From positions 1 through 45,263 of the forward strand of contig NC_013224.1 in the NCBI RefSeq assembly GCF_000024325.1: DNA of 45,263 bases. The letters run 5' to 3'. How positions within the stretch are numbered: position 1 is the first letter of the stretch; the number at the start of each line of letters is the position of its first letter. Made by a program: the position numbers and the translations under genes. The DNA is from Desulfohalobium retbaense DSM 5692 (GTDB taxonomy: Bacteria; Desulfobacterota; Desulfovibrionia; Desulfovibrionales; Desulfohalobiaceae). Below the pieces are notes generated by a model. It worked only from the letters and a program-made list of their open reading frames with translations. It was not told the DNA's origin and did not search any database. Below, piece after piece: positions 1 to 45,263 of this stretch.

Positions 1-27
1 TTCAGCAAAAACTGAAAAGGGGTCTTT

Positions 28-651
28 ATGATTATTTCACTGCTCAATCAAAAGGGCGGTGTCGGAAAAACCACCCTGGCTGTCTCGCTGGCCGGCTAAC
101 TTGCTCAGATGGGGAGCCGGGTGCTTTTGATCGACGCAGACCCCCAGGGATCCGCCTTGGATTGGGCCGCAGCCAGAGAAGGGGAGCCATTGTTTCCTGT
201 GGTCGGATTGCCCAGGCCCACGGTCCACAAAGAAATTCAGGGCTTCGTCGGGGATTACGACCATATTGTGATCGATGGGGCACCACGGGTCACGGACCTG
301 GCCCGGTCGGTCATCATGGCCTCCGATGTGGTGGTCATACCAGTGCAGCCCTCGCCCTATGACATTTGGAGCGCCGAAGAGGTGGTGGGCCTGGTCAACG
401 AGGGCGCTATCTACAAAGATCGCCTGAAATCATGTTTTGTAATAAATCGTAAAATCGTAAATACGGCGATAGGCCGGGACGTGAAAGAAGCGCTGGCCAA
501 CTATGATTTGCCGATTCTGGCGGGCACGGTCGGTCAACGAGTGCTCTTTGCCGAGGCGGTGGCCTCCGGGCTGACCGTCTCCGAGGTGGATCCGAAGAGC
601 AGCGCAGCGGCAGAGGTACAGGGGGTCGCCGCCGAAGTCTTGGAACTCTAG
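28..651 (+). pseudogene. parA: ParA partition ATPase, copy 1, nonsense mutation
   Basis: Reading from ATG 28 gives a ParA/MinD-type ATPase start with the deviant Walker A motif KGGVGKTT, but codon 24 is TAA (97-99). The intact copy at 6987 has CAG there, so two bases differ. The frame stays open afterwards, and an in-frame ATG at 109 could restart translation to give a 180-residue protein lacking the P-loop, which should not hydrolyse ATP. The rest matches Par[10 protein letters not shown] (Walker A'), HIVIDGAP (Walker B). The first ~440 bases are almost identical to copy 2, then similarity drops. It is followed at 661 by its RHH partner. Either a decayed duplicate or an ATPase-dead ParA made by restart. 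Confidence 0.85.
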
Positions 652-660
652 GGGGAGATC

Positions 661-888
661 ATGGCGAAAAAGGTAGGCTTGGGGCCGAGACCCACAAGGA
701 AGGCGAAATCGGATCAGAGCCAAAACGCATGGGTATCCGGGGCGGACCAGGGCGCAGAGGCGAAAAAGCGCCTGACAATCGATATTTCCGAATCATTACA
801 CCGCAGAATCAAGGCCGACTGTGCCAGCCGGGGAACGAAGATTGCCGATGAAGTCCGGGCGTTGTTGGCTGAAAAATTTGAAGGCTAA
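661..888 (+). CDS. ParG-like ribbon-helix-helix protein, copy 1
   Basis: A 75-residue protein with a basic, flexible N-terminal half and a C-terminal ribbon-helix-helix pattern (KKRLTIDISESLHRRIKADCASRGTK). This is the layout of small centromere-binding partners of ParA such as ParG. It starts 9 bases after the parA stop, preceded by a GGGGGAG ribosome site. Its paralogue at 7620 sits in the same place behind intact parA. It probably binds the YGYATTT-repeat operator upstream of parA and regulates the pair. It is intact although its upstream ATPase is broken. Confidence 0.75.
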   Translation: MAKKVGLGPRPTRKAKSDQSQNAWVSGADQGAEAKKRLTIDISESLHRRIKADCASRGTKIADEVRALLAEKFEG

Positions 889-929
889 AAAAAGTTACTG
901 GTCTGACCGGTGCGGTCATTGCTCATTGA

Positions 930-1361
930 CTATTCCTTAGGAATGTTTGAGCGATAAAAGGCTCGGGCTCCCTCTGCAGACCATTGCCCGCTGCCGGACA
1001 ATGGCGGCAAACCCTCGTTGTTTAGGGTGTCGGCTACGTCCCACCAGGACGTGCCCTTCCTGCGTAGCTGGCGAATCCGCTCGACACGCACAAGCACAGG
1101 ATCGGGCTCCGGTTCGGCTGTGTATCCATATTCGACTACAAGCTGATGGATACGGGCACGGACCAGGGCCGCCCGGTTTACCTTGAGAATGTCAGCGTCC
1201 TCGATCCAGGCGAGTACCCAGCGCCGCCTTTCCTCTGCTCCTGCCGTGACCCGCTCTAGCTCTTGCCACCAGAAGCGTTCAAGATTGATTGAATAGACCC
1301 GACTGCCCTGCCGGAAGCTGCGCCGCTCGTGGCCGAAATCAAGATCAAACTCCATGACCAT
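930..1361 (-). CDS. Probable DNA-binding protein behind a palindromic operator
   Basis: I chose ATG 1361 (next Met at 1355) rather than the further upstream start, because an AAAAAGGG ribosome site precedes it and a palindromic operator lies just upstream. The protein has about 143 residues. The N-terminal part (SRVYSINLERFWWQELERV, then WVLAWIEDAD and RAALVRARIHQLV) looks like a ribbon-helix-helix protein. The C-terminal part (IRQLRRKGTSWWDVADTLN, then GLPPLSG and GQW) resembles the helix found in serine recombinase linker domains and in many small regulators. Function is not established; it may repress its own promoter. A relic of its 5' end lies at 2303-2345. Confidence 0.55.
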   Translation of the reverse strand: MVMEFDLDFGHERRSFRQGSRVYSINLERFWWQELERVTAGAEERRRWVLAWIEDADILKVNRAALVRARIHQLVVEYGYTAEPEPDPVLVRVERIRQLRRKGTSWWDVADTLNNEGLPPLSGSGQWSAEGARAFYRSNIPKE

Positions 1362-1381
1362 ACGGAACACCCTTTTTGGCT

Positions 1382-1401
1382 TGTAGTCAATATAGACTAC
1401 A
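1382..1401. promoter_or_regulatory. Palindromic operator TGTAGTC-N6-GACTACA
   Basis: A perfect 7-bp inverted repeat with a 6-bp AT-rich centre, 20 bases upstream of the start of the minus-strand gene at 1361. A second, equally palindromic copy with a slightly different centre lies at 2364-2385 in the decayed duplicate. Retention of symmetry in both suggests a regulator-binding site; the protein of the adjacent gene is the obvious candidate ligand. Confidence 0.6.
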
Positions 1402-1441
1402 TAGCAAACGAAGGCAAGCCACCTTTGGCGAAATGTCGGGA

Positions 1442-1481
1442 ACAAAAAAACCCGGAGCCCAAAGGTACCGGGCTGTGGGCT
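1442..1481 (-). terminator. Probable rho-independent terminator after the antitoxin gene
   Basis: On the minus strand, downstream of the antitoxin stop, a GC-rich stem (GCCCGG with CCGGGT, alternative AGCCCA with TGGGCT) is followed by seven T residues. Confidence 0.5.
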
Positions 1482-1499
1482 TTGAAAATCAAAGCGGAA

Positions 1500-1853
1500 C
1501 TAGAGAAAGATCCGGTAATCCAGGTTCAGCACTTCAGCCAAACGCTTAGCCCGGTCCTTTCCGATCTCCAGTTTCCCATTCTCCATGCTCGAAAGATGGC
1601 TCTGAGCGATCCCTGTCTTTTCGGAAAGCTCGACCTGAGTCAGGCCCGACCGGTTCCGGGCTGCCCGCAAAATGACGCTGTATTCGGGCTCAACCTCAAG
1701 CTCAGGGAAGAGTTCACGCCAAGGGACACAATCGCTCGTGTCTACATAGCCATGTTTTTTGAGGTCCCGGAGCACTTCAGCCTTTTTTTCCTTGGGACCG
1801 GTGATCCGGATGTCCACGGTGTCAGTATGGTGCTTTTTCGTGCGTACCTGCAT
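1500..1853 (-). CDS. higA: HigA-type XRE antitoxin
   Basis: A 117-residue protein. Residues ~60-110 form an XRE/Cro helix-turn-helix: ILRAARNRSGLTQVELSEK, then TGIAQSHLSSMENGK, then the KRLAEVL helix. The N-terminal half would contact the toxin. It overlaps the end of the upstream toxin gene by about 30 bases, so the two are translationally coupled. The toxin-first order is that of HigBA systems. It would neutralise the toxin and repress their shared promoter. A frameshifted relic of the same gene lies at 2500-2745. The exact subfamily symbol is an inference. Confidence 0.8.
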   Translation of the reverse strand: MQVRTKKHHTDTVDIRITGPKEKKAEVLRDLKKHGYVDTSDCVPWRELFPELEVEPEYSVILRAARNRSGLTQVELSEKTGIAQSHLSSMENGKLEIGKDRAKRLAEVLNLDYRIFL

Positions 1854-2100
1854 AAGTCACCTCGATAAGGTTGATTTCTTCGCCAACCTCTTCCCAAACA
1901 ACCACATACGTGGGCTGGCCGCCCTTGATGTGGCAATGGTGCTTGTTGGGGCCCAGCTTGGAATAGTTGGGCCAATTTCCTCTGACCGGACCGGCGTCCT
2001 CCATTTCCCGCAGCAGGACCAGAAAATTGTCTCTCGCCACGGCAGGGAGTTTCAACAGATTTTTCTTGACTTTGTTTTTTACTTTCACCGTCCAGGCCAT
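1822..2100 (-). CDS. higB: RelE/HigB-type toxin
   Basis: A 92-residue basic protein with the RelE/ParE-superfamily pattern: an N-terminal helical region (VKNKVKKNLLKLPAVARDNFLVLLREM), then a strand-rich core (NWPNYSKLGPNKHHCHIKGGQPTYVVVWEE) and a C-terminal strand (INLIEVTYAGTHEKA). Members of this family usually cleave ribosome-bound mRNA; ParE relatives poison gyrase, and which applies cannot be told here. It is the first gene of a two-gene operon with the XRE antitoxin. A TTGACA-like element lies about 40 bases upstream. It is likely a plasmid-retention or phage-response module. Confidence 0.8.
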   Translation of the reverse strand: MAWTVKVKNKVKKNLLKLPAVARDNFLVLLREMEDAGPVRGNWPNYSKLGPNKHHCHIKGGQPTYVVVWEEVGEEINLIEVTYAGTHEKAPY

Positions 2101-2302
2101 GATTCTTGGATATTCCTTTTTTTAGTATATTGTCAATGTGGGATCGGCCTTTTTGCACCCTCAAGGAATCGGGGTGAATAGGTGTCGAGTGCATTTTATC
2201 TCAAAAATTCTGAAGCGCTTTTTGCCGAAGCCCTGCCATTGTCACGGGGAACCGAGGCCTTGCTGTTAAAGGCTTCAGCTATCTTTTCCTTTGGCGACGG
2301 GC

Positions 2303-2345
2303 TACGTCACTCGTACTCAAAATCCAGGACGAACTCTATGACCAT
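2303..2345 (-). pseudogene. Relic of the 5' end of the 930-1361 gene
   Basis: The sequence parallels 1319-1361, including the first start codon and the FDLDF-encoding region, but ends within a few dozen bases, and the second Met codon has become ATA. It lies just upstream of an operator copy and in the same order relative to the antitoxin relic as in the intact block. Confidence 0.55.
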
Positions 2346-2363
2346 GCGAACCCCCTTTTTGCC

Positions 2364-2385
2364 ATGTAGTTTATATTGACTACAT
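2364..2385. promoter_or_regulatory. Second copy of the TGTAGT palindromic operator
   Basis: ATGTAGT-N8-ACTACAT, a perfect 7-bp inverted repeat, in the decayed duplicate. It corresponds to the operator at 1382-1401 but has drifted symmetrically, as if still under selection or recently active. Confidence 0.55.
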
Positions 2386-2499
2386 AATAAACGAGGCCAA
2401 TTCCCTCCTGACGAACACCATGGACAAAACAGCCCTGAACCTCCGGGTTGTGATATTTGAGAGGTCAAACAGGACTAAAGAAAGACCCAATGATCCAGG

Positions 2500-2745
2500 C
2501 TCAGAATTTAAGCCAAACGCTTGGCCTGGTCCTTTCCGATCTCCAGCTTCCCATTCTCCATGCTCAAAAGATGGCTCTGAGCGATCCCTGTCTTCTCGGA
2601 AAACTCGACCTGGGTCAGACCCGAGCGATTCCCGGGCTGCCTGCAAAATGACGCTGTATTCGGGCTTGTCCTCAAACTCGGGAAAGAGTTCACGCCAGGG
2701 AACAGAGTCACTCGTGTCCACATACCCAAGCAGACAACTCCCACG
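2500..2745 (-). pseudogene. Frameshifted relic of the HigA-type antitoxin
   Basis: Two different frames together reproduce the antitoxin at 1500: one gives GYVDTSDSVPWRELFPEFEDKPEYSVILQAAR, another gives SGLTQVEFSEKTGIAQSHL and MENGKLEIGKD. A frameshift therefore sits at about 2635, between the two stretches. No toxin copy accompanies it. It marks the second half of a direct duplication of the 1319-1775 block. Confidence 0.75.
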
Positions 2746-2837
2746 AACCATACAAAGCACCTTAAAGTTGTTGACAGGCAGGGATTTTAAGCCATATACC
2801 CCCCTAAGGTTTGCAACATAATATTAAGGGGTTTATG

Positions 2838-3653
2838 ATGGCTATCATTTCGCTGGTTAACAATAAAGGCGGTGTCGGGAAAACGACTATGACTGTTAAC
2901 CTGGCACACGCTTTGGCCAATCGCCAGAAAAATGTGCTGGTTATTGACTTAGACAGCCAATGCAATTCATCTTCGCTACTTGTAGATAATAAATTTGTCG
3001 AAGAATCACTCTACGATATCCTTAACGGAGAAAATGATGACATTGGTAAAGCTATCTACTCTACTCCTTATGATCGCCTCAAATGCTTAGCAAATGAAGA
3101 AGAAACGAGCGCCCTTGAATTTGACTTGTCTGCAAACCTTCCAGACAATTATAATATTTTAAGGGCTAATATAAAAGAATATGTTAATGATAAATTTGAT
3201 TATACATTAATAGACTGCCCACCAAATTTAGGTTTCTTTGTTATAAATGCTTTAGTTGCCTCAGATTTTGTTATTGTACCTGTCATGTGCGGATCTAGAT
3301 TTTCAATTGAAGGTCTGACTAAAGCTATTAAATTAGTTCACTATATACAACAAGAAGACGATAATGATCCAACCAGGGTATCTAATCCAGATCTACGTTT
3401 TCTTAGGCTCGCTATAAACAGCATTGACAAACGGACCACAATGTCCAAGGTCATCCTGGAGCGTCTTAAAAAGAATTTTGGTGAAGATCAGATATTTGAA
3501 ACAAATATTGGTATGAGTACAGTATTCCACCAAGCAGAAGACTTAAACAAAACAGTTATCCGCCACGCACCGAGATCAGTCGGAGCCCGAGCTTACAGGG
3601 ATCTAGCCAAAGAACTTTGCGGGGTTCTTGGCGATAGTGATGAAGGGGAATAG
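2838..3653 (+). CDS. parA: ParA-family ATPase next to the iteron-bearing gene
   Basis: From ATG 2838 (after AAGGGG at 2826-2831) the protein has 271 residues. It has a complete deviant Walker A ([12 protein letters not shown]), Walker A' (VIDLDSQCNSS) and Walker B (YTLIDCPPNLG). It is a different lineage from the 207-residue ParA at 6987, longer and more AT-rich. It ends three bases before the 488-residue winged-helix protein, forming a two-gene operon. It would position plasmid copies by ATP-dependent binding to the nucleoid, with the downstream protein or its repeats as the cargo adaptor; alternatively it works with a replication initiator, as in many parA-rep operons. Confidence 0.88.
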   Translation: MAIISLVNNKGGVGKTTMTVNLAHALANRQKNVLVIDLDSQCNSSSLLVDNKFVEESLYDILNGENDDIGKAIYSTPYDRLKCLANEEETSALEFDLSANLPDNYNILRANIKEYVNDKFDYTLIDCPPNLGFFVINALVASDFVIVPVMCGSRFSIEGLTKAIKLVHYIQQEDDNDPTRVSNPDLRFLRLAINSIDKRTTMSKVILERLKKNFGEDQIFETNIGMSTVFHQAEDLNKTVIRHAPRSVGARAYRDLAKELCGVLGDSDEGE

Positions 3654-3656
3654 CTC

Positions 3657-5123
3657 ATGGCCAAGAAAAAAAGACGCTCCCTCTACGACACATTATCCGC
3701 ACGGGATAGCGGACAGGACGATGAGCTTCGAGAGACATTTAAACGTGTACGTGAAATCAATACAAAACAGTCCACTGAAACCACCCCTCCATCTGAGAAC
3801 TCCAATAAAAAAGTCCAAGCCCAAGACAAGAGCCCATCTGGACCGCTCATTCATACCGCCCAAACAAACCGCTCAAACATACCGATTACTCATTCAGATC
3901 AACAAAGTAATAATAAAGAAAATAACAAATCAAAACAAGAATTTAACAAAGATAGCCTTGGTGACACAAACCGCTCACCTAAAGCGCCCACAAATACCGC
4001 TCAAAACAACCGCTCAAGCAAAGCGCTCGCTAATACCGCTCAGGTAGACCGCCCAAACAAACCGCTCGAAAACAACCATACCGCTCATTTAAACAGCTCA
4101 AATGAACCGTTTACTCGAGCGCTTCGAGCGCAATCATTGAGCGGTACTAATGAGCGGTATGCCCAAGCGGTACAAATGAGCGGTTCAGAGGAGTCACATG
4201 AGCCCACTGAAGACCCTCAAAATATCCTCCTAAAACCCAAATCTTCCATCAGATCTAGAAACCAAAAAAAGATTTTTGACTACCTTCAGCGGATTGGCTC
4301 CCAAACGACCACCCTTACATATATATCTAATATTACTGGTGTTCCGTACAGCACAACGAGACGAATAATAAGCAAATTTAAAGCTGAAGGGCTTATTTAT
4401 TACAGAACGCTGTTCGTTAAGGACGTAGGCTGGTGCGCAAAAATCTGGATAATAAATTCAGAAGGCGAGACACCCAACCGAGCGGTACAAATGAGCGGCA
4501 TAAATGGGCGGTATGAATGGGCTGTATCAAACGCCTCTAAGATAGATAGAGAATCTATCTATCTAAAAGAGGGGGGTGTGGGGGGAGATGGGCAAGATCA
4601 ACCTGACAACTCATCCTCTTCTAGTGAGGCTCGTCTCAACCAGCTCACCGACGAAGATATTGCTTTCTTTTGGCCAAAGCTTCACCAATCTGGTTTTGGA
4701 GCTCACCAGGTCCAGCAAATCGTTCAAAGACTTTCCAAGGTGGATAAAAAAGCCGACAAAGTTATCCAGGGGCTTGATCACGCTGAATGGGAACTAGATC
4801 AGGGAAAGATGACTGACAAAGAAGGTAATCCCGTAGGGAATCCATGTTCTTACGTGTTCAGTTCTCTAGCCAGAGAAGGCTATTATCGTCGTCCATCTGG
4901 ATATATTTCCCCGGAAGAACAAGCTGAGCTGGATGCCAAGGAAGAAGCTGATAGGCTGCAACAACTGGGGAAAGAGAAAAAGGAATCTCAGTTTAAAGCA
5001 TGGAAGGCAAATTTGTCGGAAGAGGAGTTAAATCAAATTTTGGCTTGTAAAACTCACAAAGGACCAACGGATCCGTGGCTTAGGCAATATTGGGAAAAGA
5101 CTATTTATTATACAACAAAGTAA
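3657..5123 (+). CDS. Winged-helix plasmid replication or partition protein containing an iteron array
   Basis: A 488-residue protein. Residues 1-180 are polar and probably disordered (rich in N, Q, T, S), and this stretch is encoded by the 13-bp iteron array. Residues ~200-265 form a winged-helix domain (RNQKKIFDYLQRIG, ISNITGVPYSTTRRIISKFKAEGL, then a strand pair YYRTLFVKDVGW). The C-terminal third is charged (ISPEEQAELDAKEEADRLQQLG). An origin inside the initiator gene, as in the phage lambda O gene, is the closest known layout, so I favour a replication initiator; a centromere-binding partner for the ParA gene 3 bases upstream is the alternative. I cannot name a family for the C-terminal part. 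Confidence 0.6.
   Translation: MAKKKRRSLYDTLSARDSGQDDELRETFKRVREINTKQSTETTPPSENSNKKVQAQDKSPSGPLIHTAQTNRSNIPITHSDQQSNNKENNKSKQEFNKDSLGDTNRSPKAPTNTAQNNRSSKALANTAQVDRPNKPLENNHTAHLNSSNEPFTRALRAQSLSGTNERYAQAVQMSGSEESHEPTEDPQNILLKPKSSIRSRNQKKIFDYLQRIGSQTTTLTYISNITGVPYSTTRRIISKFKAEGLIYYRTLFVKDVGWCAKIWIINSEGETPNRAVQMSGINGRYEWAVSNASKIDRESIYLKEGGVGGDGQDQPDNSSSSSEARLNQLTDEDIAFFWPKLHQSGFGAHQVQQIVQRLSKVDKKADKVIQGLDHAEWELDQGKMTDKEGNPVGNPCSYVFSSLAREGYYRRPSGYISPEEQAELDAKEEADRLQQLGKEKKESQFKAWKANLSEEELNQILACKTHKGPTDPWLRQYWEKTIYYTTK
3842..4525. repeat. 13-bp iterons with ACCGCTCA core, inside a coding gene
   Basis: The 8-mer ACCGCTCA occurs exactly at 3842, 3868, 3970, 3996, 4009, 4035 and 4080, and inverted (TGAGCGGT) at 4138, 4151 and 4177. 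Near matches fill the gaps so that starts are exactly 13 bp apart: 3842-3881 (4 units), 3970-4061 (8 units), 4080-4106 (3), inverted 4138-4177 (4) and inverted 4479-4518 (4). Since 13 is not a multiple of 3, successive units are read in different frames, so the DNA and not the peptide is conserved. An AT-rich stretch (3898-3957) separates the first two blocks. Candidate oriV or parS. Confidence 0.88.
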
Positions 5124-5197
5124 TTTTTTTATGTTTGTCTATATCTTTATTTTTCTAATTGTATAACCCGAAATATTTAAAAAGATCATTAATAAAT

Positions 5198-6566
5198 ATG
5201 ACCGTAGCAACAGTCACGGTTGGCAGACACTCTGAGCTCCGGGGGGCACCGGAGTCGATTCTTCGTCGGATTCGGGAGGCAATGACCCTGGAGAATCCCA
5301 AGTATTCTCAGGCAGAACGATTTGGGCGTTACACCGGGGCTCTGGATCCGGTGATTGAGCTTTGGGAGGACATACCAGGTGGGGTGGCATTCCCCCGTGG
5401 CTGGACCCGCCATGCCATCGTTTTATTACAACGAGCTGGGATCCAGTGGAAAATCGACGACCAGCGACGCGCCCTCGACCCGGTATCCTTTTCTTTTGTC
5501 GGAAAGTTACGGGACTCCCAGGCTCAGGCTGTACAGGGTGTTTTAAGTCGGGATTTCGGAGTATTGGAGAGCGGGACCGGATCCGGCAAGACCGTCATGG
5601 CTCTTGCCGTTATTGCCGAGCGCCAGCAACCTACCTTGATCCTCGTACACAACAAGGAACTGCTGCACCAATGGCGGGAACGGATCAAAGCCTTCCTTGC
5701 CCTGGATAAGGTGGGGCAGATCGGGGACGGGAAGGCAGAGGTCCGACCAGTGACCGTGGGCATCGTCAACAGTGTCAGAAAACGCCTGGACAGCCTCCCT
5801 GAGAGCTTCGGGCACCTGGTCGTGGGATGAGTGCCACCGCACCCCGTCCACGATGTTCACAGAGGCCGTGAAGGCGTTTGACTGTCGCTTTATGCTTGGC
5901 TTGAGTGCCACGGCCTACCGCCGGGACGGTTTGACCCGGCTGATCTACCTCACCTTGGGAGATCGGACTCACTGGGTAGACCCGCAGCGGCTTCGAGAGA
6001 TCGGGGCGGTCCTGACGCCGAAGATCATACGCCGGGAGACTGTATTCCAATATGACTACGCCGACGACTACCCGGCAATGGTCAGCACCCTAGCCGAGAA
6101 CGAGGACCGAAACCGGCAGATTGTTAATGACGTGATTGCCCAAGTTCAAGATCAGGCTGGTACCGCCCTGGTGGTCAGTGACAGGGTGACCCACTGCGAG
6201 GCCCTGGCGGAGCTTGTGCGGGACGCAGGACAAGGGGCCGAAGTGTTGACCGGAAAAACCCCGAAGGAGGGGCGAGAGCGTATTGTGAATGCTATCCAGG
6301 CCGGGAAAGTGCCGGTGTTGTGTTCGACCATCCAGCTTTTGGGTGAGGGGTTCGATTGCTCTGGCCTGTCCAGTCTGTTTTTGACTACGCCGGTGCGCTT
6401 CAGGGGGCGGTTGCTCCAGATCGTGGGCCGGATTCTCCGCCCTGGTACGGGCAAGCGCCCCAGGGTCTTTGATTATGTAGATGTCCACGTGGGGCTGTTG
6501 CAGCACCAGGCGCAAAAACGGGCACAGGCTCTAGAAGGGGTGGTATATGGTGCGGCTTCTATTTAA
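5198..6566 (+). pseudogene. SF2 DEAD/DEAH helicase, frameshifted at Walker B
   Basis: The 5' part (from ATG 5198, ending in TGA 5828-5830) has a Q-like and Walker A region (LRDSQAQAVQ, SGTGSGKTVMAL), motif Ia (LILVHNKELLHQW). The second part restores motif II (DECHRT), motif III (GLSATAYRRDG), IV-V (ALVVSD, STIQLLGEGFDC) and VI (QIVGRILRPGTGKR). Removing one G from the GGG at 5824-5826 would fuse the two into one ~456-residue Res/RecG-like helicase reading LVVDECH. The lesion lies exactly in the catalytic DECH box. It could be real decay, a sequencing error or a frameshift site. Two further relics of this gene are at 39295 and 44292. Confidence 0.8.
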
Positions 6567-6786
6567 CGGCCGATATATCGTACTGAACAAAGGCGAGGTG
6601 TCGTGTTCTGACGAAATTGTCCGAATCCACGCACAAGGCGTTTTGCAATTGGTCAAGGCACAGAAGAAAACCGGCCCTAGCGATGGGGACCCGGATTATG
6701 TTTGGGCCGAAATGTTCCAGGAGTACGGGTACGAAGTCGTGGAGTTTACGCTTGAGAGCCAACCTTCGCCTAGTGCGATCAATTAG
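6547..6786 (+). CDS. Small hypothetical protein between helicase and parA
   Basis: A 79-residue protein whose ATG lies inside the helicase 3' end (20-base overlap), preceded by AGGGGTGG. The sequence (MVRLLFNGRYIVLN, then DEIVRIHAQGVLQLVKA and a tail rich in acidic and aromatic residues) shows no domain I recognise. The equivalent position in the other copy (44877) holds an unrelated 98-residue ORF. Confidence 0.5.
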   Translation: MVRLLFNGRYIVLNKGEVSCSDEIVRIHAQGVLQLVKAQKKTGPSDGDPDYVWAEMFQEYGYEVVEFTLESQPSPSAIN

Positions 6787-6914
6787 GTAATTCAGGGAGG
6801 GGACATTACTTGTTCTACCTATAGTTCACCCCGATACAAACCCTATATAGACCCTAAAAAATTTTGGCGCATTAACGAACAAACTGGACAGATCGCCCGC
6901 GCGTGGAAAAAAAA

Positions 6915-6961
6915 CGTATTTTAACAAAACCGCATTTCTGTATTTACTGAAAGCTGTATTT
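6915..6961 (+). promoter_or_regulatory. YGYATTT operator array upstream of parA copy 2
   Basis: The heptamer (C/T)G(T/C)ATTT starts at 6915, 6931, 6939 and 6955, giving spacings of 16, 8 and 16. The same spacing pattern occurs at 45219, 45235, 45243 and 45259, upstream of parA copy 1 across the window ends. The sites end 26 bases before the ATG. This fits an operator and possibly a centromere for the downstream RHH protein. Confidence 0.65.
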
Positions 6962-6986
6962 CAGCAAAACCAGGAAAGGGGTCTTT

Positions 6987-7610
6987 ATGATTATTTCACT
7001 GCTCAATCAAAAGGGCGGTGTTGGGAAAACCACCCTGGCTGTCTCGTTGGCCGGCCAGCTTACTCAACTGGGGAGCCGGGTGCTTTTGATCGACGCAGAC
7101 CCCCAGGGATCCGCCTTGGATTGGGCCGCAGCCAGAGAAGGAGAGCCGCTGTTTCCTGTGGTGGGACTGCCCAGGCCCACAGTGCACAAAGAAATTCAGG
7201 GCTTCGTCGGGGATTACGACCATATTGTGATCGATGGGGCGCCACGGGTCACGGACCTGGCCCGGTCGGTCATCATGGCCTCCGATGTGGTGGTCATACC
7301 AGTGCAGCCCTCGCCCTATGACATTTGGAGCGCCGAAGAGGTGGTGGGCCTGGTCAACGAGGGAGCTATTTATAAGGAAAAACTAAAATCATGTTTTGTA
7401 ATAAATCGTAAAATCGTAAATACGGCGATTGGACGAGATGTGAAGGAGGCCTTGGCAAATTATGATCTGTCCATATTGGACGTCACCGTGGGCCAGCGAG
7501 TGGTGTTTGCTGAAGCCGTGGCCTCTGGGCTGGTCGTTTCTGAGGTGGCTCCAAAAAGCAATGCCGCCACAGAGGTTAAGGCATTTGCAAACGAGTTATT
7601 GAAATTCTAG
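6987..7610 (+). CDS. parA: ParA partition ATPase, intact copy 2
   Basis: A 207-residue ParA of the short type that lacks an N-terminal DNA-binding domain. It has Walker A at residues 9-16 (KGGVGKTT), Walker A' ([15 protein letters not shown]) and Walker B ([10 protein letters not shown]). The start follows AAAGGGG with 6 bases spacing. It forms an operon with the RHH gene 9 bases downstream, the classical type Ib partition layout, where the small RHH protein does the DNA binding and repression. It shares ~440 nearly identical bases with the broken copy at 28, after which the two diverge, suggesting gene conversion. An AT-rich stretch coding [15 protein letters not shown] is conserved in both copies. 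Confidence 0.92.
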
Positions 7611-7619
7611 GAGCATAGG

Positions 7620-7847
7620 ATGGCCAAAAAGGTAGGATTGGGACCAAAACCCTCGAAAAAATCTGATGGGGATAAAAGACAAGATGCCTGGGTGTCCGGG
7701 GAGGACAAAAGTGCCGAGAAAAAGAAGCGCCTAACCATCGACATCCCTGAATCGCTTCACCGGAAAATCAAAGCTGATTGCGCTATACGGGGAGCGAAGA
7801 TAGCTGATGAGATCAGGGTTCTTTTGGCTGAGAGGTATGACACCTGA
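7620..7847 (+). CDS. ParG-like ribbon-helix-helix protein, copy 2
   Basis: A 75-residue paralogue of the protein at 661, with a Lys-rich N-terminus and the RHH segment RLTIDIPESLHRKIKADCAIRG. It follows parA by 9 bases with an AGGAGCATAGG ribosome region. It likely binds the YGYATTT sites upstream of parA, represses the operon and recruits ParA. The two RHH proteins differ at many positions outside the RHH core, so they may have separate binding specificities. Confidence 0.8.
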   Translation: MAKKVGLGPKPSKKSDGDKRQDAWVSGEDKSAEKKKRLTIDIPESLHRKIKADCAIRGAKIADEIRVLLAERYDT

Positions 7848-8060
7848 AACGGTGGTGAGGGGTGAGGCAGCTAAATTCTGGCCTGTAGAGGGGCAGAATT
7901 CGATGCAACAAAAGTCCATTTTTGTTATATATCCCCCTGGTTTTGTTGCATGTGCCGCCTGATTTTTATTTTGAGCAAAGGAAGAGCGCTATTGGCTTTT
8001 GTTGGTTCTATCGGAAAAGCTGTCATTTAAAAAGCGTGGTAGGCCACGTTAGTCATGGGT

Positions 8061-8159
8061 TCCTGATCTGACCGTTGCGACATAAGGACATCTCCTTGGG
8101 TTTGAGGCGGTGGTGCCATTGTCCCAAATCAGTGTCCAACAAAACTGTAACCCGGACCA
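8061..8159 (-). mobile_element. Solo left end of the IS3-family element (relic)
   Basis: Reverse complement of 12948-13046: the terminal repeat TGGTCCGGGTTACAG through the ribosome site and first codons of orfA. Nothing else of the element is present. The terminus ends exactly at 8159. Confidence 0.8.
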
Positions 8160-8972
8160 GAAGTGGCCAAATCCGCTTGGCCTGATTAAGCAAAGGGCCT
8201 ATGGTAAAATTGTGCCATGGGCCCTATTTTATTTAGTATTCTTAGGGTTTATTTGAAAAAAGAGCCGAATCGAGAAGAGTTGGGAATCTTTTACATTTGA
8301 ATTGTATGTGATTTAACCTATTGGGAAAAAATATTTTTTTGGAAAAAAGGTTTAGAAAGGAAAAAAAGAATTTGACTTTTAGATTGTACTATGCTATTGT
8401 ACTAGCCTGTTGGCACACAGTTTTCTGTAAAAATCGAAACGGGAAATTTATTTTTCGAACTTAGTATGCACTGAATGAATGTCAAGTTTTTTTTAAAAAA
8501 AATAAATAAATATTATTTAAAATTAAATGCTATAAAAAAAATCTCGAAAAAAGCAAAGTGTGTTTTAAATAATATGTTTAGTTAAAAACATACAGTTTTC
8601 GAAGAAAATAAATATATAAAATAAAAGTTTTTTTTATTTAAACGGCATTAGTTGAAAAGTGGGTGGGTATAAAATTCTCCTACTATGAGTGTGGTATTAA
8701 AAGTATTGGTAGGGATTTTTAAAATTATCTATATATGATTTATCGGTATTTGCGATTTACTTTAAATTTAAACATTGAGAGTGTTTTAATTTTATAAATT
8801 ATTTCTGGGCACCTACGTTTTATGTCTTGAATATAAAAAGTGATGCCTAGAATTTTTATTGTGAAATATAGGCATGTAAAAATTTTAAAGAAGCGATTAA
8901 TAAGGCAATCCGATGGAGGAAAACGTGGAACTGGTCTGCGTTGTCCGATATAACTTATATTTTGGAGGTTTT
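8160..8972. other. AT-rich region without a clear gene
   Basis: Long A and T runs dominate from 8230 to 8900. I see no convincing ORF. It separates the parA block and an IS relic from the AT-rich accessory genes and probably holds the promoter of the lipoprotein gene at 8973. Confidence 0.5.
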
Positions 8973-9404
8973 ATGCATTTTAGGAACTTTGTTGCTTTTT
9001 TTTGCATTTTTTCTGCATTTTTTGTTTTTCTTGGCTGCTCATCAGGAGAGATGGGTAAGGATGAAATAGAGGATCAGATTTATTCACAATTTATTGAAAG
9101 TTCAAAAAAACAAATGAAAGCTCAATTGCCTTATTTATATAGAATTTCACCAGAATCGCAAGATATGACTAAAGAAGAGTTTATTAAAAAGAGTATGAAA
9201 GCAATGGATACAATTCAATTTGACTCTTTTACAATTACAAATCGCAAAAAAATTGGTGAAGAGAAAAATAAAGAAAGGGTAGAGTTTATAATTTCAGCTT
9301 CAATGGAAAAAGATGGAAATAGGCAAAGTCTAGTTAAAGATAAAGAGGGGACAGCAATGTTGACCAAAAAAGACAGCGGATGGACGATCACGTCAGTCAA
9401 ATAG
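8973..9404 (+). CDS. Small lipoprotein of unknown function
   Basis: From ATG 8973, after TTGGAGG, the protein has 143 residues. An earlier in-frame ATG (8913) would bury the signal, so the later start is preferred. Residues 1-23 form a hydrophobic signal with a lipobox-like VFLG-C, so it should be a lipid-anchored envelope protein. The rest is charged and ends in a strand-rich SGWTITSVK segment, as seen in small DUF4878-like lipoproteins. No function is evident. It is followed by a hairpin terminator. Confidence 0.7.
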   Translation: MHFRNFVAFFCIFSAFFVFLGCSSGEMGKDEIEDQIYSQFIESSKKQMKAQLPYLYRISPESQDMTKEEFIKKSMKAMDTIQFDSFTITNRKKIGEEKNKERVEFIISASMEKDGNRQSLVKDKEGTAMLTKKDSGWTITSVK

Positions 9405-9419
9405 TCGTGTAAGTAGACT

Positions 9420-9457
9420 AAGATGAAGATTTTTTTTTAAAAAAAGAGCTTCATCTT
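9420..9457 (+). terminator. Rho-independent terminator after the lipoprotein gene
   Basis: Arms AAGATGAAG (9420-9428) and CTTCATCTT (9449-9457) flank a T-run/A-run that can extend the stem, followed by TATT. It lies 15 bases after the stop. Confidence 0.6.
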
Positions 9458-9532
9458 ATTGTAAAGTACTTTCATATAATGGCTTAGGGTGAATATATAT
9501 CCTGTAACTATATAATTAAAGGAGATTAAGAG

Positions 9533-10174
9533 ATGAAAAAGATTTTTTCTCTTGCTTTGCTTTGTGCACTAGTTTGTTCTACCAGTGCTATGGCTCATGA
9601 TTTAAACTGGGACAATCTTATGATGGCGGCAGTAAAAATGCAGCCTCATTTTGATTATGAGGCAAATGTAGATTCATACATGAAGATTTATAGGTCAGAT
9701 GTATGGGATAGATATAAAAATGATGAGTTTGAGATACAAGACAAACGAAATGAAACAATTAAAATGATGAAGGATAGGTTTTCTTCTTTTTCTTTAGATG
9801 AAGAATTCACTATTTACACATCATTAAAATTTGGTAGTTATGATTTTGATAAACAGGTGTTCCCACTTAATTCATTTTCAGCTAATTCCTATCTCGTAGA
9901 AAGAAGATACAACAATTGGTCTTTTCCTAAGGCATATAAAGTATTCTTCATTAATCCAGAGAAGATTGGTGATATTAACATGGAAAAGGACAAAGCTAAG
10001 AATTTTTTGAAAAAAAGAAAAAGTAGTTACGGCAATGTTGACAGAAATGTCAATGCGAAGATAAAGTTTAGTGTCACAGATCTTAAAAATGGACGCAATG
10101 AATTAGAGGCTAAATTAGAGCATGTAACCATTTACAGTGATGATCAAATGTCAAAGGTTATTCAAAAATTTTAA
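9533..10174 (+). CDS. Secreted protein, possibly DUF4852-like
   Basis: A 213-residue protein starting after AAAGGAGATTAAGAG. Residues 1-21 are a signal peptide (MKKIFSLALLCALVCS, cleavage after AMA). The mature part contains YMKIYRSDVWDRYKNDEFEIQDKR, which recalls the DUF4852 family of secreted proteins; this assignment is from memory. It likely sits in the periplasm. It is much more AT-rich than the GC-rich partition genes, which suggests separate acquisition with its neighbours. Confidence 0.7.
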   Translation: MKKIFSLALLCALVCSTSAMAHDLNWDNLMMAAVKMQPHFDYEANVDSYMKIYRSDVWDRYKNDEFEIQDKRNETIKMMKDRFSSFSLDEEFTIYTSLKFGSYDFDKQVFPLNSFSANSYLVERRYNNWSFPKAYKVFFINPEKIGDINMEKDKAKNFLKKRKSSYGNVDRNVNAKIKFSVTDLKNGRNELEAKLEHVTIYSDDQMSKVIQKF

Positions 10175-10187
10175 TTGCCCAATAAAG

Positions 10188-10248
10188 CCATAACCAGTAG
10201 GAAAAACGCCCTTATTCCTTAATACAGCTTCTTTTCTACTGGTTATGG
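10188..10248. terminator. Long hairpin after the secreted protein gene
   Basis: Perfect 13-bp arms CCATAACCAGTAG (10188-10200) and CTACTGGTTATGG (10236-10248) with GAAAA/TTTTC continuing the stem inward after one bulged base. It lies 14 bases after the stop and probably acts as a terminator. Confidence 0.5.
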
Positions 10249-10346
10249 TAGTTGTTATTTAGAATTTTTAAACGCGCAATGTCTTTTCAGACTCCTCATA
10301 CAAATCTGTGTATAATTTGGGACTCAGGTAGATCGCCCATGCCTCG

Positions 10347-10508
10347 TTGGATGACATTGCCTATTCGAATATAATCCAGACCGAGAATCTGGCTCAACTT
10401 CTGGTCGGAAAAGGTATTTTGACCAAGGAGGAGTTCAGTCGCAAGGTCGAAGAGATCCACGCCACATTCATGGCCCAGCAACCCCACTCAGGGCAAAGCG
10501 AGGCCTGA
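10347..10508 (+). CDS. Short SHOCT-like C-terminal fragment
   Basis: An open frame (TTG 10347 to TGA 10508) encodes LAQLLVGKGILTKEEFSRKV followed by a short polar tail. The pattern of two short helices with G-I-L-T-xEEF resembles the SHOCT domain found at protein C-termini. No ATG in frame; it could be a remnant or a small gene with a TTG start. Confidence 0.3.
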   Translation: MDDIAYSNIIQTENLAQLLVGKGILTKEEFSRKVEEIHATFMAQQPHSGQSEA

Positions 10509-10682
10509 CATCTCAAATCTTTTCTTGGCGTATATCTGTGCGTTGCTCCATCTTCAAAGCCGGCCAAGCGAGGCGCCCTTGTCTCCATATAAGTACATCG
10601 ATCCCTAAACCGGCCTTTTGAGATCCACCAAGCGGTATCTTGAAGCAGGTCAACGATCCAGAAAGTCCGGCGGACCCGGAAG

Positions 10683-10805
10683 ATGCTTCAGACCATGTCT
10701 AAAGAAGATTTGGATCTTTACGATCTCTCTGGGGTGCTGGACAGCACTCTCAAAGAGGCCCAGGAGATGCTCGAGGAGTTCAAGTATGAGGCGCTTTACG
10801 GCTAA
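10683..10805 (+). CDS. Possible 40-residue acidic peptide overlapping the nuclease start
   Basis: ATG 10683 to TAA 10805 reads a helical, acidic peptide (SKEDLDLYDLSGVLDSTLKE). It overlaps the start of the secreted nuclease by 20 bases, which would couple their translation. No ribosome site is obvious, so it may instead be the 3' end of a lost gene. Confidence 0.3.
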   Translation: MLQTMSKEDLDLYDLSGVLDSTLKEAQEMLEEFKYEALYG

Positions 10806-11451
10806 TGCCCGGATTGCCTTGGCAAGATATGTCCTTGTCTGGATTATTGTTCTTCTCTCCCCGGGCCTGGTTTTTTCCTGGACAGGTAAGGCGGTCCATA
10901 TCAAAGACGGCGATACGATCGTGGTCTTACGAGACCATTCTGAGGTCGACGTGCGCCTGTATGGTATCGATTGTCCGGAAAAGCGTCAGGATTTTGGAAC
11001 CAGAGCCAAGCGGTTTACTGCTAAGATGGTCGGTATGCAGCGCGTGGAAGTCCAAGAAATGGATGTTGACCGCTACGGTCGCGTGGTCGGCCTTGTCGCC
11101 TTGGCCGGTTCAGGGGAAAGTCTAAATGCGGCATTGCTCTATAATGGCCTAGCCTGGGTTTATCACAAGTATTGCGGACAAGATTTTTGTGGCCGCTGGA
11201 TCACCTTGGAACGAAAGGCGAAGCTCGCCAAACGGGGGATGTGGGGGCAACCAAATCCGATCCCCCCTTGGGAATGGCGGCATGGTGGCCGCTCTGGCAG
11301 CCAGAGTAGAAGCGAGGCTGGTGGCGACAAGGATTGTAGCGATTTTTCGACCCAAGGCCAGGCGCAGCGGTTCTTTGAGGCCCATCAACCCGGCGACCCC
11401 CATCGCTTGGACGGAGATGGGGATGGGCAGGTGTGCGAAGGGCTGCCATAA
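10786..11451 (+). CDS. Secreted thermonuclease with C-terminal Excalibur domain
   Basis: ATG 10786 is chosen because GAGGAG precedes it and a signal peptide follows (residues 8-31 hydrophobic). The 221-residue protein has the staphylococcal-nuclease fold: VHIKDGDTIVV (Asp41, Asp43 for calcium), RLYGIDCPEK (Arg57), then DVDRYGRVVG and LAWVYHKYCG. The tail DKDCSDFSTQ to LDGDGDGQVCEGLP is an Excalibur calcium-binding motif (DxDxDGxxC). It should be an extracytoplasmic Ca-dependent nuclease. On plasmids such genes are often linked to conjugation or DNA turnover; here no transfer genes adjoin it. Confidence 0.88.
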   Translation: MRRFTANARIALARYVLVWIIVLLSPGLVFSWTGKAVHIKDGDTIVVLRDHSEVDVRLYGIDCPEKRQDFGTRAKRFTAKMVGMQRVEVQEMDVDRYGRVVGLVALAGSGESLNAALLYNGLAWVYHKYCGQDFCGRWITLERKAKLAKRGMWGQPNPIPPWEWRHGGRSGSQSRSEAGGDKDCSDFSTQGQAQRFFEAHQPGDPHRLDGDGDGQVCEGLP

Positions 11452-11685
11452 TGAACCTCACATCTTTTGTAGTGGATTTGAGAATTTCCACACGATGCAT
11501 CGAAGAGACTTTTATATACAATTTTTGAATCTGTACAGTGCGGGAGATTTCCATGCTCTGTCTTACATTTATTATTTCAAAATATATAAACATTCCAATT
11601 TATGTAAATTGAAAAAAGCCAAAAAAGTAGTATAAAATTTTGCGATTCATTTTTTTAATTATAAAATTCAAAAAAGGTCACAAAA

Positions 11686-12366
11686 ATGGGTATATTGAAT
11701 TCTTTTTTTAGATTTTTTAAAAATGAAAACACTATTTATAAAAATGAAATCAAGAGTTTTATCGATTCTAATATTGAAGATACTGGAATCGATATTAACG
11801 ATGAAAACTTGTCAGCAAAAGACATTGCTTACATTTGCGAAAATATAATAAACAGTGTATCTTTTACATCAGCTCTGCACTCTACAAAAAAACATCCAAC
11901 TTCTAAATTTTACGAAAAAAACAGCAAAGATAACTTAGCTCTATTTTATAGCTACTTCTTAGAATTGTACTATATAATAAGTATTCAGGTTTTTGGAATA
12001 TTTGACAGTGAAAAACTAGAAAAAGCTTCTCAAATATTGATAGAAAAAAAGCTTGAAAGAGAGGAACAAGAATTACAAGCACTTAAAGATGATAAAACCA
12101 TTAAAAAAATAGGTATCCCTGAAGAAGTAATTCAAAAAACAGAAAAAGAGATCGGGGATAGTTTATATAAATACAAAGGTTATCACATAAAATATGCAAA
12201 AAAAGAAGAAAGAAAAACACCAATGTTTAAATGCGCAACCACAATAACTAAAGAATTATACCCAAAATATTCAAAAAAAATTGAAGATGACATATATTCA
12301 ATATCTTACCTATGCTTTACATACCTACTCGAATACCTACATCCGCTATGCCATAAATGCAGATAA
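11686..12366 (+). CDS. Hypothetical AT-rich gene
   Basis: A 226-residue protein starting after AAAAAAGGTCACAAAA. It is predicted mainly helical with charged segments (EKLEKASQILIEKKLEREEQ is a likely coiled coil) and a Cys/His pair at the C-terminus (HPLCHKC). No signal peptide. I recognise no family. It sits alone between the nuclease and a cluster of IS elements. Confidence 0.6.
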   Translation: MGILNSFFRFFKNENTIYKNEIKSFIDSNIEDTGIDINDENLSAKDIAYICENIINSVSFTSALHSTKKHPTSKFYEKNSKDNLALFYSYFLELYYIISIQVFGIFDSEKLEKASQILIEKKLEREEQELQALKDDKTIKKIGIPEEVIQKTEKEIGDSLYKYKGYHIKYAKKEERKTPMFKCATTITKELYPKYSKKIEDDIYSISYLCFTYLLEYLHPLCHKCR

Positions 12367-12394
12367 AATATCAGACAAACCAACACCTTAAGTA

Positions 12395-12500
12395 GTGACA
12401 ACCCAAAATTGACCAGGCGTGATAACGCAAATCTGACCACCCCCTGGGGTTGTTTCAGGGTAGCCTTCCCAACCCCCGGGGTGGGGAAGCGGCCGGTCTT
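12395..12500. mobile_element. Possible IS21-type end relic
   Basis: On the minus strand TGGTCA occurs twice 24 bp apart, in front of a GTTGTCAC-like end. Tandem TGGTCA sites at ~23-bp spacing are typical of IS21 ends (compare 19276-19385). No transposase remains; the ISKra4-type element begins just downstream. Confidence 0.3.
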
Positions 12501-13023
12501 AGTTACTTGGGGTGCATTCGGTAGCTGCGACCGTTTTTAAAAAGCCAAATTGCTAAATAAGTAACTGTTATTTATTGAAAAGTTTCAGTAAATACTGTAA
12601 TATCTCCGCAAATCTACCGGAGGTATTACCATGCAGACTGCTCTAAATCAGAGTGATATTTATAAAGACCGGGCTCATCGGAAGTACTTTAGCGATATGA
12701 AAGAATTATTTGACAACGTATACGATATAATTGACGTACCCGGGATGTCACTGTTTGAAAATATTGAAAAACTCCGCGAGCATAAGCTATACAATCTCGA
12801 TCCAAAAATGCTGTCTGCGATCATTGAGACCAAGCTAGAGCAATATTTTTCTAGCTTTGAATGCCCTATATGTGGTAGTAAATGTTCGCATAATAGAAAA
12901 TCAAAGAGACACATCGAAACTACTTACGGAACCATATTATTTGATTCTGGTCCGGGTTACAGTTTTGTTGGACACTGATTTGGGACAATGGCACCACCGC
13001 CTCAAACCCAAGGAGATGTCCTT

Positions 13024-13407
13024 ATGTCGCAACGGTCTGATCAGGAAACCGGTAGCTGCCCGGGGGCCGCGGCCCCCGGGCAGCAGCAAAAAAACCAAAA
13101 GCCTCAGCGTATCTCCGCCAAAATGAAGACCAGGGTCGTACAACGGGTAATGCGAGGTGAAAGCCTGGAGCTTTTGGCCCGAGAATTCGGCACCTCTGTC
13201 GCCAAGGTCTCGCAGTGGCGAGATGAATTTATCCAGGCTGGCGAAGAGGCTATGAAAAAAGATCGCGGTTCGGATGAAAAAGACCGCAAAATCGCAAACT
13301 TGGAGCAGAAGCTGGGTGAAACCACCATGGACTACGAGCTTCTGCAGGACAAGGTCAGGCGCCTGGAGCAAAAGCGCCCTTTGGCCCGGAGGAAGTCGAA
13401 GAAATGA
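13024..13407 (+). CDS. IS3-family OrfA
   Basis: ATG 13024 is chosen because AAGGAG precedes it by 8 bases, whereas the upstream ATG 12988 has none. The 127-residue protein has a helix-turn-helix (RVMRGESLELLAREFGTSVAKVSQWRDEF) and a C-terminal leucine-zipper-like coiled coil. It binds the element ends and forms OrfAB. Its 3' end overlaps orfB in an ATGA. Confidence 0.88.
   Translation: MSQRSDQETGSCPGAAAPGQQQKNQKPQRISAKMKTRVVQRVMRGESLELLAREFGTSVAKVSQWRDEFIQAGEEAMKKDRGSDEKDRKIANLEQKLGETTMDYELLQDKVRRLEQKRPLARRKSKK
13055..13084. repeat. 30-bp perfect GC palindrome in the start of orfA
   Basis: A perfectly self-complementary stretch (GCTGCCCGGG at its left edge) that would form a very strong hairpin in the orfA mRNA about 30 bases after the start codon. 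The same structure is kept in the relic near 25140-25175. It may block read-through expression from outside promoters. Confidence 0.75.
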
Positions 13408-14297
13408 GCCAGGCCGTTTCGGCTTCCACGGGAAAGGCCTACACCATGCGCCGAGTCTGCAGGGTATGGAGAATACCCCGCTCTACTGTCTATCATAGGT
13501 TGCAGCAAAGCAAGCAGTGCTCATCACGTCCCCGCGGCCCCAAGGCTTTTTATTCCGATGCTGAGCTAGTTGCCCATATTAAGGATCTTCTCGAACAATC
13601 CCCTTTTCACGGGGAGGGGTATCGAAAAATCTGGGCCCGCCTCCGGTTGCAGGATATACGCACCTCCCCGCGCCGTGTGTTGAGGGTGATGCGAGAAAAT
13701 AACCTGCTGGTTTTCCAAAATACCAGCATACATCCTGGACCCAAGGCGCACGATGGAACGATTACCCAAGAAAGCAGTCATGTTATGTGGGGAACAGACA
13801 TGACCAAGGCGTACACCATCCGTGATGGGTGGGTGTCTGTTTTCGGTGCTGTAGACCATTTCTCAGCAGCTTGCATGGGCCTGCATGCAGCAAAGCCAGG
13901 GACTCGTTTCGAAGCGGTTGAGCCAGTGCGTCAGGGCGTTCGTGAGGCCTTTGGCGCTATCGAACAACACATGGCGCAGGGAATTACGATGCGGCATGAT
14001 TGTGGGTCGCAATACCTCTCCAAGGTCTTCCAGGATGAGTTGCGATTTCTTGGGTTCACCATATCCCCGGCGTTCGTACGTTCACCGCAATGCAATGGTT
14101 GCATTGAACGCTTTTTCCGGACCCTCAAGGAAAATCTGCTTTGGGTGCGGTCCTTTCAGGATATAGAGGAACTCAGCCAAGCGCTTCAGGAGTTCAAAGA
14201 GCAGTACAACACGCAATGGCTTATTGGCAGGCACGGCTACCAGACGCCCTACCAGGTATTAGCAAGCCACAGGCCTCAACAAGGTTTAGCAGCCTGA
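13404..14297 (+). CDS. IS3-family OrfB transposase (DDE)
   Basis: A 297-residue rve-type integrase-core protein. The catalytic triad is visible as WGTDMTKAY (D), MRHDCGSQYLS (D) and CIERFFRTLKENL (E). The HTH-like N-terminal part (RRVCRVWRIPRSTVYHRL, GEGYRKIWARLR) is typical of the group. Its ATG overlaps the OrfA stop (ATGA), so it may be made by reinitiation. It looks intact and could still be active. Confidence 0.9.
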   Translation: MSQAVSASTGKAYTMRRVCRVWRIPRSTVYHRLQQSKQCSSRPRGPKAFYSDAELVAHIKDLLEQSPFHGEGYRKIWARLRLQDIRTSPRRVLRVMRENNLLVFQNTSIHPGPKAHDGTITQESSHVMWGTDMTKAYTIRDGWVSVFGAVDHFSAACMGLHAAKPGTRFEAVEPVRQGVREAFGAIEQHMAQGITMRHDCGSQYLSKVFQDELRFLGFTISPAFVRSPQCNGCIERFFRTLKENLLWVRSFQDIEELSQALQEFKEQYNTQWLIGRHGYQTPYQVLASHRPQQGLAA

Positions 14298-15495
14298 TTT
14301 TTGTGTTTATGTGTGTCCAAAATCTGTTGACCGGTACAATTCACCTTATTATAAATGCAAAAATTGCGATAAATTTTATGAACCGTACGTCTCTGCGTTG
14401 AACCTTCGAAAGGGGAAGTACCAATACGACGTCCAAAAAATTGTCGCCAAAGTGGCCTCGTCGGTGCCTTTCGATGAAACAGCGGAAATCTTGTACGATA
14501 CGCATGGCCTTTCCCTCTCCCAGGCCACAGTACATGAGTTGACCAATGAACTAGCCGCCCATGCTCGACTTGAAGAGATTAGCCCAGAAGCAGCAACCAT
14601 CCATGAGATTATCGAACAGGCTACCCGCCCCAATAAAGCCAAGCCGGTGCTCGTTTTTGCCGCAGATGGAGCCATGTCCCCAACTCGAACAGAAAAAGGC
14701 AAGCCCAATGCGTGGAAAGAGGCCAAAGGTATACGGGTCTACTTGCTTGATGGGCAGCATTTAGCCCAAGTGCTGAGTTGGCATCAGATATGCGACAAAC
14801 ACCGCTTCAAATCCTTTTTGCAGCAGATTAAACAGCAAAACCTTTTCCCGGAAGACAAAGTTCGGATCTGCTGTATAGGCGACGGAGCCGGGTGGATATG
14901 GGAGGCGATGGAAGAGGCTTTTCCAGACGCACGGCAAATTTTGGATTATTACCATTGCCAAGAACATATCCACGAATTTGCCAACGCCCGCTTTGCTGAC
15001 AAGGCAGCCCGGGACAAGTGGCTGCGTGAAACGACAAATCGGCTCTTTCAAAATAAACTGAGCAGTGTTCTCGCTGGATTGAGGCGAATGAAGCTCACCG
15101 GCGAGGCAGCAGAGAAGCGAGACGCTCTGTGCTCGTATTTGTCAAAGAACAAGGACCGCATGGATTACGGGAAAGCCAAGCGGGGCGGCTATCCTCTGGG
15201 CAGCGGGGCCATAGAAAGCGCTAACAAATTTATAAGCCACATACGGCTCAAACGCTCAGGAGCCTGGTGGAAAGTCGACCTGGCTAACAATATCCTGGCC
15301 TTGCGCTGTTCGAGGTACAACAAATCCTTCGATCGCTTCTTTGCCGCCTATGAAAAAAGCCAGCGGCAGGACTTAGGGTCGGCTCAGTCCCACTTATCGC
15401 TTTGTCAAGGGGGCCGTCGCAAGTAGCGAATGCAGCCATTTGTCAGGTGTCTTTAGGCTTGACAGAAAACCGCAAGCTGTAGACAATAAATCACT

Positions 15496-16902
15496 ATGAA
15501 TATTGCCGGCAACCAACTTCGCGAAACAAGACTAGAGCTAGGCCTTTCCCAAGCAAGGCTGGCTGAGTTAACGGGTATTTCGCAGCACTTACTGTCTGCT
15601 TACGAGCTTGAGAAGTCTACCCTGGCACCCGATCTCATTCAAAAGTTGGCTTCTACCCTTCAGGATAAAGAGCAGATCCGAAATATTACTGGCCGTAAAA
15701 AGCGCTATAGAAACCACGAATACAAGTTCACGCCAAAACAGTCAGGCAGATCATCAAGGGCCAGCCGGACGAATGGAAATGAGTCGTTTATTAACGCGCT
15801 CTCCATTATAGAAAAGAAACATGCTAATCCGAAAGGAGAAGCTTTAAATGCTATCAGCCTATTTTCAGGATGTGGTGGATTTAGCCTTGGCTTTTCTGCT
15901 GCGGGATTTAATGTGCGCGGGTTTCTCGAATTAGATCCAGGCCTACGAAAAATATATCGTTTAAATTTTCCAAATAGCTTTGAAATGGGTGGCGATATTA
16001 CGCAAATCCAAGACGCCAAAATTAAAAACTACAAGTCATTGATTGGAGATATTGACGTAATTATTGGCGGCCCACCGTGCCAAGGATTTAGCTTATCTGG
16101 TAAACGGGATGTTAATGACCCTAGAAATACACTTTTCAAGCATTATTTACGGTTTGTAGACGCATTTAGGCCAAAAATTGCAATAATGGAAAATGTTCGC
16201 CTCTTATCCTCTATGAAAAACTCCGAAGGAAATTTGGTTAAATGCGATATTGAAAGTGACTTCCACAATCATGGCTATAATGTACAAAGCTTCGAAATAA
16301 ACGCCAAAGATTATGGTGTCCCTCAGCATAGAGAGAGAATTATATTTGTCGCAGTACGAAATGACTTATCAATAAAATCTTCAATTCCTGATCCAAAATT
16401 TGGATACGTTGAAGATTTACTTAGCAATAAAATCCCATACAGAACATTTGGTGATGCCTGCTCTGATTTAGAGTTTTTAGAGTCAGGAGAAAAGGGTAGC
16501 GACGTATTTCATGCGGCAGTCAGACATCCTTCACATGTAATTGAATGGTTATGGGATGTGCCGGAAGGAAAAAGCGCCCATGATAATGAAGACCCAAAAC
16601 TTCGTCCACCCTCCGGCTACAATACAACCTACAAGCGCCAAATATGGGATGAGCCAGCGTCTACGGTTCAAACCACTTTTGGGATGATATCTGGCTGCCG
16701 TAATGTACACCCCATTGCCACACGCTCTTTGACAATTAGAGAGGCTGCACGTATTCAGTCATTTCCAGACTCTTTTAAACTAGTTGGGAGATTGGGAATT
16801 ATACGAACTGGAATTGGTAATGCTGTGCCTCCACTTCTAGCATACGAGCTTGGCGAACACTTTAAGGAATTCCTAAATTTTGTAGAAGTACCCAGCCTCT
16901 AG
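15496..16902 (+). CDS. DNA (cytosine-5) methyltransferase with N-terminal XRE domain
   Basis: 468 residues. Residues 4-58 are an XRE helix-turn-helix (LRETRLELGLSQARLAELTG, ISQHLLSAYELEK). The m5C core follows: motif I SLFSGCGGFSLGF (121-133), motif IV GGPPCQGFS with catalytic Cys195, motif VI IMENVR, motif VIII GVPQHRERI, and a C-terminal GIGNAVPPLLAYELG. It protects the host DNA from the restriction enzyme encoded convergently; the two coding regions overlap by 30 bases at their 3' ends. The fused HTH suggests it regulates its own promoter; TTGACA at 15459 may be part of it. Recognition sequence is not readable. Confidence 0.95.
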   Translation: MNIAGNQLRETRLELGLSQARLAELTGISQHLLSAYELEKSTLAPDLIQKLASTLQDKEQIRNITGRKKRYRNHEYKFTPKQSGRSSRASRTNGNESFINALSIIEKKHANPKGEALNAISLFSGCGGFSLGFSAAGFNVRGFLELDPGLRKIYRLNFPNSFEMGGDITQIQDAKIKNYKSLIGDIDVIIGGPPCQGFSLSGKRDVNDPRNTLFKHYLRFVDAFRPKIAIMENVRLLSSMKNSEGNLVKCDIESDFHNHGYNVQSFEINAKDYGVPQHRERIIFVAVRNDLSIKSSIPDPKFGYVEDLLSNKIPYRTFGDACSDLEFLESGEKGSDVFHAAVRHPSHVIEWLWDVPEGKSAHDNEDPKLRPPSGYNTTYKRQIWDEPASTVQTTFGMISGCRNVHPIATRSLTIREAARIQSFPDSFKLVGRLGIIRTGIGNAVPPLLAYELGEHFKEFLNFVEVPSL

Positions 16903-17844
16903 ATTAAACTGTAACTGTGTTGGATGTTGTTTTTGCCCACCCCGCTGCATTTGGATAATTCCAAATCTAGGCGCAAGGTGCTGCACACCAACCGGATCTT
17001 TGTATCTTCCTTTCTTGACGGAGTATTTTTTCGTATAGAACCCTTGGTATCTTTTACTCAAAGAAATAATCTCATTAATACTATATATTGCGACCTCTGT
17101 ATTATGCCAACCATCAGATGCTTTCGTTTTGTGTAAAAGATATTCGGGTGAAAAAGGGTCGTCCAAATATGCTTTTTGAAAAAGCAATCGCGATACATCG
17201 TTTTGGTTTTGGGAAAAAATGGCCTCCCATTCTTCCCTCCCGTTTTTATCTATTTCTTCCCAAAAAAAACGCCGGGTGTCGAATAGCCTATTTTCCAGTT
17301 TGGTGGGATCGTCAAGTGGCCGAAATCCCGGGTCGCCACAAAACTGTCTTAGCGCGTTAATGGCCGTATCAGACACAGAAATGCCATTATTCATTAGAAG
17401 GCGAGAGAAACCTACGGCGGTTGTAAAATAGAGCTGTGCATTGGTTGGAGTTTTTTTATTACATTGCTTTGTTGATACCCCAACCGTAATTCTAGTATTG
17501 GGATCCTCAATCGTAATTATCAGATCACTTTTACATCTAGATATGCTTTTATTTTCTATACTTAAGAATCTCTTCCCATCCTCTGATGTGGCTAATGCAC
17601 CTGTCGATAGTGAAGAAATGGTTTGAATTTCGCCCAGCCCTTCTTTTTTAGCAATATAGCGAAGTAACAATAAAGCAGGATCTCCAACCAACACATGCGT
17701 GTTAAGCTCCTGAACCTTTATAGGGCAACAAAGTCCATTCAGCTCTTCAGTGATTTTATCTTCGAAAGCGTGCCCAGTTTTTCTTCCTAGTGCGCCTGCT
17801 TGAATCTGTAGCGCATGGATGTTGTCACTCGGAGTTAGCGCCAT
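16873..17844 (-). CDS. Probable type II restriction endonuclease
   Basis: A 323-residue protein directly downstream of the controller gene (20-base overlap) and convergent with the methyltransferase, the typical R position. It has a candidate PD-(D/E)xK-like core: KSDLIITI (Asp107) followed about 20 residues later by VGVSTKQ (Lys126), with Ser where Asp/Glu is usual. No other family is evident. It would cut DNA not methylated by the partner enzyme. Identification rests mainly on gene context. Confidence 0.7.
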   Translation of the reverse strand: MALTPSDNIHALQIQAGALGRKTGHAFEDKITEELNGLCCPIKVQELNTHVLVGDPALLLLRYIAKKEGLGEIQTISSLSTGALATSEDGKRFLSIENKSISRCKSDLIITIEDPNTRITVGVSTKQCNKKTPTNAQLYFTTAVGFSRLLMNNGISVSDTAINALRQFCGDPGFRPLDDPTKLENRLFDTRRFFWEEIDKNGREEWEAIFSQNQNDVSRLLFQKAYLDDPFSPEYLLHKTKASDGWHNTEVAIYSINEIISLSKRYQGFYTKKYSVKKGRYKDPVGVQHLAPRFGIIQMQRGGQKQHPTQLQFNLEAGYFYKI

Positions 17845-18085
17845 TGATCACCTCGGTTAGTTCTGAAACCGAAGCCTCTAGCCCTTTAGCTATTTTTAAC
17901 AAGTTGAGAAGCGAGGGATTTCGCTTGCCACGCTCCACCATACTGATATAGGTACGGTCAAATCCGCACTTATCAGCAAGCTTTTCTTGGGATAGGCCAA
18001 GTTGCTTTCTGCGAGATTTTATTTCTTGACCCAACTCTTCTAAAGGCTTCATCATTGGGTCGTAATTTGAAGTCCTTGAAGACAT
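17825..18085 (-). CDS. Controller (C) protein of the restriction-modification system
   Basis: From ATG 18085 it has 86 residues; a Met pair further in (18055) is an alternative. It is an XRE-family HTH protein: EIKSRRKQLGLSQEKLADKC, FDRTYISMVERGKRNPSL, then a dimerisation helix. C proteins delay restriction enzyme production until the DNA is methylated. Its stop overlaps the start of the endonuclease. The GAC-N5-GTC repeats overlapping the start region are candidate binding sites. Confidence 0.85.
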   Translation of the reverse strand: MSSRTSNYDPMMKPLEELGQEIKSRRKQLGLSQEKLADKCGFDRTYISMVERGKRNPSLLNLLKIAKGLEASVSELTEVINGANSE

Positions 18086-18129
18086 TACGTCTACGGACAA
18101 TACGTCACATACATGATTCTAAGATTATA
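18081..18129 (-). promoter_or_regulatory. Controller promoter and candidate C-boxes
   Basis: Two 11-bp repeats differing at one base, each with GAC and GTC at its ends, lie at 18081-18091 and 18096-18106, separated by 4 bp. A consensus TATAAT (-10) on the minus strand is at 18124-18129. The repeats lie downstream of the -10, a position that would suit repression. Confidence 0.5.
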
Positions 18130-18396
18130 CCTAATCGCGGCGCTCATCTGTCGGTTCGGACGCGCGAAGCGTGTCCCCGGGGGAACCCTCTGATGCTGCT
18201 CCTCAACGAACTTCTGTCTGGCTTCGAACAATTCCTGTAGCTCTGCAACCTGATACATCTCGATTGTTCCCTGGCTTTTGTATCCGGATCCAAGTTTCAC
18301 TCTGACCGTCATGCGACCAACGCCTTTGTTGGTGCCCTCCCGCAGAAGTACATAATCCCCCAGCCTTATTTTCAAAAATCCGCTTTTTTCCCACAA
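18091..18396 (-). CDS. Hypothetical protein, C-terminus run through by the R-M promoter
   Basis: 101 residues. The first ~70 (GDYVLLREGTNKGVGRMTVR, then a helical AELQELFEARQKFVEEQHQR) look like a genuine protein, but the last ~20 residues are read through the controller promoter and C-boxes. I infer that the original gene was truncated when the R-M system inserted. Confidence 0.35.
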   Translation of the reverse strand: MWEKSGFLKIRLGDYVLLREGTNKGVGRMTVRVKLGSGYKSQGTIEMYQVAELQELFEARQKFVEEQHQRVPPGTRFARPNRQMSAAIRYNLRIMYVTYCP

Positions 18397-18424
18397 ATCA
18401 TTGTAATGCTTTGGGATTGCGACG

Positions 18425-18485
18425 TTTTAATACAAACATAGAACTCCCGGCCCGCAGGGCCGGGAGTTCTATGTTTGTATTAAAA
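18425..18485. repeat. 61-bp palindrome: 29-bp perfect arms, 3-bp loop
   Basis: Left arm 18425-18453, loop GCA, right arm 18457-18485, all 29 base pairs complementary. It abuts an ISKra4 left-end relic (18486-18526) and diverges from the parent element exactly at the palindrome edge. It may be a rearrangement product or a terminator-like structure. Confidence 0.85.
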
Positions 18486-18526
18486 ATTTGGCTTTTTAAA
18501 AAAGGTCGCAGCTACCGAATGCACCC
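18486..18526 (-). mobile_element. Solo left end of the ISKra4-family element
   Basis: Reverse complement of 12510-12550 with one or two changes, including the whole terminal repeat. It interrupts the 5' part of the istB-like gene. Confidence 0.7.
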
Positions 18527-18601
18527 GCTTACCGGAATGCTCAAGGCCCTGCAGGAACAGCAATACACTCGGGATATCGAGTCCCTTGGCTTTACCGGGA
18601 G

Positions 18602-19216
18602 ATGACTGAACGCCAGTCTAAGCCGCTGCAGACACGGCTCAAAAAGGCAAAGCTCAGACATCACGCGGCTGTGGAGGACATTGATTATCGTCACCCCAGA
18701 GGCCTGGATAGGTCTCTGGCCCTAAGGCTCAGCGACTGCCAGTGGATCAAGGAGCATCAAAATCTGATCATTACCGGACCAACTGGGATAGGAAAAACCT
18801 GGCTGGCCTGCGCGTTTGCCCACAAGGCATGCCGGGAAGGTTTTAGCGCCTTGTATACCCGGCTACCCCGCCTATTGCAGGACCTGGCCATCGCTAGGGG
18901 AGACGGCCGCTATCCCAGACTCATGAAGGAACTGGCCAAGACCAACTTGCTCATCCTGGATGACTGGGGGCTCAGCCCCATCAAGGGTGACCACCTCAGA
19001 GATCTCCTAGAGGTCCTGGAGGACAGAAACGGCCTGCACTCTACCTTGGTCACCAGTCAGCTGCCTGTGGACAAGTGGTTTGACTACCTGGGTGATCCTA
19101 CCCTGGCAGATGCCATTTTGGACCGCCTGATCCACAACGCACACCGGATCCCCCTGCGGGGGGACTCCATGCGCAAAAACAAGGAGGCATTGACGTGCAC
19201 TGAACTCTCCAACTAA
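18602..19216 (+). pseudogene. istB: IstB-like helper ATPase of an IS21 element, 5'-damaged
   Basis: 204 residues with an AAA ATPase core: NLIITGPTGIGKTWLACAF (Walker A), LLILDDWGL (Walker B), and HSTLVTSQLPVDKWF. The usual N-terminal segment is present in another frame just upstream (MHPLTGMLKALQEQQYTRD, ending in LGFTGR and a stop at 18603-18605), so an indel or small deletion separates them, and the ISKra4 end truncates it further. No istA transposase is present, so the element is dead. IstB normally helps IstA choose targets. Confidence 0.8.
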
Positions 19217-19275
19217 CCTAAGGCAGCCCGCGTCGCTTCGCTCCGACTAAGAGGCCTCGTTCTTTAATTGGCACT

Positions 19276-19390
19276 TGGCCACCATCATGTGGACTGAGTG
19301 GTCACCTTCCCGTGGAATGGGTGGCCAGCATCACGTGGACTGACTGGTCACCATGCCGTGGACTGGGCGGTCATTTTCCGTGGAATACAC
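19276..19390 (+). mobile_element. IS21-type right end with five 23-bp repeats
   Basis: TGGCCA/TGGTCA-type sites start at 19276, 19299, 19322, 19345 and 19368, exactly 23 bp apart, each with a downstream CGTGGA or TGTGGA. Multiple end repeats are transposase-binding sites in IS21. The cyclase remnant starts directly after. Confidence 0.75.
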
Positions 19391-19716
19391 AGAAGTTCGA
19401 AAGGAAATACGATTCGGTCAAGAACGCATCCTTCTCGATCGATCATGGCATTGGAATAAATACTGGCACCGTACTATCAGTCCGCGGAGGCATCCGAGGC
19501 GAGAACGACCTGATATGGATCGAGCGAGCGCCCAATTTGGCCGCAAAGCTCAGTTCTCTCCGCGAGACGCCATATCAAACATTCATAACCGCGCGTGTCT
19601 ACAACAAGCTTAACGACAAATCAAAGTACGGGCCTAATTGGGAGAATATGTGGCAGAGTAGATCGTGGAACTTTTTAGGGGATAATCTGAATGTGTATCG
19701 CTCGAGCTGGTGGTGA
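19386..19716 (+). pseudogene. C-terminal part of a class III nucleotide cyclase (Pycsar-like)
   Basis: About 110 residues remain. The sequence matches the end of a class III cyclase catalytic domain: HGIGINTGTVLSVRGG, NDLIWIERAPNLAAKLSSLR, then TFITARVYNKLND and a Trp/Arg-rich tail. The RGGIRG insertion and APNLAAKLS resemble Pycsar anti-phage cyclases (PycC) from memory. The N-terminal part with the metal-binding Asp residues is cut off by the IS21 end, so it should be inactive. An attC-like site follows 45 bases after the stop, so it was probably an integron cassette. No Pycsar effector gene adjoins. Confidence 0.65.
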
Positions 19717-19761
19717 AAGCTCGGATTTGCCGGTAGCCATACGTAAATCGGTGCGTAATCG

Positions 19762-19824
19762 CTCTAACTTCCCTGCTCCAGGGAACGCCGATAAAGCGCG
19801 CCGCCCCTGAGCAGCTCGTTAAGG
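19762..19824 (+). repeat. attC-like recombination site 1
   Basis: Starts with CTCTAAC and ends with GTTAAGG. Inner arms CTGCTC..AGGG and CCCCTGAGCAG pair with one extrahelical C, as in integron attC sites. Confidence 0.65.
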
Positions 19825-19837
19825 TAAAGGAGGGTTG

Positions 19838-20239
19838 ATGCGCAAACTATTTTGGAAGCTTTTTCCTCCATATGAGGTAAGGCTCACGATCGAAGCGGTA
19901 AATGCTTTTCTCGATGAATCAGCTGGGCCGAGTAAGAGCATTTTAGAGCCGGAAGTTGTCTCTATTGCCAAGGACGCAGAAAAGACCATTTATTCAGTTA
20001 GAATCGACAGAATAAAACCTGACGAACTCGCTCTATTGCTGGTAACCAATGTAATCGGTAGGCATCTTAGTAGCGGACAGCACCATACCTATCGCGGCGT
20101 TCTCAATGGGACGGGAAAAGACATGCTGAGGGTATGGCACACTGCGCAGAAGGCAATGCTCGAGCGAGACTTTGTCACTGAGTTAGAGGTTGAAAAAGAC
20201 AGCCACTGGGTTATGGAACAGGTCAAAAGTGCTGGCTGA
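19838..20239 (+). CDS. Integron cassette gene, unknown function
   Basis: From ATG 19838 the protein has 133 residues and follows AAAGGAGGG 14 bases after the attC-1 R' box, the tight spacing usual in cassettes. It begins MRKLFWKLFPPYEVRLTIEAV and is predicted alpha/beta with no signal peptide. I recognise no domain. It ends 12 bases before attC 2. Confidence 0.7.
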   Translation: MRKLFWKLFPPYEVRLTIEAVNAFLDESAGPSKSILEPEVVSIAKDAEKTIYSVRIDRIKPDELALLLVTNVIGRHLSSGQHHTYRGVLNGTGKDMLRVWHTAQKAMLERDFVTELEVEKDSHWVMEQVKSAG

Positions 20240-20250
20240 GAACTCAAGTG

Positions 20251-20294
20251 CCTTAACAAACCGCTCCAAACGGCGGCTTAGCTCCGCGTTAGAA
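20251..20294 (+). repeat. attC-like recombination site 2
   Basis: CCTTAAC at 20251 and GTTAGAA at 20288 flank an inner CCGC/GCGG-type hairpin; a short site of 44 bp. Confidence 0.6.
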
Positions 20295-20309
20295 ATCAGA
20301 AGGGACATA

Positions 20310-20822
20310 ATGGCAATAGACAATTGTCCATATGCATTTGAGGAGTTGGCAGAAGAGATCCTTCCTGCCTATTTCGAAGAGCTACAAAAGAGCATATCTG
20401 CTCCTCACGAAATGGCTACGTTCGGCCAAAAAGGTATGGGGAAAACAACAATCTTGAAACGTCTGAATAGAAGTTCAGATTTCCCCGGATGCTATGTGCT
20501 TCTCGAAGAGAGCAAGCCAATCTACGTTGGTATTTCAAGGTCAATAGTTCAGAGGTTATTGCAACATGTAAAGGGAACATATCATTACGACGCAAGCCTT
20601 GCTTATCGAATTGCATCTCAAATAGTACAGCATGGCAACCAACGAAATGTGGCAATGACGGACCCGGATTTTAAAAATGAATTTGAAAAGGCAAAAAACT
20701 ATATTAAATCATTAAAAGTTGCATTCATTCAAATACATAATTATTTAGAAATATATATGTTTGAAGCTTATTGCGCCATTAAGTTGGATACGGCACAATG
20801 GAATACTTTCAAAACACATTGA
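20310..20822 (+). CDS. GIY-YIG nuclease-domain cassette protein
   Basis: ATG 20310 follows AGAAGGGA and gives 170 residues. The middle holds a GIY-YIG domain: GCYVLLEESKPIYVGISRSIVQRLLQH, with Tyr, Gly and the catalytic-type Arg in order, then a helical region ending EIYMFEAYCAIKL with a possible catalytic Glu. A GQKGMGKTT stretch before it looks P-loop-like but may be chance. It is the second intact cassette, between attC 2 and attC 3. It probably cuts DNA; a defence role is inference. Confidence 0.75.
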   Translation: MAIDNCPYAFEELAEEILPAYFEELQKSISAPHEMATFGQKGMGKTTILKRLNRSSDFPGCYVLLEESKPIYVGISRSIVQRLLQHVKGTYHYDASLAYRIASQIVQHGNQRNVAMTDPDFKNEFEKAKNYIKSLKVAFIQIHNYLEIYMFEAYCAIKLDTAQWNTFKTH

Positions 20823-20827
20823 AAGAC

Positions 20828-20885
20828 TTCTAACCATTCATTCCAGCGGATCGCGCACCGCGTCCGCTGAATTCAAGCGTTAGAT
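20828..20885 (+). repeat. attC-like recombination site 3
   Basis: TTCTAAC at 20828 and GTTAGAT at 20879, with inner arms AGCGGA and TCCGCT around GCGCACCGC. This is the most canonical of the three and starts 6 bases after the cassette stop. Confidence 0.75.
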
Positions 20886-20924
20886 ATTGGCTCATCGAAG
20901 TGGACGTGGAATCGTATGCTTGAG

Positions 20925-21581
20925 CTATAGCCCCCTGCTGCGCAATGTATTCTTCACGTCCTGCCCGGACAGTCGAAGATATTGCGCAGTCGTAAGCAGA
21001 CTGGAATGTCCCAACAAATCCTGTACCGCCGTGACCGGCACTCCGGCACTCAATAACTCCATGGCCCTAGTGTGGCGCAAGGTGTGTGGGTGTGGAAAAA
21101 GCTCACGTCGCCCATCCATATACTCCTCCTCCAACATCCCTGCCTGATCAGCCAAATCATAAAACCGTTTTCGAAAATTCGACGCATCCAGGCTGAATAG
21201 TTTCCCCCGGATCTCGGGGTAGTCCATGAGATAGCTGGCGATCTCGCTGATGAGTTCCGGGACAACTGGTACCAGGCGTTTCTCGCCGGTTCCGCGTTTA
21301 AGGGTTGTGACCCTGATCTCGGATTCCCGGGTGTTGATGTCGAAATCGTCGCGGATCTGTAGCACTTCACCGAGCCTGGCCCCGGTATGGCGCAAGGTCA
21401 AAAATATGAGCCAGTGCCGGCCCCGGATTCGTCGTTTGGTCGGTGTCGGGGAGGCATCGAACCATTTGCGCCAGGTGTCCGTGAGCCGTTGCAGCTCGTC
21501 GGGCATGAGGTATTTGATTTTGAGTTTCCCGGTCTGAAAGATGGCCGGCGAGGACTGGGGAACGGCTGGGGCAATGCTCAT
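20925..21581 (-). CDS. Short tyrosine recombinase
   Basis: 218 residues with the full catalytic set: Arg69 (TGARLGEVL), Lys95 region, His166-x-x-Arg169 (HTLRH), His192 (LLGHSS) and Tyr201 (TTAQYLRLS). It lacks the length and N-terminal core-binding domain of IntI integrases (~320-340 residues), so I do not call it an integron integrase although it lies 40 bases from attC 3. A palindrome upstream of its start (21694-21725) is a candidate crossover site. It may resolve plasmid multimers or integrate cassettes. Confidence 0.85.
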   Translation of the reverse strand: MSIAPAVPQSSPAIFQTGKLKIKYLMPDELQRLTDTWRKWFDASPTPTKRRIRGRHWLIFLTLRHTGARLGEVLQIRDDFDINTRESEIRVTTLKRGTGEKRLVPVVPELISEIASYLMDYPEIRGKLFSLDASNFRKRFYDLADQAGMLEEEYMDGRRELFPHPHTLRHTRAMELLSAGVPVTAVQDLLGHSSLLTTAQYLRLSGQDVKNTLRSRGL

Positions 21582-21693
21582 GAACGCTCCATTTAAAATT
21601 TGCCTGTTTACCTATATGTTTTCGTGCATTTTTATCCGAAAATGGCCTGTTCGCCAAGGCCAATTGGCCCTTATGGGCTAGTTTTTTGATTAT

Positions 21694-21725
21694 TTTTGCA
21701 CGAAAATGCTTATTTTCGTGCAAAA
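21694..21725. repeat. 14-bp palindrome, candidate crossover site
   Basis: TTTTGCACGAAAAT (21694-21707) and ATTTTCGTGCAAAA (21712-21725). Read as 12-bp arms with an 8-bp spacer ATGCTTAT it fits a tyrosine recombinase core site. TTTTCG and CGAAAA near 21620-21642 form a weaker relative. Confidence 0.5.
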
Positions 21726-21744
21726 TTTAGCTGCGAGGAAATCC

Positions 21745-22010
21745 AAGCGGGGCGGCTTTCCTGTGGGTGGCAGAGCTATAGAAAGCGCCAGCAAATTTAT
21801 AAGCCACATACGGCTAAAGCGTTAAGGGGCAGAAAGTCAACCTGGCTAACAAATATGCTGGCTTTGCGTTGTTCGAAGTACAACAAACCCTTTGATCGCT
21901 TCGTTGCCGCCTATGAAACAAGCCAACGGCAGGACGTAGGGCCGGCTCGACCACACCTCTTGCTATGTCAAGGTGTGGGGCGCAAGTAGCGAATACACCC
22001 GCTCAGCCCC
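21745..22010 (+). mobile_element. Relic of the ISKra4-family 3' end
   Basis: Parallels ~15177-15437 with scattered substitutions and indels, ending in the right terminal repeat (GCGCAAGTAGCGAAT). The encoded GSG-IESA motif is damaged to GGRAIESASKF. Confidence 0.8.
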
Positions 22011-22821
22011 ACCTCTCGCTTTGTCAGGGGGGTGTCGCAAATAGCGAATGCCCCCTTCCGGATCGCTCTTCCTTACCCTTCAAAAATGGGTAAGTCCATA
22101 CTGACCGATTTTAACGCACCATAACCGGTGCCCGGCAAATGGGGTACATTTCGACATCCACCACCCTTGCCCCCAGCAATCAATTTTGCTAGCAAAATTA
22201 CGCGCCATCTATAATCTGTGTAGATGCCTGTTTAGTATATTTTTGTTGGGCAGTCTTAATAAGGCTTCAAACCTGTTTAAACTCTATTTAGCGATCCTAA
22301 ATCGTTGATTATCATTTTATGAGTTAACCGGATTTCTCTAAAAAGTTTATATCGCTATTATTGATAACTTCAATACAGACTGGATAAAGGTTTTTTGGTT
22401 GCTTGACGCCTTCATCGTTTTTAAATTTCTGGGACCGTTTTTCCAATCCTTTCCGACAGCATAAAAATATGGCGAAATACGATCCTGCACACAATTTTTC
22501 CAAAATACAACAGAACAATGTTACAACAATTTTTATAGGTTTGCCCCTGCAGTATGAGATAGGAAGAAATGCCTCTCTGAGACGAAACCACTAGGATTTG
22601 GATGAGAAGAGACTTCAGCGGAGTGGTGCCAAAAAATCTATATTTACTGCATCAAGGCTTAATATACTCGTGATATCGGCTGGTTAATCTCAAGATGTTG
22701 TTGGTATTATACAAAAAACTAATAAGCTATGGTAGTTATAAATTTAAGATTTTATAAATAAAAAATAAATTTTATCAGAACATATGCATTCACTAACTAC
22801 AATTTCAAAAAGGCTCCGAAC
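22011..22821. other. No gene visible
   Basis: First a near repeat of an ISKra4 right end (GTCGCAAATAGCGAATGC, 22036-22053), then ~700 bases of AT-rich sequence with no supported ORF; the short minus-strand ORF at 22324-22518 has no ribosome site. Confidence 0.5.
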
Positions 22822-23283
22822 ATGTCAGAATTTACTAAGGATGAAATCTTGCTAAGGGCATGCAAGATTCTCGTTCAAAATTTTGCAAACCAAGTTGAAG
22901 AGCGTAGGGAAGTAGTCCACACCAGAATCTTTAGCTACTTCCTCCATCCTGAAATAAACTATGTGCACTATGGCCAATCTTCTTCTGTGACAAGCCACAC
23001 AAAAAATCATACAGAGCATGCTGTCCCATGCTCTGTATTGATAAATGAATGCTTCAGATTGATAAAAGAGAATAAACTTACATATGATCAAATTTCTCAT
23101 CTACTTAAAAAACACTGGAAAATAGTTACAATTACAAAAAAAGAATCCAGAAAGCTGGATTATTACTTAGGTTACAAATCAACAATGCCTACTAATTGGT
23201 CTTTTGAATATGGCGACACTTTTAAAAGATTTAATATTGCTAATATTAAACTGATCTCCGAAGTTTCTAAATTAAAATTGTAA
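22822..23283 (+). CDS. Hypothetical gene 1 of an AT-rich three-gene cluster
   Basis: 153 residues, no signal peptide or membrane segment. The N-terminus is helical (DEILLRACKILVQNFANQVEERR), the middle rich in His and Ser (VTSHTKNHTEH), the C-terminus basic. I recognise no family. It is 35 bases upstream of the next gene, which has a good ribosome site, so the three genes to 24571 probably form one operon. Confidence 0.6.
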   Translation: MSEFTKDEILLRACKILVQNFANQVEERREVVHTRIFSYFLHPEINYVHYGQSSSVTSHTKNHTEHAVPCSVLINECFRLIKENKLTYDQISHLLKKHWKIVTITKKESRKLDYYLGYKSTMPTNWSFEYGDTFKRFNIANIKLISEVSKLKL

Positions 23284-23318
23284 ACAGAGCCCGTAACAAA
23301 AAATTAAGGAGAAAACAC

Positions 23319-23747
23319 ATGGGTGAATTTATTCATATCGCTGAAAATATTGCTGGACATATCAATCACATAGCAGATAATCAAAAAATAAGCATTGAAG
23401 AGTTAGGTGAATTAGCTACAGAAGTTTCAGGAAAAAACGGAATAAATATTTACCCAGGTATTAAGGGGGCGAAATGTCATACCTTGTCCATTTTCATATC
23501 TTTATCCTCTCCTGCTTATGTAAAAGGAATGCGTGGCCATCTCTCATTTAGGCAAGCTATAGAAAAGATGGTGCAACACATGCAAGGTACATGCATAAAT
23601 AAAACGAATATTGCAATTCTAATAACTGACAACTGGGACCCTGCTGCATTAGAAGAGTGGAGAGATAACTTGCACAAACTAGCCACAGCCGTTCATATTG
23701 AAACTTATTTAATTTCTGGAAAAAATGTTTCAGAGATATATGTATAA
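23319..23747 (+). CDS. Hypothetical gene 2 of the AT-rich cluster
   Basis: 142 residues after AAGGAGAAAACAC. The C-terminal half has a Rossmann-like alternation (NIAILITDNWDPAALEEWRD, then VHIETYLISGK), which might be a nucleotide- or metal-binding strand-loop-helix; the N-terminal half is helical. No known family is assigned. Its stop is about 100 bases before the next gene. Confidence 0.6.
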   Translation: MGEFIHIAENIAGHINHIADNQKISIEELGELATEVSGKNGINIYPGIKGAKCHTLSIFISLSSPAYVKGMRGHLSFRQAIEKMVQHMQGTCINKTNIAILITDNWDPAALEEWRDNLHKLATAVHIETYLISGKNVSEIYV

Positions 23748-23848
23748 ATACTTATATACCTATAAGCATCAATATCGAACAAAAATCAATATCCAATTTT
23801 CAATTTTTCGTTCATATTTTTATCGATGCATAAAACAGGCTAATTAAT

Positions 23849-24571
23849 ATGGATTTTTCTAATAATAACATTAGCTCTCTAGTGATATTGGGAACCGATA
23901 TTCCAAGCTCAAAATTAAACGATTCAAAGATCGAAAACATCAATGGTTTAAAAGTCGATATCATACGATTTTGCGAATTAAATATAGAAAACATAAATAG
24001 ATATGATGTAGCATTCTTCATGAACCCCAAAACCGATCAGCAAGAATTCACTAAAATACCAGGCAAAAATAAAAAAAAAGAAAAAGAAGTGCTTTTTTGC
24101 TTTTATATAGTTAACGAAAATCAAAAAATGGCAAAAAATCTACGATACAACGAGTCAATTATAATAACAGAAGAAAAAAATGAAATAGAAACAATGTTAA
24201 CTTTAATCTACACAATATATTTTGAACATATGATTTCTATAGATTTACATGATTTAATTAATATTTTTGGGGGAAAATATTTTAAAAAAACAACGGTAAG
24301 CATTTCTGACATATATTCTCTTGGCCGATTATTAAATAAATTAAAACCAAAAATAAAACAAAATATAAAAAGCTCTTACAGAAACTTTGTACACATATCA
24401 TTTCCTAATGGTCAAAAATATAAATTAAGCGACATTGAAAGTATAATGAATATTTACAATTTAGCCATGGAAAATTGTCCAAGTATTTATTTTAGTGACA
24501 CATTGGTACACGACATTGTTAGCATTAAGTTAGATATTTTTTTCGAACATCAAGTTAGTAGATATCCATGA
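23849..24571 (+). CDS. Hypothetical gene 3 of the AT-rich cluster, remote FtsZ-like pattern
   Basis: 240 residues, very AT-rich. The stretch NESIIITEE followed ~30 residues later by ISIDLHDLINIFGGKYFKK is reminiscent of the FtsZ/tubulin core region where D-S-hydrophobic strands precede the (I/N)xDFADV helix, but the GTP-binding G-rich loop is absent. This is a weak pattern match. No signal peptide. It ends in a region of ISKra4 relics. Confidence 0.5.
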   Translation: MDFSNNNISSLVILGTDIPSSKLNDSKIENINGLKVDIIRFCELNIENINRYDVAFFMNPKTDQQEFTKIPGKNKKKEKEVLFCFYIVNENQKMAKNLRYNESIIITEEKNEIETMLTLIYTIYFEHMISIDLHDLINIFGGKYFKKTTVSISDIYSLGRLLNKLKPKIKQNIKSSYRNFVHISFPNGQKYKLSDIESIMNIYNLAMENCPSIYFSDTLVHDIVSIKLDIFFEHQVSRYP

Positions 24572-24689
24572 AGAGAAAGAATTATACGAGTCTAGCACTA
24601 CCCTATGTACATGAAAATACATATTATCACGCTAATATGTGTATTGATAAAACACAAAATCGACACTTTTAAAATAAAATCAGCAGTAT

Positions 24690-25054
24690 CATCGGTGACT
24701 TCATGTGAATGAAGTTCGCCGGCGAGGTAGGAGAAAAGCCAGATGTTCTTTGCTTGTATTTGTCTAAGAACCAGACCCGCATGGATTACAGCAAGATCTA
24801 GTGTGGTGGCTATCCTCTAGCCAGAGTGGCCATAGAAAGCGCTAGCAAGTTTATAGGCCACATACAGCTCAAGCGCTCAGGAGCGTGGTGGAAAGTCAAA
24901 CTGGCCAACAATATATCCTGCTTTGTTTCTTTCGAGATACAACAACTCCTTTAATCGCTTTTTTGCCGTCTATAAAAAAATTAACGGCAGGGATTGGGGC
25001 CCACTCGCCCCCATCTATCGCTTTGTCAAGGTGTGGGCGCAAGTAGCGAATGCA
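24690..25054 (+). mobile_element. Second relic of the ISKra4-family 3' end
   Basis: Parallels ~15085-15437 with stops and indels; IESA is kept as AIESASKF. It ends in GCGCAAGTAGCGAATGCAC, the right terminal repeat, directly before an IS3-family left-end relic. Confidence 0.8.
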
Positions 25055-25055
25055 C

Positions 25056-25285
25056 TCCCAGGCTTTCACTGCACATCACCCGTTGTACGACCCTGGCCTT
25101 CATTTTGGCGGAGATACGCTGAGGCTTTTGGTTTTTTTGCTGCTGTCCGGGGGCCGGGGGCCGCGGCCCCCGGACAGCTATCGGTTTCCTGATCAGACCG
25201 TTGCGACATAAGGACATTTCCTTGAGTTTGAGGCGGTGATGCCATTGTCCCAAATCAGTGTCCAACAAAACTGTAACCCGGACCA
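25056..25285 (-). mobile_element. IS3-family left-end relic, 230 bp
   Basis: Reverse complement of 12948-13170: terminal repeat, ribosome site, orfA start, GC palindrome and the RVVQRVM-coding segment. The rest of the element is gone. Confidence 0.85.
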
Positions 25286-25304
25286 CCTGAGCGCTACGAA
25301 TGAC

Positions 25305-25475
25305 ATGGATACACTGCGCGAAGCGCTTGCTGTGCTGGTGGACGAAGAACGCCCCATACAAGAAAGATTTTTAGAAGCCATAAATATGGCCTATGGCCTA
25401 TCAGGAAATCGCCAAAATATTCGTTTTCAATCCACGAGCCAATCAAAAAAAAACAGCTATTATCAGCCGGTTTAA
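25305..25475 (+). pseudogene. Gene fragment at the IS3-family end
   Basis: A 56-residue frame (MDTLREALAVLVDEERPIQERFLEAINM...) starts 20 bases from the IS end. It looks like a helical fragment of a larger protein cut by the insertion. No family recognised. Confidence 0.35.
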
Positions 25476-25508
25476 GCTAAATAATCTTCTAATATATTAG
25501 GAATTGTT

Positions 25509-25868
25509 ATGGGTCATTTTATTTTTATCATGCTACACCTCATTGCTGTCCTTTTTGGTTTTGTATTTTTGATAATTACAATACCGTTGCACCTTATCTA
25601 TTCCTCAACAAATAAATTCACTAAAGCAAAAAACTCTGCGTTTGATTATTCATCAAATAATGGTGTTTATGCTGAATGCCCTTTTTGTAAGCAAAAGATC
25701 AATAAGGATGCTTCAAAATGTCCGTATTGCCAAGAATGGGTTATTAATGATGGTCAAAAACCAAAAATAGTTGATAGTAGAGGTAGAAGGGTTAAGGTAT
25801 GTCCCCACTGTGGCAGGAAAAACAAAGATGATGATTATATATGTATGTCTTGTAGTAAGCCTATATAG
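25509..25868 (+). CDS. Membrane-anchored double zinc-ribbon protein
   Basis: 119 residues. Residues 3-30 are one hydrophobic span (FIFIMLHLIAVLFGFVFLII), then a linker and two zinc ribbons: CPFCKQKI...CPYCQEW and CPHCGRKN...CMSCSKP. The ribbons would face the cytoplasm or periplasm depending on orientation. Similar small TM-zinc-ribbon proteins are common, with no known role. AGGAATTGTT precedes the start. Confidence 0.7.
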   Translation: MGHFIFIMLHLIAVLFGFVFLIITIPLHLIYSSTNKFTKAKNSAFDYSSNNGVYAECPFCKQKINKDASKCPYCQEWVINDGQKPKIVDSRGRRVKVCPHCGRKNKDDDYICMSCSKPI

Positions 25869-25892
25869 ATGTCAGTATCAACTTAATGTTGC

Positions 25893-25990
25893 TTGAGCGT
25901 AAGAGCAAAAGCTCCAGGAACCGGCAGTGGATCCCAAAATAGCCATCAGGGAAAAGGCCGTAGTTTGCTTAGCCCGGATTTACGGTCTAT
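25893..25990 (+). pseudogene. Relic of a MucR/Ros-type gene
   Basis: Aligns with 30345-30435 of the intact mucR-like gene around the PAVDPKKAIREKSVVCL coding stretch, but with stops and no zinc finger end. It shows that a second copy once existed upstream of the IS1634 remnant. Confidence 0.6.
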
Positions 25991-26055
25991 TTTAGAAAAT
26001 ATCTAGCGATCACAGTATGTTAGTTTAAATCGACAACCAGTTATGGTCACTACAT

Positions 26056-27180
26056 TTATTGGGTCTTTGTTTTCTTTGGGGCAGTGGGGATACTCCTGAT
26101 GCCCATTGCGGCATAAATTTGGCTTTGCTGCTGAGTGGCTGTGGTGCAGTGCTGGATATGAACTACGCCACTGCCTTCCAGCGGAAAGCTTGAGGTCAAA
26201 ATCCGGTGGGTATCCAACTGGGTATGGATTGTGTTCCACCGGCGCTGTATGCCCGCTTTGTGCAAATGGTGTTGAATCCATTGCAAAAGGTGGTACGCCA
26301 GCATTGTGATAAATATGTGGCCTTCAATCCTGTCTGAACGCTGGTGGAAGTTGGGACGCAGCCCAAGCTCGCTTTTTAAATTGCGAAAGGAGTCCTCCAC
26401 CGTGGTCAGCATGACATACGTCTGCCAGATTTGCTCTGCGGAGAGATCTTTGCGGTCTGTGCGCAGGAAATAGGAGCCATCATAAGGTTTTCCGAGCCGG
26501 TTCTCATCGAACGCCCAGGTAATATCGACGGCGTATTCACCTTCGTTTTTGACCTGAATATCAAATCCCTTGGAGACGCGACTGTACTGCTTGCGTAATC
26601 TGCCGACGCGCTCCAGGACTTTGTCGTACTTTTTGAGCCGTCCCTTGAGTTCCAGACCGTCACGAAGGGCAGTCAGCTCCTTTTCCATTTTTGTCTGCGC
26701 CTGGCGGACCATGGCCCGCTCTTTTTTTGTTTTAGCCTCACTCCAGCAATGGAGAAACACTTCGTCACCCTGCTGGAACGTTTGGACATTAACCCCTTGT
26801 TTGATCTGGGTAAATTCACACTCAGGTACATTTTGGGGGCGCGACTTGGAAACAACAATATAGGAAAATCCCTGCTCACTGAGCATATCCAGATTTTCCT
26901 GGGAGGCGATGCCGGCATCCATGACCACAGTCGGCTTACTCAGAGGTAAGGCAGGGCTACAACCTTGTACCTGCCCATGAATGCTCTGCACCATCTCCTT
27001 GAGGGTGGATGGCTCACTGACATTACCGTCAAGAGTCTGGCTCAGCTTGAGAAATCCGTTTTCGTCCAGGACACATCCCAAAGTGACTTGGGGGCGATCA
27101 TTTCGTTTTTGTTTGGATTTGCCCCGCTTAGCTTTGGCGCAGTTGGGCACGTCACCTTCAAAATAGGTATTGGTTAGATC
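26056..27180 (-). pseudogene. IS1634-family transposase, N-terminus lost
   Basis: The frame remains open to 27180, where an IS3-family left end cuts it; reading starts DLTNTYFEGD, a mid-protein IS1634 motif, so roughly the first third is missing. The remaining 374 codons hold VVMDAGIAS (D), YIVVSKSRP, and a C-terminal YVMLTTVEDSFRNLKSELGLRP with the conserved Glu. The GTG at 27150 is not a true start. Confidence 0.85.
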
Positions 27181-27255
27181 TGGTCCGGGTTACAGTTTTG
27201 TTGGACACTGATTTGGGACAATGGCCCCACCGCCCCAAACCCAAGAAGATGTCCT
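27181..27255 (+). mobile_element. IS3-family left-end relic, 75 bp
   Basis: Matches 12948-13022 with a few changes, from the terminal TGGTCC to just before the orfA start. It truncates the IS1634 transposase. Confidence 0.8.
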
Positions 27256-27281
27256 GGGTGGATAGCTATATTAACACCTTA

Positions 27282-27339
27282 TATTAATTCAAGATATGCT
27301 GAAATATAACAATTGGGGAATGGCAGTGGACAAATGGGG
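27282..27339 (+). repeat. 58-bp perfect direct repeat, unit 1
   Basis: Identical to 27574-27631. It contains AACAATTGGGGAATGG and GACAAATGGGG, and belongs to a looser family of (A/T)ATGGG-(T/G)AAT blocks seen at 27458-27560 and 29535-29735. Confidence 0.9.
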
Positions 27340-27573
27340 CAATAGTCAGCTTTATCTTTATGTTTCTGTAATTATTAGTTGAAATAAGATAGCCAATAAA
27401 AAGCAAATGACATCTAAAGCTGCGGAAAAAACCTGAAACAGGATCCTCGCCAGTGGGAAAATGGGTTAATAGCTTCGTTAAGACACTGTCTTAATTGAGA
27501 ATATGCTAGAAAGTGGTAAATTGGGTTAATTCAAAAAGTGGGAAAATGGGTTAATAGCTACAGTAACGCATTG

Positions 27574-27631
27574 TATTAATTCAAGATATGCTGAAATATA
27601 ACAATTGGGGAATGGCAGTGGACAAATGGGG
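27574..27631 (+). repeat. 58-bp perfect direct repeat, unit 2
   Basis: Identical to 27282-27339; ends about 12 bases before the second IS3-family element. Related blocks continue on the far side of that element, so the IS landed inside the repeat region. Confidence 0.9.
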
Positions 27632-27683
27632 GACCCCATGTGTCAGGCTAGTTGTCGCTTCGGGGCGCTATCGGGATTTCCGG

Positions 27684-27715
27684 CCCTCCGGGAGGCCCTA
27701 GGGCCTCCCGGAGGG
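27684..27715. repeat. GC hairpin in the IS leader: 15-bp arms, TA loop
   Basis: Arms 27684-27698 and 27701-27715 are perfectly complementary (CCCTCCGGG at the outer edge). It would stop or sequester transcripts entering from outside, as in many IS leaders. Confidence 0.75.
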
Positions 27716-27775
27716 AGCGCCTCACCTTTTTGTGCTTAATTTTGCAAAAAATACAAGGGGCTTGGAGTTTTTGAT

Positions 27776-28258
27776 ATGCCTCCTCATCTTCCCAAGCAAA
27801 TGAAAGAAGCAGCGGTGCATCAAGCGTTGACGGGACACAGCACCACAAAGCAAATTGCAAAGGAGTACGGAGTCGGGCTTTCCTCTCTAAATCGCTGGAT
27901 CAAAAATGCAAAAAACTCAGGAGCCCCTGGCATGGCCCAGAAAGAAAAACGCCCCAAAGATTGGACCAGGGAAGAGCGACTCAATGCCCTTCTCGAAGCG
28001 GCTAAGCTCTCTGATGAAGAACTTGGGGCGTGGTGTAGGCAAAAAGGACTACACACCCACCATCTGGAAAAATGGCGCAAAGAACTTGCCCAAGAACAAC
28101 CTAGCGCCGAAAAGACAACATCCAAACAACTGAAAAAAGAGATCAAAGAACTCAAAAGCGAATTAAATCGAAAAGATAAGGCCCTTGCTGAAACCAGCGC
28201 CTTGTTGGTGCTGAAAAAAAAAGCCGATGCAATCTGGGGGGACAAAGAGGACGATTGA
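27776..28258 (+). CDS. IS3-family OrfA (second element)
   Basis: 160 residues with an HTH (STTKQIAKEYGVGLSSLNRWIKNAK), a second helical segment (LSDEELGAWCRQKGLHTHHLEKW) and a C-terminal coiled coil. Near its end a run of nine A (28214-28222) could cause -1 frameshifting into orfB, whose frame is open from there on. Stop overlaps the orfB start as TTGA. Confidence 0.85.
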   Translation: MPPHLPKQMKEAAVHQALTGHSTTKQIAKEYGVGLSSLNRWIKNAKNSGAPGMAQKEKRPKDWTREERLNALLEAAKLSDEELGAWCRQKGLHTHHLEKWRKELAQEQPSAEKTTSKQLKKEIKELKSELNRKDKALAETSALLVLKKKADAIWGDKEDD

Positions 28259-29301
28259 TACCCCCTGAAATGAAGAAGTATGCGATTACCTTGATAGACG
28301 AGGCTTGTAGGGCTGGAGCCAGAATGAAAAAAGCCTGTGAAATATTAGGCATTTCAGTCAGATCTCTCCAGCGCTGGCGGCAGCCTGAAACAATCGAGGA
28401 CAAGCGTAAAGGCTCCAGTATATTCCCAAGCAATAAGATCAGCGAAATAGAGCGGCAAAGGATCTTAAAAGTTCTGAGCAGTGCAGAATTCAGGGATAAA
28501 ACACCTCACCAGATTGTTGCCGAGTTGGCGGATCAAGGAAAATACCTTGCTTCTGAGGCCTCCATGTACCGCATATTAAAAGAAGTCGGCCAAAATACAC
28601 ATAGGCAAGACTCAAGCCCCAAGAAGCATCAAAAGCCAACAGAGCTTGTTGCTACAGATGCTAATCAGATCTGGACTTGGGACATCACGTATTTACCAAG
28701 TGCAACCAAGGGCAGCTTTTTCTATCTCTACATGGTCATGGACCTTTACAGCAGAAAAGTCGTAGCTTGGCAGGTGCATGACAGAGAGGATGCGACACTT
28801 GCTAGCGAAGTGATCCGCGAAGCTTGCTACCAGGAAGGCGTGGCCCGGGAACAGCTTGTTCTGCACTCGGACAACGGCTCGCCCATGAAAGGAGCCACGA
28901 TGTTGGCCACCTTGCAGCAACTGGGCGTCATGCCCTCGTTTTCCAGGCCCCACGTTAGCAATGACAACCCCTATTCGGAATCTTTGTTCAAGACCCTGAA
29001 ATACCGCCCTTGGTATCCCCACAGGCCGTTTCAATGCGTGAGCGAGGCCAGAGAATGGGTGGAAGGCTTTGTGCAGTGGTATAACTTTGAACACCGGCAC
29101 AGTAAGCTGGAATATGTCACTCCAAACGAGCGGCATACAGGGCAGGACAAAGACATTCTGGCCAATCGTCGGGCCGTATATCAAAGAGCAAGGCAAAAAC
29201 AGCCTGAGAGGTGGTCTGGACAGACCAGGCAATGGGCTACGACGGCAGCGGTCACCCTAAATAAACACAGAACCTCTAAAGCGGAAAAGTCTGCAGCCTA
29301 G
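28255..29301 (+). CDS. IS3-family OrfB transposase (DDE, second element)
   Basis: 348 residues. The rve core is intact: TWDITYLPS (D), VLHSDNGSPM (D), NPYSESLFKTLKYR (E). An N-terminal helical region precedes it (GISVRSLQRWRQP). It either uses TTG 28255, overlapping the OrfA stop, or is made as an OrfAB fusion through the A9 slippery site. It appears intact and potentially active. Confidence 0.9.
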   Translation: MIPPEMKKYAITLIDEACRAGARMKKACEILGISVRSLQRWRQPETIEDKRKGSSIFPSNKISEIERQRILKVLSSAEFRDKTPHQIVAELADQGKYLASEASMYRILKEVGQNTHRQDSSPKKHQKPTELVATDANQIWTWDITYLPSATKGSFFYLYMVMDLYSRKVVAWQVHDREDATLASEVIREACYQEGVAREQLVLHSDNGSPMKGATMLATLQQLGVMPSFSRPHVSNDNPYSESLFKTLKYRPWYPHRPFQCVSEAREWVEGFVQWYNFEHRHSKLEYVTPNERHTGQDKDILANRRAVYQRARQKQPERWSGQTRQWATTAAVTLNKHRTSKAEKSAA

Positions 29302-29319
29302 AAGCGACAACTTCCTTGA

Positions 29320-30202
29320 AATTTACCGGGGAACAGTGCACTTTAAGAAGCTGAAATAAATTCTTATTTTCGCGAATAACTTTTGGCATAAAAGTGGTTT
29401 AATTCGGTTTTCTTGAATCCTTCAAAGGGTGCCAGGGGGAGTGAAATATAACATCGCTTAATCATGTACCGGTTATATTTAACGTAAAATACTAGATTTA
29501 ATGTAAATCTTTAAATAGAAAGTCGTTGAACTATAACAGATGGGGAATGAAATATCATCTACCAGCTCTCCTGAATCCTTCGGAAAGGCACAAATTTGGG
29601 GGTAGATTTTTTAATGCCCTGTATTGATTGAATATTAGCCCTGAAGTATAACAATGGGGGAATAGCAGTGGGAAATTGGGTGAATACATCCGTTAAGCCT
29701 CTGTCTTAGCAAAGGATTCACCAAAAAGAGGAGAATTGGGTGAATGGTACCATTTAAATGCTTGAAATCAATGTAATTTACTCGCCAAAGTATCTTCTCG
29801 TTGTATGTTAGTGACCGCTCCTGGTCCTGGACGATTCCTTTCTCATAAAACGATTCACATCAGTGACTATAACCTCCCGGCGTTCCTTTTTGACGATGAA
29901 TCAGGGCATAACATTTTCCTTGTTCCGCCAAACGGACTAATCTGGAATGAGTTAGATACAACCGGTATGAGCATGAAGATATATTCTGCAGTACACAGTC
30001 ATGGGTTGCAAATAAAAAAATTGTAGATTATTGGAAGCCATAGGAGTATGGTATATGATACTTTTTAAGCGGCGATCAGCTATAACAAGGTTTTGGACAG
30101 TTATATCCCGAAAGGAGAAACCATAACAGACTTTGAAAGTCGCTATCGCTGCAAGGAGGACGGCCCAAGCGGGCATTTTTCCATGAAAGAAGGAGGAACA
30201 AA
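29320..30202. other. Intergenic region with AATGGG-type repeats
   Basis: Repeat blocks related to those at 27282-27640 appear at ~29535, ~29650-29690 and ~29730. A weak ORF (29805-30026, 73 residues) has no ribosome site or recognisable domain. The mucR-like gene promoter must lie near the end. Confidence 0.5.
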
Positions 30203-30607
30203 ATGGAAGATCACATGAAGCAAGCTCTGGAGATCGTAAAGGCTCAAGCGGGCGTTCGAACCATGACCGAGGAAGAAATGACCTCAATGGTCGCCAATAT
30301 TGCCAGTAAGCTCAAGAGAATCGAAGGCGGCGAACAAGAGCCTCAAGAAGAGCAAAAGCAAGAGCCGGCAGTTGATCCCAAAAAGGCGATCCGGGAAAAG
30401 AGCGTGGTTTGCCTGGAGTGCGGCAAGACATTCAAGGTGCTAACCAAAAGGCACTTGGCTACTCACGGTTTGACTCCGGCTGAATACAAGGCCAAATGGG
30501 GATTCAAAAAAACACAATCTTTGATTGCAAAATCCCTGGCCCGCGAGCGGAAGAAAAAAATGCAGGAAATGCAGCTCTGGAAAAGAAGAGAGAAAAAAAA
30601 ATCATAA
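30203..30607 (+). CDS. mucR: MucR/Ros-family zinc-finger regulator
   Basis: 134 residues starting after AGGAGGAACAAA. The N-terminal half is acidic and helical; the C-terminal half has the Ros zinc finger: CLECGKTFKVLTKRHLATH (Cys2His2-type ligands), followed by the GLTPAEYKAKWG helix and a Lys-rich tail. Such proteins bind AT-rich DNA and silence foreign genes like H-NS; here the plasmid is full of AT-rich islands, so a silencer role is plausible. A relic copy lies at 25893. Confidence 0.85.
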   Translation: MEDHMKQALEIVKAQAGVRTMTEEEMTSMVANIASKLKRIEGGEQEPQEEQKQEPAVDPKKAIREKSVVCLECGKTFKVLTKRHLATHGLTPAEYKAKWGFKKTQSLIAKSLARERKKKMQEMQLWKRREKKKS

Positions 30608-30612
30608 TATAG

Positions 30613-30660
30613 CCACAGGTTCTACCAGAGGGGCATAAAGCATCTTGGTAGAACCTGTGG
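30613..30660. terminator. Hairpin after mucR (15-bp perfect arms)
   Basis: Arms 30613-30627 and 30646-30660 (CCACAGGTTC at the outer edge) with an 18-base loop. No long T-run follows, so a processing or bidirectional barrier role is possible. It separates the convergent mucR and HNH genes. Confidence 0.5.
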
Positions 30661-30689
30661 GCTTCATCTGGCGATATTCTTGTGCCAAA

Positions 30690-30965
30690 TCACTCTGTTT
30701 GAATTAAATTTTTGCTTTTTCTGCGATTACAGGAAATACAAAGCAACTGAAAATTATCCCAGGTTGTTTTACCTCCTTTGGCCCTAGGTATTATGTGGTC
30801 ACCTTCGAGTTGCTTGAATCCCTCCGGACCTGAAAATCTCCGTTTACATATAGGGCATATATATCCTTCTTTGGGTCCTCCGAGTTGCCTAAATAAAGCC
30901 TCCTTCCAGTCTACAGGAAAAATTGGATGCTCTGGCGCACATTTACTGAAATTATGTGTAGACAT
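30690..30965 (-). CDS. Small HNH nuclease
   Basis: 91 residues. A zinc-binding CPICKRRF precedes the HNH core GDHIIPRAKGGKTTWDNFQLLC, followed by ISCNRRK, so all catalytic and metal residues are in place. It overlaps the DUF262 stop in TAATG, giving coupled translation with the gene at 30965. It would be the DNA-cutting partner of that protein. Confidence 0.85.
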   Translation of the reverse strand: MSTHNFSKCAPEHPIFPVDWKEALFRQLGGPKEGYICPICKRRFSGPEGFKQLEGDHIIPRAKGGKTTWDNFQLLCISCNRRKSKNLIQTE

Positions 30966-32182
30966 TATTTAGCCTTTATTGCTTTTGCTATTTTGTAATA
31001 GCTATCTAACTGCACTTCTTGCCCTCGATTTCCTAACCACCTTCCTTTTGATTCAGGAAAATCAACACCTAAATTCTTAGCAGTCGATCGTGAGCTGCCA
31101 ATAAAGTTGCAAATCCAACTCCATTGGACTTCAGTTATTTCACTTTCTCCAAAAGCATTTTCAAGTGCAGGTATAAACATTGCGATGGTCCTATACCTGT
31201 TAATGTTTGCTTGTCCAGGACACATGCATCTAAAACGATACCACCATTTAACGAAAACTGGAAAGTACGACTCCTTTAATGTATCACTTTTAGGAAGAAT
31301 ATTTGTTACGTTTTTATTTTTAGATTGAAACCTCCATTGCGCACATATAATATCTAAAACTTCTGCTGTGCTATTTCTAAAATTCAGATTTAGAGATTTA
31401 GTTAAATGGTTCTTGTTGTTTATTATGCTTTTTATACTGTTTTTGCATGAACTCACAATAAACCACAAAAACATTTCGGAAGCCGTCTGGCCGGTGGATG
31501 TTTTCGTGTTTTCCCACCACTTTTTCCATTCTTCTGCTTCTTTATCGTAATCAGCCCAAGGCCACGATAATTTTTCACAGCTATTAAGCTTTCTCTGGCT
31601 ACCATTTTTTTCTATATCAAATATGCCAGCTAATTGACAGAAATTTACTTCTTCAGAATCACTGTAGTAGCCAAGTCGTATATCTTGAGGGCTAAGTGGA
31701 GTGCCACCTTCATTTATTCGCCTGAATATTTCTAACCTTAGTTCTAGTGGCATCCCCTGTGGAAGAGTAACTACTGTTAAATTGTATCTTCTAAAAACTC
31801 TTTTCCAAGCGTCATCCATATTTTCATATTTTCGTCCTGCATACTCAACGCTTGGCCCAAAATAGGGGCATAGATCGTCATTGCATAATTCAAACGCATG
31901 CTTAAAAAAGTTATATAAAGCCATTATTCTTTGCTGACCATCCACTATTTCCAGCCTCTCGGGGTCATCTTCACTGGGAGCCAAGTAAAAAGCCGGAACT
32001 GTCAACCTGTTAAGCACAGACTCAATAAATAAGCTCTTTCTGCTTTCATCCCATTCGTCAGAGTCTCTTTGGTATCGAGGTACAAAAAGCTCTTCTTCCT
32101 CAAATCGACGCAAGATTGTTTCAACAGCCTCATTTTGAGCAGTTGTCTGGTTTGAAATTATTGGCACATTTGTTTCAGACAT
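30965..32182 (-). CDS. DUF262 (GmrS-like) protein
   Basis: 405 residues; AAGGTGG precedes the start. DUF262 signatures: FVPRYQRDSDEWDESRKSLF, then EIVDGQQRIMALYNFF, and INEGGTPLSPQDIRLGY. DUF262 proteins (GmrS/D group, ParB-nuclease-like) act in type IV restriction of modified DNA and other defence systems, usually with an HNH (DUF1524) domain fused or adjacent. Here the HNH is a separate gene overlapping the stop, so a two-gene defence unit is likely. Target is unknown. Confidence 0.85.
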   Translation of the reverse strand: MSETNVPIISNQTTAQNEAVETILRRFEEEELFVPRYQRDSDEWDESRKSLFIESVLNRLTVPAFYLAPSEDDPERLEIVDGQQRIMALYNFFKHAFELCNDDLCPYFGPSVEYAGRKYENMDDAWKRVFRRYNLTVVTLPQGMPLELRLEIFRRINEGGTPLSPQDIRLGYYSDSEEVNFCQLAGIFDIEKNGSQRKLNSCEKLSWPWADYDKEAEEWKKWWENTKTSTGQTASEMFLWFIVSSCKNSIKSIINNKNHLTKSLNLNFRNSTAEVLDIICAQWRFQSKNKNVTNILPKSDTLKESYFPVFVKWWYRFRCMCPGQANINRYRTIAMFIPALENAFGESEITEVQWSWICNFIGSSRSTAKNLGVDFPESKGRWLGNRGQEVQLDSYYKIAKAIKAK

Positions 32183-32692
32183 AACAGAACCACCTTTTTT
32201 TAAAATTAAAAATGTAGACCTACAAAACCTTAAAATTTAATGTTATATTTATATTCCTGGTAAAAATTTTTTAGTCATTAAATAACGTAACTATTTATCT
32301 TATAGCATTTTATATAAACAGCTATCAATAATTCTCATTATTCTTAAGGATCAGAAAAGAAACACCTCGCTAACTGGCCATACACTACTTGTCAATGCAC
32401 TATCCTGGTTTCTCTGTGAATATACTTAACGGAGTCATTAAGAGGTCAGGCGGTGATTTTCGGCATTTGAAGGCTGGTTAGCGGATAGCCCATGTTCAGA
32501 TATGTCGTTTGTCTAAAAAATAGCGGCACCATATTAACTACAGCAGTAGCTTATCGTTACCGCCAATTTACCTTGCCAGGAGAGCAAATAAATTTGACGG
32601 GAGGACTAGCTAGGAAAGGGAAGGGCTGCGAATGTCGCTAGCGCAGAAAGGGTGTGGTGGTCAATCTGTTGTGGAAGGGTTAGGCAGCGTAA
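32183..32692. other. Region between DUF262 gene and repeat array, no gene seen
   Basis: The first ~150 bases are AT-rich and must hold the DUF262 promoter. The rest contains no supported ORF. Confidence 0.5.
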
Positions 32693-33851
32693 TGTGAATG
32701 GTATGTCGATAGAGTATTAACGGTTTGTCAATACACCGTCAATGGCTTGCTATGGTTTATCGATGGCCTATTGAGGGATTGTTGACGGAAAATCAAGAGG
32801 TCGTTGATGATCCGCTATGGTTTGTTGACGATTTGCTATGATTCGCTAAGGGTTGTTGATGGCTTGTTAATACTCGCCAATAATATATTAGGATTACTGT
32901 ATTTTTTCGATCAGGGGTTTCAGAAAAAAAAGTGAGTGACGACTTGAAGTATGACGATTCGCCGGTGGGTAGAACCAGCATAAAGCTCCTGATGGCAAAA
33001 CAGGAAAGGTTAATCAACGCAATGTGAATGGTCTGGCGATAGGGCATCAACGGTTTGTCAATACTCCGTCAATGGCTTGTCAATACTTGCCAATAACATT
33101 ATGGAATTGCTGTGTTTTTTTAGGACAAAACCAAACCAAAGAAGACAAGGAAAGGGGTAATCAACGCCATGTGGATGGTTTGTCAATATGGCATCAATGG
33201 TCTGTCAGTGCCTCATCAATGGCTTGTCAATAGTCTGTCAATACTTTGTCAATACTTTGCCAACAAACCCCTAGAATTAATGTGTTTTTTGCGCTAGGGG
33301 CGACCAGAAAATAAGTATGAATGGCAATTTAAGGCGTGGCTGATTCGCTAGAAGGGTAGGGCCAATAAGGGGGATTGGCGGCAAACTGGGAAAGGTTAAT
33401 CAACGCAATGTGAATGGCTTGGCGATAGGAAATCAACGGTTTGTCAATACCTCATCAATAGCCTGTCAATGGTTTATTGATGGCCTATCAACGAAATATT
33501 AAAAATGTGTGAATAAAAAATTATGGTTTTTCAATACTTTGATATGTTTTGTCGATAAAAAATAGATATTTAGGGACAAAAAGTTGATGATGTCGGTACG
33601 CCCTGGGGCTTGGGCCTGAAAGCAACAGCCAGTTGGAGGCCGGTAAGAATGAAAGGTTATAGAGCATTGACAACCCGTTGATGAGGTATTGACAAATCAT
33701 TGACAAAGCATTGACGAAAAATTGAGAGGTCGTTGAAAATTCATTATAGGTTATTGATGATCTGTGGACAGATAGTAGATAACCCATTGATGGGGAATTG
33801 AGAGGGTGTTGATGGCCTATTGACGCTTAGTTGATGGCCTATTGATGAGAG
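32693..33851. repeat. 11-bp iteron arrays (about 60 units in five blocks)
   Basis: Tandem 11-mers close to TGTCAATACTT / TGTCAATGGCT. Blocks: A 32693-32886 (about 17 units, a few 10 bp); B 33012-33099 (8); C 33159-33268 (10); D 33398-33496 (9), all forward and in B-D exactly 11 bp; E 33666-33851 (17), inverted (ATTGACAAAGC). Blocks B-D each begin with AATCAACGC and are joined by spacers that are partly alike. Nothing here codes convincingly. The unit length equals that of the ParR-binding repeats of plasmid R1 parC. Candidate centromere or origin. Confidence 0.9.
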
Positions 33852-33989
33852 GTGGGCAATCGAAAGGGTGAGCCAAGCAAGATCAGCGGTGTCCCTGGAC
33901 GTGGTTGATGTTCCAGAATTATGGAAAAACAAAAAAAATGGGACACCTGAAAAATTCAGATGCCCCTTAAATTATTGCATTTTTTTGGG

Positions 33990-34469
33990 TTACAGGCCAG
34001 CTTGGAGCCAAGCTAGCAAAATCTCGTTGGTATCCCCAATATTGAAGTATATATAGCTTGCGCCGAAGTGACCGTAGATGAACAAAGCGGCCACTATGCA
34101 CTTGCCGAGCTTACCTCGCCATGCCTTCGGCCCCATCAGCGACAGCCTGATTATGTGCCAGATCAAGGGCAGGGCAACCAGGGCATGGGGCGTGAAAAAG
34201 GCCACAGTGGTCAGTTTGCCGCCCCTATGCGTGTCAGGGATTATATCGGTCGGCCCTTGGTATAGGGGTTTCAAATGTGATACGACCCAACCTAACAAAT
34301 AACTGCCGATTATCTGACAAATCGCAAATGTCCAAAGCGTTTCTGACATGCTAAAATTTGATAAATCATAAACTATGTTTAACAAAAAAATATTCACCAG
34401 TTCATGCCCTGGAAGTGACAACCAAAGTGGTGACAAAATACTATGATATATCCATGCAAAAATTTCCAT
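33990..34469 (-). CDS. Multi-pass membrane protein, unknown function
   Basis: 159 residues; GAGGAAAAACG precedes the start. Hydrophobic stretches at about residues 3-20, 43-62, 88-108 and 122-145 suggest three or four membrane spans, with a polar loop (KPLYQGPTDIIPDTHRGG). No family recognised. It is GC-richer than the repeat array upstream. Confidence 0.6.
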   Translation of the reverse strand: MEIFAWIYHSILSPLWLSLPGHELVNIFLLNIVYDLSNFSMSETLWTFAICQIIGSYLLGWVVSHLKPLYQGPTDIIPDTHRGGKLTTVAFFTPHALVALPLIWHIIRLSLMGPKAWRGKLGKCIVAALFIYGHFGASYIYFNIGDTNEILLAWLQAGL

Positions 34470-35090
34470 CGTTTTTCCTCAAACCTTTTTTGATGTTCAT
34501 TTCAAGTTTTAGCCAATCAGGTGTTTGGTTTAGCGTGATTGCAAAGACGCTGATTGGACAAACTTTTATGATAAAGGTTTGGCTCATAGGCAATTTTAGA
34601 TTATCGGTTAAATTTTTATTTGTCAATATACGTTATCTTGGCAATCGGGTCTGTTGTGTTTTGCATTAAGTCTCGGAACGTCTAGCGTTTATATAGTGTC
34701 CCAAATTCCTGTAACTTTTTCTGTGTGGATGGTCACGATACCTTGATAGACAATTTGCCCCTCGGTTTTCCCATTTCATTTATCAGTTTGCCCAGGGTTT
34801 CGGATCACCTGAAACCGTCTTAGCTTACCCCTTATCCCACCTTGTCTGACCAAAAATTAAAAGATTTTCTAAGCCTCATTTTTCTTGATGGACACCCCTT
34901 GTCCACCCCTCATTTTTATATCGCATATCTTTTTTTAAGATATACCATATAACCTTACCTGGACGTTCAAAAACAGGTTTTGGAGGGGCTAGTTGATTGA
35001 TTTTTTAGTTTCTGACCCCTCGAACGCCTACGTTACTGCCCGTTTTGTGCCACCCTTACACACAAAATGTGTGTAAAAGTGGCCCACACC
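34470..35090. other. No gene supported; short inverted repeats
   Basis: Inverted CCAATCAG/CTGATTGG and AAACTTTTAT/ATAAAGGTTT lie between 34512 and 34590. A short minus-strand ORF (34441-34626) is unsupported. Otherwise AT-rich and featureless, apart from the hairpin at 35056. Confidence 0.4.
35056..35076 (-). terminator. Hairpin after the coiled-coil gene
   Basis: Perfect 9-bp arms TTACACACA and TGTGTGTAA with a 3-base loop, flanked by CCAC and GTGG, 15 bases beyond the stop of the 35091 gene. No T-run on that strand. Confidence 0.4.
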
Positions 35091-35288
35091 CTATTTTGAG
35101 CCTTTCAACTTCTCCTGAGCTTGCCTCATGGCATGGTCGATCTTCGCGTTGATTTTCTGGTCGAGCGTATAGGTCAGCTTGTCGATTTGGGCTTCGACCT
35201 GGTTCAATCTCTGGGTCGTATGTTGCAGTTGAGCATTAGTGTCGCGTAATATTTTCTCAGAATCTGCTCTTGCTAAAAGCAAAGTCAT
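35091..35288 (-). CDS. Small coiled-coil protein
   Basis: 65 residues, almost wholly a predicted coiled coil (QHTTQRLNQVEAQIDKLTYT). No ribosome site is clear. It lies divergent from the primase-helicase genes across an AT-rich 350-bp region. Function unknown. Confidence 0.4.
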   Translation of the reverse strand: MTLLLARADSEKILRDTNAQLQHTTQRLNQVEAQIDKLTYTLDQKINAKIDHAMRQAQEKLKGSK

Positions 35289-35640
35289 TTAGGCGTGGCC
35301 TAGGGTCCCAAAAAAATCTACGGAGGGGGGTTAACAGGATAATTGGAAATATTGTATATTTTACACATTACCAAAAAAAAATTAAAAAAGAGAAGAAAAA
35401 ATTGGGTCAGCACAAATGACTGATGGGTTCAGATCAGCGCAAAAATTATTGGTTTTTTCATCTTAAAAAAATCTAGTCTGTTTGCACGTTAAGATTTTGT
35501 TTATCTCAATAGTAAATTATTTTACGGTCTATTATTTTTTTTATTTTTATTTTTTTTAATATTAAATTAAAACAAATAAATTTTAAATGCTATTATAAGT
35601 TATGTAATCGAAATAAAAATCTAAATAAAAAATTGCGCTT
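35289..35640. other. AT-rich intergenic region before the primase-helicase
   Basis: Bases 35340-35640 are strongly AT-rich with long T and A runs, suitable for a promoter or an unwinding element. No repeats comparable to the iterons are visible. Confidence 0.4.
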
Positions 35641-35877
35641 ATGACATTCTTTCTTATATTTAAATTTTCTAAACTTCACTACTTTTCATTAGCATCATCA
35701 TTGGATGTAACAAAGCGTAGCCTCAAACAAATCGACATTGCTACCGTTGTCTATGCTGACGGAAGCCTGTTCGCCCGTTGGCTGAACGACAAGCGGATTA
35801 TGCCGCAATCCGTCGAACACGAGGTCATGTATATTTTACGCCTCTTCAATGAGCATCAGAGGAAGGGGCTTCAGTGA
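35641..35877 (+). CDS. Small protein in an operon with the primase-helicase
   Basis: 78 residues. The second half (QIDIATVVYADGSLFARWLNDKRIMPQSVEHEV) looks like a short HTH-type fold. Its TGA overlaps the next ATG (TGATG), so it is coupled to the primase-helicase. The N-terminal 20 residues may not be translated; a later start is possible. It could regulate or load the replication protein. Confidence 0.5.
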   Translation: MTFFLIFKFSKLHYFSLASSLDVTKRSLKQIDIATVVYADGSLFARWLNDKRIMPQSVEHEVMYILRLFNEHQRKGLQ

Positions 35878-38800
35878 TGCGGGTTTCAGGCCTTGTCGTC
35901 CAATTCAAGACCGCCTATTCTTCCAAAAAAAAGAGTTGGCAGACGTTGTCCCTCGATAAAGCCGAACAATCTATCTTCGGTTCCGTGGGGATTGATAAGC
36001 TGGCCTCGGGGGAAGCCGGAGTATGGCTCACACCCCGAGCACACGACAGCGCCGGAGACACCTGGCACATGGCGTGGTGGGACGTGGAACACCCCGACGA
36101 ACACCACACCAGTATCGAGGCCAATACCCGTACCGCCCAGGACCTTTTCATCCAACTGGATGGACTCGGCCTGGCGCATGGACTGTCTGTCGTTTTATCC
36201 GGAAAGGGGTTCCGTTTCCTCTGGCCGTTTGTAATCCCATCTGACTACACCAAGGCCTACCGGGCCATGATTACCGACAAGGGCCAATGGGTAGGACTCG
36301 ATCCCTCGCCGCACATGGCTCCAAACCGGTGGTTCCGCTTTCTTGGGTACCGGGGGCACCGCAAGCAAGACACCAACCCCAAAGATCGCCATATCCACCT
36401 TTTGGAGCACCCTGCCCACCTCCTGGATCTCACAGAGACAACGTATCTGGAGTTAGTGCAAGGAAAACCGGATCCGGCCACATTTCGCCCTTGGATGCGG
36501 AGGCTTTTGCCCCACACCACAGAGCCGCCACCGGAATGGGTGGAGTTACTGAAAAAATACAACGACATTCTGCGGCTACGATCGCATATCGTGAAGCTGA
36601 ATTTCCCCAAGAAGCCGAAACCTAGAGGAGTGGACTGGGCGCAAATAGAAACCTTCCTTACCCAAAAGGGGATCCGTACCTGGGACATGCAGGACAACGG
36701 GGAAATCTTCTATCGCTTAACCGAATGCCCCATGTGTGGCCGGAGGGATGGTAATCCCTGGATGACGCAAGCCGGCCGGCTCAAATGCTTCCACGCAAAC
36801 ACCTGCCCGGCTGGAGAAGAACACACCGACCTGCAGGGGCAGACCTTCAAAAAAGGCTTGCCGCCGGAAAAGTGGGTCGAAGGATACCAGGAGATAGAAG
36901 TAAGCCCTCCCGTGCAAGAAGACCAACGGGAGAAGACGGACGTCAAAACCGCCAGAGAACGCATCCGGGACGCTCTGCGCTCTGACGAAGACGTATTGAT
37001 TCGGGCTGCCCCAGGGGTGGGCAAGACACACACCACCTTGGAAGAGATCCTGCCTCAATGCCGGGATCGACTCGTTTTGTTCACAGTTCCCAAAGGGGAG
37101 AACGTCGCCGAGATATACGAAAAGGCATTGAGCCTGGCGCCGGAAGGCGTTGAAATCCGCAAGATCAGGGGACGCAGGCGAGAAGAAAACGGTTCAGGAA
37201 CTTTGGATTTCAACCCTCCACCGGAGGGGATCTGCTACAACATGGACTATGTAGAAGAAGTGGCCAATTGGGGCTACTCTCCAGGGTTGATTTGCTGCAC
37301 CGGGTGCGAGCACCAAAAAAATTGCCCCTACCAGGAACAATTCAAGTCCCTCCCGAAAACCGGACTTGTCATTGCAGCGCATGAAAGCGCTGTTTCCCTG
37401 CCTAAAAAACGCCATTTTGATCTCTGGGTAATCGATGAAAACCCTGTGGCGTCTCTTCTTCAAACCAAGACCGTTTCGCCCGGGGCTCTTTCACAAATCA
37501 GGGCCAAACTACCCCGGAGGTCTGAATTGCCTTTGGATACAATCAAGGCTCAGGGCGAAGGCCTCTTGAAGTATCTCGCAGGAAACCAACACGAAGGCCG
37601 GATCTATGCCACTACGCCGCCAGCCGAATGGAAGAACACGGAAAGTGTCTGGGAGCTCGGAGGAATCGAAAGCCATAAAACACCGTTTGCCGAAGATTTG
37701 AGCTGCTTCGACCAACTCGAAGAAGAAAACCTCAAGCAGTGGCAGAAGCGGCTGTACTACAGCGAAAAGGTAAATTTTACCGCTTTGGAATGGCTCTGGA
37801 CCGCCACAGGACAACAGGCAGGGGTGGCCTATATCAAGGCCCGGGCAGACCGGAAGCACCCCATTTCCTATGTCCTGCACCAAACCAAAGCCCCAGGCAT
37901 GAGGCGGGCAAACCAGGATGGCAGCGAAACCAAAACCCGAATCGTGGCTCTGGACGGGACCGGCAACAAACAAGAACTGGAAGCGCTCTTCCCAAATCGT
38001 TCCTTTGCCGAGGTGTCGGCTGATGTGGATCTTCCGGGCCGCAGGGTCCACCTTGAATACAACCTGAGCAAAACCACAGTCTGTGGGGCAGAGAAGTACA
38101 AAAAAACCCCGATGGCGCCGCAGCACGTCAAAGCCAAGCTCAAAGAGGGGCTCAAATGCCTTCGTACCGAGGAAAAGCGTGTGCTGTTGGTGACGTTCAA
38201 GGACGCCAAGGAAACAGTGTTGCGGGCAGCGCAGAACCTCGATCCAGGTCGCACCTTTGAGGTGACACATTTTTGGGGCAACCGGGGGCTGAACTGCTTC
38301 CAGGAATGCGACGCCGTTATCTGCTTCGGCTCCCCTCGGGTGGCACCGCACAGCGTCAAAGACATGGCCTCCAGTCTGTTCGACGATACGGAGCAGCAGA
38401 AGGCCTGGACCGAACAACAGGGGCACCGGGACGTGGTGCAGTCCATTCACCGGATCCGGCCAATTTACTCCAGAAAGTCCGTGATCGTGATGGGCGATTT
38501 TTGGCCGGAGCAGTTAGGGACACCACAATTCCGGATTCGGGCTTATCAAAAGAATGGCGCCTTTGACCTGGCCTTGGAACGGCTCAAGCTCGTAGCGCAG
38601 ACCTACGGCTTTGTGACCCGGGAGCTTGCCTGTTTACACGGGGTGTTCTGCCGGGTGGATACCCAGAGCATAGCTAAGTGGATGGAACTCCAGAAGCGCT
38701 TCCGGGAAAAGCTCGAAGAAAGTCCATCTGAATTTGTGTTCTTTCCTATAAATATATTTCTTATAGGAAACCACACAAATAAAAATGGACTTTTGGACCC

Positions 38801-39185
38801 GATCAAGCTGAAGGACACTCACGCTTGGAATGACCTGGTGTCAGCCCTCGAGCTTGAGCTTGGCTTTCCGTCTCTGACTGAGCGGCAAAGTACTGGGGCA
38901 GGAAGACCGAGCCGTGGAGTGGGGACTGTCAGCGCTGCACGGCGGTTTTACCACGCTCTGGGTGTGGTCGTTTTTGATGAATCCCTCTGGTCCGGCCAGG
39001 AGCATTTTTTCGAGATCCCCGTAGGGAAACTCAAAAGGCGGGTGCTGCCCGGGCAGGGCCTTTTTGAAGCGCGGAGGGCCAAGTCCGTACTGTTGGGATT
39101 CACCTCAGAAATCCGACACCGGCAACAAAAGCCACCGATAGAGGTTTTCAGAGATCAACAGTCGTCCTTGGCAGCTGTGGTGTAA
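35877..39185 (+). CDS. Primase-helicase replication protein (AEP-like plus DinG/XPD-like)
   Basis: 1102 residues. The N-terminus resembles an archaeo-eukaryotic primase: WWDVEHPDE (metal-binding acids), VVLSGKGFRFLW, APNRWFRFLGYRGHRK. Residues ~282-312 are a zinc finger (CPMCGRRD ... CFHANTCPAG). The helicase part has Walker A RAAPGVGKTHTT (~375), a Cys cluster ICCTGCEHQKNCPYQEQ that recalls the Fe-S domain of XPD/DinG, Walker B WVIDENP (~515; DEN not DEAH) and a motif-VI-like SIHRIRPIYSRKS. It would prime and unwind at the plasmid origin. Starts at ATG 35877; GC-rich, unlike its neighbours. Confidence 0.75.
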   Translation: MRVSGLVVQFKTAYSSKKKSWQTLSLDKAEQSIFGSVGIDKLASGEAGVWLTPRAHDSAGDTWHMAWWDVEHPDEHHTSIEANTRTAQDLFIQLDGLGLAHGLSVVLSGKGFRFLWPFVIPSDYTKAYRAMITDKGQWVGLDPSPHMAPNRWFRFLGYRGHRKQDTNPKDRHIHLLEHPAHLLDLTETTYLELVQGKPDPATFRPWMRRLLPHTTEPPPEWVELLKKYNDILRLRSHIVKLNFPKKPKPRGVDWAQIETFLTQKGIRTWDMQDNGEIFYRLTECPMCGRRDGNPWMTQAGRLKCFHANTCPAGEEHTDLQGQTFKKGLPPEKWVEGYQEIEVSPPVQEDQREKTDVKTARERIRDALRSDEDVLIRAAPGVGKTHTTLEEILPQCRDRLVLFTVPKGENVAEIYEKALSLAPEGVEIRKIRGRRREENGSGTLDFNPPPEGICYNMDYVEEVANWGYSPGLICCTGCEHQKNCPYQEQFKSLPKTGLVIAAHESAVSLPKKRHFDLWVIDENPVASLLQTKTVSPGALSQIRAKLPRRSELPLDTIKAQGEGLLKYLAGNQHEGRIYATTPPAEWKNTESVWELGGIESHKTPFAEDLSCFDQLEEENLKQWQKRLYYSEKVNFTALEWLWTATGQQAGVAYIKARADRKHPISYVLHQTKAPGMRRANQDGSETKTRIVALDGTGNKQELEALFPNRSFAEVSADVDLPGRRVHLEYNLSKTTVCGAEKYKKTPMAPQHVKAKLKEGLKCLRTEEKRVLLVTFKDAKETVLRAAQNLDPGRTFEVTHFWGNRGLNCFQECDAVICFGSPRVAPHSVKDMASSLFDDTEQQKAWTEQQGHRDVVQSIHRIRPIYSRKSVIVMGDFWPEQLGTPQFRIRAYQKNGAFDLALERLKLVAQTYGFVTRELACLHGVFCRVDTQSIAKWMELQKRFREKLEESPSEFVFFPINIFLIGNHTNKNGLLDPIKLKDTHAWNDLVSALELELGFPSLTERQSTGAGRPSRGVGTVSAARRFYHALGVVVFDESLWSGQEHFFEIPVGKLKRRVLPGQGLFEARRAKSVLLGFTSEIRHRQQKPPIEVFRDQQSSLAAVV

Positions 39186-39294
39186 GTCGGCTGGAGTTTC
39201 ATTGTTTTGGGGATTCAGTTTGCAGTCTTTAAAGACTACAAACTGAAAAAAAAAAACGGCGCCGAATCAAGGCATCGCTTCCCATTCCATGGGT
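39186..39294. other. Short spacer after the primase-helicase gene
   Basis: Contains an inverted pair TTTGCAGTCTTTAAAG / CTACAAACTGAAAA that may fold, followed by an A-run; probable terminator of the operon. Confidence 0.35.
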
Positions 39295-39520
39295 GAGAGG
39301 GGGCAGATCAAATCCGGGAAGGCAGAAGTTCGACCTATTAAACGTGGGAGCGCTAGAAAACGCCTCAGCAGCCTCCGTAAGAGCTTCGGTCAAAAAGTGC
39401 CACCAAGCCCCCCCTCCTCAAAGTTTACGGAGCCCATGAGTGCGTTTGATTCTCACTATCTTTTGGGATTGAGTGCCACAACATACCGCCGGGATGGATT
39501 GCCCCAGCTCCTTTCCCCTG
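39295..39520 (+). pseudogene. Relic of the SF2 helicase (central part)
   Basis: The frames read IKSGKAEVRP, SARKRLSSLRKSFGQ and FDSHYLLGLSATTYRRDGLPQL, matching KAEVRP...RKRLDSLPESFG and FMLGLSATAYRRDGLTRL of the helicase at 5198, with the segment around Walker B damaged. It lies right after the primase-helicase, so helicase copies flank the duplicated parts of the plasmid. Confidence 0.8.
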
Positions 39521-39592
39521 TCCCACTTGCTTTTTATTCCACGCACCGGAAGAGCACCTCAACGAGGCCAAGTTAATTCTGGCCAAGCGTAA

Positions 39593-39630
39593 AATAGGGG
39601 GCCAGGGCAAAATTGCCCTGGCCCCCTATT
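39593..39630. terminator. Strong 18-bp perfect hairpin
   Basis: Arms 39593-39610 and 39613-39630 are exactly complementary (AATAGGGGGCC at the outer edge), with an AA loop, followed by AATATTTATTTT on the plus strand. Fits a rho-independent terminator. Confidence 0.75.
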
Positions 39631-40213
39631 AATATTTATTTTCCAGTTACTTAATTTGGATTGTCCAGCAGTCAAAGATGAAAACTTAGGCCTGAATAAA
39701 CGCTATGGGCAAACGGAAACTTCAAGCACATAACACCCTGAAAAAACGTGTTTTTTTCACATAAAATCTTAAAAATAAAAAAATCATTGACTTTTTAAAG
39801 ATAGTATGATATGTTTCTTGCCAATGGCCAATTATTTTCTTGTGAAAGCTCTTATAAACGGAAGCTTAGACCGATTTATAGCATATTAAAAAAAGGGGTC
39901 AAGAGTTTTTTGAAAATTTTTTACCAACTGAGTTGAAATCAAAAAATGCAAAGAAAATATACCAAACATAAAAATCCTCCAAAGATCAAACAAGATATGA
40001 ATATAAGATTCAGTATTCCAAAAAAATAGAAGAATTACTTTTTCAGATAGGCTTTTTTATATTTTAACAGTGGGATCAATAAACATAATTAGCTAAACAT
40101 AAAAAGCCTAAAGCAATCTTTGGTGGAACAATGGTTTAGCTAAGAAATGTTGACTGTTCATTCAATCAGCTAATAAGGTAAGAAATTAATTTAATTGTAA
40201 AAAGGGGGCATTT
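39631..40213. other. AT-rich region, no gene seen
   Basis: Long A and T runs from 39740 to 40190. It probably carries the promoter of the 40214-44275 cluster. No ORF is supported. Confidence 0.4.
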
Positions 40214-40417
40214 ATGTACAGACATACCGAAGGTTCTTTTTTCCGGGCTGATGATAACGATGTTATTGACATGGTTTTTGATAACCAAAAAGGGGCTTGG
40301 GTTGTAGATGAAACCCAGAGCATAGAAAGCACGCATAAAAAAGAATTTAGATATGAAAAAAAATATCCAGTAATGTTAATGACAAGAGTTGAAGAAAATT
40401 TTTGGATCTATATTTAA
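40214..40417 (+). CDS. Small hypothetical protein heading the VirD4-like cluster
   Basis: 67 residues after AAAAAGGGGGCATTT. It is acidic in the first half (DDNDVIDMVFDNQKG) and basic later. No family recognised. It is 26 bases upstream of the ATPase gene and likely in its operon. Confidence 0.6.
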   Translation: MYRHTEGSFFRADDNDVIDMVFDNQKGAWVVDETQSIESTHKKEFRYEKKYPVMLMTRVEENFWIYI

Positions 40418-40443
40418 TAAACTTATTGTTTAGGAGATTATCT

Positions 40444-41844
40444 ATGTCAGAAATAGGATTCTTAAGAAATGTGAAGAAAAGTTCTGAACAAAAGATCAAT
40501 ACAAGAAATAATCAAAAAGATATATTTAGTTTCGACTCTGGACAAAAAATAACCCTTGAAGAGGCAAATCACAATTGCCTAGTTCTAGGAGCTACTGGAA
40601 CTGGCAAAACGTCCTCTTTTGTATCTCCAAAATTATATAACTTAATAAAAAAAGGTTACGGTGGTCTAATTTTTGACGTTAAGAATAATTTCACGAAAGA
40701 CATTCAATCGATGGCTAATATGTGCGGTCGAGAAGCTGATATAATAGAAGTAGGTAGCCATAACACAGCAACTCCAATAAATTTTTTATTAGGTTTAGAC
40801 CTTGAATCTATGCTGCAAAGCTTAGAAGACATAATCGCAGGCAGCATACCAGCTAGCGGTAACTGGGAATTTATACAAATGGGCATTAACAATGTTAAAC
40901 AAATTGCAAAAGTTTTATACTATTTCAAAAAAAACAAACCAGATGAACGATCAATTTTACCAAACTTAGATTTAATAGTTAATATGCTAAACAATGAGTT
41001 ACTGGCAACTCAAATTTTTACACACTGGAAAGAAAATATAAACACCTCAGATCGTGACCAAGTAAGATTAAAAGATGAAATTGAAAACGACATATTTAAT
41101 TTTATGATGCCTCCTGAGAATACAGGTTCGAGAAATTCAACCGATTGGTACAAACAAACTACCTGGCGACTTTCAGTGCCGCGAAAGGTCCTTGGTGAAT
41201 TCAGCAATGGAATTTTAAAGAAAAAACTATCTTCAAAATTAAACAAAACATTAAATTTTGAAGAATTAGTCCTAAAACAAAATAAAATAGTGATTATAAG
41301 ATTCTCTGCAATTAGCGGAACTCCAGGGGTAAGATTCTCCAAAATGGCAAAAGAAGAGTTTTATAAAACAATATACCGCAGATTTGAACTACAAAAAGAA
41401 ACAAAAATACAATATGTTTTTAATATCATGGATGAATTCCAAGATATAGTTAACCTGGACGAAAATTCACTTTTTGATGACTTCACGTGGGTGTCCAAGT
41501 CAAGAGAGTTCAAAGTCATAAACATAGCAGCGACGCAAAGCATGTCTAGTCTTTACAAGCTTGATTATAAAGAAAGAGTTTATGGAATGCTAAATAACTT
41601 TGGCATAAAAATCTTCATGCAGAATGACGACCCAAATACAATAGCATGGATTGAACAATGTTATAGAAAAAATTATAATTTAACTGAATTAGGCCCTGCA
41701 GAGGCCTTGCTGATTAAGAAAAAGATGCCTGAACGAAAAATTCAAATTGGTATAGATTCTGCTCAAAAAAGCCATGATAAGCTGCAGGACATACTAAGGA
41801 ATAGCAGTGAATTTTGCAAAAATGAAAATAGGATTACTATATGA
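40444..41844 (+). CDS. VirD4/TraD/TraG-like P-loop ATPase
   Basis: ATG 40444 is preferred (TAGGAGATTATCT upstream), giving 466 residues. Walker A is VLGATGTGKTSS (residues ~48-58), Walker B NIMDEFQDIV (~326), with the type IV coupling protein arrangement (YGGLIFDVKNN, then a helical all-alpha region). It has no clear N-terminal membrane span and is shorter than typical TraD. It probably pumps DNA or protein; a coupling role in mobilisation is inferred, but no relaxase or mating-pair genes are visible. It ends in an ATGA overlap with the next gene. Confidence 0.75.
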   Translation: MSEIGFLRNVKKSSEQKINTRNNQKDIFSFDSGQKITLEEANHNCLVLGATGTGKTSSFVSPKLYNLIKKGYGGLIFDVKNNFTKDIQSMANMCGREADIIEVGSHNTATPINFLLGLDLESMLQSLEDIIAGSIPASGNWEFIQMGINNVKQIAKVLYYFKKNKPDERSILPNLDLIVNMLNNELLATQIFTHWKENINTSDRDQVRLKDEIENDIFNFMMPPENTGSRNSTDWYKQTTWRLSVPRKVLGEFSNGILKKKLSSKLNKTLNFEELVLKQNKIVIIRFSAISGTPGVRFSKMAKEEFYKTIYRRFELQKETKIQYVFNIMDEFQDIVNLDENSLFDDFTWVSKSREFKVINIAATQSMSSLYKLDYKERVYGMLNNFGIKIFMQNDDPNTIAWIEQCYRKNYNLTELGPAEALLIKKKMPERKIQIGIDSAQKSHDKLQDILRNSSEFCKNENRITI

Positions 41845-42299
41845 ACTCATTTAATTTTTATTTATCAATCACTATTGTATTATTACTTCTATTGCCACAA
41901 CCTACTTATTCTAAACAAGCACCTCAAGATAATATCGAATGGACTAGAAATAATGTTGAGAAATTAGAAACCTTCCAAAAATTTAAAAACATGAAATTAG
42001 AAAAGGTTATTAACGCCAGAGTAGATCTGGCGCTTGAATTATTTAATATCTATAGAGAAGTTTTTAAAATAAAACCAGATATGCGAATTAAGATAAGAAA
42101 TTACAACATAATCCTTAATAAATCCATTGACCTTATGAACCTTACAGAGGTTAATTTACATGCAACCCAGTCTGCAAAAGAACAATTCGTTAAAGAATTT
42201 ACTAAAATCGCTCAGCAAATAGACAGAAGTTACTTAAGCAAAATAAAAAAAGCTATGGCACTCGACTACATTCTATTTAAAAAATTATATGTATACTAA
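41841..42299 (+). CDS. Secreted helical protein
   Basis: 152 residues with a signal peptide (residues 7-22 hydrophobic, cleavage near TYSKQA). The mature part is helical and basic. The start overlaps the ATPase stop (ATGA), so it is translated with it and could assist it in the envelope. No family recognised. Confidence 0.6.
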   Translation: MNSFNFYLSITIVLLLLLPQPTYSKQAPQDNIEWTRNNVEKLETFQKFKNMKLEKVINARVDLALELFNIYREVFKIKPDMRIKIRNYNIILNKSIDLMNLTEVNLHATQSAKEQFVKEFTKIAQQIDRSYLSKIKKAMALDYILFKKLYVY

Positions 42300-42388
42300 T
42301 ATTCTTTTTTCCCACGTTTATAAAAGTAGTAAAGATAAAAAACTTTATTTCAATATGTAAATGAATAATAAATAACTAAGGGCAACAT

Positions 42389-43027
42389 ATGTTACTATTC
42401 TATGCAGATGCTCATGGCAACTTTGAGGAATTGATTAGCGTTGCTCGAAAATATCATTCCGAAATAAAGGGTATTTTTTTATTAGGAGACCAATCGCCAG
42501 GTCAACCTTTAGATCAAGAATTGAAAGCCCTAGGGTCAGGTATTATAGCCAAAACATATTTCATACTTGGAAATCATGATTTAGAATCAAAAAAATATAT
42601 CGAGAATCATTTTTGCATTTGGCAAAACTACCTAAATAAACGAACAATCGACATAGATGGTATCTGTATAGGTGGCTTTTCAAGTACATATTCAGAAAAA
42701 TCAATTTTTTTTTCAAATAACAACAAAACAAAATATACTATTGATACTTTAAAATCTAAAGAGCCACTTTGCTGTGAATGTTTATCTGGGTTTTCTAATA
42801 TGTCTTTAGATATACTAATTACCCATGAAGCCCCAAGTAACCATCCAGAGGGTTGTTATAAAATTGACGAAGCGGCACGACTTAGTCAATCGTCTATCAT
42901 TATTCATGGACATCATCATGAAGATTATGAATCTTCATTGCCATTTGGTACACGAATCATCGGCCTTGGAAGGCAACAAGTGCTGTACTTCACAGCTGAT
43001 ATGCTTACTAATAATTTCTACTTTTAA
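42389..43027 (+). CDS. Metallophosphoesterase
   Basis: 212 residues with the calcineurin-type metal-site motifs in order: YADAHGN (D-x-H), LLGDQS (GD), YFILGNHDLE (GNHD), DILITHEAP (H) and IIIHGHHHEDY (GHxH). It would dephosphorylate a nucleotide, RNA or protein substrate. It sits between a secreted protein and a ParA-like protein; a signalling or RNA-repair role is possible but unproved. RBS: AACTAAGGGCAAC. Confidence 0.85.
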   Translation: MLLFYADAHGNFEELISVARKYHSEIKGIFLLGDQSPGQPLDQELKALGSGIIAKTYFILGNHDLESKKYIENHFCIWQNYLNKRTIDIDGICIGGFSSTYSEKSIFFSNNNKTKYTIDTLKSKEPLCCECLSGFSNMSLDILITHEAPSNHPEGCYKIDEAARLSQSSIIIHGHHHEDYESSLPFGTRIIGLGRQQVLYFTADMLTNNFYF

Positions 43028-43138
43028 CTTTTATTAATTTATGTGCCGACTGTTCTATTTTACTATATTTGCATATGATACAGCCTAATAAATATAAACA
43101 CTACCCGATGAAAATCTAGATCAAAAAAAGGAAAGGAC

Positions 43139-43897
43139 ATGGCAAAAAAAATTGCGCTAGTTGGTTTTGGAGATGCCCCCGGTACAACGACAAATATTTG
43201 TCACACAGCATATGTCTTATCTGTCAAAATGGGATACAAGACGCTGGTTGTTGATTGTGATCCAAAATGCGATGCCACTTTATTTTTGGACAAGACATAC
43301 GATAGCAACGCTAGGAATAACATCTTTGGATATTTAATGAGTGATTTTTCTCATAATGAGTGCATAGCAAAAACTAACTATAAGAACCTGGATGTTTTAC
43401 CCGGAAGCTACATGGTCTCAACAATTCGAGAAAGCGGCCGCTACAATTTTAATGTTTCAAATTTCGAAGATAACTATGATATAATTCTTTTTGACACATC
43501 TGAAAAAACACATCCTCAAAATGAGGTTTTTCTGCGAGATACAGACTATTACATTGCAATTGCTAGACCTGAAATGGATTTTTTTATTCTAGAGACTATT
43601 GAGGATTTTCAAATTGATGGGTATATGTTTTTCGACAAGTCTCAATTTGCCGGTATACTTTTCAGTCGAGTTTTGCAACCAGAAGAATTTTGTAAAATGT
43701 ATAGAAAAAAAGTTTGTGATTTTTTTGACGGGATTGCGACATACCCTTTTTGGGATAGCATAATTCAAGAAAATATCAGTGCCATTTCTTCTTTTAGAGA
43801 CCACACCTTGCTATTTGATAGAACAAACTCTGTACGCCTCACCCGAAACTATTACAGAGCAGCGAATGAAATTTCTGAAAAAATAGTCAATCTTTAA
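43139..43897 (+). CDS. ParA-like protein without P-loop lysines
   Basis: 252 residues with the ParA/MinD fold: the N-terminal loop reads GFGDAPGTTTN where ParA has KGGVGKTT, so both lysines are gone; VVDCDPKCDATLF (Walker A' region) and YDIILFDTSE (Walker B) are kept. It should bind nucleotide poorly or not at all. A pseudo-ATPase scaffold or dominant partner of the true ParAs is a hypothesis. RBS: AAAGGAAAGG. Confidence 0.75.
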   Translation: MAKKIALVGFGDAPGTTTNICHTAYVLSVKMGYKTLVVDCDPKCDATLFLDKTYDSNARNNIFGYLMSDFSHNECIAKTNYKNLDVLPGSYMVSTIRESGRYNFNVSNFEDNYDIILFDTSEKTHPQNEVFLRDTDYYIAIARPEMDFFILETIEDFQIDGYMFFDKSQFAGILFSRVLQPEEFCKMYRKKVCDFFDGIATYPFWDSIIQENISAISSFRDHTLLFDRTNSVRLTRNYYRAANEISEKIVNL

Positions 43898-43921
43898 AAT
43901 TACATATAAATGGAGGCATAT

Positions 43922-44275
43922 ATGAATAACCAATACTATGAAAAAACAACCATACGAGCTTTTGTTGATATCATTTGGTTTCCAATGCGTTTTTTTGGTT
44001 TATTGTATGGCATTTTGTTTCTCGCGCTTTTTTTAAAGGTTGATTACGAAGAGCATGCAAACTTTATAAACGCCATAGGCCCACCTGCCGTAGAATTTTT
44101 AAGTTATTATCTTGGTTGGTTTTTAGAGTTTCCAACAGTTATTTATGGGGCACTTGTTTTTGCGTTTTGGTTCTTTTTTTACTGGATATATACTATCCAC
44201 GGTTTGTTTATATCAGCCTGTGTCATATTATATCATATCTTGAATTCAATTTTACAAGTTTATCCTATTTTTTAG
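43922..44275 (+). CDS. Small multi-pass membrane protein
   Basis: From ATG 43922 (TGGAGGCATAT upstream) 117 residues with about three hydrophobic spans (residues ~22-40, ~56-78, ~83-112). Function unknown. A helicase relic starts 17 bases after its stop, so the recombination that pasted the 44.3-kb copy in may have cut what followed. Confidence 0.55.
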   Translation: MNNQYYEKTTIRAFVDIIWFPMRFFGLLYGILFLALFLKVDYEEHANFINAIGPPAVEFLSYYLGWFLEFPTVIYGALVFAFWFFFYWIYTIHGLFISACVILYHILNSILQVYPIF

Positions 44276-44291
44276 CTTTCAGTTTTTTTAG

Positions 44292-44711
44292 GCCGGGACC
44301 GCCCTGGTGATCAATGACAGGGTGGTCCATTGTGAGGCCCGGGCGGGGCTTGTGCGGGACGCAGAACAAGAGGCCGAGTGTTGTTACCGGGAAAACCCCG
44401 AGGGAGGGGCGAGAACGTATTGTGAATGCTATCCAGGTTGGGAAAGTGCCGGTGTTGTGTTCGACCATCCAGCTTTTGGGTGAGGGGTTTGATTGCTCCG
44501 GTCTGCCAGTTAGTTTTTGACTACGCCGGTTCGCTTCAAAGGACGGCTGCTCCAGGTCGTGGGTCGGATTCTCAGACCTGGAGATGGGAAGCGGCCACGG
44601 GTATTTGACTATGTGGATGCACAGGTGGGGTTGCTGCACCACCAGGCGCAAAAACGGGCACAGGCATTGGCCGAACTCACGGCATGGCCTCAGGGCCACC
44701 ATGCCCCATAG
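44292..44711 (+). pseudogene. Helicase C-terminal relic, copy 2
   Basis: Aligns with ~6154-6537 of the helicase: IVNAIQVGKVPVLCS, LLGEGFDCSG, TTPVRFKGRLLQVVGRILRPGDGKR, YVDAQVGLLHHQAQKRAQAL. Indels near 44375 and 44510 break the frame. Similarity starts abruptly at 44292, so this is a truncated copy of the helicase-small ORF-parA block. Confidence 0.85.
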
Positions 44712-44817
44712 AAACCCCTGTAAGGCCCATATACCCCCAGGCTCCCCGGAGAAAACGGCCTGGTCGTGCTTACAGAAACTGGACAAAACGGACCGATCGC
44801 CCGCAGGCACAGAAAAG

Positions 44818-44864
44818 CGCATTTCTGTTTTTCTTGAAAATTGTATTTCCGTAAAAACGTATTA
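44818..44864 (+). promoter_or_regulatory. YGYATTT operator-like array before the 98-residue ORF
   Basis: Heptamers start at 44818 (CGCATTT), 44826 (TGTTTTT), 44842 (TGTATTT) and 44858 (CGTATTA), with spacings 8, 16 and 16. A drifted third copy of the parA operator. Confidence 0.5.
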
Positions 44865-44876
44865 TGAGGGGCGGCA

Positions 44877-45173
44877 GTGAAATACAATCTGACCAATGCC
44901 TTCCTGGCCTGGAAGCCGAGGGGCCGGGTTGAGGTCCTGCCCGCAAAGGATCACATGGATGTGGCGGGGACGCTTGGCCTGGATAAGTCGTGGGGCTGCT
45001 GCAACCCTCCTTTATGCCGGCTGCCATTGGAGGACCGTGCGGCCAAGCTGTGTGTCAAAGCGCTCCGGGACCTGATCTTTCGGGACCGGTGCAGCCCGGA
45101 AGCTGTGCACCAGGCCATTTCTCAACTTGAGGAATATGAACAGATCCAGGCCGCTGAAATTAGTTCTTTGTGA
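44877..45173 (+). CDS. Hypothetical 98-residue protein
   Basis: Starts at GTG 44877 after GAGGGGCGG. The sequence has a Cys pair (SWGCCNPPLCRLP), a basic middle and an acidic helical tail (AISQLEEYEQIQAAEISSL). No family recognised. Its position between the helicase relic and the parA operator, in the parA direction, matches the small ORF at 6547 though the sequences are unrelated. Confidence 0.55.
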   Translation: MKYNLTNAFLAWKPRGRVEVLPAKDHMDVAGTLGLDKSWGCCNPPLCRLPLEDRAAKLCVKALRDLIFRDRCSPEAVHQAISQLEEYEQIQAAEISSL

Positions 45174-45218
45174 ACGGCCAAACCCCACAACCCTGACAAT
45201 ACGCCCGTGTAGGGAAAA

Positions 45219-45263
45219 CGTATTTTGACAAAAGCGTGTTTCTGTATTTACTGAAAATTGTAT
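45219..45263 (+). promoter_or_regulatory. parA copy 1 operator, continuing into base 1
   Basis: YGYATTT units start at 45219, 45235, 45243 and 45259; the last runs on into bases 1-2. Spacings 16, 8 and 16 equal those at 6915-6961. With bases 1-27 it forms a leader matching 6905-6986, which indicates a circular molecule. Confidence 0.8.

Follow-up and report, generated by a model that had tools for sequence, protein, structure and literature searches.

The window, as we call the whole stretch of DNA analyzed here, is the entire 45,263-bp contig NC_013224.1, which accompanies the 2.86-Mb chromosome of a Desulfovibrionales genome. A parA gene on its forward strand (2838-3653) encodes a Walker-type ParA ATPase of 271 aa (Pfam AAA_31, 1.2e-43) from which the N-terminal HTH extension is absent. 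The parA stop codon lies 3 bp ahead of the ATG of an open reading frame on the same strand (3657-5123), which codes for a 488-aa protein, has ~70 relatives, and is referred to here as the putative initiator gene. Searches of Pfam and NCBIfam returned no named full-length family for this protein, which consists, in order, of an N-terminal tail, a disordered-looking linker encoded by iterons, a winged helix-turn-helix (wHTH) domain, a second iteron-coded linker, and a C-terminal domain (CTD). Two A+T-rich segments of the forward strand may act as unwinding elements, namely a 60-bp gap between iteron blocks (3885-3944, 20% G+C) and a segment spanning the end of the gene and the DNA beyond it (5095-5154, 15% G+C). 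No match to DnaA boxes was found near the gene. In the DNA that follows, the ORFs at 5159-5830 and 5772-6566 overlap in different frames and jointly resemble a single ResIII/DEAD helicase; they may represent one gene split by a frameshift. Further, we note two closely similar pairs of ParA and ParG-like (ribbon-helix-helix) genes at 109-888 and 6987-7847, apparently a duplication; the first pair is truncated where the record begins.

Iterons within the putative initiator gene are constrained as DNA

The preliminary description of this locus had reported ten exact copies of a short repeat, seven forward and three inverted, with near copies at 13-bp steps in blocks within the gene. Our recount of ACCGCTCA, the core of the 13-bp unit, was identical (seven copies on the forward strand and three on the reverse), and all ten lie within 3842-4184, inside the 3657-5123 gene, compared with 0.92 copies expected in the whole window; none of 100 dinucleotide shuffles reached ten. 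A weight-matrix scan recovered the near copies as well and gave 21 sites in the gene, 13 of them forward (3840-4103) and 8 inverted (four at 4113-4186 and four at 4476-4527), with most consecutive steps measuring exactly 13 bp. The forward sites form block A1 (3840-3878), which has three 13-bp units, and block A2 (3968-4103), which has ten units in 13-bp steps with one step of 19 bp; on the reverse strand, the four units at 4113-4186 are followed by block B (4476-4527), in which the four units keep strict 13-bp steps. At the same matrix threshold, the remaining 43.8 kb of the window contained 44 scattered matches (~1 per kb). We have very high confidence that the gene contains an iteron array.

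The 21 sites are spread over the three codon phases as 7/7/7. In 30 shuffles that kept the protein and its codon usage, the score for lags of 13, 26, and 39 bp had a mean of 0.9 and a maximum of 5, compared with 18 for the actual gene, and the commonest 8-mer, present 10 times in the gene, had a mean count of 3.1 and a maximum of 5 in shuffles of this kind. Because the units preserve their cores and differ in the five bases of the spacer, and because the array is lost in synonymous shuffles, it is the DNA and not the peptide that is constrained. The claim that the DNA is what is conserved was thus upheld, with all three codon phases in use and no enrichment of sites in the flanks.

The encoded protein combines a predicted winged helix with a conserved helical domain

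The wHTH is encoded at 4230-4466 on the forward strand (aa 192-270) and was recognized from weak Pfam HTH matches, an AlphaFold2 model with a pLDDT of 84, and the wHTH folds that this model matches in the PDB. The expectation that a winged helix would be encoded just downstream of the array holds for the main array, but block B follows the wHTH code, so that the latter sits between the two. In a Foldseek search, the best match of the wHTH model was AspA of pNOB8, a centromere binder (E 1.8e-3), which is one among many similar wHTH matches, TubR-like ones included.

The CTD, encoded at 4629-5120 on the forward strand, is all-helical (AlphaFold2 pLDDT 96.7) and, at ~160 aa, the most conserved part of the protein in the alignment of its relatives. 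No fitting family for it was found in Pfam, PHROGs, or NCBIfam, and Foldseek searches of its model against the PDB and viral models returned nothing significant. Kinship to DnaD was suspected from a conserved pattern and from a weak VIA match to the DnaD domain 2i5u (Z 3.0 over 65 aligned residues, which is low for a helical domain) but found no support when profiles were compared, where E values were 0.09 or worse and thus no better than in a control comparison of the CTD with the wHTH (E 0.076); the DnaD reference consisted of four DnaD-type phage proteins, a small and partly mixed set. We infer that the CTD is the part of the protein that recruits the replisome.

Relatives change the iteron word and keep the period

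Searching with the protein and then with a C-terminal alignment yielded ~70 relatives, mostly from Desulfovibrionales and many on plasmids directly behind parA, which precedes the homologue in most plasmid relatives and often overlaps it. The family was found in 48 of 348 genomes of the order and in five further genomes elsewhere in the phylum sample, the phylum scan yielding few relatives outside the order; relatives were absent from viral contigs. A literature search found no description of this gene family, although such absence is weak evidence.

Most parA-linked relatives have in-gene arrays with a period of 13 bp (L047, L048, L050, L029/L037/L110, L039, L066, L030/L143, and L032) or based on 12 bp (L106, L107, L033, L146, L147, L148, and others), above their synonymous-codon nulls; the 13-bp lag score reached 147 in L050 (null maximum 24) and 189 in L047 (null maximum 39). 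The arrays are largely confined to the gene, with 29 sites inside and none outside for L047 and 33 inside and one outside for L032. The iteron words differ: in place of ACCGCTCA in the window we found cGGACAGGA in L047, ACCGGACA in L050, CAGACAAA in L029, CACCCGAA in L048, AATCCAACAcAC in L030, and TGAnCCGAC in L106 and L038. The preliminary description had held that relatives keeping the protein and scrambling the spacing of the repeats would speak against a role of the DNA; most parA-linked relatives instead change the word and keep the 13- or 12-bp period, and some relatives have no tandem array, a clear array being absent from the parA-linked members L115, L124, L034, and L041. Short chromosomal homologues without parA also lack arrays. 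Homologues on ICE/IME-like elements without an adjacent parA retain the CTD, and in a traG-linked ICE-like group (L128, L129, L121, and L141; two members examined and two further members) we counted 11-15 TGATACC sites in the gene versus 0-2 in ~3.4 kb of flank. These sites occupy two codon phases and both orientations, many as inverted pairs ~16 bp apart. In-gene sites thus do not require parA, since this group keeps them without an adjacent parA gene.

The linkers look disordered and repetitive, and the arrays could accordingly be repeats at the protein level, or slippage repeats in a disordered linker, or else operators for autoregulation, which is common among initiators in general, in each case with no role in replication or partition. 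The 12-bp families would fit this reading, as their peptide repeats in frame (DPTxDPT in L038, for example), and for this reason the arrays of L038 and L109 do not clearly exceed the synonymous null. The 13-bp families, however, use all codon phases and both strands, their spacers vary while their cores are constant, and their arrays are lost in synonymous shuffles; further, the iteron word tracks the wHTH (see below), and the sites lie far inside the gene and not at a promoter. We consider it very improbable that the arrays are of this kind and are confident that they function at the DNA level and are read by the encoded wHTH.

Several members deserve mention in their own right. The gene of L055 (G082:C6, 2694-4775) has a dense CAGGACACC pattern with lags of 19, 20, and 39 bp, unlike the 13- and 12-bp arrays, and the distant homologue L148 (G594:C42) has a near-perfect 12-bp array and, ahead of the CTD code, an inverted repeat with 25-bp arms (CCCTAGTAGTAGTAGT.../...ACTACTACTACTAGGG). 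Six contigs (G094:C2, G077:C2, G327:C3, G088:C15, G326:C11, and G158:C3) carry two family members each, with different in-gene repeats in the cases checked, as expected of fused replicons. On the RefSeq plasmids with L032, L033, and L034, the annotated starts lie far downstream of where the longest open frame begins, so that the annotated protein lacks its iteron-coded half; for L033, an ORF on the opposite strand is also called. Genes of this kind are easily missed in RefSeq, where the part encoded by iterons is truncated or not called.

The wHTH and the iterons appear to be exchanged as a cassette

Among 23 members, iteron similarity followed wHTH identity when CTD identity was held constant (partial r 0.61, 0 of 5000 permutations), compared with 0.14 (p = 0.07) for CTD identity with the wHTH held constant; these are Mantel-type tests, which do not fully remove shared ancestry, and the motifs of some members are imprecise. 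The proposal that the gene encodes the binding protein of its own array is thereby supported indirectly. Pairs with CTDs that are 74-91% identical can have unrelated wHTHs and iterons, as in L066 and L107, where the CTDs are 91% identical, the wHTHs 17-18%, the ParA proteins 40%, and the iterons unrelated. Identity between ParA proteins, too, tracked the wHTH (partial r 0.66) more closely than the CTD (0.40), both correlations being significant. In the pairs L066/L107, L047/L107, L066/L106, and L048/L107, the DNA match resumes at most 11 bp from an in-gene inverted repeat; because some members are common to several pairs, the four are not independent exchanges.

In the window, this inverted repeat is AGATAGATAGA-GAA-TCTATCTATCT (4540-4564, forward strand), which is also a strong predicted RNA hairpin (folding z -6.4). 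Its position and type are kept in many relatives and coincide with the boundary of the exchanged cassette. The best inverted repeat of the region beat its own synonymous null (p <= 0.05; 40 shuffles each) in 40 of 77 members, a number that includes other sites, namely TGATACC pairs in the ICE-like group, and is therefore somewhat lower for the AGATAGATAGA-type element itself. The arms differ among members with pairing kept, a co-variation that is biased because the segments were preselected as inverted repeats; the per-member synonymous null is the fairer test. The repeat may be an exchange point, an origin element, or an mRNA hairpin. Overall, we conclude that, at the level of sequence comparison, the arrays, the constraint on their DNA, the covariation of wHTH and iterons, and the exchange of cassettes with its boundary are established.

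The related plasmids point to a probable replication origin

The preliminary description had left a choice between origin and centromere, and the evidence leans to an origin, or to both functions. We searched seven related plasmid records with Rep_3 and RPA models and found no match on pDMC2 (8.9 kb), D. sulfodismutans p1 (51.7 kb), D. bizertense (72.6 kb), pDMC1 (58.7 kb), pDsulf-L2-2 (109 kb), or pDsulf-L2-1 (175 kb); D. sulfoxidireducens p1 alone had a Rep_3 (PF01051) match, and annotation there names an initiator. The genome of the window itself had no Rep_3 match. Nor was an initiator family found among the unannotated proteins of pDMC2 and D. sulfodismutans p1 or nine proteins of the 21-kb G094 plasmid; pDMC2 encodes two DnaB_C proteins. 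Searches for the TrfA and RepA_C families gave no match, but their controls were silent too, so that they are uninformative. These plasmids may still carry another initiator, of an unrecognized type.

Because the iterons are themselves strand-biased, we relied on GC skew only after masking parA and the gene, even though this makes the signal weaker (unmasked, four of seven contigs have their skew minimum within the gene). With masking, the module lay at the 0-9th percentile of detrended cumulative GC skew in 6 of 10 plasmids, and the best module copy at the 22nd-35th percentile in the other four; the seven single-module plasmids combined gave p = 3e-4.

A second candidate replicon is present on the window plasmid. 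Its 1103-aa protein, encoded at 35874-39185, shows hints of a primase zinc ribbon and a helicase, and beside its gene, at 33050-33860, stand TTGTCAATA-type repeats in both orientations with ~11-bp spacing. The gene at 3657-5123 could encode a centromere-binding protein with an in-gene centromere and no more, replication being left to another gene, here that of the 1103-aa protein with its 11-bp repeats. The parA neighbor and the AspA- and TubR-like matches of the wHTH would agree with this, as would the masked skew minimum of the window, which falls at 32430 and not at the 3657 gene, and the 10.5-kb plasmid pDCAR2, which has a homologue of the 1103-aa protein and no detected member of the 3657 family. 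It is, however, difficult to reconcile with the several complete plasmids that have no other recognized initiator, with the lack of any match to the 1103-aa protein on pDMC1, pDMC2, D. sulfodismutans p1, or the G094 plasmids, and with the CTD, which is better conserved than any other part of the protein and is retained on elements that lack an adjacent parA. We regard a role in partition alone as improbable. In our view, the 3657-5123 gene is probably a plasmid replication initiator with the origin inside its own coding sequence. Against this stand the second candidate replicon of the window and its masked skew minimum at 32430, the members without arrays, the four plasmids in which the module lies higher on the skew curve, the lack of DnaA-box matches near the gene, and the absence of sequence similarity between the CTD and DnaD-type phage initiators; given the candidate replicon at 33-39 kb, an initiator encoded at 3657-5123 may share this plasmid with another one or be inactive on it.

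A possible second role as the partner of ParA

The putative initiator could also serve as the ParB-like partner of ParA, with one in-gene array being both origin and centromere, a reading that overlaps the initiator role and does not exclude it. In most plasmid members, parA is directly upstream and often overlaps the gene, and ParB_N was absent from all seven related plasmid records, where the control was positive, as well as from the window plasmid, the matches in its genome being chromosomal only; small centromere-binding proteins of the ParG or another type, however, could have escaped this search, and the window plasmid has its two further ParA/ParG-like pairs. Clusters of at least 20 sites would suit a centromere. 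That ParA identity tracks the wHTH above the CTD also fits, but linkage alone could account for such co-inheritance, parA and the wHTH code being on one side of the exchange point. AspA as the best Foldseek match of the wHTH also fits, tempered by the many similar wHTH matches beside it. Lastly, a basic, amphipathic N terminus opens many parA-linked members, and the ParA-binding peptides of ParB proteins are likewise basic and amphipathic (PMC12462528). This resemblance is striking by eye, but a regular expression for the motif matched 18 of 31 parA-linked and 14 of 40 parA-less members (p = 0.06) and did not separate the groups, so that we keep it as a suggestive hint. We consider the double role a possibility whose chances fall short of even. 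It is rather doubtful, and a little more so than the double role itself, that a dual initiator and ParA partner has its replication and segregation specificities swapped jointly, as a cassette of parA, iterons, and wHTH, at a dedicated in-gene inverted repeat.

Discussion

The initiator gene of phage lambda, O, contains its origin between the DNA-binding domain and the CTD and had been put forward as the nearest precedent for the arrangement described here; it is not the sole one, as the layouts of pSK41 RepA_N and Tuc2009 Rep come no less close. No domain of lambda O or of phage replisome organizers was found in the 488-aa protein with Pfam, and CTD members had no convincing PHROGs match. The lactococcal Tuc2009 Rep likewise has an origin in its gene between the DNA-binding domain and the CTD, where its record notes "contains origin of replication" and has 15-bp repeats. 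These repeats, however, are in frame, its CTD is Pfam Rep_Org_C, which is absent here, and both Tuc2009 Rep and lambda O belong to a phage context without ParA. AspA and TubR are small winged helices that read clustered repeats beside the gene of a partition NTPase. They share with the present protein a winged helix of similar fold, a match that is generic for wHTH domains; they are not known to have a large conserved CTD or an in-gene array of sites.

RepA_N of pSK41 resembles the present protein in having a wHTH, a linker encoded by an in-gene origin with Rep boxes, and a separate helical CTD (PMC5703833). In both, the repeats lie in the linker code of the rep gene, here as 21 in-gene sites to which binding is predicted. 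In plasmids of the pSK41 type, the linker that the origin encodes is not needed in the protein, and pPR9 represents a natural swap of the N-terminal domain and origin against a constant CTD (PMC5703833). The 488-aa protein differs in having just weak generic HTH matches and no Pfam RepA_N match, in having 20-30 units of 13 or 12 bp, placed before as well as after the wHTH code, where pSK41 has four boxes, in following parA, and in a CTD without a confident match to RepA_N or DnaD. The repABC operons of alphaproteobacteria also have a ParA-type gene upstream and an origin inside the initiator gene repC, but they encode a separate ParB (RepB), and their origin is without iterons (PMC3155836); here, a single gene follows parA, ParB_N is absent, and the iteron arrays are large. 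By our analysis, the family appears to resemble pSK41 RepA_N, Tuc2009 Rep, and lambda O in layout, without a convincing match to their family domains, and its sequences suggest that dense, out-of-phase iterons flanking the wHTH, the coupling to parA, and the exchange of cassettes set it apart from the known initiators with in-gene origins.

We envisage that the protein, translated behind ParA, would use its wHTH to bind the 8-bp iteron cores that flank the code of this domain, that an ordered protein array would assemble on the iteron DNA, that the adjacent A+T-rich DNA would open, and that the conserved CTD would recruit replisome factors of the host or of the plasmid. The iteron-coded linkers would then be under constraint as DNA rather than as protein. 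The wHTH and iterons would constitute a cassette that determines specificity and can be exchanged, with the AGATAGATAGA inverted repeat as its junction to the conserved CTD, and its exchange would let plasmids switch incompatibility group.

If the gene is indeed an initiator, Desulfovibrionales and some other members of the phylum would have an uncharacterized family of initiators on their plasmids and related integrative elements. Most plasmid replicons of this group are left untyped, and among the carriers of the family, pDsulf-L2-2 has several predicted antibiotic-resistance genes. The family would also amount to a natural experiment on how a DNA-binding domain and its sites evolve in one gene and are swapped as a unit, so that sequences could reveal both the wHTH-to-DNA code and plasmid incompatibility. 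Further, one could test directly whether a single protein and a single DNA site can serve replication as well as partition.
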